Source of the DNA: Coprobacillus sp. | GTDB taxonomy: Bacteria; Bacillota_I; Bacilli_A; RFN20; CAG-826 | Length of the DNA stretch: 35,066 bases | Direction of reading: 5' to 3' | Assembly (NCBI GenBank): GCA_021203745.1 | Contig: JAJQAP010000014.1 | Location: 1-35,066 of the forward strand | Shown here: piece after piece, positions 1 through 35,066 of the stretch | Layout: each line of letters begins with the position of its first letter | Numbering within the stretch: the stretch's first letter is position 1 | The notes under the pieces: generated by a model | Databases searched by the model: none | The model's input: only the letters and a program-made list of their open reading frames with translations | What the model was told of the DNA's origin: nothing | Program-made: the position numbers and the translations under genes

Positions 1-1611
1 TATATCCAAGGTGGAAGAGCCGCGGTAAGAAATAGAGCCTCTAATCTTATAATTAGAGACACTGTCATTAATGGAGGAGCCTATGCAAATCTATTAATCA
101 GTTCATCTTGTAATGTTACCCTAGAAAATGTCACCACAAACCAATATGTAACCGAGGGTCAATATGAAGGAGAAACTGGTGTTATGGGCTTTGGTGTTTT
201 AGTGGAACAGCAAGGTGATGGATCTAATATCACCATTATTGGTGATTTAAAGCAATATAACTGGATTAGTGAAGAAGATACCAAATATTTTGATTACTCC
301 TTTGAGCATGATAGTTATACATCACTTAGTGAGGGACTTGCCTCTGTCTTTGAAACTTACAAAAACTATGAATATGAAGATGAAGACCATGTTATGGAAT
401 TAAATACTGGAATTCTTGGTCTAGACGCTGACTTTACTGTTGACTTTACGCAAATAACAGACGGCATTGTCTATCATGAAATTACAATTATTAATGAACT
501 ATGGGCTTCTTTAGCGGGTTATACAGTGGACGCAAGCGCCACTAGTGAGAACTACATCTTTACTGACTTTGAATTTAATCCATCTAACATCCTTGATTAT
601 GGAGTGGTGGAACCATACTTCCATTGGAATCTAGAATCAGATGAAAATGAAAGAGGTACCACATTTGTCTATAACGCTGATACAAAATTGGTGACAATCA
701 CTATTGCTGTGGGTGATAGTGAGGGTTATACCTGGATCCCTGCAATAACAATTACAAAGTATGGCATACCTCTAGATTACACACTGACAATGGATGAGAC
801 TAAGGATGTTAAAGAGGGTTATACATTTACTAGTGAGGATGAAGGTGATCACTATATAGTGGCTGAATACGATGATGAATATAACTATAAACATAACGGA
901 CTTGATGAAGCAGATGTAGAGTCATATACACTGTCTTACTCCGAAACACTGCATATCTCTGTTATCGTTGAAGTGGAGACTACAAAGCACGCTGAATTTG
1001 AATTCACCTCTAATGATGGACTAACAACATACGATACTAAGGTAATTGATATAGGGTTTGATCATTATGTGACCATTGATAACGATAGTGGTAAATATAA
1101 TAATAATAATGCAGTAGTAGAATATAATCCAACAGATGATAATGGTGATCCATTAACCGATGAGAATGGTGAAGTAGTAACACTATACGCACCAAAAGAA
1201 TACTCAGATACAAGTGGTACAGTACAACGTCTTTTAGGTAACCTCTATTGGTACTATCCTGTTTTAACAACAATTACTGTCTATGATTGGGAAGGCGGCG
1301 TTAGTGATGGAGCACCTCTCACATATGATAGAAATAACACTACAAAATCTGGACTATTCAGTTTTGGTGATGAAACTCCATTCGATGTTTTAACTCCATC
1401 TAGTAACTATTGGAGTGGTCCTTATGATGTTGAAACAACTTGCACATTTACCACAAATAATAGTGTTCTCTGTATTCAAAGTTATGTAAGAAACTATAAA
1501 AACTCTTATTCTGCACAAGAATTTATTGGTGAGTTTACTTACACTGATGAAGCGGGACAAATCTTCCATTATGGAATCGATTATTATCGAGCGGCTCATA
1601 CACCCTCATAA
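1..1611 (+). CDS. Partial large surface/secreted protein with parallel beta-helix-like repeats (5' end outside window)
   Basis: The frame of the 184..1611 ORF is open back to base 1 (YIQGGRAAVRNRASNLIIRDTVINGGAYANLLISSSCNVTLENVTT...), so ATG184 is probably internal. Short NLxIxxxxxxG-type repeats resemble a right-handed beta helix. Stop TAA at 1609-1611. Confidence 0.7.
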   Translation, partial: YIQGGRAAVRNRASNLIIRDTVINGGAYANLLISSSCNVTLENVTTNQYVTEGQYEGETGVMGFGVLVEQQGDGSNITIIGDLKQYNWISEEDTKYFDYSFEHDSYTSLSEGLASVFETYKNYEYEDEDHVMELNTGILGLDADFTVDFTQITDGIVYHEITIINELWASLAGYTVDASATSENYIFTDFEFNPSNILDYGVVEPYFHWNLESDENERGTTFVYNADTKLVTITIAVGDSEGYTWIPAITITKYGIPLDYTLTMDETKDVKEGYTFTSEDEGDHYIVAEYDDEYNYKHNGLDEADVESYTLSYSETLHISVIVEVETTKHAEFEFTSNDGLTTYDTKVIDIGFDHYVTIDNDSGKYNNNNAVVEYNPTDDNGDPLTDENGEVVTLYAPKEYSDTSGTVQRLLGNLYWYYPVLTTITVYDWEGGVSDGAPLTYDRNNTTKSGLFSFGDETPFDVLTPSSNYWSGPYDVETTCTFTTNNSVLCIQSYVRNYKNSYSAQEFIGEFTYTDEAGQIFHYGIDYYRAAHTPS

Positions 1612-1624
1612 ATAATACACTTAT

Positions 1625-1662
1625 AATAAAAACCCCGCAGTTTTATGCGAGGTCTTTTTATT
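1625..1662. terminator. Probable bidirectional intrinsic terminator between convergent genes
   Basis: AACCCCGCAgttttaTGCGAGGTCTTTTTA hairpin with T-run between convergent ORFs ending at 1611 and 1673. Confidence 0.6.
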
Positions 1663-1672
1663 TAACTAGTTT

Positions 1673-2110
1673 TTACTTATCTTCAGGAAAAATTCCTAAA
1701 CCAAGTTCTCTAAATTTACTCACTAATGCACTTCTTGTAATGATACCGATAAACATCTTTCGATCATCCACAACAGGAACATAGTTTTGCGTGGAGATTA
1801 ACTCTAAGGAATCTCTTTCTGTGGTTTCCATTGCCACAGATTTAATTTGTCTTCTTGGAGGGACAATAGAGATAGGTTTATCCTCGATATTCTTCATATC
1901 GAAGAAATTATCTTTCAGATAATAGAGTATATCCCCTTCACTAATCGAATATAGGTATATCCCTTCTTCATTTAAAACAGGAATCATACTATATTTTTTC
2001 TCTTCCATCTTTGCCATTACTTCTTTAACACTTTCAGTGTTAGTGATATAGCAAACATCTTTTTTTGGAAGGAGAAGTGATAAAAGATTTATCTGAGGTT
2101 CTTTAGGCAT
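1673..2110 (-). CDS. CBS-domain-pair protein
   Basis: 145 aa. Two CBS-like repeats (VCYITNTESVKEVMAKMEEKKYSMIPVLNEEGIYLYSISEGDILYYL... and QNYVPVVDDRKMFIGIITRSALVSKF). Start overlaps the deoD stop by 8 nt. Confidence 0.75.
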   Translation of the reverse strand: MPKEPQINLLSLLLPKKDVCYITNTESVKEVMAKMEEKKYSMIPVLNEEGIYLYSISEGDILYYLKDNFFDMKNIEDKPISIVPPRRQIKSVAMETTERDSLELISTQNYVPVVDDRKMFIGIITRSALVSKFRELGLGIFPEDK

Positions 2111-2819
2111 ATTGTTCCGCTACCTCAAGGGCTGCTTCTATCATTTTACCGAGACCTAATTGCCTTTCTTCAGGAGTGGCTTTTTTCACTTCCTTTGTAA
2201 AATGATCTGTGACTGTAAGTAGAGTTAACGCTCTTTTCTTTAATGTAATAGCGTTTAGATATAAGGCATAGGATTCCATCTCTACCCCTAAAACATTTAA
2301 ATCTTTCCATTTCTTATAGTAGTTAGGATCGGGGTCATAGAAGACATCTGCACTTAAAACACTTCCTGCGTGATATCTTAGACCTCGTTTGTCTAAAACG
2401 TCTGAAGCCGCTTTCGCAAGTTCAAAATCGGCACCAACACTGATTTGAGGAACACCATATTGATAACCCCAATTTGAATCCGTACATGCTGTCGAGGCAA
2501 GTAATACATCAAAGAGATCAATATCATCTTGATAGGCTCCACATGTTCCTACTCTAATGATAGTTTCTACCCCAAAGAAGGAATATAGTTCATGAGAATA
2601 AATACCAATTGATGGCATTCCCATCCCAGAACCCATCACACTAATTCGCTTTCCATTTTTTGTATAGCCCGTATATCCATACATTCCTCTTACTTGGTTC
2701 ACAAGTTTAGCGTCTTTTAAATAAGTCTCAGCAATCCACTTCGCTCTTAAAGGATCGCCAGGCATAATTACAACCTTTGCGAATGCATCATCTGGGGCGT
2801 CTATGTGAGGAGTTGTCAT
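2103..2819 (-). CDS. deoD: Purine-nucleoside phosphorylase (DeoD type)
   Basis: MTTPHIDAPDDAFAKVVIMPGDPLRAKWIAETYL...RGMYGYTGYTKNGKRISVMGSGMGMPSIGIYSHELY...GVEMESYALY. Upstream SD (ggaggt on minus strand). Confidence 0.93.
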   Translation of the reverse strand: MTTPHIDAPDDAFAKVVIMPGDPLRAKWIAETYLKDAKLVNQVRGMYGYTGYTKNGKRISVMGSGMGMPSIGIYSHELYSFFGVETIIRVGTCGAYQDDIDLFDVLLASTACTDSNWGYQYGVPQISVGADFELAKAASDVLDKRGLRYHAGSVLSADVFYDPDPNYYKKWKDLNVLGVEMESYALYLNAITLKKRALTLLTVTDHFTKEVKKATPEERQLGLGKMIEAALEVAEQYA

Positions 2820-2879
2820 ATTAATGTACCTCCAATATCTTAAGTTATTATATTTTAAATACTCTCTTTTTTCAATATG

Positions 2880-2897
2880 TGCTTATATATATAAGCA
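2880..2897. promoter_or_regulatory. 18-nt perfect palindrome TGCTTATATATATAAGCA in the deoD/cdaA divergent intergenic region
   Basis: The sequence is its own reverse complement over 18 nt and lies upstream of deoD (minus strand). Confidence 0.4.
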
Positions 2898-2983
2898 TAA
2901 TTTATAAAACCCTCTGCATTTTGAATTAAACAATAAAATATTGCACGTATTTTAATAAAATGACCCATTTTTAATAAAGATTA

Positions 2984-3013
2984 TTGAAGATTTATGTCCT
3001 TTTTTGCTATCAT
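2984..3013 (+). promoter_or_regulatory. Predicted promoter of cdaA (leaderless)
   Basis: TTGAAG (2984-2989), 18-nt spacer, TATCAT (3008-3013), then 6 nt, then ATG at 3020. Confidence 0.5.
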
Positions 3014-3019
3014 AAAAGT

Positions 3020-3823
3020 ATGAATTTTGCATTAAATTATCTTTGGGAAGATTCTATGACCGCATTCATTATCTCAATAGTGGTCGTTTTACTCGTTTTT
3101 GCTTTTGTTTACCTTTGTTTATACAGGGTTTGTCGTAAAACATCCGCTTTTATTACAACGAGTATTGCCCTTGTTTTGGCTCTTGCCACCTTAATTTTTG
3201 AATTATTCTATGCATTTATTGCCGTTGTCGCTGTTTTTGCGGTCTTTCTTATTGCGATTGTCTTTGCAAATATCGGCGATGTTAGATCTTTCCTTGGTAA
3301 TCCCTTTAAGAAAACAGGAACTAAACAAAGAGCGACAATTGATCGTATCTACGATAAAAATGAAGTGTTTTCTGAAGTAAATGCTGCGGTGCAGCAGATG
3401 TCTAGATCTAAAATTGGAGCGATTATTACCTTTGAAAGAAACGTCGTCTTATCAGAAAGTACAGAAAAGGGTGTTGCAGTCAACGCTCCTGTAAGTACAG
3501 AACTACTCTTAACTATCTTCTATCCTGGAACTAGACTTCATGATGGGGCGGTTATCATCCACGGAGATGAGATTCTTGCGGCCTCTTGTTTTTACACCCC
3601 AAGCACAAAATCGCTTTCTGAAAAGTATGGTTCTCGTCATAGAGCGGCTTTAGGGATTAGTGAAATCTCTGATTCTGTCACTGTAGTGGTCTCAGAAGAG
3701 ACAGGACGTATTTCTATTGCGTATAACGGAATGCTTGATACAGTGTCTCCCGATAAATTCTTAAATGTCTTCACTAACTACATGAATGATGGTGAAGAGA
3801 AACGTAAAAAGAAAGCTAATTAG
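3020..3823 (+). CDS. cdaA: Diadenylate cyclase, CdaA-like (c-di-AMP synthase)
   Basis: N-terminal TM segments followed by a DAC domain with intact HDGAVII and SRHRAALGISEISDSVTVVVSEETG motifs. The track start at TTG2984 coincides with a -35 box; ATG3020 (or 3056) is preferred. Confidence 0.9.
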   Translation: MNFALNYLWEDSMTAFIISIVVVLLVFAFVYLCLYRVCRKTSAFITTSIALVLALATLIFELFYAFIAVVAVFAVFLIAIVFANIGDVRSFLGNPFKKTGTKQRATIDRIYDKNEVFSEVNAAVQQMSRSKIGAIITFERNVVLSESTEKGVAVNAPVSTELLLTIFYPGTRLHDGAVIIHGDEILAASCFYTPSTKSLSEKYGSRHRAALGISEISDSVTVVVSEETGRISIAYNGMLDTVSPDKFLNVFTNYMNDGEEKRKKKAN

Positions 3824-3835
3824 TTAAATATAAAA

Positions 3836-3860
3836 AGAAGCACCTACATGGTGCTTTTCT
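3836..3860. terminator. Bidirectional intrinsic terminator
   Basis: AAGCACCtacatGGTGCTT flanked by A-run and T-run between convergent genes. Confidence 0.75.
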
Positions 3861-4283
3861 TTATTTCTTTACTGGTTCAATTTTAATATATTCAATTCCT
3901 ATTTCAGCGAACCCTTCTTTAAATATCTCGTCATTGACACTTTCATGAGTGTCTACAATTGAGATTAACTTATCGTATATCTTTATACCCCCATAATGGT
4001 ATAAACATACATCACTGATTCGATAGTATAGATTAATGGTGTTTCCATTATCGAGTTTATAGGTTCTTACTTGGTCAGTGGTGGGATACCACGCCTTGCG
4101 ATGGTAGACAAGAGGGGCAAAGTAGTACCATCCAGGTTCTAAGAGTTTATAAAACTCATTATACTTTTCCATGATGTATACTCTTCCTTTTCTGACGTGG
4201 TATATGCCTGAAGCAAAGACAACCGCCACAGCAACAATAACCACACCAATCGTCACAAGTAAAGCAATTAATATAACACTCAT
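3861..4283 (-). CDS. Short membrane-anchored SPFH/band-7-like N-terminal domain protein
   Basis: N-terminal TM followed by HVRKGRVYIMEKYNEFYKLLEPGWYYFAPLVYHRKAWYPTTDQVRTYKLDNGNTINLYYRISD, resembling the start of a stomatin-like SPFH domain. Only 140 aa. Confidence 0.5.
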   Translation of the reverse strand: MSVILIALLVTIGVVIVAVAVVFASGIYHVRKGRVYIMEKYNEFYKLLEPGWYYFAPLVYHRKAWYPTTDQVRTYKLDNGNTINLYYRISDVCLYHYGGIKIYDKLISIVDTHESVNDEIFKEGFAEIGIEYIKIEPVKK

Positions 4284-4337
4284 AACTCTATATTAAAACA
4301 TTTACTCTAATTTTAAAAAAGATATTAAAATATAGGT

Positions 4338-4943
4338 ATGGATTCAAAATACATTTATGACTTTGTAGTGAAAGTGCAGGCAATCTCAAAGATTGGACTT
4401 GTCCATTCTAAAGATCCCTATGCTTTATCTAATTACCAAGAGTTAAGTGATTTATCTACGCACTTTTTAGAGGACTTCCAAGAAGTCAAATTTGATCGTA
4501 ATAACTATTTTGAAAGAAATGTCTACCCCACTCCTAATGTTAGTGTGCGTACGATTATCTTTAACGAAGATAGAACTAAAGTATTAATGGTAAGAGAGGC
4601 TAACACTCATACCTATTCTTTACCTGGAGGTTGGTCAGACTTATATAATAGTCCAAGTGAAACCGCGAAAGAGGAGTGTATGCAAGAAGCGGGAGCGAGT
4701 ATTGAAATAGTAAGACTTGTCGGTGTATGCTCTCGTACCCCATTTAAGCAACCGACCTCAGTTCCTGAATACGTAGTGCTATTTGAGGCAAAACTTGTCG
4801 GAGATTTAAAAGAACATGAGTATGAAACAGATGACGTCAGTTGGTTTGATATAAATAATCTTCCTGAATCCCATAAAGTAACTAATGAAGAAATAAATCG
4901 TTTTGTGAGTGCCGCCTTTAACGGGGAAACAATTTACGATTAA
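4338..4943 (+). CDS. NUDIX hydrolase with N-terminal extension
   Basis: Nudix box-like GGWSDLYNSPSETAKEECMQEAGA in a typical context (VRTIIFNEDRTKVLMVREANTHTYSLPGGW). Confidence 0.88.
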   Translation: MDSKYIYDFVVKVQAISKIGLVHSKDPYALSNYQELSDLSTHFLEDFQEVKFDRNNYFERNVYPTPNVSVRTIIFNEDRTKVLMVREANTHTYSLPGGWSDLYNSPSETAKEECMQEAGASIEIVRLVGVCSRTPFKQPTSVPEYVVLFEAKLVGDLKEHEYETDDVSWFDINNLPESHKVTNEEINRFVSAAFNGETIYD

Positions 4944-5001
4944 TAAATAATTTATGATTTATTAACTTTTTTATAACCGCATTATTTGGTATATTATTTT
5001 T

Positions 5002-5460
5002 ATGCATGTAAATCGAAGGCTAAGAGCGTTAAAAATATATTCATCACTTGTGGATTTAGTCTTCTGTTTAGTGCTTGCTGCTTTGGTAATCGTCCCTACT
5101 AGCATTAGTTTCTCTCGATTACAAGAAGTCAGTGGAGGGGATATTACAATCCTTGTCTTATCTATCCTTATGGGTTTTGTTTTATCTTTCCTCTATCTCT
5201 TTATCCCTTCCATGTTTATGAAGGGTTACACCATTGGGATGCGCATCTTTCATCTTCAGTTTGTGGATAAAGATGGTAAACCCATATCATTAACAAAGAT
5301 GTTAATTAGATCCTTTGTTGTCTCTCTTGTTTCTTACCTAACTCTAGGGATAGCGATTATTATTAACCTTGTGTTAATAATTAAAAGAGAAGATGTCAAT
5401 GACTTCTATGATATCTATGTTAATGACAATCTCAAACTCGTGGAGGCAGAAGTAGAGTGA
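5002..5460 (+). CDS. RDD family membrane protein
   Basis: MHVNRRLRALKIYSSLVDLVFCLVL...MKGYTIGMRIFHLQFVDKDGKPISLTKMLIRSFVVSLVSYLTLG, typical of the RDD family. Confidence 0.75.
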   Translation: MHVNRRLRALKIYSSLVDLVFCLVLAALVIVPTSISFSRLQEVSGGDITILVLSILMGFVLSFLYLFIPSMFMKGYTIGMRIFHLQFVDKDGKPISLTKMLIRSFVVSLVSYLTLGIAIIINLVLIIKREDVNDFYDIYVNDNLKLVEAEVE

Positions 5461-6077
5461 GCGCCGCACAAATCCTTTATGTTGTGTTTGGTTCTATTGC
5501 GGTTTTAGCAATTATCTTTCTGTGTGTTTTCTTTCCAGTTCGAAGGGTGGTACTAAGAAATCATTACCATTACTTTGATTACCGGATAATCCACAAAATT
5601 GCTGTAGTCTATGACTACTACCTCATTAATAACTTCTCCTTTATCGCTTCTACTGGAGAAAAAAAGAATATTGACCATATCTTATTTGCGAATAAGTATA
5701 TATACTTAATAAACGACGAATGTTATAAAGGGGATATAGAGGGAACCCCAAAAGATCTCTCTTTAGTGGAGTATACAAAAGATGGAAGACACTACATCGA
5801 TAATCCCTATATGTCGATAAACTCCACGATGAAAGAAGCCTCAAAAATGACAGGACTTGACGAATCGTTACTCATTGGAGTGGTCATCGTCAACGACGAA
5901 TGTAAAGTGGGAGTAACCTCTGATAGTAAAACAATCTACCTCATTCAAAGAAGAAAGTTTAAAAAACTCATCAAGGCCATTGAATCAAGAGACGTTGGCC
6001 TCTTAAATCCAGATGAACTCGCTAGTGCGGTTAAAACACTAGATAACATAAATCTCAGGAAAGGAGATAAGAAATAA
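5457..6077 (+). CDS. Membrane-anchored NERD-like domain protein (putative catalytic position altered)
   Basis: N-terminal TM, then DHILFANKYIYLINDECYKGDIEG, similar to the NERD core. GTG start overlaps the upstream stop. Confidence 0.5.
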   Translation: MSAAQILYVVFGSIAVLAIIFLCVFFPVRRVVLRNHYHYFDYRIIHKIAVVYDYYLINNFSFIASTGEKKNIDHILFANKYIYLINDECYKGDIEGTPKDLSLVEYTKDGRHYIDNPYMSINSTMKEASKMTGLDESLLIGVVIVNDECKVGVTSDSKTIYLIQRRKFKKLIKAIESRDVGLLNPDELASAVKTLDNINLRKGDKK

Positions 6078-7267
6078 TGCCAGATTATGATAATCCTAAT
6101 GTTGTGGATAATGATTCTTCACCCACGAAAAGAAATATCTGGGTGAATGGTTTTTCTATCTATAAGAGCCAATGGTTAATTAACTGGATACTCTCCTTTG
6201 TAATCATTGCGGTAATATGTGCCCTTTTGTGTCTTGGACTCATTAATTATGGCGGCTATACAATTTTATCCATTGTGGTTATTTTTGTCCCCATTCTTAT
6301 TCTGCCTGTCGTTTTCTCTTGCTTTGCAAATAACTACATGATGTATAAAAATGGGTCTAACCTTACAATGAGAAGTTTCTTCTCTCTCTTTGGTGGATAC
6401 TATACAAGACGATATCGTCAAACTTTCCATTTCTGGAAATCCCTTTTATGGGGACTCCTCGCTTACTTTATCGCCTATATGGTTTTCTACTTTATTGCGA
6501 TACTCGTCTGTCAATCTATCGATGCTTCTTTATATAGTGAAATGAATTCAATTATTAACGAATATGTCTATGAAGGATTACCTACAGAGTACCTCTCTCT
6601 TAATGATTGGTTAATTGAAACGGGTACCTATAACATGTACCTTATATATTCCGTTATTGGAACGGTTCCTGTAATTCTAGCTTTTAATATGACATTCCTT
6701 TATAACATTTCTAAACACAGTGTTTCTGTTTACTATCGTGTGGATCATCCTCAAAATAACCCCGCGACAATCTCAGAAATCTTTAAAATCACCCTTCGTA
6801 TGAATGGAGCGAAGTATCGAGGAGACCTTTGGTCATTTATCGGTCCAGAGTTAGGGATATTCCTCGTTGGTTTCTGTGTGGTCTTTATTCCCCTTGTCTG
6901 TATTAACCCATCTATTGATACCTACCAACTCTATATGGTTTATGGTTTACTTGCTGGTTATGGACTTCTATTCTTCTTTATGCCATTCTTTATGCCTCTT
7001 ACCATGGCGATGAATGAGAAGTGGTCAGACGGCTATCAAAACGCGACCTTACAGTATAACCAGCAGATGTATCAAAGACTCAACGCTCAAGCAATGTATA
7101 CAGAAGCTCAACGTCGAGCGATGGAAGAAGAGATGAGAAAGAATGGTCAAGATCCATATAACACAGTGAATAATGATGACCAAAATAACCAAAATAATAA
7201 TAACGATAATCAAAATAATGGCAATGGAGGATACTACGGAGGAGACGATTCTAACCCCTGGGCATAA
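6077..7267 (+). CDS. Multi-pass membrane protein with Asn/Gln-rich C-terminal tail
   Basis: Several hydrophobic segments; C-terminus DDQNNQNNNNDNQNNGNGGYYGGDDSNPWA. SD aggaaaggag upstream. Confidence 0.75.
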   Translation: MPDYDNPNVVDNDSSPTKRNIWVNGFSIYKSQWLINWILSFVIIAVICALLCLGLINYGGYTILSIVVIFVPILILPVVFSCFANNYMMYKNGSNLTMRSFFSLFGGYYTRRYRQTFHFWKSLLWGLLAYFIAYMVFYFIAILVCQSIDASLYSEMNSIINEYVYEGLPTEYLSLNDWLIETGTYNMYLIYSVIGTVPVILAFNMTFLYNISKHSVSVYYRVDHPQNNPATISEIFKITLRMNGAKYRGDLWSFIGPELGIFLVGFCVVFIPLVCINPSIDTYQLYMVYGLLAGYGLLFFFMPFFMPLTMAMNEKWSDGYQNATLQYNQQMYQRLNAQAMYTEAQRRAMEEEMRKNGQDPYNTVNNDDQNNQNNNNDNQNNGNGGYYGGDDSNPWA

Positions 7268-7287
7268 AAAAAGAGAGATTTCTCTCT
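7265..7287 (-). terminator. Intrinsic terminator of tRNA-Gly (minus strand)
   Basis: On the minus strand: AGAGAGAAATCTCTCT followed by TTTTTTT, directly after the tRNA CCA. Confidence 0.65.
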
Positions 7288-7360
7288 GGAGCAGGCGACG
7301 GGAATCGGACCCGCGTATCTACCTTGGCAAGGTAGTGTTCTACCATTGAACTACGCCTGC
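7287..7360 (-). tRNA. tRNA-Gly(GCC)
   Basis: Reverse complement GCAGGCGTAGTTCAATGGTAGAACACTACCTTGCCAAGGTAGATACGCGGGTCCGATTCCCGTCGCCTGCTCCA. Cloverleaf with GCC anticodon and encoded CCA. Confidence 0.95.
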
Positions 7361-7373
7361 AAAACTGGTATTT

Positions 7374-7402
7374 ATTATAAGAAAAAGGAGACGTTATTGC
7401 AA
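7374..7402 (-). promoter_or_regulatory. Promoter of tRNA-Gly
   Basis: Minus strand TTGCAA-17 nt-TATAAT, about 13 nt upstream of the tRNA 5' end. Confidence 0.65.
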
Positions 7403-7421
7403 TATATAATTTTATAGGCCT

Positions 7422-9095
7422 ATGTTAACCGATAAAGAACTTGCAGATTATATTTTCCCTGAAGTTAAGGAGACAATTGAGGATTTAGAAAAGCGTTACC
7501 CAAAAAGAAACCTCAAAGAAGAGGCAGAGGTAACGAGGTTCGCTCCATCCCCAACTGGTTTTTTGCATACAGGTTCTCTTTTTACCGCGATGATTTGCGA
7601 TAAAGTCGCTCGTCAATCTGGTGGTGTTTTCTATCTACGTCTTGAAGATACCGACACAAAAAGAGAAATTGAAAATAGTAAAACAATTATCCTTGATCAG
7701 TTAAAAGCCTTTAATATCACTCCTAGTGAAGGATTTTTAGGAGATAAGCAAGTCGGAGATTATGGACCATATGTCCAGTCCGAGAGAGCGGATATCTATA
7801 AAGTAGTGATTAAATATTTAATCTCGATAGGAAGAGCCTATCCTTGTTTTGCCACCCAAGAAGAACTTGACGCAATGAGAAAAGAACAAGAAGCGGCAAA
7901 ACTTATTACTGGATATTATGGGCAATTTGCTAAGTACCGTTTCTTAAATAACGATGAAAGAAAAGCCCTAATCGATAGTGGTAAACCTTTTGTTATACGT
8001 TTTAAGAGTTTAGGCAACCACATTAAGAAAATTAGAATCCATGACCTCATTAGAGGAGAGTTTGATATCGCCCAAAACGATCAAGATATCGTCATCTATA
8101 AATCCGATGGACTTCCAACATATCATTTAGCTCATGTTGTCGATGATCACTTTATGAGAACCACCACAGTGATTAGAGGGGAGGAGTGGATAGCCTCTTT
8201 ACCAATCCATCTTGATTTATTTGAGGCGCTTGGTTGGGAAGCTCCTAGATATGCTCATCTTCCGTTAATCTTAAAACAGACAGAAGAGGGGACTAGAAGA
8301 AAACTCTCTAAGCGTCTAGATAAAGAAGCCGCGGTCAGCTTCTTCCTTGAAGAGGGTTATCCAACAGAAGCGATTATTATGTATTTAATGACTATCGCTA
8401 ATTCAAATTTTGAGGAATGGATTTTTGCTCATAAATTTAAAGATATGGACCAATTTAACTTCACTTTTGATAAGGTTTCTTTAGAAGGAGCGCTTTTTGA
8501 TATTAATAAACTCAATTTCTTTAGTCGGGAATGTCTTGCTAAATTAACCAAAAAAGAGATAACGGATATGGCTTATGAGTACGCAACGAAGTATTCTCCT
8601 AAATTAAAAGAGGTGATTGATAGCGATAGAGCTTATTTTGAAGAGATTTTAAATATCGAAAGAGAAAAAGAAAATCCAAGAAAAGATTATTACCGTTTTA
8701 TTGATCTTTATGAAAATATCGCGTTTTTCTACGAGGATGATTGGAAAAATATCGTAAATGATATAAAAAACCTCCCATTTAACAGAGAAAAATATAATAA
8801 CGAAACAATAAAAGAAGTTTTAAGGGCAATTTATGATAATATTGATCTTCCTGACGAGGAAAGTGTTTGGTTTGACCATTTAAAACAAATCGGGGCTAAA
8901 TTAGGTTTTGCCGCAAATAACAAAGAATATAAAGAAAGCCCAGATAGTTATAAAGGAGTGGTCGCGGATGTTGCAGAGATTCTCCGCATTACTTTAACGA
9001 CACGTAAAAATTCACCAAATCTATATTACGTTATGAGAGTTCTTGGACTTGAAAAGAGTAAACAAAGAATTGATTATATAATCACACTCCTATAA
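7422..9095 (+). CDS. gltX: Glutamate--tRNA ligase
   Basis: RFAPSPTGFLHTGSLFTAM (HIGH-like) and RRKLSKR (KMSKS-like); N-terminal extension YPKRNLKE. In-frame stop at 7407 precludes an upstream start. Confidence 0.93.
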   Translation: MLTDKELADYIFPEVKETIEDLEKRYPKRNLKEEAEVTRFAPSPTGFLHTGSLFTAMICDKVARQSGGVFYLRLEDTDTKREIENSKTIILDQLKAFNITPSEGFLGDKQVGDYGPYVQSERADIYKVVIKYLISIGRAYPCFATQEELDAMRKEQEAAKLITGYYGQFAKYRFLNNDERKALIDSGKPFVIRFKSLGNHIKKIRIHDLIRGEFDIAQNDQDIVIYKSDGLPTYHLAHVVDDHFMRTTTVIRGEEWIASLPIHLDLFEALGWEAPRYAHLPLILKQTEEGTRRKLSKRLDKEAAVSFFLEEGYPTEAIIMYLMTIANSNFEEWIFAHKFKDMDQFNFTFDKVSLEGALFDINKLNFFSRECLAKLTKKEITDMAYEYATKYSPKLKEVIDSDRAYFEEILNIEREKENPRKDYYRFIDLYENIAFFYEDDWKNIVNDIKNLPFNREKYNNETIKEVLRAIYDNIDLPDEESVWFDHLKQIGAKLGFAANNKEYKESPDSYKGVVADVAEILRITLTTRKNSPNLYYVMRVLGLEKSKQRIDYIITLL

Positions 9096-9113
9096 AATAA
9101 TTAAGTGCACCTT

Positions 9114-9188
9114 GGTCCCATGGTCAAGAGGTTAAGACGAGACCCTCTCAAGGTCTAATCCCGGGTTCGATTCCCGGTGGGATCACCA
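9114..9188 (+). tRNA. tRNA-Glu(CTC)
   Basis: GGTCCCATGGTCAAGAGGTTAAGACGAGACCCTCTCAAGGTCTAATCCCGGGTTCGATTCCCGGTGGGATCACCA. Anticodon stem AGACC/GGTCT, loop CTCTCAA, encoded CCA. Confidence 0.95.
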
Positions 9189-9204
9189 AAAATAAAAAGA
9201 AAAT

Positions 9205-9233
9205 AAAACGCGTGAAAATCGCGTTTTTTTTCT
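9205..9233 (+). terminator. Intrinsic terminator after tRNA-Glu
   Basis: AAAACGCGtgaaaatCGCGTTTTTTTT. Confidence 0.85.
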
Positions 9234-9374
9234 TCATTTTAAAAACCCTGTAAATTAGGAAAATGTATCAGTTTTTATCAAAAATGCAGTGTTTTTTGGT
9301 TTCAAAAAAACTTGAAAACTACTAGTAAACTCCTAAAAATAACGCAAAACCGCCAATTAATTAACAAAAAAATA

Positions 9375-9402
9375 TTGCATTTTATTATTTTATTTATAAA
9401 AT
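9375..9402 (+). promoter_or_regulatory. Predicted promoter of the 9424 gene
   Basis: TTGCAT-16 nt-TAAAAT, followed by SD gaggtg. Confidence 0.4.
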
Positions 9403-9423
9403 ATAAATAAGAGGTGATTTAGT

Positions 9424-10980
9424 ATGAAAACTGGTCTTAAAAAAACATTACTTGTAACTGGATTACTCACCCTTATTCTAGTAGTCATTTGGGCGGTTTT
9501 ATTCCTCATCCAAGGACTATTCCATGAAGGTGATTTCGTTACATATCTAACTAATCAATTTGAGCCCATCAAGACATACTTTGCAAGTTGGAACGGAGAA
9601 GAGTGGAGTGCTCTATTCCAAGTCGATGGATATCTCGGTGAAACAATTGGACTTATCGTTCTAGTTGTCATCATCATTCTATCAATTGTTCTTGCTTGTG
9701 TTGGACGTCGTGGTTGGGTTGTTTTACCACTCCTCGGATTCATTGTTCTCGCAATTGGTATTTGGGATACAAGAGTCACTTGTGGATACCTAATTGATGC
9801 TCTCCTTGGTAGAGATCTACCTAGTGATGTCACAATTTATGCTTACAATCAACTAGGATTCTGGTATTACCTTGGTATGCTTGCTGCATATATCTTAGGT
9901 CTCATCTGTACAGTCATTTTCTGGATTGCATCCCTAAGTGCGACATGCAGAAAGAGAGAAGGTTCTGTTAAAGCATTCTTAAATGAAGAAACAACAGAAG
10001 CTGAATACGAAGGTGAAGTTGTACCTGAGTTTGCCGCTTCAATTGAAGAAGAACCTGAAATTGAAACCGAAGAAGCTCCAAAAGCTGAAGAGAGTGCTAG
10101 TGCAACAGCATCTGATGATCTTGTTAAACTTCTAAGAGAGGTTGTAAGAGACATCGTTAGAGATGAAGTTGCAAGAACTAACGCCAATGGTGAAGTTGGT
10201 GCTACAGAGCTCAATCCACAAACTGGTGTCACATTCGGTGGTCCACTTGTCGTTCAATACTTCAATGGTATTGGCCCAGATGGTAAACCATGCAAAGGTC
10301 CAAAAGAAGAGGATAAGTGTGAATGCCAGGGGGAAACGTTAAGTGGTGAAGAGAAGTCTTCACCAGTAGTTGTTCAAATCTATAATCGTGAAGCGGAAGA
10401 AGCTCCTGCCCCCGTAGAAGAGGAAGAAGTTGTTCCTGAAGCTGAACCTGTCGCTGAAGTCGTGGAAGAGCCTGTCCCAAAACCAGCTCCTGCCCCAGCG
10501 AAAAAAGCCACAAAACCTGCTGCTAAAGCAGTCCCTGTGGAAAAGACAAAAATCGTTCGTATTCCATTCCAGACAAGAATTGTCGAAGCGGACGATGAGA
10601 TGAAGAGCAACTATAATGCCCTCAAGAATAACATTTTATCTTACGGAGTTAAGTCTCGTGTCTCCAATAGTGGTGATACATTCCGTCTCCATCGTAAGAC
10701 ATACGTCAAGATCACGATTGCAGGTAAGAGTCTAAAGCTATACTTTGCTTTAAACCCAGAGGATTACAGAGAGTCCACAGTTCCTGTGCAGGATGCCGGA
10801 GCCAAAGGAATCTATGCTGATATCCCACTTGTGTTCAAGGTCAAGAGCGCTCTATCATTACGTCGTGCCTTCACCTTAATTAGTGAAGTCATGGAAAAAG
10901 ATGATTTAGAGCAGGGTGAAGTTGGTGATGTTGATTGGGTAAAAGATATCGCAATCAATGGTGCTTCTAACGAAGATTAA
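9424..10980 (+). CDS. Four-TM membrane protein with long acidic/Pro-Ala-rich linker and conserved C-terminal cytoplasmic domain of unknown function
   Basis: About four hydrophobic helices in the first 180 aa; linker EEAPAPVEEEEVVPEAEPVAEVVEEPVPKPAPAPAKKATKPAAKAV; C-terminal IPFQTRIVEADDEMKSNYNALKNNILSYGVKSRVSNSGDTFRLHRKTYVKITIAGKSLKLYFAL. Confidence 0.8.
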   Translation: MKTGLKKTLLVTGLLTLILVVIWAVLFLIQGLFHEGDFVTYLTNQFEPIKTYFASWNGEEWSALFQVDGYLGETIGLIVLVVIIILSIVLACVGRRGWVVLPLLGFIVLAIGIWDTRVTCGYLIDALLGRDLPSDVTIYAYNQLGFWYYLGMLAAYILGLICTVIFWIASLSATCRKREGSVKAFLNEETTEAEYEGEVVPEFAASIEEEPEIETEEAPKAEESASATASDDLVKLLREVVRDIVRDEVARTNANGEVGATELNPQTGVTFGGPLVVQYFNGIGPDGKPCKGPKEEDKCECQGETLSGEEKSSPVVVQIYNREAEEAPAPVEEEEVVPEAEPVAEVVEEPVPKPAPAPAKKATKPAAKAVPVEKTKIVRIPFQTRIVEADDEMKSNYNALKNNILSYGVKSRVSNSGDTFRLHRKTYVKITIAGKSLKLYFALNPEDYRESTVPVQDAGAKGIYADIPLVFKVKSALSLRRAFTLISEVMEKDDLEQGEVGDVDWVKDIAINGASNED

Positions 10981-11000
10981 TCTACTTTATCAAACATATA

Positions 11001-11036
11001 AAAATCCCTCCATCAATTTGGAGGGTTTTTATTATA
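11001..11036. terminator. Bidirectional intrinsic terminator
   Basis: AAAATCCCTCCAtcaattTGGAGGGTTTTTATT between convergent genes. Confidence 0.85.
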
Positions 11037-11053
11037 TATAAATATAGATATAT

Positions 11054-12355
11054 TTACTCAACGACTTCCCAGACCACTGGATGAACCTCTACAGGACTAG
11101 AGACAAATTCATAAGCTTCTTTAATATCGGGGATTAGTTCATTATAGTCCTCTTTATTTGTGTAGATCGTGCAAAGTAAGTCTCCTTTACTAACTTTATC
11201 TCCAACCTTTTTGTCTAAGATGATGCCCGCACTCATATCGATAAGGTCATCTAGTGTTTCTCTTCCCGCGCCTAGTTTCATCGAGGCTTCTCCTATTGCT
11301 AGGGCATTAATCCTTTTGATATATCCTTCTTTATCGCTTCTTACTTCAATGATGTTATTTGATAAAACCCATTTAGAGGGTTCATAGAGATAAGATATAT
11401 CCCCGCCCTGGGCTTTAACCATATTGACTAGACACTGAAAGGCTCTTCCATCTTCAATAACCTTATGAAGCATTGTATCCGCTTCTTCTTTTGAACTAGC
11501 GAGTCCTGCTTGTTCTAAAATTATTGAACCGCATGTATAACATAACTCCATTAAGTCTTTAGGACCATTTCCGTGAAGTGCGTTTATTGCCTCTTTAACT
11601 TCTAGGGCATTACCTACAGCGTATCCAAGTGGTTCATTCATATCGGAGAGAACCGCCTTTGTATTTCTACCTAAGGAGTTACCGATTTCCACCATGGTGG
11701 TGGCGAGCTCTCTTGCGCTTTCTAGGTCTTTCATAAATGCTCCTTCTCCAAAGGTAACATCTAAGAGGATTGTGTCTGTGCCTGAAGCTAGTTTTTTACT
11801 CATTACAGAAGAGGCAATTAAAGGAATAGCTTCTACTGTTCCAGTGACATCTCTTAAAGCGTATAGCTTTTTATCCGCGGGGACAAGTTCACTAGTTTGA
11901 CCAATTATAGCAATACCTATATCGTTAACTTGGTCAATAAACTGCTCATCCGTTTCTGTTATTGATAGACCTGGAATAGATTCTAGTTTATCAAGAGTGC
12001 CTCCAGTATGACCTAGTCCACGTCCAGACATCTTAGCAACTTTTGCCCCACACGCACAAACCATTGGGCATAAAACCAAAGATGTTTTATCTCCTACACC
12101 ACCTGTCGAGTGTTTATCAATCTTTACCCCTTTAATTTTAGAAAGATCCATCGTCTCCCCTGAATATTCCATTTCATGTGTTAATGTGGCAATTTCTCTT
12201 TTATCCATCCCTTGAAAGAGGATAGCCATAGCTAGCGCACTTGCCTGGTAATCAGGGATATCTCCTTTTGTGTATCCTTTAATAAAGAAAGCTATCTCTT
12301 TATCGCTTAAAGGATAACCATCTCTTTTCTTTGTGATGATGTCGACCATTCTCAT
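11054..12355 (-). CDS. pdp: Pyrimidine-nucleoside phosphorylase (thymidine phosphorylase family)
   Basis: MRMVDIITKKRDGYPLSDKEIAFFIKGYTKGDIPDYQASALAMAI...KHSTGGVGDKTSLVLCPMVCACGAKVAKMSGRGLGHTGGTLDKLESIPG. SD gggggaga upstream. Confidence 0.93.
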   Translation of the reverse strand: MRMVDIITKKRDGYPLSDKEIAFFIKGYTKGDIPDYQASALAMAILFQGMDKREIATLTHEMEYSGETMDLSKIKGVKIDKHSTGGVGDKTSLVLCPMVCACGAKVAKMSGRGLGHTGGTLDKLESIPGLSITETDEQFIDQVNDIGIAIIGQTSELVPADKKLYALRDVTGTVEAIPLIASSVMSKKLASGTDTILLDVTFGEGAFMKDLESARELATTMVEIGNSLGRNTKAVLSDMNEPLGYAVGNALEVKEAINALHGNGPKDLMELCYTCGSIILEQAGLASSKEEADTMLHKVIEDGRAFQCLVNMVKAQGGDISYLYEPSKWVLSNNIIEVRSDKEGYIKRINALAIGEASMKLGAGRETLDDLIDMSAGIILDKKVGDKVSKGDLLCTIYTNKEDYNELIPDIKEAYEFVSSPVEVHPVVWEVVE

Positions 12356-12414
12356 AATAGTCTCCCCCTTTTATATAAATGTCATTTTTGATAGTTTTAT
12401 TGTAAACTTTAATT

Positions 12415-13719
12415 ATGGACTTTGTAAAACATTTAGAAACATACCTAAATAAAGAAGAGATTGATTCACTCCTTACCTCTTTAGATAAACCCCCAAAAGG
12501 AGGAATACTTATTAACCCCAACAAGATTGATAAATCCCTTCTTTTAGATAAATATCCTAGTCTAAAAGAAAACCCTTTAATAAAAAACTCCTTTATCTAT
12601 GATAAAGAAAGTCTTAAACCATCACAAAATCTCTTTTATGAACTAGGGTGTTATTACCTTTCTGATCCAGGAGCGATGATACCCGCTTCAATATTAGAAG
12701 TTAATGATAAGGATATTATCCTCGATTTATGCGCGGCACCTGGAGGTAAATCTATCCAGTTAGCCTTTTCTTATCCTAACTCTTTAATTATCTCTAATGA
12801 TATATCATCCGCTCGTTTAAACTCATTAGAGTTTAACTCAGCTTCTCTAGGTTTAACTAATTTAGTAATTACAAATAATGACTTTAAAAAGAATGATCTC
12901 TATTTAAGCTTTTTAAATTACTTTGATAAGGTCGTGCTAGATGCCCCCTGCAGCGGTTCTGGGATGTTTAGAAAAGAAGAAAAGATGAAAGAGGACTGGA
13001 CCTATAATAAAGTCTTAAAATACCAAAAAGCACAAAAAGAATTAATATTAATGGCCTTTGATATGTTAAAACCAGGAGGAGTCTTATCTTATTCTACCTG
13101 CTCCTATAGTGAAGAGGAGGATGAAGATATAATTGAATACCTTTTAAATAATAGAAGTGATGCTTCTTTAATTAATATCCCTTCCTATTCATCTTTTTAT
13201 ACTAGTAGATATAAACCTTATGGAATTCATCTTTTCCCTTATCTCTACCAGGGAGAGGGTCAATATGTCTGCTTAATAAAAAAAGAAGGTGAATCTATAT
13301 ATACTAATATAAAGAATAAAAAGATAGATAAGGATACCCTTAACTATAAGTCTAGATTTAAAGAAAACCCCTTACCTTATTATTTAGAGTATAAAGGGTA
13401 TTTGTTTGCACTACCTAGACTAATAGATGAGAAAATTTTTAATAAGTTAAATGTCACTTATCCCTGTGTACGTATTGGTAAAATTAGTAACAATCAAGTG
13501 TATAAGTACGATGTCCACTACGGAAGGATATTAAAAGATTACTCGTTTAAATTAGAGTTAACTGAAAAAGAATGTAATGAGTATATAAGTGGCCATACTT
13601 TATCTAAAGACACTAAAGATGGTATTTATCTACTTACCTATAAGGGACTAGGTCTCTCTCTTTGTAAGGTTAATAATAACATTATTAAAAACTGGTATAA
13701 CATCAATCGTTATAAATAA
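12415..13719 (+). CDS. rsmF: NOL1/NOP2/Sun-family rRNA cytosine-C5 methyltransferase (RsmF-like)
   Basis: DLCAAPGGKSIQLAF, DAPCSGSGMFRKEE and SYSTCSYSEEEDE motifs, with a C-terminal extension. Confidence 0.87.
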   Translation: MDFVKHLETYLNKEEIDSLLTSLDKPPKGGILINPNKIDKSLLLDKYPSLKENPLIKNSFIYDKESLKPSQNLFYELGCYYLSDPGAMIPASILEVNDKDIILDLCAAPGGKSIQLAFSYPNSLIISNDISSARLNSLEFNSASLGLTNLVITNNDFKKNDLYLSFLNYFDKVVLDAPCSGSGMFRKEEKMKEDWTYNKVLKYQKAQKELILMAFDMLKPGGVLSYSTCSYSEEEDEDIIEYLLNNRSDASLINIPSYSSFYTSRYKPYGIHLFPYLYQGEGQYVCLIKKEGESIYTNIKNKKIDKDTLNYKSRFKENPLPYYLEYKGYLFALPRLIDEKIFNKLNVTYPCVRIGKISNNQVYKYDVHYGRILKDYSFKLELTEKECNEYISGHTLSKDTKDGIYLLTYKGLGLSLCKVNNNIIKNWYNINRYK

Positions 13720-13804
13720 TAGTTTTTTGTAAAAAACTACTTGCTATATCGCAAAAATAACAATAGACTAATAAAAGTTTATGAAAGAAAGGAGAATTTT
13801 TATT

Positions 13805-15544
13805 ATGAAAAAAGGATTAATGACAACACTTGCATGCTTAGCACTTGTCTTCTCTGTTACCGGTTGCGGTTCAAATGAAGGAACAGTCCGTACGATCAGA
13901 GAAGTCTTACAATATGATAATGTTACTGGTCTTTTTGTCCTTGATGGAGAAAAAGTAACCATTAAGAATGCCGTTGTTAATGGTCAACACGGCGATACTT
14001 TAACCATCGCCTTACAAACTACCTACACCACGGTTGAGGTTGTCCAAAAGAAAGCCGATCCTGATATTAAAATCAGAACCACTGTGGATGTCACAGGCAC
14101 TGTTGAAACATATCATGGTCGTTGCCGTATTGTAGACGCCACAGTTACCACAGTGGACGATACAAGACTAGCTGTCTATGTCACAGGTGGGATGACAACA
14201 TTCTCACAATTTGATTCCTTTGGTCGTACAGCCTCAGGTGTCCTTGCTACTGATGTCCCACTTCAAATCGTTTCTTTTAACGGAATAACCGAGTTTAAAG
14301 AAGGTGTAGATTCCATTCTTACCGTCTGTTACCAAGGTGATGAGGATCCAAATGACTATATTGACTTCATCGTCTGGGGTGATACAGATGAGCAAACCCT
14401 TAACTATTTAAATGCCTACTTCTTTGGCAATAACACAGGAAGCGTTGTAACATGGGACGATCCATTTAACTATGCGGATTCTCACTCTGAAATTCCTGCC
14501 ACTTGGACAGGTCTAGGTGAAAAATCCGTTATAAAAGGACTCTATCACTTCTTCTACGATGAAGAACTCGATTCATTTGGTATGGGTCCAATGTTCTACA
14601 TCGATAATATTTGTATACCATCTCTTGAAGGATACGAACTCTATGACGAAGAGAGCGCATTGACAACATTATTTGATAATCTTGCTTCAGCCTATGAATC
14701 TGGTGATGATGGTGCCTCTTACTCCGCTCACATCACATATAAGACCCTTGAAGGTACTGAAATCGATTCTAGCGAGACAACTGGTTGGGTTACTTCTGGT
14801 GATAACCTCTCACCTGAATTTGAAGATTATCTTGCTTTAGGTACCACAGAAACAGAGGATAATTGTTGGGTTAGAGCATGTCCATCACGCTTTGAAGTCT
14901 TATGGAGAGATGCTTCATTAACAAGTGGCGACTACGATTACCTCAATCAAGTATGGGTTGACTGGACCGATGAAGATGAGGAACAATGGACTGATCTATA
15001 TTACTTCTATACTGAAGATGCCTATAATACCTTCATTTCAAGCATTGCTGAAGGTGGATATCAGGGTGAATATACCCCTACGGACAATAATGCGGAATTT
15101 GTGTATACATATGAAGGCACTTGGTATTACTACTACCTTACCCTCTATGATATGGCCTACTACGATACCAGCTTCCATGATAACGGTCAGGTGACAAGAG
15201 ACATCAATGGAGAACAGTTAACCGGTACTCAATTCCTTGTTAACGATTCTAATGTCGTCCATGATCTTTGGGATTGCCTTGCCGGAAATGGATGGGGTAC
15301 TACCTATACCTGGGAAGACGAGGATCTTACTCTTCCAACCCTAGAAGATATCTTCTATGTCAAGGGTGAAGAAGATGGAAACGACTTCTTCCGTGCGACA
15401 TACGCTCGAGATACGGGCTGGTACTATAACACAACCTCACATCCAACTGGTGATGTTGTCTTCTGGGCTTCATTTACCTGGTACTGCGATGTGACAATTG
15501 GTGATAACACCATCGGTAACACTGTTACTGCTGAGAAAGACTAA
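13805..15544 (+). CDS. Lipoprotein with N-terminal OB-fold-like region (paralogue A of tandem pair)
   Basis: MKKGLMTTLACLALVFSVTGCGSN lipobox. SD gaaaggag lies between the track start (13781) and ATG13805, so 13805 is preferred. Confidence 0.82.
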   Translation: MKKGLMTTLACLALVFSVTGCGSNEGTVRTIREVLQYDNVTGLFVLDGEKVTIKNAVVNGQHGDTLTIALQTTYTTVEVVQKKADPDIKIRTTVDVTGTVETYHGRCRIVDATVTTVDDTRLAVYVTGGMTTFSQFDSFGRTASGVLATDVPLQIVSFNGITEFKEGVDSILTVCYQGDEDPNDYIDFIVWGDTDEQTLNYLNAYFFGNNTGSVVTWDDPFNYADSHSEIPATWTGLGEKSVIKGLYHFFYDEELDSFGMGPMFYIDNICIPSLEGYELYDEESALTTLFDNLASAYESGDDGASYSAHITYKTLEGTEIDSSETTGWVTSGDNLSPEFEDYLALGTTETEDNCWVRACPSRFEVLWRDASLTSGDYDYLNQVWVDWTDEDEEQWTDLYYFYTEDAYNTFISSIAEGGYQGEYTPTDNNAEFVYTYEGTWYYYYLTLYDMAYYDTSFHDNGQVTRDINGEQLTGTQFLVNDSNVVHDLWDCLAGNGWGTTYTWEDEDLTLPTLEDIFYVKGEEDGNDFFRATYARDTGWYYNTTSHPTGDVVFWASFTWYCDVTIGDNTIGNTVTAEKD

Positions 15545-15561
15545 TTACAACATATATAATT

Positions 15562-15588
15562 AACCCTCCCTTTATGGGAGGGTTTTAT
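15562..15588 (+). terminator. Intrinsic terminator after lipoprotein A
   Basis: AACCCTCCCtttatGGGAGGGTTTT. Confidence 0.85.
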
Positions 15589-15601
15589 CCTATTAAGGAA
15601 A

Positions 15602-15625
15602 TGTATAAAAATTCATTTTTATACA
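15602..15625. promoter_or_regulatory. Perfect inverted repeat TGTATAAAAA-TTCA-TTTTTATACA
   Basis: 10-bp arms, 4-nt centre, in the intergenic region upstream of lipoprotein B. Confidence 0.45.
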
Positions 15626-15699
15626 AAATACTTTATTAAAGACTAAAAGAAGAATAAACTTATTAAGGACAAACGAAAGGAGAAAACAAAAAACAAAAA

Positions 15700-17370
15700 A
15701 TGAAAAAGAAATTATTAACCGCTATGGCGGCCCTTGTCCTCGTCCTTGGTGTCGGGTCTACCACATCTTGTGATGGAAATAATGATGCCACCCTTTATAC
15801 AATCAGCGACCTTTTAGTGTATGATCGTTTTACCGAACAGTTTGACCTCACTGGTCAAAAAGTCAGTCTCGAAAACGTCATTGTGACATCAAGTCATGGT
15901 AATTCTATTACCGTTAGTGAATATGATGGAGTTACCGCAATCGAAGTGATTTTAGCTGATAATAGTCCTGAAGTGACAATTGAAACACTCGTCAATGTCA
16001 CAGGCACCATGAATACATATCATGGCAGAGCGCAAATTATCGATGCCACTGTCGAAACCGTCGATACTGACCAACAAAACTTCTACTACACAACAGGATT
16101 TACTCGTGCCGCTGGTTTTGATAACTACGGAAGACTCGATTCTGGTGTTATCGGTGGTGCTAGCCAAAAGACCGATGGCACATTAAGCCCAATTAAACTC
16201 AGATTAATCTCTTATAATGGAGTAAAAGAGTATAAAGAGGGTGAAGATATTATCCTTACCGTGGCTTATCAAGGAACAGATTATGATGATCCTTATAACT
16301 GGCTTGAACTAGTCCTATTTGGTGATAGTGACCAAGCCACAATTGCTTATTACAATGCCTTCTTCTTTGGCACTGATACTGCCGTCTCTTGGAGCTCTCC
16401 ATTTAGCACTGGGCGAGCGGATCGTTCGATTATCCCTGCGGGATGGACTGGTATAGCGGAGGGTGAGTACTTTGCTTGTACGCTCTTACACTTCTTCTAC
16501 GATGAAGAGTTAAACCCAGATTATGGATCAATGTTCTTCCTCGATAATGTTTGCTTACAATATATTGATAGCTTTGAACTTTACGATGAAGAATCTGATT
16601 TAGGTAATGATCTTGCTAGGTTTGAGACTGCCTTTAATGAAGGAAAAGATGTCAGCTATACAAACACTATCACCTATTCCTATAAAGAGGGTGAAACAAT
16701 TACTCTCGAAGAGTATTACTCAATGAATAGCGCTGCTTACAACCGTTATTTAAATAACCTTGAAACAATCGATAGTGATACCTTTACAGTAAAGGCTACG
16801 CAAAACTACTTTGCCTGGGAAGAAATCTACTATTCCGATCTAACTGATGAAGATAGCTTATCTTATCAAGGAGAAGTTCTTTATACCTATACTGATAGCG
16901 ATGGTTTAACTACAACCGCGCAACTAGACTTTGATGATCAAACTACCTTTAAAGCCTTCCTTGAAAGTGGAACTCTTACAAGTTACACCGATTATATTAC
17001 TTATAACTATGATGGATATGTTTGGACTGACCTAGTCTACTCACTCTTTGATCTCTTTAGTTATTACAACTATTCACGTTCATTCCATCAGACTAATACT
17101 TCCTATACATTAAACGATGACGCTTTAATCGATTATCTCTGGGATGTCCTTGATGCCTTCTTCATGGGATACTCTGATGATTATTATGACTATTATGGTT
17201 ATGCCTTTGATCTCAATAGTTTAACTTATAATAGCAACACAAACACATTAAAATCTAATTACGATTTGGGTGGATGGTACTATGCTGATACATACTATAC
17301 CTCTGTCCTATATCTTGATTATGTCGTCGATAACGTATTAGTACTAGACTTTGGGACTGAAGCTGAATAA
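15700..17370 (+). CDS. Lipoprotein paralogue B of tandem pair
   Basis: MKKKLLTAMAALVLVLGVGSTTSCDGNND lipobox. N-terminal half clearly similar to the 13805 product (VTGTxxTYHGRxxIxDATVxTVD; LHFFYDEEL...MFxxDNxC...ELYDEES). Confidence 0.82.
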   Translation: MKKKLLTAMAALVLVLGVGSTTSCDGNNDATLYTISDLLVYDRFTEQFDLTGQKVSLENVIVTSSHGNSITVSEYDGVTAIEVILADNSPEVTIETLVNVTGTMNTYHGRAQIIDATVETVDTDQQNFYYTTGFTRAAGFDNYGRLDSGVIGGASQKTDGTLSPIKLRLISYNGVKEYKEGEDIILTVAYQGTDYDDPYNWLELVLFGDSDQATIAYYNAFFFGTDTAVSWSSPFSTGRADRSIIPAGWTGIAEGEYFACTLLHFFYDEELNPDYGSMFFLDNVCLQYIDSFELYDEESDLGNDLARFETAFNEGKDVSYTNTITYSYKEGETITLEEYYSMNSAAYNRYLNNLETIDSDTFTVKATQNYFAWEEIYYSDLTDEDSLSYQGEVLYTYTDSDGLTTTAQLDFDDQTTFKAFLESGTLTSYTDYITYNYDGYVWTDLVYSLFDLFSYYNYSRSFHQTNTSYTLNDDALIDYLWDVLDAFFMGYSDDYYDYYGYAFDLNSLTYNSNTNTLKSNYDLGGWYYADTYYTSVLYLDYVVDNVLVLDFGTEAE

Positions 17371-17392
17371 TCAATAATTATCATCTAAAAAA

Positions 17393-17419
17393 TAAACCCT
17401 CTCTTTGAGAGGGTTTTTC
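17393..17419 (+). terminator. Intrinsic terminator after lipoprotein B
   Basis: AAACCCTCTCtttGAGAGGGTTTTTCT. Confidence 0.85.
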
Positions 17420-17454
17420 TTAATCAATGATATTTATTATAGTATAATAAAAGT

Positions 17455-18891
17455 ATGTACGATGTGCTAATTATTGGAGCAGGAGTTATAGGTGGGTTTA
17501 TTGGCCGAGACCTAGCAAGATATAAACTAAAAGTTTGTGTTTTAGAGAAAAACAACGATGTAACGAGTGGGTCTAGCGCCTCTAACAGCGCCATCATCCA
17601 TTCAGGGTATGACCCAAAAGAAGGTTCTTTAAAACAGAAGTTTAATCTTTTAGGTAATCCCGCTTTTGATAAAGTGTGCGATGAACTAGATGTCCCCTTT
17701 AAGAGAGTGGGCTCTTTAACACTCGCTACAAGTGAAGATGAATTAAATTCTATTAAAGATCTTTATAAACAAGGGCAATCCTATAAAGTAAAGGTATCTT
17801 TACTTAATAGGCAAGAGGTTAAAGCCCTTGAACCAAATATCTCTGATGATGTGCTTGGAGGGTTATACGCTCCTAGTGCCGCTATCATTGATCCTTTCTC
17901 ACTCACTAATCATCTCTTTGAAAACGCAATAGATAATGGTGTTAAACTCTTTTTAAACCAAGAGGTTATAGATATATCTTTAACTTCAAAAGGAAGCTAT
18001 GAAGTAAAAACAAAAGATAACCTATATAGAAGTAAAGTAGTGATAAACTGTGCAGGACTCTATGCAGACAAAGTTGCCGAGATGATTGAAGACGTACCTT
18101 GGAAAATCATTCCAAAGAAGGGTCAATACTATGTCATAGACCACAGCGCAAAACCATTTGTTAATCATATAATATTTCCTACGCCTACGCTTAAAGGAAA
18201 AGGTATCCTTGTTACCCCCACAGCAATGGGAGATTATCTAGTGGGACCAACATCGGATATCGTTGATGATGTTGATGATACCTCCACAAACTCACTTACA
18301 GGAGCATATATTAAAGAGAATGCTTCTAAACTAATAAAAGATATCCCCTTTAAAGACTCTATAAGGGTATTTTCCGGAGTAAGAGCGGCTTCCTCAACAG
18401 GAGACTTTATTATTGAAGGATTACCCACTCATAAAACCTTTATTAATGTCGCAGGTATTGAATCTCCTGGATTGTCTTCTTCTCCAGCGATTGGGGATTA
18501 TGTCGTTAAGAAGCTTGTCTTGCCTTTATTCCCTAATATAAAAGAAAAACCTTACTTTAACCCAAGAGTAAGAAGGTATATAAGGTTTAAAGATTTAACT
18601 GAAAAAGAAAAAGAAGAACTTATAAAGAAAGACCCCAGTTATGGAGAGATAGTCTGCGTTTGTGAACAGATCAGCCTAGGAGAAATACTCGACCTCTTTA
18701 CTAGACCTAATCCCCCAACCTCCATAAAAGCGATAAGAAAGAGACTAGAACTTGGTTTTGGCAAGTGCCAAGGAGGATTTTGCACTCCTAAACTAGTCAA
18801 GATACTCGCCTCTTATTTTAAAGTGGATATGAACGAAATTAATTATGATAACCAGTCTTCTTATATCTTAAAGGAGAAAGTCAAAAAATGA
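17455..18891 (+). CDS. FAD-dependent glycerol-3-phosphate dehydrogenase-like oxidoreductase with C-terminal BFD-like [2Fe-2S] Cys motif
   Basis: MYDVLIIGAGVIGGFIGRDLARYKLKVCVLEKNNDVTSGSSASNSAIIHSGYDP; C-terminal CVCEQISLGEI...GKCQGGFCTP. Confidence 0.85.
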   Translation: MYDVLIIGAGVIGGFIGRDLARYKLKVCVLEKNNDVTSGSSASNSAIIHSGYDPKEGSLKQKFNLLGNPAFDKVCDELDVPFKRVGSLTLATSEDELNSIKDLYKQGQSYKVKVSLLNRQEVKALEPNISDDVLGGLYAPSAAIIDPFSLTNHLFENAIDNGVKLFLNQEVIDISLTSKGSYEVKTKDNLYRSKVVINCAGLYADKVAEMIEDVPWKIIPKKGQYYVIDHSAKPFVNHIIFPTPTLKGKGILVTPTAMGDYLVGPTSDIVDDVDDTSTNSLTGAYIKENASKLIKDIPFKDSIRVFSGVRAASSTGDFIIEGLPTHKTFINVAGIESPGLSSSPAIGDYVVKKLVLPLFPNIKEKPYFNPRVRRYIRFKDLTEKEKEELIKKDPSYGEIVCVCEQISLGEILDLFTRPNPPTSIKAIRKRLELGFGKCQGGFCTPKLVKILASYFKVDMNEINYDNQSSYILKEKVKK

Positions 18892-20135
18892 TTAAAAAGG
18901 ATTTAGTCATTATTGGGGGAGGCTCCGCAGGTATGGGGGCGGCTCTACAAGCTAATAAACTTGGGATTAAGTCTATTTTAATCATCGAAAAAGAAGACAC
19001 ACTAGGAGGAATCCTCAATCAGTGTATCCATACTGGCTTTGGACTAATTGAGTATAAAGAAGAGTTAACAGGACCTGAGTTTTTAACGAGACTCGAAGAT
19101 AAAGTAAAAGAAGAAGGGATCGAGTATAAACTATCCTCAACTGTCCTTAGTGTCTCAAAGGATAAAGTGGTGACCTACTCTAACAGTAAAGAAGGAGTAA
19201 GAGAAGTGCACGCAAAAGCAATCATCTATGCAGGCGGATGTTATGAAAGAAACGCTGGAGAAATAGAGTTAGGGGGCAAAAGAATATCAGGAATAATAAC
19301 GGCAGGACAAGCCCAGAAGTATTTAAATATCTATGGATACCTAGTAGGGAAAAAGATTGTAATACTAGGAAGTGGCGATATCGGTCTTATTATGGCACGC
19401 CGCTTCACGTTAGAAGGGGCAAAAGTTATCTGTGTTGCAGAGCTATCCCCATACTGCAACGGACTTAACCGAAATGTCGTTCAATGCTTAAATGACTTTG
19501 ATATACCACTTTACTTAAGCACCACAGTAAAAGAGGTTAAAGGGAAAGACCATGTTGAAAGTGTAACACTTGTTAGTGTCGATTCTAAAGGCACACCAAT
19601 TGAGGGAACTGAAAGAGAAATAGAGTGCGATACACTCTGCCTCTCAGTCGGACTAGTCCCATATCTTGGTCCACTTAATAATCTTGATTTGGTTAAAGAT
19701 AAGGCAGGACGTATCGCTGTAAATCAGTACAAAGAGTCATCTTTACCCGGTCTATTTATATGTGGAAACGCTCTCCATGTTCATGATATTGTGGACTATG
19801 TTGTGGAGGAAGCAAGAGAAGCGGCAAAAGGGGCAAAAGCATACCTAGATAACGAGCTTTCAAGTCAGACTGAAACAAAGATTACCTACGGCTCTAATAT
19901 TAACTATGTTGTCCCGCAGTCTGTTGCCACCCCAATCCTTACTGACTTTACCCTTAAGTTTAGGGTGAGATCTAATCTAAAAGATGTCTCAGTTTATATA
20001 TACAATAATGATACTTTAATTAGTAAAACTAATTATACAGCGCTTATCCCTTCCCAAATGGTGATGATTAACCTAAAAAAAGATAAGTTAGAAGAACCCA
20101 TTAACCTATCTATAAAAGTCGAGGAAAGAAAATGA
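18888..20135 (+). CDS. FAD/NAD(P)-dependent oxidoreductase
   Basis: DLVIIGGGSAGMGAALQANKLGIKSILIIEKEDTLGGILNQCIHTGFGL. Overlaps the upstream stop. Confidence 0.85.
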   Translation: MIKKDLVIIGGGSAGMGAALQANKLGIKSILIIEKEDTLGGILNQCIHTGFGLIEYKEELTGPEFLTRLEDKVKEEGIEYKLSSTVLSVSKDKVVTYSNSKEGVREVHAKAIIYAGGCYERNAGEIELGGKRISGIITAGQAQKYLNIYGYLVGKKIVILGSGDIGLIMARRFTLEGAKVICVAELSPYCNGLNRNVVQCLNDFDIPLYLSTTVKEVKGKDHVESVTLVSVDSKGTPIEGTEREIECDTLCLSVGLVPYLGPLNNLDLVKDKAGRIAVNQYKESSLPGLFICGNALHVHDIVDYVVEEAREAAKGAKAYLDNELSSQTETKITYGSNINYVVPQSVATPILTDFTLKFRVRSNLKDVSVYIYNNDTLISKTNYTALIPSQMVMINLKKDKLEEPINLSIKVEERK

Positions 20136-20473
20136 AAGAGTTAGTGTGTATTTGCTGCCCAAGAGGATGTAACCTTACTATCGATGAGGATGGTAAAGTA
20201 AGTGGTAACTTCTGCCCTAAAGGGAAAGAGTACGCTCTTGAAGAGACTAGTGCCCCTAAGCGCACCCTTACGACTTTTATTCGTGTGCAAAATAGAAAAG
20301 ACACCATGCTATCAGTAAAAACAAGTGGGGCTATCCCCAAAGAGAAGATGGGGGAGTTAATGGCATATATCAACGTCTTAAAAGTCAAGGCGCCTATCCA
20401 AATTGGGGATGTTATTGTCACTGATATATTAGGACTTGGGGTTAACCTAGTGGCCACAAAAAATATTTTATAA
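20132..20473 (+). CDS. DUF1667 family cysteine-motif protein
   Basis: CICCPRGCNLTIDEDGKVSGNFCPKGKEYALEE; third gene of the GlpA-like/FAD/DUF1667 trio. Confidence 0.8.
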   Translation: MKELVCICCPRGCNLTIDEDGKVSGNFCPKGKEYALEETSAPKRTLTTFIRVQNRKDTMLSVKTSGAIPKEKMGELMAYINVLKVKAPIQIGDVIVTDILGLGVNLVATKNIL

Positions 20474-20591
20474 AAATATTTCTTTTAATGAATATATCTA
20501 ATTTGATAGAATAATTACAGGAACTTTTCCATAAGAATTATTTTATTTTACTTGATAGAATCGTCAAAAATTTAGTTTTGAAAGGAGTTTT

Positions 20592-22289
20592 ATGGCCGAT
20601 AGTATTAAAGTGGTCGCTTTAGGCGGGCTTGATGAAAGTGGCAGAGATTGTTATGTCGTCGAAATAAACGATGACATCTTTGTCTTTGATTGTGGTCTTT
20701 CTTTCCCTGATAAATCCACCCCTGGAATTGACTATTTTATTCCTAATGACGATTACCTAGTCGAAAATAAAGATCGTTTAAAAGCCTATATCTTAACCCA
20801 TGGGCACGATGAAAATATCGGTGGTATTCTCTACCTTTATAACCAAGCCCCCGCCCCGATATACTGCACAAACGCGACAAAAACCATTTTACTGGCGGAG
20901 GCGGAGTTTACCCATGTTAAAGTGCCTAAGTTTAACTTTGTGATTATTGAACCTAGTTCCACTCAAGTAATCGCTGGTCATACATTCCAGTTTTTCCAAA
21001 CCGCGCATAACGCTCCTAAATCCTTTGGGGTGGCTCTTGAAACCGACAGGGGTAATATCGTTTATACCTCTGATTTTATCGTGGACTACACTGTGGATGA
21101 TCCTGACTACTACTTTGATTTAAATAAACTCTCTTCTATCGCGGAGAAAGGTACGCTTCTTTTAATGACTGAATCAAAAGGGGCTAATGGTCATGGATAC
21201 TGCTCCCCTCATCATAAACTAACCTCAGTTATTGAAAAGTATTTTACTAATAACGATAATCGTATATTTATCGCCCTTTTCTATCAAAACCTTTTTAGGA
21301 TTACCGAAGTCTTTAATCTCTGTAAAACCCATCATAAAAAGATCTATCCTTATGACGCTTTTACAAGGAGATTCCTCGATATTCTCTTTAAAGAAAATTC
21401 CACAATGCCAATAAAAAAAGAAGACCTTCTCTCTAAAGAAGATCTCTTAAGAGCAAGACAAAGAGATGTTGTAGTCTTAATGCTAGGACAAGGAGACGAA
21501 CTATATAGCTCAATTATCTCTTTAGCAAAGCATGAAAACGAAGATAAGAGAGTGGTCCTCACCAAAGATGATACCTTTATTGTCGCCGCTATCCCAAACC
21601 CTTCCTTTGAATCAATTGCCACAAGAACCATCGATTACCTTTATAGAGCGGGTTGTGAAGTTGTTTGGCCCGCCAAAAAGAAAGTCATCTCTATGCACGC
21701 TGAACAAGATGATTTAAAGCTTATGCTCTCTTTACTTAGACCTAAGTACTATTTACCAGTAAGAGGCTCATATGTCAATTTAATGCATAACGCTAAACTT
21801 GCTCTTTCTATGGGGATAGGACTTAACCACTCTAACGTCTTTATTCTAGATAACGGCACTCAACTAGTCTTTAACGAAGATAAAGTTCAACTTCTTTCAA
21901 ATATCAACAACAGAATCCATGCTTGGCCCACGATGGTAGATGGACTAGGTTATATTAAAGAAGGAGAAGAATTAGTGGATGATAGAAAGAAGCTATCAGT
22001 AGATGGTGTTACCATTTTAGCGGCAACGGTATCTAAATCTAAGCACAAAATCATCGCTGGTCCTGATTGTCAGATGAGGGGTTTTGTCTTTGCAAAAGAC
22101 GCCGAACCAATCTTAAAGAGTATCTCAAATATCTTCGTTGAGGAGATCAATAACATTTTAGTGCTTCCAAACTTTAACTTTGATTTTGAACCCTACTACG
22201 AAGAGATAGAGGAGCGTATTAAGAAGTGGATTAGAAGAGAAAATGGTCGTGAACCCCTTGTGATGCTTGATGTCATCGTTATTGACTAA
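20592..22289 (+). CDS. Ribonuclease J family protein (MBL/beta-CASP) with degenerate metal-binding motifs
   Basis: Overall RNase J layout (ALGGLDESGRDCYVVEINDDIFVFDCGLSFPD...THGHDENIGGILYLY...TSDFIVD...LKLMLSLLRPKYYLPVRGSYVNL). SD gaaaggag upstream. Confidence 0.82.
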   Translation: MADSIKVVALGGLDESGRDCYVVEINDDIFVFDCGLSFPDKSTPGIDYFIPNDDYLVENKDRLKAYILTHGHDENIGGILYLYNQAPAPIYCTNATKTILLAEAEFTHVKVPKFNFVIIEPSSTQVIAGHTFQFFQTAHNAPKSFGVALETDRGNIVYTSDFIVDYTVDDPDYYFDLNKLSSIAEKGTLLLMTESKGANGHGYCSPHHKLTSVIEKYFTNNDNRIFIALFYQNLFRITEVFNLCKTHHKKIYPYDAFTRRFLDILFKENSTMPIKKEDLLSKEDLLRARQRDVVVLMLGQGDELYSSIISLAKHENEDKRVVLTKDDTFIVAAIPNPSFESIATRTIDYLYRAGCEVVWPAKKKVISMHAEQDDLKLMLSLLRPKYYLPVRGSYVNLMHNAKLALSMGIGLNHSNVFILDNGTQLVFNEDKVQLLSNINNRIHAWPTMVDGLGYIKEGEELVDDRKKLSVDGVTILAATVSKSKHKIIAGPDCQMRGFVFAKDAEPILKSISNIFVEEINNILVLPNFNFDFEPYYEEIEERIKKWIRRENGREPLVMLDVIVID

Positions 22290-22303
22290 GCGGTATAAAT
22301 TCG

Positions 22304-22345
22304 TTTATGTTGTTTTATTTATAGAAAAACAACATAAATTTTTTT
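22304..22345 (+). terminator. AT-rich intrinsic terminator after the RNase J family gene
   Basis: TTTATGTTGTTTT (22304-22316) / AAAACAACATAAA (22326-22338), 13-bp perfect stem followed by T7. Confidence 0.7.
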
Positions 22346-22357
22346 ATAATTTATAAT

Positions 22358-25042
22358 ATGCCAGAAAATAATGTTAACTCCTATAAAAGAGGTCTCTATG
22401 TCGCGATAGGTGTTTTTTTGTGGCTTCTTGCGATGGTTTTAATTATTAATATTGGACCTGTTGCTAAAGTTTTATCCTTTATATTCACCTATACCTTTGG
22501 GATTTTAAGTTATGTTATTTATGTTTTGATGCTTGTCGTTGGTTTCTTTTTAATCTTTTTCCAGGATAAGGTAAAGGTTAGCTATCCTTCTAGAGTGGTG
22601 GCCTCTATTGTTTTATTTTTAGGACTCGACATAATTGTTACCGATATATATGTCAGTGTGCTAGATACATCTAGTCTAATTACACTATCAAACTTTACCC
22701 AGTATTTCTCTGATTCTTGCTTTTCTAGTGTAAAGTATATAAGAACCACTGAATTTATTAATCTCTTTAGTGTGGATACCCCATTTGCAGGTGGTTACCT
22801 TGGTTATTTTATCGTTGCCCTTTTAACTAATGTCGGTGGTTATGTTGTATCCTCCCTTCTAATAGTACTCGGAGTGCTTCTCTATTTTGTTCCTAACTTA
22901 AGAAAACTCATAAGACGGAATAGTGAAGTGTCCCCTGAGGGAGAAGATATAGAAATCGACGATAAATCCTTAAAGAAAGAAAAGACCAAGCGTGTCAGGG
23001 TGTCTAACGTCAACGTTGTAAAAGAGGCCAGTGAGGTAGAAGAAGAAGAGATAAGCTATATTCCCACTCAAGGAGAAGGAGTCTTACTTAAACACGCTTA
23101 CTACGATGATGGATCTGCACCTCTCCACGAACAAAGAGGAGGTTTTAGCACCGCTGATGTGCCTTTTATGGATAAAAAGTCTCTCCCTGTTTTAAGCGAA
23201 GAGATAGATTCCCCTAAAGAAATAGAACCAGAAATCTTAAAACCTCAATATAAGGAGCCTGAACCAGTTAGAGAGCAGATTTATGTTGATACCACCTCAA
23301 AAAAAGAAGAGCCAATTAATCTAGAAGAGGAGCAAGACCTATTTGTCTCTTATGATGATGAAGAATTTGAACAAGAGGATATAGAAGAAGAAAAGATTGC
23401 CGCAGTAGAATCTCTTTCTAACTTTAAAGAGAGTGAACCTGAACCTATACAAGAGGCCCCCAATAACGTCTTTATCCCTTCTAGCCAAAAAGAAGAAGAA
23501 GTACCCGTTGTTAATGAAGAGCCAAAGAATGAACTTGAAACACCCGCAAAAAAGAGAATCAATTATATCCCACCTTCTTTAGACTTGTTAAAAGATCGTC
23601 TTTCCTCGTTCGCCGATTCAGGGAATATCCAGATGTCAGAATCGCGCGCCCATATAATCGATGAGAAGATGAAAGAGTTTAGAACGGACGCTCATGTAGC
23701 TTCCTATGTAATAGGACCAACAGTTACAAGATTTAACATTGCGTATGGTCAAAATGTGTCCTACACGAAAGTGGAAAACCTCATTGATGATCTCTCTATT
23801 GCCCTAAATGGGGTCTCCTGTCGTTTTGTTAAGACAGTACTAGGCACTCCTTACTCAGGAATAGAAATCCCAAATGAAAACAAAACTACAGTGGGCTTTA
23901 AAGAAATACTCAAAAAACTCCCTGACCCTAAAGAGCATCCTCTTGCCGTGGGATTTGGAGTTAATGTTGATGGACAAACTATTTGGGCTGATTATGATCA
24001 GTTCCCCCACGCCATTATTGCTGGGACCACTGGTAGTGGTAAAACCGTCTTTGTGGAGTCAATCATTGCCACCCTTATCATGCGTAACTCCCCAGATGAT
24101 GTCAAAATTATGATTGTGGATCCTAAGTTTGTCGATTTAACGAAGTTTGATGGTATCCCACATTTACTCTGTCCAATAATCGCGGATTACTCTCAGGTTA
24201 ATGTTGCCTTTAAGAAGTTAATCGAGGAGATGAATAGAAGATATGAAGTCTTTAGAAATGCGAGAGTGGGGGATATTAAAACCTTTAATAAATACGCGAG
24301 AGCAAATAATTTAGAAACAATGCCCTCAATCTTCGTCTTTATCGATGAGTTTGCAGATCTTGTTGGAGAGATAAAAGAGATCACTAATCTCTGTCAAAGA
24401 CTCGCGCAAAAATCAAGAGCCGCGGGTATATATCTATGTATTGCTACGCAACGTCCTGATAAAAATGTTGTCACCGGTAACTTAAAAGCTAATTTACCGA
24501 CCCATATTGCTTTAAGAACATCTAATGTGACAGATTCTATTACAATACTTGGAGAGAAAGGTGCTAACTACTTACAAGGAAAAGGCGATATGCTCGTTCA
24601 AACTCCTGATGTTAACCAAGGTGACTCGACAAGACTTCAAGGTTGTTTCCTTGATGATGATGAGATATTTGGAATAGTAAACTATCTAAAAGAAAACTAT
24701 AAACCTGATTATGATCCTAACTTCCTCGATTTAGTGGACCATTCGGAAGAGGCCGCTGACGAAGTTGTTAAAGCGGGAGTGTATGGTTCCTCTAACGATT
24801 TAGACGCTGATGGTAAATACAGTGCCATTAAAGAATGGGTCATGGGACTAGACTATGTCAGTATGAGTAGAATCCAGGTGGAGTGGTCAATAGGATTCTC
24901 TCGCGCAAGACGCATCTTTAACCAGCTTGTCAGTGAAGGAATCATTGAGCAAACAAGTGCGACCTCAAATAAAGGGAGTAAGGTTTTAATCCATGAAGAA
25001 GAAGTCGATTATGAAGTAGATAGTGAGGAGGTACTATACTAA
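22358..25042 (+). CDS. ftsK: DNA translocase FtsK/SpoIIIE
   Basis: N-terminal TM segments, acidic linker, AIIAGTTGSGKTVFVESIIATLI Walker A, FVFIDEFADL, C-terminal winged-helix gamma domain (MSRIQVEWSIGFSRARRIFNQLVSEGIIE). Confidence 0.95.
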   Translation: MPENNVNSYKRGLYVAIGVFLWLLAMVLIINIGPVAKVLSFIFTYTFGILSYVIYVLMLVVGFFLIFFQDKVKVSYPSRVVASIVLFLGLDIIVTDIYVSVLDTSSLITLSNFTQYFSDSCFSSVKYIRTTEFINLFSVDTPFAGGYLGYFIVALLTNVGGYVVSSLLIVLGVLLYFVPNLRKLIRRNSEVSPEGEDIEIDDKSLKKEKTKRVRVSNVNVVKEASEVEEEEISYIPTQGEGVLLKHAYYDDGSAPLHEQRGGFSTADVPFMDKKSLPVLSEEIDSPKEIEPEILKPQYKEPEPVREQIYVDTTSKKEEPINLEEEQDLFVSYDDEEFEQEDIEEEKIAAVESLSNFKESEPEPIQEAPNNVFIPSSQKEEEVPVVNEEPKNELETPAKKRINYIPPSLDLLKDRLSSFADSGNIQMSESRAHIIDEKMKEFRTDAHVASYVIGPTVTRFNIAYGQNVSYTKVENLIDDLSIALNGVSCRFVKTVLGTPYSGIEIPNENKTTVGFKEILKKLPDPKEHPLAVGFGVNVDGQTIWADYDQFPHAIIAGTTGSGKTVFVESIIATLIMRNSPDDVKIMIVDPKFVDLTKFDGIPHLLCPIIADYSQVNVAFKKLIEEMNRRYEVFRNARVGDIKTFNKYARANNLETMPSIFVFIDEFADLVGEIKEITNLCQRLAQKSRAAGIYLCIATQRPDKNVVTGNLKANLPTHIALRTSNVTDSITILGEKGANYLQGKGDMLVQTPDVNQGDSTRLQGCFLDDDEIFGIVNYLKENYKPDYDPNFLDLVDHSEEAADEVVKAGVYGSSNDLDADGKYSAIKEWVMGLDYVSMSRIQVEWSIGFSRARRIFNQLVSEGIIEQTSATSNKGSKVLIHEEEVDYEVDSEEVLY

Positions 25043-25353
25043 TGGCAGTAGGAATTGACTTAGTTAATGTTAATCGTATTAAAGAAGATGAGGCTTTTGT
25101 TAGCCACATTTTAGCGGAAGAAGAAAGAGATGCATATTATAGAAGAAGCGATAAAAAGATATATCTAGCCTCACGTTGGGCCATCAAAGAGGCCTTTATT
25201 AAAGCATTAGGGAAAGGAGTGAGTTACGATAAAATCATCGTCTGTAACGAAGTAAATGGGAAACCCTATATCAAGTATGGGGGACAAGTATATAAGGGTG
25301 TAAGCGTTTCCCACGAAAAGGATTACAGTGTTGCTATCGTAATTGTGGACTAG
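25042..25353 (+). CDS. acpS: Holo-[acyl-carrier-protein] synthase
   Basis: MAVGIDLVNVNRIKED...LASRWAIKEAFIKALGKG...VSVSHEKDYSVAIVIV. Confidence 0.88.
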   Translation: MAVGIDLVNVNRIKEDEAFVSHILAEEERDAYYRRSDKKIYLASRWAIKEAFIKALGKGVSYDKIIVCNEVNGKPYIKYGGQVYKGVSVSHEKDYSVAIVIVD

Positions 25354-25355
25354 CC

Positions 25356-27497
25356 ATGAAAAATTCATTTGCCACCGCCAAACTTATGGACTTGCGTCAC
25401 ATCGCTGTGATGATCTTTACTAACCTTAAAGAAAAGGAAAACTATACCTTCTACCTCAAAAAGGATGATGGAGAAAATAAGATTTTAAGAAAAGGAAGAC
25501 ATATGGCCTCTAACGGGGTCATCATCTACTACCTTAATCTAGATGAAGACTTCCAGTTTGGTCATCAGTATGAAATTAATCTCGATTCTTTCTCTCCTTT
25601 AACAATCGATGTCAGTGACGCGCCAACATTTGCTGAGTTTGACAGTATGTTTACCTATGATGGGGATGATTTAGGGGCTACTTACACTAAAGAGAAAACA
25701 GAATTTAACTTATGGGCCCCAATATCCTTAAACGTGTTTCTAAAAATAGAAAACGATAAAGGAGATTTTGACCTTATTGAAATGAAAAGAACCGATAAAG
25801 GAGTCTATAGACTTACCCTTAAAGGAGATTATCTAGGAAGAAAATACCATTATGTTGTGAATAACTACTCCTATACAAAAGAGTGTAATGATCCTTATGG
25901 AAAAGGGGTTAGTACAAACTCGCTTTATTCAGTAGTGGTAGATACAAATAAGATTGAACAAAGAAAGAAGGTAGCGCTTACCACTAAACTATCTTCCTAT
26001 ACGGAGCATATTATCTATGAAACCCATGTTAGAGACTTTACTGAGCATAAAGGAACGGATATAGTCCATAAAGGAACATATCAAGGTTTCTATGAAGAGG
26101 GGAGAAAAACCTTGCAAGGTAATCCATGTGGACTAGACTATTTAAAGTTTATTGAAGTCACAACCATTCAGCTTCAACCAATCCTCGATTACCAAACTGT
26201 GGATGACAACAATGTAGCAAATGAATATAACTGGGGTTATGACCCAATCTCTTTCTTTAGCCTTGAGGGTTCACTCTCTGAGGATCCTACAGACCCACAT
26301 CTAAGACTAACTGAAGTCAGAGAACTCGTTGATACCTATCATAAAAACGATTTAAGAGTGACACTAGATGTCGTCTATAACCATGTCTATGACTATTTAA
26401 ACTGCGACTTTGAAAAGGTCGTTCCTAACTACTTCTTTAGACGTGGTAATACCGGTTATATTAGAGCGACATCAGGTTGTGGTAATGATTTTGCCTCTGA
26501 ACGTCCAATGGCTAGAAAAGCGATAATTGACTCCCTCCTCTATCTAGTAAAAACCTTTGATTTTGATGGTTTTAGGTTTGATTTAATGGGATTACTTGAT
26601 ATTGACACTATTACACAAGCCTATAAAGAGTGCAAAAAGATTAAACCCGATATTATCTTCTATGGAGAGGGTTGGAGTATGGATCCTGATTATGGAGAGT
26701 ATAGAGCGACTATCTTAAACTCCTATAAACTCGATAATGTGGCCTTCTTTAACGATGCCTATAGGGATATTATTAAAGGACCAACCTCCGACTATAACCT
26801 TTCGATGACTGGATATGTTGGTTCTAACTCTTCTTACCTACCTAGCGTGGTGTATGCCCTTTTTGGAACATGCGTTGATATGGATGGGAATGTCAAAAGG
26901 TTTAAAGATGTAACCCAATCCCTTAATTTTGTGGAGTGTCATGATAACCACACGCTTTACGATAAACTATTTGCCTCTAATCCTGATGATGACGAAGAGA
27001 CTCTCCTTAAAAGAGTGATGCTAGCAAATACCATTGTCGATCTCTCTTATGGTATCCCATTTTTCCATATGGGAGAGGAAGTAGGATTATCTAAACACGG
27101 ACTCGGTAATACCTATAATATTGTGAAAGTGAACAATATGAACTATAAAACAGTGGATGAGCGTTTTGATATGGTGATTAAGTTTAAAACCGTCAATCAC
27201 TTAAGAAGAAACGCCAGTCCTCTCTTTAAAGAAAAAGACATGCCTAAACTCATTAAAGAGTTTGATATAAACTACGATTTATCACCATTAATTATTATCT
27301 CTTCCACTTCCAAAAAGGTTTGTCCTGAAGGAGTTAAAGAAGTAGCAATAATTATTAATAACCAGACTTATGGGACAACATTAACACTAGATGACTGGTT
27401 TATCATCTATTTCCTCAATGGAGGAATCCTTGACTACAAGCAGTGGGTAAAAGAGTTAATTATCCCCCCATTAAGTTATACAATACTATATAAGTAG
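25356..27497 (+). CDS. pulA: Type I pullulanase (GH13)
   Basis: FNLWAPISLNVFLKI; VTLDVVYNHVY; DGFRFDLMGLLD; FYGEGW; NFVECHDNHTLYDKL GH13 motifs. Confidence 0.92.
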   Translation: MKNSFATAKLMDLRHIAVMIFTNLKEKENYTFYLKKDDGENKILRKGRHMASNGVIIYYLNLDEDFQFGHQYEINLDSFSPLTIDVSDAPTFAEFDSMFTYDGDDLGATYTKEKTEFNLWAPISLNVFLKIENDKGDFDLIEMKRTDKGVYRLTLKGDYLGRKYHYVVNNYSYTKECNDPYGKGVSTNSLYSVVVDTNKIEQRKKVALTTKLSSYTEHIIYETHVRDFTEHKGTDIVHKGTYQGFYEEGRKTLQGNPCGLDYLKFIEVTTIQLQPILDYQTVDDNNVANEYNWGYDPISFFSLEGSLSEDPTDPHLRLTEVRELVDTYHKNDLRVTLDVVYNHVYDYLNCDFEKVVPNYFFRRGNTGYIRATSGCGNDFASERPMARKAIIDSLLYLVKTFDFDGFRFDLMGLLDIDTITQAYKECKKIKPDIIFYGEGWSMDPDYGEYRATILNSYKLDNVAFFNDAYRDIIKGPTSDYNLSMTGYVGSNSSYLPSVVYALFGTCVDMDGNVKRFKDVTQSLNFVECHDNHTLYDKLFASNPDDDEETLLKRVMLANTIVDLSYGIPFFHMGEEVGLSKHGLGNTYNIVKVNNMNYKTVDERFDMVIKFKTVNHLRRNASPLFKEKDMPKLIKEFDINYDLSPLIIISSTSKKVCPEGVKEVAIIINNQTYGTTLTLDDWFIIYFLNGGILDYKQWVKELIIPPLSYTILYK

Positions 27498-27504
27498 GAG
27501 TACT

Positions 27505-28290
27505 ATGCTACATTACACGAGAGCAGTTTGTAAGTTTGGTTTTCCCTTTATTGGGGGTTATTTACTCTCGATTAGACCAAGGTGTAAACACGAGGATAAA
27601 CTTAATAACGAGAAGCGTTATAAAAAGGTCCATAAACTCATTAAAAGACTCTCAAAAGACTTAAAAGTGGACTTTATTATTGAAGGAGAAGAAAACATCC
27701 CTAAGGATGGACTAGTCTTATACACTCCTAATCACTTATCTTTTTATGATCCTTTAGCGTTTCTATCCTTCTACGAGAAACCAATTACATTTGTTGCAAA
27801 AACTGAAATCTCTCATTACCCTGTCATTGGAGTGTGTGTCAATTATCTTCGCGGTTACTTTATGGATAGAGAGGATATGAAAGGTTCTTTAAAGGTCATG
27901 AATAATGTTCAGGAGAGACTAGAATCAGGAGATCAGTCTTGGTTTATCTATCCAGAAGGAAAAAGAAATAGAGATCCCCTTCATAAAATGAATGATTTCC
28001 ATTATGGGTCATATCGTAATCCAATGAGAGCGAAAGTCCCAATTGTCCCCGTTGCAATCTATGGGACCTTTAGGGTGTTAAAACTAAGACCCCAATATAA
28101 AAAATACCCGATTTTTGTGAAGTATTTAAAGCCTTTATACCCAGAGGAGTATGAAAATATGACCTCTCAAGAAGTGGCAAAATATTGTCAAGACCAGGTT
28201 CAAAAAGCACTTTCATTTGATATAAGACGAAAAGACGCCGAGTATATGAAAAGTCAATGCAAACATTACAAGACCAATTTAGTGTATTAG
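27505..28290 (+). CDS. plsC: 1-acyl-sn-glycerol-3-phosphate acyltransferase
   Basis: HX4D motif NHLSFYDPLAF; FIYPEGKRNRD; VPIVPVAIYGT. Confidence 0.85.
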   Translation: MLHYTRAVCKFGFPFIGGYLLSIRPRCKHEDKLNNEKRYKKVHKLIKRLSKDLKVDFIIEGEENIPKDGLVLYTPNHLSFYDPLAFLSFYEKPITFVAKTEISHYPVIGVCVNYLRGYFMDREDMKGSLKVMNNVQERLESGDQSWFIYPEGKRNRDPLHKMNDFHYGSYRNPMRAKVPIVPVAIYGTFRVLKLRPQYKKYPIFVKYLKPLYPEEYENMTSQEVAKYCQDQVQKALSFDIRRKDAEYMKSQCKHYKTNLVY

Positions 28291-28302
28291 AAAGGAATAG
28301 GT

Positions 28303-28467
28303 ATGGGATTAAAAGACATTAAACTCGAAGAAAGAAGTGAAGACGAACCTAAGTTCAATCGTAAGAATAAGACCGATAGAAGGATAGTTATTATGCTCGT
28401 CTCTATTTTAGCGGTCGTTATTCTCCTTCTCGTCGCGTTTGTTTTAATCTATTACCTCGTTTTATAA
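28303..28467 (+). CDS. Small single-pass membrane protein, 54 aa (not in supplied ORF track)
   Basis: ATG28303 with SD aaagga: MGLKDIKLEERSEDEPKFNRKNKTDRRIVIMLVSILAVVILLLVAFVLIYYLVL, stop 28465-28467. The next gene starts at 28468 with no gap. Confidence 0.75.
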   Translation: MGLKDIKLEERSEDEPKFNRKNKTDRRIVIMLVSILAVVILLLVAFVLIYYLVL

Positions 28468-29664
28468 ATGGCAAAAAAGAGAAAGAGTCTAGAAGGGATA
28501 CTGATTGATCCACGTCTTCCTGGAGATAAGCATTTACGGGTCGCCTATTTTTTAGGCTGTGGAATATGTGATAATCTTATCACCTTCGGAAAACAGTTAC
28601 CCGTATTAGAGGGAGAAGTTATCTTTGAAGATGAAGATATAGAAGCCCTTAGTTATTTAATAAACCGTGAAATCGATAGTGGACAAGACAGTGATTATAT
28701 CCTTCTCTTTGATGTTGATCTCTCTTTATCTAACTATAAACTCATTACAAAGAACTTCCCTTACCCAGTCGCGGATATCTCGATCCTTTTATATAACTAT
28801 TTGATGTCCACAAAGAAAAACGATGCTTATTCTCTTTTACTCATGAAGTTTTATGACATCCTTGAAGAAAGGGATAGACTAAGACATCTAAAAAGAATCC
28901 CACAAAAAGAGTTGAAAGTGGATTTTGAACAGTCGAGTGACGTTAATGACCAGATTAAAGAAGTCTTTTCAAAAAGAGAGAAGAAGTTTCAAAAAGCCCT
29001 CGATAGTGGTTTACCCATAATATCTGTTTTAGGCGCAGGTGCGACTTCTAAGCATATAGTCTCCTATCTATTAACACACTTTGAGTTCCCGTTAGAAGAG
29101 ACGTATTTCCGTCATGAGTTTGATTCTAGGCTCTCTTTAATTAATAACTACCAGTACCCTTCTTTTTATCTTCATAACGCTCTTCCGTTTACCACTAACG
29201 AATGTAAATACTACGACCAGTGCTTTGCGCCAATGTATGAGGAAATGGGTTATGCCTCTCTTTATATCGTTGTCGTTGATGCCTTCCAAGAAGACTATGA
29301 TGAAAGACTAAAAAAGTACGATAATTACATCAAATCGATTGCAAAAAGGAAAGATTATAAGATAATTCATCTTTTAGATGAAGATGAGTTTGCCCCTTCC
29401 CAACTTTCTCGTCTTCCTCGTGTTAATGAATATATTACCGATATAGGAGATTCTCTAGATAAGGAAGAAGTGCTCTCTTTTATCTTTGAGAGTATCTATG
29501 AAGATTGGAAAGAAGTAACCCTTTTATTACCATACGAAATTGATATTAACGCCTTTCGAAAAGAAAACTATGTTAAGAGTGTTGAAGAAACAAAAAACGG
29601 CCATCTCATAACCTGCCGTCTTAACCCATTAAATCAGGATAAATATAAAGATTATTTACTCTAA
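28468..29664 (+). CDS. HflX-like protein with degenerate (putatively non-functional) GTPase domain
   Basis: N-terminal HflX-like region (LLFDVDLSLSNYKLITKNFPYPVADISILLYNYL...LLLMKFYDILEERDRLRHLKR), HflX-like C-terminal domain (VTLLLPYEIDINAFRKENYVKSVEETKNGHLITCRLNPLNQDKYKDYL), G-domain-like middle with altered G1/G3/G4 motifs. Confidence 0.6.
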   Translation: MAKKRKSLEGILIDPRLPGDKHLRVAYFLGCGICDNLITFGKQLPVLEGEVIFEDEDIEALSYLINREIDSGQDSDYILLFDVDLSLSNYKLITKNFPYPVADISILLYNYLMSTKKNDAYSLLLMKFYDILEERDRLRHLKRIPQKELKVDFEQSSDVNDQIKEVFSKREKKFQKALDSGLPIISVLGAGATSKHIVSYLLTHFEFPLEETYFRHEFDSRLSLINNYQYPSFYLHNALPFTTNECKYYDQCFAPMYEEMGYASLYIVVVDAFQEDYDERLKKYDNYIKSIAKRKDYKIIHLLDEDEFAPSQLSRLPRVNEYITDIGDSLDKEEVLSFIFESIYEDWKEVTLLLPYEIDINAFRKENYVKSVEETKNGHLITCRLNPLNQDKYKDYLL

Positions 29665-30210
29665 ACTTAAGCCTCGTCGTTTGAGCTCTGCAACATACTC
29701 AGTATAAATTTGGTATGTGACCTGTTCGACGTTTTGAGTTTGAGAATTAACCACAAAATCGACTGTGGCAATTTGAGTAGGATCAAAAGCGGTTCTATCG
29801 TGGATGATCCTCTTTTTTGCGTCTTCGTTATTATCTCCTCTTATCATCATTCTTTCAAATCGTGTGGCTTCATCCGTTTGAAGAAAAAAGGTGATTATTG
29901 AAGGATCATTTAAGGCGATATAACTTCTTAAGCCTTTTGGATCAATAACCACACATTTATTTAATGAGATTCCTGATTTTGTACTTCCGTAGTAGTTATC
30001 GTTAAAGACGGTATACTCGACGAATTCATCATTAGATATCATCTGGTCAAACATCTCTCTAGTCACAAAGAAATAATCCACGCCATCGATTTCACCCACT
30101 CTCTTAGGTCTTGTCGTCGTGGTTATTACTTTTGTAATTCCATACTTAGAAGCAAGTAGTTTTGCTACTTCTGTTTTACCACTTGCACTTGCGCCTGCTA
30201 GAACAACCAT
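29656..30210 (-). CDS. gmk: Guanylate kinase
   Basis: VVLAGASASGKTEVAKLLASKYGITKVITTTTRPKRVGEIDGVDYFFVTREMFDQMISNDEFVEYTVFNDNYYGSTKSGI. Convergent with the upstream gene, 9-nt overlap. Confidence 0.85.
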   Translation of the reverse strand: MVVLAGASASGKTEVAKLLASKYGITKVITTTTRPKRVGEIDGVDYFFVTREMFDQMISNDEFVEYTVFNDNYYGSTKSGISLNKCVVIDPKGLRSYIALNDPSIITFFLQTDEATRFERMMIRGDNNEDAKKRIIHDRTAFDPTQIATVDFVVNSQTQNVEQVTYQIYTEYVAELKRRGLSLE

Positions 30211-30225
30211 TTTTAGTGTTTCTCT

Positions 30226-30244
30226 TGTATAAGAGAATTATACA
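30226..30244. promoter_or_regulatory. Inverted repeat TGTATAA-GAGAA-TTATACA overlapping the gmk -10 box
   Basis: 7-bp perfect arms. The minus-strand TATAAT (plus ATTATA, 30237-30242) lies inside it. Confidence 0.4.
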
Positions 30245-30333
30245 CATTTTTACGTTGTAAAATAAATTTTTTTTCATTTTTTAGGAAATTTTTCCTTTAA
30301 CTCGTCTACTTATAGTAATTAGGAGGAAAAAAT

Positions 30334-30657
30334 ATGATTAAAAAAAATCACACACAACTAACTAGTGATGTAAAAGAAATTGCCACTCTCTATTTCTATT
30401 ATCAGTATAAGTTAAAGCACTCTCATGGACTTGGATCCACCAACTATGAAGAGTATCAGCAGACAGTGGATCGTATCGATTTAGCTTTCTCCTATTTAGA
30501 GGAGGATGAAAAAGACATCATTAATAACGAATTCTTTTATCAATCCTCACCAGATTGGTGGGAACTTACTTACTCAAAAGCGGAGTTTAATCGTAAAAAG
30601 GATTTAGCGATGAGTAAGTTTATTAACTATTTTGTTTCAGGAGGTATGGCATGTTAA
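30334..30657 (+). CDS. Small sigma-70 region 4 / ArpU-like putative regulator heading the Tad-like operon
   Basis: 107 aa. LAFSYLEEDEKDIINNEFFYQSSPDWWELTYSKAEFNRKKDLAMSKFINYF resembles sigma-region-4-like HTH proteins. SD aggagg. Confidence 0.45.
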   Translation: MIKKNHTQLTSDVKEIATLYFYYQYKLKHSHGLGSTNYEEYQQTVDRIDLAFSYLEEDEKDIINNEFFYQSSPDWWELTYSKAEFNRKKDLAMSKFINYFVSGGMAC

Positions 30658-31829
30658 AACAAGTACTTGAAACTGCGCTTATTATTGTCTTAGCGGATTC
30701 TGCTTTTAGCCCTGATCTTCCAGGTATCGACGGTTCTTTACCCACGATTACTGATTATAACTTTTCTATGGAGGTCGCCGCGGAGACCGATTTTGGAACG
30801 TATGACTACGACTTTGATAAAACCGAGTTTACTCTCCCTATCAGTATAGGCTCAGGATATAACGACTGGACCTTTACATGCACCGCTGGAGTGTACGCCC
30901 CAAAAGATGACGGAACATATGATACTTATCCCGATAATGGAGACATGGGTACATATACTTTCACTGTTGGCAAGGATGGTAATGAAATTATGCATGGGAA
31001 AACCGAAACCTATGAGGCAAAATTTACTGTCGGTTTCTTTAAAAACAAAGATTATGAGAGAGAAATTTGGGAACACCTTTATCTCGTCTTTTTTATCGAT
31101 GGAACCGCTCCAAGCGACAAAGTAATTCCTGATGATACTCCAACATCATATACCTTCTATTCCGAGTTTATACTAAGAGGATTTGGAAAGTATAAAGTTA
31201 AAGCGGGCACTAAAGAATTCTATCCAATCGATGACCATATTGTTTTTGGAGGCACTAGAGAAAATGGTAATGTCACCGAAACAGTGGACTTTTCAAGCAC
31301 AAAAGATGCGATATGTGAAGAAAAGTATCTCAGCATAAACGATTCATTTGATATTGCCTACACCGCAACAGATAGAGAATATTCGGCTAGTCCTAACATA
31401 ATCGATGCTTGGATTTATGTCGTTGATCCTAATAACTACTTTGAGTATATGCATTCAGCTTCTGTCGATAACTTTGCTATCTCTCTAGATCACGAAAAGA
31501 AAAACTCTAATGATTATATAGATAAAGATGGAAATACCGTGCAAGTTACTGGTTCTTTCTGGGTCGGGGGAGAAACATATTGGGTTGACCCAAGTACCCT
31601 AACTATGTCTTTAAAACAGGAGACTCGTTTTTACGAGGAAACCACTAATTTCTACTTTAAAGTGGGATATTACGACTTAATTAAAGAAAACTGTGAGTTT
31701 TATTTTGTGGCAAAAGACGTCGGATACAATGAAGCCACTTACATCATACCGCTCAATTTCCTTGGTGATCATGATTACTATGGATCTTGCCTAGATAGCG
31801 ATTACTGCATGCACTACGGGAGAGGCTAA
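30651..31829 (+). CDS. Uncharacterised beta-rich protein of the Tad-like operon
   Basis: 392 aa, overlaps the upstream stop by 7 nt. Acidic, aromatic, beta-rich composition, short hydrophobic N-terminus (LETALIIVLADSAF). Confidence 0.65.
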   Translation: MLKQVLETALIIVLADSAFSPDLPGIDGSLPTITDYNFSMEVAAETDFGTYDYDFDKTEFTLPISIGSGYNDWTFTCTAGVYAPKDDGTYDTYPDNGDMGTYTFTVGKDGNEIMHGKTETYEAKFTVGFFKNKDYEREIWEHLYLVFFIDGTAPSDKVIPDDTPTSYTFYSEFILRGFGKYKVKAGTKEFYPIDDHIVFGGTRENGNVTETVDFSSTKDAICEEKYLSINDSFDIAYTATDREYSASPNIIDAWIYVVDPNNYFEYMHSASVDNFAISLDHEKKNSNDYIDKDGNTVQVTGSFWVGGETYWVDPSTLTMSLKQETRFYEETTNFYFKVGYYDLIKENCEFYFVAKDVGYNEATYIIPLNFLGDHDYYGSCLDSDYCMHYGRG

Positions 31830-31831
31830 AA

Positions 31832-32206
31832 ATGGCAAATATGTTTCTCTGCATCATGTTCGCTTGTATGTTTGCGCAGTATTTCTATATCAATTTAAAT
31901 GTGCAAATACTCAACAATGCTGTAGAGAATCTCCCTGTTGCACTTGTTTCTTCCTGTGTGGATCTTAGGTTTGATTACCCATTTTTTGATCAAACGAAAT
32001 TAGAAGAGTGTGTGGGTGAATACTATGATTACTCATTAAAGGTGGTCCATGAGGTTTCTTATAGTTATTACACAAGGACAGGAGAAATTGACCTTCCTGA
32101 TGAAAATATGGCAATGGGGGTAGATATTACCTTAACGAGTAGTTTCTCAACATTCTATACATATTCAAAGACAATGTTTTATGAAATCGTAGAGGGCTTA
32201 GCATGA
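31832..32206 (+). CDS. Small TadE/pseudopilin-like protein
   Basis: 124 aa. N-terminal hydrophobic helix (MFLCIMFACMFAQYFYINLNVQILNNAVENL) plus a short extracytoplasmic part. Next start overlaps (ATGA). Confidence 0.45.
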   Translation: MANMFLCIMFACMFAQYFYINLNVQILNNAVENLPVALVSSCVDLRFDYPFFDQTKLEECVGEYYDYSLKVVHEVSYSYYTRTGEIDLPDENMAMGVDITLTSSFSTFYTYSKTMFYEIVEGLA

Positions 32207-33267
32207 CGGATAATAAAGCGCTTGGTTATATTGAAGGTTCTTTCTTAAGGCCGATATTAAATCTAAAAGGAGTGACGGATATCTCCTTTAACGGCCACGA
32301 ACTCTTCTATATGGATAATAACAGTGGAAGGATAAAATCGGATATCCAACTTACAAGCGATGAGGCTACAGACTTTATAAGACAAATTGCTAATTTATCG
32401 AAACAGCAATTCTCTTATTCAGAACCAATTCTCGATGTCACTGTGGATCTATATAGAATAAGTGCGATTCATCATTCAATTGCCCTCTACGATGGAGAGG
32501 AGGTGACGACCTTCTCAATAAGAATCGCCAGAAAGAACCTTCAAATTGATGATAGTAGTGATTTCTTTACTAAACCTTGTCGTGATTTAATACTACACGC
32601 GCTAGAAAAGAAAATCCCTATTGTTATAGGAGGAGAAACATCATCAGGAAAAACAGAACTGCAAAAGTATCTTCTCTCTAACCTTAAACAAAGCGATAGG
32701 GCAATAGTCATTGATCAAGTGGCAGAACTAGACTACTGCCACGAATACACAAGGTGCGATCTTACCATTTGGCGGTCTAACCAAGAGAGAAAGAAGGTAA
32801 CAACAGATTACCTATTAAGTGTCTCCTTAAGAAATAATCCTGACTGGATAATTGTCGCGGAGACTCGAGGGGAAGAAGTAATCAATATCATCAATTCAGT
32901 AATGACAGGACACTCAATTATTACGACAATACACGCAACAGATGCCTACTCAATTCCAGAAAAGATTGCTCTTATGTCGATGATGAGTGATAGGAAACTA
33001 GATTATGAGAGTGTCCTAAAAGATGTCTATTACCACCTACCCCTATATGTATATGTCCAAAGGGATTTTGAAGGGGGAAGAATTAAAAGATATATCAGCT
33101 CAATAATGTACGTATTACCAAATGGGGAAAAGTACTTACTCTATGATAAAGAAAGGAACAGTCCATATCTAAAAATGAATCAAAATAATCAACTTTTAAA
33201 AGATATTACACCAAAAGACATTCATATTTACGATGCTTTTGTGGAGGAAAATCATGAAAAAAAATAA
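32203..33267 (+). CDS. CpaF/TadA-type secretion ATPase
   Basis: IPIVIGGETSSGKTELQKYLLSNL Walker A; LRNNPDWIIVAETRGEEVINIINSVMTGHSIITTIHATDAYSIPEKIALM Walker B/His box. Confidence 0.88.
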   Translation: MTDNKALGYIEGSFLRPILNLKGVTDISFNGHELFYMDNNSGRIKSDIQLTSDEATDFIRQIANLSKQQFSYSEPILDVTVDLYRISAIHHSIALYDGEEVTTFSIRIARKNLQIDDSSDFFTKPCRDLILHALEKKIPIVIGGETSSGKTELQKYLLSNLKQSDRAIVIDQVAELDYCHEYTRCDLTIWRSNQERKKVTTDYLLSVSLRNNPDWIIVAETRGEEVINIINSVMTGHSIITTIHATDAYSIPEKIALMSMMSDRKLDYESVLKDVYYHLPLYVYVQRDFEGGRIKRYISSIMYVLPNGEKYLLYDKERNSPYLKMNQNNQLLKDITPKDIHIYDAFVEENHEKK

Positions 33268-33967
33268 AAATAATAATTATGTTACATACATTTTAGTTTC
33301 TCTTCTTATTGGAATTTTATTCTATCTTTCTACCTCAATGCTTCTTGTCTCTTTAGCGGTCTTTCTAGTCTTCTTTCTTTATCTTATTCTTCGTGTGGAA
33401 CGAGTCTACAAGAAGACTCAAAAGAGAAATCAGAGAGTGGACTTTGCTTATAATCTCATCAATAACACTATTTCTTCAATCAGTGTCTATGGAAATATCA
33501 ATGAAGCAGTGGATCACGCCCTAACTACTTATGATATTTCGAAAATTAAAGAGATAGGAAATATCTCAAATATGGAAGGGCTAGATAAACTTCAATATCT
33601 ATCATCTTACTTCTCCCTTCCAATCTATGATGCATTCTTAAACATCCTTGAACTATATCAAGAAAATGGTGGAAACATCCTCGATATGAGTGAGCATCTT
33701 CTTTCAGAAACAAGACAGATTCAAAACAATCTCTTATCCACGAATACCCTTTATAGGAGTAAAGCCACAAACGTGGTGATGCTTTGGATCTTTGCCCTTA
33801 TCGTTCCTGTTTTTATCCGTTTTGCCCTTGTGGATTTCTATTCATCATTGATTAGTTCCGCAATATATGTCGCAGGCATTGTATTGACCTATGCCCTTGC
33901 CCTTATCACCATTGAAATATTCTGTAACAAATTTTCAAATCAGAGAGTTAAAGGAGTGGATTTATGA
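33254..33967 (+). CDS. TadB-like inner-membrane platform protein (T2SF domain)
   Basis: N-terminal TM pair; ELYQENGGNILDMSEHLLSETRQIQNN; C-terminal TM segments. ATG33254 with SD ggagg preferred over the track start 33233. Confidence 0.7.
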   Translation: MKKNKNNNYVTYILVSLLIGILFYLSTSMLLVSLAVFLVFFLYLILRVERVYKKTQKRNQRVDFAYNLINNTISSISVYGNINEAVDHALTTYDISKIKEIGNISNMEGLDKLQYLSSYFSLPIYDAFLNILELYQENGGNILDMSEHLLSETRQIQNNLLSTNTLYRSKATNVVMLWIFALIVPVFIRFALVDFYSSLISSAIYVAGIVLTYALALITIEIFCNKFSNQRVKGVDL

Positions 33968-34647
33968 GTAAAAAGGAAAAGAAAGAGAAAAATACTACCG
34001 AAACAAAATCTAGGTCTTCCTCAAGTAAAAATACCATTTTAATCCTTGTTTGTAATATCGCCGTCATCCTTGTAGGAGCGCTCCTCGTATATTTCTATTT
34101 CTCATACATGATTATTGTAATTTTCGTTGTTGTTCTCCTTTTGATGGACTATTACTTCTACTCCCAACGCATTAATAAGAAGAAGAGGGAGCAGGAGCAA
34201 AGGGAAGAAGAGTTTATCTCACTCATTACATATTTTAAAATCTACCTCACTAATGGAATCAATGTTTATCAGTCATTACAGCTTGCCTCTTCATTCCTCT
34301 CGGAATGGATGAAAGAACAAGTTGACCAGCTCCTACAAGAAATTGATAACGATAAAACAATAAACCCATACTTAAACTTTGCTTCCCTTTTTAGTCTTCA
34401 TCATTATGAGGATGTAATGACCGCAATATATCAGCTCGTGGATCAAGGAGGTGACCCAGCTTATATGAACAAGTTTGTTTATACCTTTGAAAAGATAGAA
34501 GAAGAAGATAACAAATATCGTCACGATAAAGACGAAAGAGGCATGAATATTGTCAGTGCCCTCCCAATTGTTGGATGTTGTCTATTTACCATCTGTCTTA
34601 CCTTTGGAATTATATCGATGTTAGGAGATTTCATGGATGTCCTCTAG
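33964..34647 (+). CDS. TadC-like platform protein (T2SF-like)
   Basis: KRE-rich loop after two TM; LITYFKIYLTNGINVYQSLQLASSF...YQLVDQGGDPAYMNKFVYTFEKIEEEDNKYRHDKDERGMNIVSALPIVGCCLFTICLTFGI. ATGA overlap. Confidence 0.65.
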   Translation: MSKKEKKEKNTTETKSRSSSSKNTILILVCNIAVILVGALLVYFYFSYMIIVIFVVVLLLMDYYFYSQRINKKKREQEQREEEFISLITYFKIYLTNGINVYQSLQLASSFLSEWMKEQVDQLLQEIDNDKTINPYLNFASLFSLHHYEDVMTAIYQLVDQGGDPAYMNKFVYTFEKIEEEDNKYRHDKDERGMNIVSALPIVGCCLFTICLTFGIISMLGDFMDVL

Positions 34648-34987
34648 TCTTGGTTTAATCATCTCGATGCTATTTGTCGCTATCACCTTCATGTTTGGAG
34701 GAGACCTCCTCACCCTCCAAGCCGCTTTTACTAGTCTAGAAAACGCCGCAAATGACATTGCTTACTTTGTCGCATACTATTTCGATTTCTCTGATGAATT
34801 TGTCGCTTATCTCGAAGAAATGTATACCGTCAAAATAACAAGTGACACTGGCATATATGGTGGTGCCTATGGCGATATGGTTGATTTCTATGTCACCAAA
34901 ACAGTGGACCACTTATTCATCATGGGTACAGAGTATACCCTAACAGTAGAAAGGACAGCGATTCTAGGTTCTTATGGTTTGTTTTAA
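34637..34987 (+). CDS. Small pilin/TadE-like protein
   Basis: 116 aa. N-terminal hydrophobic helix (LGLIISMLFVAITFMFGGDLLTLQAAFTSLENAANDIAYFVAYYF), tail RTAILGSYGLF. Confidence 0.45.
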   Translation: MSSSLGLIISMLFVAITFMFGGDLLTLQAAFTSLENAANDIAYFVAYYFDFSDEFVAYLEEMYTVKITSDTGIYGGAYGDMVDFYVTKTVDHLFIMGTEYTLTVERTAILGSYGLF

Positions 34988-35025
34988 AAAATTATCGATA
35001 AAAATTAATTTAGAAAGGAGGTATT

Positions 35026-35066
35026 ATGGGAGAGTTTAATGGAGTAGTCCTTAGTATTCTACTTGT
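35026..35066 (+). CDS. Start of a further ORF in the Tad-like operon (truncated by window end)
   Basis: SD gaaaggaggt then ATG35026: MGEFNGVVLSILL... Confidence 0.55.
   Translation, partial: MGEFNGVVLSILL

Follow-up and report, generated by a model that had tools for sequence, protein, structure and literature searches.

HflX is a very widespread bacterial ribosome-splitting GTPase, and GTPBP6 is its mitochondrial homologue. Pseudo-GTPases are best known from eukaryotes. On the ribosome, a loop of the helical domain (HD) of HflX or GTPBP6 enters the PTC and ND1 displaces H69 (PMC12493154, PMC8209004, PMC9067457). The C-terminal domain (CTD) of GTPBP6 lies between the SRL and uL11m (PMC8209004), and that of Mycobacterium smegmatis HflX contacts the stalk base (PMC12493154). 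The loss of HflX from reduced genomes has been documented, Acholeplasma laidlawii being the only member of the Mollicutes in which it was found (PMC4014445). The eukaryotic pseudoGTPases pG1 and pG2 of p190RhoGAP and CENP-M have the small-GTPase fold without the nucleotide motifs and are kept as binding modules (PMC10211241, PMC5593906). In the open-access papers searched for bacterial pseudoGTPases and HflX variants, no pseudo-HflX was found, nor was any pseudo-GTPase found described for a bacterial ribosome GTPase.

The window, a 35,066-nucleotide stretch of DNA, comes from a genus of uncultured small-genome bacteria (here the window genus) and encodes a protein that is almost certainly an HflX-derived pseudo-GTPase (Table 1). 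This protein is similar to HflX (TIGR03156; PDB entries 5ADY and 8UU9) in the domain order ND1-HD-G-CTD, fold, locus, length, and CTD sequence but differs from it in lacking G1 to G4, the PTC loop, and the ND1 motif. As in HflXr and mycobacterial HflX, the variation is concentrated in the N-terminal half and the HD loop (PMC12493154); however, both of those keep the GTPase domain, their HD loops are longer rather than missing, and HflXr of Listeria, unlike the window protein, coexists with a normal HflX copy. With p190RhoGAP pG1/pG2 and CENP-M, it shares a GTPase fold devoid of nucleotide motifs; those proteins belong to other, eukaryotic GTPase families, whereas the window protein comes from a translation-associated bacterial GTPase and has canonical orthologues in sister genera.

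Table 1. Features of the pseudo-hflX locus, with positions in the window
Feature	Positions	Strand	Description	Basis
Pseudo-hflX gene	28468..29664	+	398 aa; hflX orthologue at the ancestral locus	ORF, congeners, motifs, fold, tree, locus
Eroded ND1 domain	28468..28767	+	Residues 1-100; YxGxGKxxEI replaced by IFEDEDIEAL	Alignment with canonical HflX
Eroded helical domain	28768..29001	+	Residues 101-178; glycine-rich PTC loop GxGxxNKGxGE missing, also in the three congeners	
Former G1/P-loop	29032..29058	+	GYTNAGKST replaced by GAGATSKHI	Alignment
Former G3	29173..29190	+	TDTVGF replaced by HNALPF	Alignment
Former G4	29371..29391	+	LYNKYDL replaced by LLDEDEF	Alignment
Conserved C-terminal domain	29503..29661	+	Residues 346-398; 33/53 identical to canonical L005	Alignment, branch lengths
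Small single-TM protein gene	28303..28467	+	54 aa; conserved neighbour whose stop codon directly adjoins the ATG of pseudo-hflX	
Guanylate-kinase-like gene	29656..30210	-	GASASGKT; convergent, overlapping the 3' end of pseudo-hflX; landmark of the ancestral hflX slot	

The reading frame is uninterrupted, as the initial annotation had it. Taken alone, the window protein matched no Pfam family at cut-off, retrieved no convincing chain in a sequence search of the PDB, and gave no match when used as the query against the genome contigs. Its sole match in the NCBIfam scan was TIGR03156 (HflX), with an E value of 0.014 and 14.3 bits against the curated equivalog cut-off of 216.75 bits; the match is colinear, with residues 157 to 306 aligned to profile positions 164 to 312. 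Such single-sequence scans are marginal, so the HflX assignment of the initial annotation could not be decided from one sequence. All three congeners examined carry an orthologue at the same locus that is 26 to 33% identical to the window protein and is followed, as in the window, by the convergent guanylate-kinase-like gene; the database records carrying these forms are the metagenome assemblies “Coprobacillus sp.” BH.B1_1, BH.B1_4, and BH.B1_5. The congener proteins pass Pfam MMR_HSR1 and score 67.7, 56.5, and 73.6 bits with TIGR03156, likewise below the equivalog cut-off (the canonical protein L005 scores 326 bits). Elsewhere in the family, this slot is either occupied by a canonical HflX, mostly scoring above 300 bits, or devoid of hflX. 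The four proteins of the window genus form one clade with a support of 100/100 on a long stem (2.0, compared to 2.4 for the window branch and 0.29 for the median end branch) whose position among the genera is not fixed by the tree.

Structure prediction agrees with this assignment. The AlphaFold2 alignment consisted of the four genus members only, with no canonical HflX row, and the window model has a mean pLDDT of 52.7, with good confidence toward the C terminus but poor confidence in residues 1 to 157; the model of the congener L061 is better (68.9). In Foldseek searches against the PDB, the best 14 matches of the window model are HflX, HflXr, or GTPBP6 (E values from 3e-11 to 9e-5), and so are the best 15 matches of the L061 model (E values from 4e-21). 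The ND1-HD-G-CTD fold is thus recovered, with ND1 of the window model at low confidence. The colinear profile match, the orthologues that bridge to clear HflX, and the fold search place the HflX likeness beyond chance, and the proposed descent is backed by the shared locus of the sister genera and by the single clade with intermediate congeners.

The window genome (G000, 81% complete), where the next-best match is a 294-residue Era-like GTPase scoring 48 bits, yielded no second hflX, and neither did the 96%-complete genome of the congener G003. The separate canonical hflX that the initial annotation proposed looking for is therefore missing from both assemblies; a second copy could have escaped the less complete one, but the more complete one is also without it. 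A paralogue residing beside a normal hflX was accordingly rejected, the gene being the hflX locus itself, and its interpretation as the genome's own hflX, eroded in place, is well supported.

The motifs of the four window-genus proteins were compared with 36 canonical HflX rows (one gene is represented twice), and the resulting picture of a staged erosion in two layers is well supported. Common to all four proteins is the loss of the G3 Asp (present in 36 of 36 canonical rows and replaced by Asn in each of the four), the ND1 GxG motif, the glycine-rich helical-domain loop, and the switch I context, all at positions that are invariant or nearly so in the canonical rows. Lost in the window protein only are Gly194 of G1, Thr217 of G2, the glycine of G3, and Lys305 and Asp307 of G4, and it is the only one of the four in which G1, G2, G3, and G4 are all lost together. 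In the alignment with same-family canonical HflX, VGYTNAGKSTL (G1), LTDTVGFI (G3), and LYNKYDLL (G4) correspond to LGAGATSK-HI, LHNALPFT, and LLDEDEFA, respectively, exactly at the sites named in the initial annotation, and the FATLETSTR of G2 is gone as well. The three congeners retain GYP[DSN][SA]GKST at G1 and NKAD or SKSD at G4. Orthologues with the same lost motifs, which the initial annotation had proposed to look for, were thus found with respect to the G3 Asp but not to G1 and G4, and the converse finding, GxxxxGK[ST] and NKxD retained in orthologues, which had been named as an argument against the pseudo-GTPase, applies to those two motifs only. Because the congeners that keep G1 and G4 are themselves devoid of the G3 Asp, this pattern indicates ongoing erosion and does not refute the pseudo-GTPase reading. 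A local frameshift hiding the P-loop was considered and rejected, as no GKS/T is encoded in either other frame around the motif sites, and the alternative frames of the gene restore no nucleotide motifs.

Between the window gene and its congeners, dN is 0.80 to 0.91 with synonymous sites saturated, so that dN/dS is only bounded; in the same comparisons, gltX and the guanylate-kinase-like gene have dN values of 0.20 to 0.28. All four frames have stayed open across this saturated synonymous distance, which argues for protein-level selection, and the window protein thus combines a G-domain fold and missing nucleotide motifs with an intact, selected frame, as expected of a pseudo-GTPase. The constraint has shifted to the CTD. 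Per-domain maximum-likelihood branch lengths on a fixed tree are 4.8 for the HD, 3.6 for the G1-G3 region, and 0.32 for the CTD on the window end branch and 4.1 for the HD and 0.22 for the CTD on the genus stem, and the CTD evolves more slowly in this genus than in canonical HflX. Identity to L005, the nearest canonical protein, is 62% in the CTD versus 18% (61 of 338 residues) elsewhere (Fisher p, 1e-10), compared with 23 of 52 versus 205 of 365 in the canonical pair L010-L005. The HflX parallel drawn initially for the C terminus is borne out by this alignment; the one drawn for the N terminus holds in a weak sense, with ND1 7% identical to L005 and the likeness resting on the congeners and the fold. 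The window CTD is nearer to g17 HflX than the CTDs of the congeners are, and third codon positions of the window gene and L005 are somewhat more alike in the CTD (0.57) than elsewhere (0.33); the 3' end may therefore have undergone gene conversion in the past.

TIGR03156 matches over the cut-off were found in 33 of the 195 family genomes and in 205 of the 395 genomes across the class. The repeated deletion of hflX in the family, combined with the retention of the eroded gene in all four species of the window genus, suggests that the gene is in use, and a retained function is probable, although the window species alone may have lost it recently.

The explanation that we favor, with moderate confidence as a whole, is a staged vertical conversion of the hflX of this genus into a pseudo-GTPase that docks through its CTD. 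The gene would have been inherited vertically and converted in two steps. In the ancestor of the genus, the G3 Asp, the ND1 GxG motif, and the glycine-rich PTC loop would have been lost, leaving GTP binding still possible but probably abolishing normal switching or ribosome splitting. In the window lineage, the subsequent loss of the P-loop, switch I, and NKxD would have ended GTP binding. Selection would since have kept the CTD on a degenerate G-domain scaffold, and the product may act as a nucleotide-independent adaptor whose CTD docks at the stalk base of the 50S subunit, on the SRL/uL11 side. Ribosome association without hydrolysis, as the initial annotation suggested, would probably not take the usual HflX pose, because the PTC loop and ND1 are eroded too. 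With these elements and the GTP switch gone and the CTD kept, a nucleotide-independent module docking at the stalk base is the most economical proposal, and such docking is the likeliest residual ribosome contact. Ribosome docking through the CTD, as the domain-wise constraint would have it, is in itself a credible possibility, although far from an assured one. A docked pseudo-HflX could serve as a passive anti-association, protection, or assembly factor.

The opposite interpretation, that hflX lost its use in the ancestor of the genus and is now on its way to the deletion seen in most relatives, draws on the absence of the gene from most of the family, the long window branch, and the state of the slot at the 14 loci examined. 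In 12 inspected genomes, the small TM gene or an SDR gene directly abuts the kinase-like gene and hflX is cleanly absent, and in two further genomes (G006 and G037), an ABC-F-type ATPase occupies the slot. However, the frames are open in four species at saturated synonymous distance, the CTD evolves more slowly than in canonical HflX, and shared residues are kept at specific sites (YP.FYL, P+.NE, and LPYE). Neutral decay would not spare a single domain, and a dying gene appears quite unlikely. A repurposing away from the ribosome, as a membrane-tethered scaffold acting with the upstream small one-TM protein, is likewise unlikely but deserves some consideration. In all four species, the end of the small ORF lies close to the start of pseudo-hflX, from a 14-bp overlap to a 5-bp gap, its product is better conserved across the genus (44 to 52%) than pseudo-HflX (26 to 32%), and the gene pair has stayed together in the window although the gene upstream of it was rearranged. 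On the other hand, matches to the small protein at E values of ≤0.01 (weak ones included) extend over 23 genera of the family, often in genomes without hflX, and its gene adjoins a canonical hflX in G010. It was therefore demoted from a partner specific to the window genus to an ancestral neighbor of hflX, which it is at the least; a partner role may exist.

Persistence of nucleotide binding, through relocated or unconventional residues or as ATP binding by the N-terminal domain, would be in line with the retention of G1 and NKAD/SKSD in the congeners and with a lysine (Lys195) at the P-loop position of the window protein, but the latter retains none of GKS/T, the switch I Thr, DxxG, and NKxD and has lost the ND1 GxG motif as well, which makes this very improbable. 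Hardly credible is the remaining alternative, convergence on a Rossmann-like fold without any HflX descent: the marginal direct profile scores (none in Pfam) would fit it, but the synteny, the intermediate congeners, their monophyly with the window protein, and the uniform identity of its best 14 fold matches all speak for descent.

Under the favored staged conversion, canonical, half-eroded, and fully eroded HflX at one locus in one family make up a natural series, which allows one to ask what role HflX has without GTP, without the PTC loop, or without both and bears on which part of HflX, here the CTD, is able to sustain a function by itself. A second eroded HflX-like protein, L100, is encoded in another family of the order (G238, contig C67, complement of positions 583 to 1752). 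Like the window protein, it has lost the PTC loop and the G3 Gly (DSAPL) and has an eroded ND1; unlike the window protein, it belongs to a separate lineage, has intact G1 (GHLNTGKST) and G4 (NKID), and scores 67.9 bits with TIGR03156. This suggests that HflX erosion began more than once. An extended scenario, in which a nucleotide-free scaffold preserving only the contact of the CTD with the 50S stalk base arose stepwise within one genus, the four species represent intermediates (G3 lost first and the P-loop still present, then every motif lost), and the second family has independently reached the first step, is only tentatively proposed. Other low TIGR03156 matches in the class (G299, G560, and G338) were not accepted as eroded HflX and were judged Era/EngA-like by length and profile span only; the low match in G366 is a 144-residue fragment.

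In the family, the gene order is a CNNM-type or repeat protein gene, the small one-TM protein gene, in some cases an SDR dehydrogenase gene, and hflX where present, followed by the convergent guanylate-kinase-like gene, the gene for a 107-residue protein, a surface protein gene, and Tad/T2SS-like genes. The small TM protein (LEERSEDEPKFN..NKTDRR, followed by the TM helix) has no above-cut-off match in Pfam or NCBIfam. The ABC-F-type genes of G006 and G037 lie between the SDR and kinase-like genes (L159, positions 2501 to 4096; L160, positions 3287 to 4885), and the possibility that these 1.6-kb slots hold a hyper-eroded HflX was rejected on the basis of their ABC-F-type identity; G026 has a gene of the ABC-F type ahead of its hflX. 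The guanylate-kinase-like protein, which is tightly linked to the hflX slot, scores 90 bits against an NCBIfam guanylate kinase cut-off of 160. Beyond its gene, the window carries a conserved block (positions 30334 to 34987) that encodes the 107-residue protein, a fast-evolving surface-type protein, a T2SSE/TadA-like ATPase (positions 32203 to 33267), and further membrane proteins; it has the appearance of a minimal Tad/T2SS-like system belonging to this family.

Follow-up and report, generated by a model that had tools for sequence, protein, structure and literature searches.

Can a Tad-type surface filament be built by a bacterium that appears to lack the peptidase thought to be needed to trim its subunits? 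The question is raised by an operon at the end of contig JAJQAP010000014.1 of Coprobacillus sp. (GCA_021203745.1). The window analysed is this whole contig, 35,066 nucleotides in length. A preliminary description of positions 30334-35066, made from the sequence alone, proposed a compact Tad/type IVc-pilus-like operon with a phage-like regulator gene, intact ATPase motifs, an ORF running off the edge, and no TadZ/CpaE, CpaB, secretin, prepilin peptidase or recognisable Flp pilin. What was observed there was confirmed, as every listed ORF exists and the genes overlap or nearly abut, while the interpretation placed on it was only partly supported, as discussed below.

The operon contains eight genes on the forward strand. 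The first, g1 (30334-30657), encodes a 107 aa soluble protein with a sigma-region-4/ArpU-like C-terminal motif (WWxxxYSxxxYYRxKxxAxxxFL) and is a probable regulator. It belongs to the MG284/MPN403 family (NF045770, E 8.3e-18, 64.1 bits against a curated cut-off of 37.3), as do 23 of 23 aligned relatives, whereas similarity to ArpU is marginal (5 of 23 members, best 9e-5). The phage-like label is rejected as the main reading because this is a chromosomal family shared with Mycoplasma, and a scan of viral contigs for the ATPase found none. The second gene, g2 (30651-31829), encodes a 392 aa beta-rich protein that is predicted to be secreted, with a hydrophobic N-terminus and a C-terminal GxCxxSxYC motif whose two cysteines are nearly invariant in the alignment. 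g2 is present in 41 loci, and no relative was found in Pfam, NCBIfam or the PDB. A structural model of g2 built with 4 sequences reached a mean pLDDT of only 31. The third gene, g3 (31832-32206), encodes a 124 aa minor-pilin-like protein with an N-terminal TM from residue 4, and is conserved in 42 loci.

The motor and platform genes follow. The ATPase (32203-33267, 354 aa) belongs to the TadA/CpaF/VirB11 superfamily (PF00437, T2SSE, E 2e-20; TIGR03819 TadA, 2.9e-34 but below the equivalog cut-off), and a structure search returned CpaF, VirB11 and archaeal GspE. Its motifs are intact (GGETSSGKT Walker A; NNPDWIIVAETRG; TGHSIITTIHATD). The TadB-like platform protein (about 33254-33967) has 4 TM; the ORF is open from 33233 but the start supported by a ribosome-binding site (RBS) is the ATG at 33254. 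A profile-profile alignment (hhalign) of TadB to the TadC family gave 96% and E 1.2e-9, and the family HMM hits annotated canonical TadB at 3e-5. The TadC-like protein (33964-34647, 227 aa) has 3 TM, and T2SSF was detected in 8 of 26 members, below the cut-off (best 3.5e-4). The seventh gene, g7 (34637-34987), encodes a 116 aa pilin-like minor subunit with a TM from residue 5. It is found in 44 loci, and 44 of 44 have S/G/A at position 2. The AlphaFold model of g7 (pLDDT 84.9) predicts a long helix (2-48), a second helix (53-63) and a 3-stranded sheet, a pilin-like layout, although Foldseek found no significant PDB or viral match for it. The preliminary description called the 124 aa protein TadE-like and the 116 aa protein pilin/TadE-like, but neither hits a TadE model.

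The eighth gene, g8, is the one cut by the contig end. It starts with an ATG at 35026, 4 nt after AGGAGG, and reads MGEFNGVVLSILL... to position 35066. In relatives g8 is a Flp-sized pilin gene (45-77 aa), so the apparent absence of a Flp pilin is an effect of truncation. Upstream, on the opposite strand, lies gmk (guanylate kinase, 29656-30210; PF00625, 1e-21), which is not part of the machine but occupies the same place in three relative loci (L009, L015 and L016) and in most relatives. The order between gmk and an acyl-carrier gene (acpP) is kept in about 40 of some 45 inspected family loci, as well as in four other families of the order (labelled f2, f6, f7 and f8). The T2SSE ATPase is over the cut-off in 97 of 116 family genomes. 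The system is conserved across the whole family, and with the T2SSE match at E 2e-20 and the gene order recurring in some 45 loci it is far beyond chance.

The preliminary description had stated that a complete canonical tad operon downstream would refute its reading. The loci of relatives came out against this, as they show only one more gene, g8, followed by acpP, and still no TadV or TadZ. TadZ/CpaE is absent from the complete loci L009 and L016 and was not seen in the other inspected loci. The preliminary description was right that the operon is Tad/type IVc-like, that the window lacks TadZ, CpaB, secretin and prepilin peptidase, and that the machine is non-canonical.

Is the peptidase encoded elsewhere in the genome? 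None was found in the genome carrying this operon. Among 196 genomes of the order, an A24 prepilin peptidase clears the cut-off in 8, exactly the eight that also carry a separate PilB-type pilus locus (Fisher p 2e-14, not corrected for phylogeny), and in none of about 129 genomes with only the Tad-like ATPase. The separate loci hold FTLxE-type prepilins with mostly longer, K/R-rich leaders beside the peptidase, so PF01478 does detect peptidases in this order. One sub-threshold hit (in genome G136) is antisense to a phosphoribosyl-pyrophosphate synthetase-like ORF and is false. A closed 1.06-Mb genome has no peptidase-like polytopic GxGD protein.

The N-terminus of g8 is unusual for a prepilin. 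It opens with a fixed six residues, M-[SGA]-E-x-[KN]-[GA], in 55 of 55 copies, and the start in the window matches this consensus. Position 3 is Glu in 55 of 55, position 2 is [SGA] in 55 of 55 against a genome background of 20%, position 6 is [GA] in 55 of 55, and a Shine-Dalgarno match precedes 54 of 55. There is no Glu5 or Tyr6 whether residues are counted from residue 2 or from residue 7, and g8 has no Pfam Flp hit.

We propose, with a probability of roughly 0.55, that the operon builds a minimal Tad-type (type IVc-like) surface filament in a single-membrane, genome-reduced gut bacterium from pilins that need no leader cleavage. In this view g8 would be inserted N-in/C-out and methionine aminopeptidase would remove Met1, giving an [SGA]-E-x-[KN]-[GA]-Q N-terminus that is already mature. 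The TadA-like ATPase would drive the TadB/TadC platform to extract g8 from the membrane and polymerise it, while g3 and g7, as minor pilins, would prime the tip and carry or present the Sec-secreted g2, which would bind a surface or cell. Glu2 and Lys4 of the mature pilin would replace the usual pairing of Glu5 with the N-terminus, and g1 probably regulates the operon. The gene content and order, their conservation, the fixed short N-terminus with its RBS and the absence of a detectable A24 peptidase in genomes carrying only this system are established by sequence, whereas assembly of a filament, the absence of cleavage, the role of Glu and Lys, and the tip placement and adhesive role of g2 are inferred. 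The candidate role of g2 as a tip adhesin rests on position only, and major pilins normally need Glu5 (PMC4471445).

The closest alternative, which we consider unlikely but possible, is an ordinary Tad-type pilus whose pilin is cleaved after Gly/Ala6 (leader MSEIKG) by a peptidase that is not A24 or is too divergent to detect. Position 5 is Lys in 52 of 55 copies, and Lys5-[GA]6 in front of a hydrophobic stretch resembles a short type IV leader of class III, as leaders end in Gly or Ala (PMC10191384). The peptidase is otherwise treated as a core component (PMC10191384), with only Nanoarchaeota noted as lacking one (PMC4471445). However, a discarded leader would not need an invariant Glu3 and a small residue at position 2, the length is fixed at six whereas true prepilins of the same order have leaders of varied length and charge, the closed genome has no GxGD candidate, and Gly6/Gly10 may instead reflect helix packing. 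About equally unlikely is a Tad-derived secretion device (pseudopilus) that exports or anchors g2 without g8 ever forming a long filament. In two families (f3 and f4) g2, g3, g7 and a platform-like protein persist where the ATPase and g8 are gone, so g2-g3-g7 may be the core unit, and g2 has its own secretion signal. Against this, the N-terminus of g8 is strongly constrained where the ATPase is present, and type IV filaments and pseudopili are mechanistically the same class, so that the line between them is one of length.

A competence (DNA-uptake) pilus is very unlikely. ComEC is present in this genome and in 106 of 196 order genomes, and Flp-pilus-dependent transformation has been reported (PMC4322843), but ComEC does not track the ATPase, being present in many genomes without it (such as family f5), and the operon holds no com genes; borderline ComEC scores in family f1 make its absence there unreliable. 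A decaying or misassembled fragment, which the contig end might suggest, is refuted by the intact, overlapping, conserved genes with RBSs and constrained motifs in some 45 loci.

A sister version of the machine sits, largely unrecognised, on Gram-positive conjugative plasmids. HMMs of the chromosomal g3, ATPase, TadB, TadC and g7 families hit pLS20 proteins in this same order (7e-5, 8.5e-75, 2.4e-11, 4e-13 and 9e-7, respectively), and the best hit of the g3 HMM to a plasmid protein at the same position was 1.2e-7. The module is also found on pHT-beta, pLIS25 and pLIS21. A surface adhesin gene lies upstream in pLS20, pHT-beta and pLIS25, at the position of g2, although the plasmid adhesins do not hit the g2 HMM. 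No A24 peptidase is annotated nearby. Chromosomal and plasmid ATPases group together in the tree with 94/96 support. The plasmid modules lie beside conjugation T4SS genes (VirD4, p028 family), none of which was recognised in the window, and their small pilin-like peptide (MLDxNxDR...) is not detectably homologous to g8, except in one Bacillus contig (L012).

The Tad/Flp (type IVc) pilus, such as the Caulobacter CpaF and Aggregatibacter TadA systems, shares the CpaF/TadA-like ATPase next to two single-domain T2SSF platform proteins, a Flp-sized pilin without a globular domain, and small minor-pilin-like proteins. The present locus lacks TadV, TadZ, RcpC/CpaB and secretin, its pilin lacks a long leader and Glu5-Tyr6, g1 and g2 are extra, and its ATPase lies outside the CpaF reference sequences in the tree. 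The Tad locus of Bulleidia extructa (Erysipelotrichales) is likewise a Tad machine in a reduced-genome Bacillota, but it has 13 genes starting with tadV and two pilA genes (PMC12786226). The locus of MSHA pili also lacks a prepilin peptidase, but their genomes always carry another system that supplies one (PMC6668835), and here none is found. The MG284/MPN403 family of Mycoplasma includes g1, but no ATPase, platform or pilin genes were seen beside it in the code-4, Mycoplasma-like loci that were read, and neighbours of MG284-type genes there show no profile similarity to g2 or g3, only synteny.

Literature searches for peptidase-free pili found no report. A broader reading, which is tentative and somewhat less likely than not, is that this is a type IV filament lineage that dispenses with prepilin peptidase, its pilins being translated in mature form (Met removed, [SGA]-E-x-K-G/A N-terminus), contradicting the view that leader cleavage is universal. 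In this reading the same machine lineage would give pLS20-type conjugative plasmids an unrecognised mating filament that presents the Tie-like adhesin.

Prepilin cleavage is treated as a core step of every type IV filament, the exception named in the review cited above being Nanoarchaeota, where no peptidase was detected (PMC4471445). A whole family of gut-type Bacilli that keeps the motor, platform and pilin but not the peptidase makes that rule directly testable. It also gives a context to MG284-type genes of unknown function in minimal mycoplasma genomes.

The seven complete ORFs and the eighth ORF that is cut by the contig end were found where the preliminary description had placed them, and this observation is therefore confirmed. 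Its interpretation was partly supported, as discussed below. The window is a whole contig of a 961-kb, 92-contig draft genome, so that the operon is truncated by assembly and not by biology. The motifs of the ATPase are intact. Elsewhere in the window, two adjacent lipoprotein-like genes encoding proteins of 587 and 556 aa (13781-15544 and 15700-17370) are similar to each other at the start and have no Pfam match.

All four genomes of the genus carry the ATPase, the other three at 53-58% identity. In two loci from relatives (L009 and L016) the operon runs g1-g2-g3-ATPase-TadB-TadC-g7-g8 between gmk, which is on the opposite strand, and the gene encoding an acyl carrier protein. The ORF at the edge of the window is g8, which starts at 35026. 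Of some 45 loci of the family that were examined, about 40 have g2, g3, ATPase, TadB, TadC, g7 and g8 in order, and g1 was found in 37. Four other families of the order (f2, f6, f7, and f8) keep this arrangement as well, although a few of those loci are cut or lack a recognised gene. T2SSE is over the cut-off in 97 of 116 genomes of the family.

The ATPase is TadA/CpaF/VirB11-like. TadB and TadC are weak in Pfam when searched singly, but the two families align to each other (hhalign, 96%), T2SSF appears in 8 of 26 TadC members, and an HMM of the TadB family hits annotated canonical TadB. The g7 protein is predicted with fair confidence (pLDDT 84.9) to form a 47-residue N-terminal helix plus a small three-stranded sheet. 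This is the layout of a type IV pilin, but a Foldseek search with the model gave no significant match. The g8 protein is 45-77 aa in length with one TM. The g2 protein is secreted, beta-rich and variable, with a near-invariant C-terminal C-x5-C motif, and has no known relative. The g1 protein belongs to the MG284/MPN403 family. Stand-alone g1 homologues are present in two further families (f20 and f25; loci L191-L220), and in f25 these are often just upstream of a gene starting MLKGIAAS (ptsI-like), suggesting that the MG284 family is a regulator used in several contexts.

No prepilin peptidase was found to accompany the operon. A search with PF01478 found nothing in this genome, 1 of 116 genomes over the cut-off in the family, and 8 of 196 in the order. 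These eight genomes (G041, G054, G090, G156, G178, G196, G204, G212) are exactly the genomes with a canonical PilB (E 1e-121 to 1e-137). In the eight loci that were read, the peptidase lies near PilB and FTLxE-type prepilins with varied, K/R-rich leaders. These results indicate that the peptidase belongs to that other system and that the search works in this clade. In three of the separate T4P loci of the order (L097, 10129-12354; L127, 2035-4647; L133, 9064-11976), very large proteins (741-970 aa) begin with a classical prepilin motif (FTLIELVVVMAVIAILAG or similar). About 129 genomes have only the Tad-like ATPase and no A24 peptidase; we inspected about 50 of these loci and the rest are counted from ATPase scores. 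The association test (p 2e-14) ignores phylogeny. A scan of all ORFs of the closed 1.06-Mb genome G127 for polytopic GxGD proteins gave only proteins that, by inspection, do not look like prepilin peptidases. In a control search no A24 was found in two of fourteen reference genomes (Bacteroides and Lactococcus), either of which may be a miss, so a very divergent peptidase is not excluded.

In 55 copies of g8 (37 distinct 12-mers) the protein begins M/V-[SGA]-E-[ILFV]-[KN]-[GA], with a Shine-Dalgarno match in 54. The copies were collected with a pattern that required a Glu codon at position 3, so that the 55/55 at this position is partly by selection, but g8 is missing in only about five of 47 loci searched and in none of these was a variant seen. 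Additionally, an earlier, looser search that did not require Glu3 found the same genes. [GA] at position 6 occurs in 55/55, Lys5 in 52/55, and Gln7 in 51/55, although in the extra loci added to this collection the pattern also fixed these classes. [SGA] at position 2, which occurs in 20% of the genes of G127, is what Met-aminopeptidase needs.

Two readings of this N-terminus were weighed. A discarded leader should not conserve positions 2 and 3, and this is the main argument that the N-terminus is retained in the mature protein. However, [KN]-[GA] in front of a TM also resembles a short class III leader, since leaders end in Gly or Ala (PMC10191384). We therefore hold peptidase-independence to be likely but unproven.

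The best ATPase matches in the plasmid collection are Gram-positive conjugative plasmids, which (loci L245, L246, L248, L249, and L250) carry a TadA-TadB-TadC-pilin-like module that is mostly annotated as hypothetical proteins and that lies beside adhesin genes in three of them. pHT-beta, pLIS25, and pLS20 have, in order, a large surface adhesin gene (isopeptide or thioester domain), g3, ATPase, TadB, TadC, and g7, which was confirmed with HMMs built from the chromosomal families. In pLS20 and pHT-beta two small genes lie between the adhesin gene and g3, while pLIS21 has the machine but no adhesin just upstream of it. A tree groups the chromosomal and plasmid ATPases (94/96) apart from the CpaF, VirB11, TrbB, and PilB references, but the branches are long and the root is unknown. 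A second, divergent T2SSE ATPase (L056, on contig C89 of genome G019) groups with TrbB in this tree on a long branch; it lies beside a ribbon-helix-helix-like gene and is likely part of a mobile element. The plasmid record already names the pLS20 ATPase tadA, but no paper that describes the set as a Tad-type module was found in a literature search that lacked most subscription papers.

Reduced forms of the operon are also present in the order. Families f3 and f4 (loci L221-L229) carry g1-g2-g3-platform-like-g7 without the ATPase or g8, as supported by hhalign comparisons (g2 95.7%, g3 95%, g7 96%, platform 62%). This suggests that g2, g3, and g7 form one functional unit. Three code-4, Mycoplasma-like genomes (loci L231, L238, and L240) have a g1 homologue near acpP with a ~380-aa protein and a ~140-190-aa 1-TM protein between them, and a fourth locus (L234) has a similar arrangement but differs in the first of these two proteins. 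The arrangement looks like the MG284-MG287 neighbourhood of Mycoplasma, but the two middle proteins show no profile similarity to g2 or g3.

Taken together, the operon is a real, conserved, minimal Tad-type operon. It differs from a canonical Tad system in that two defining Tad features, the TadV peptidase and a leader-bearing pilin with Glu5-Tyr6, were looked for and not found. While the operon and its conservation are established from the sequences, how the machine works, including assembly of a filament, is inferred. Function as an attachment filament is the most likely reading.
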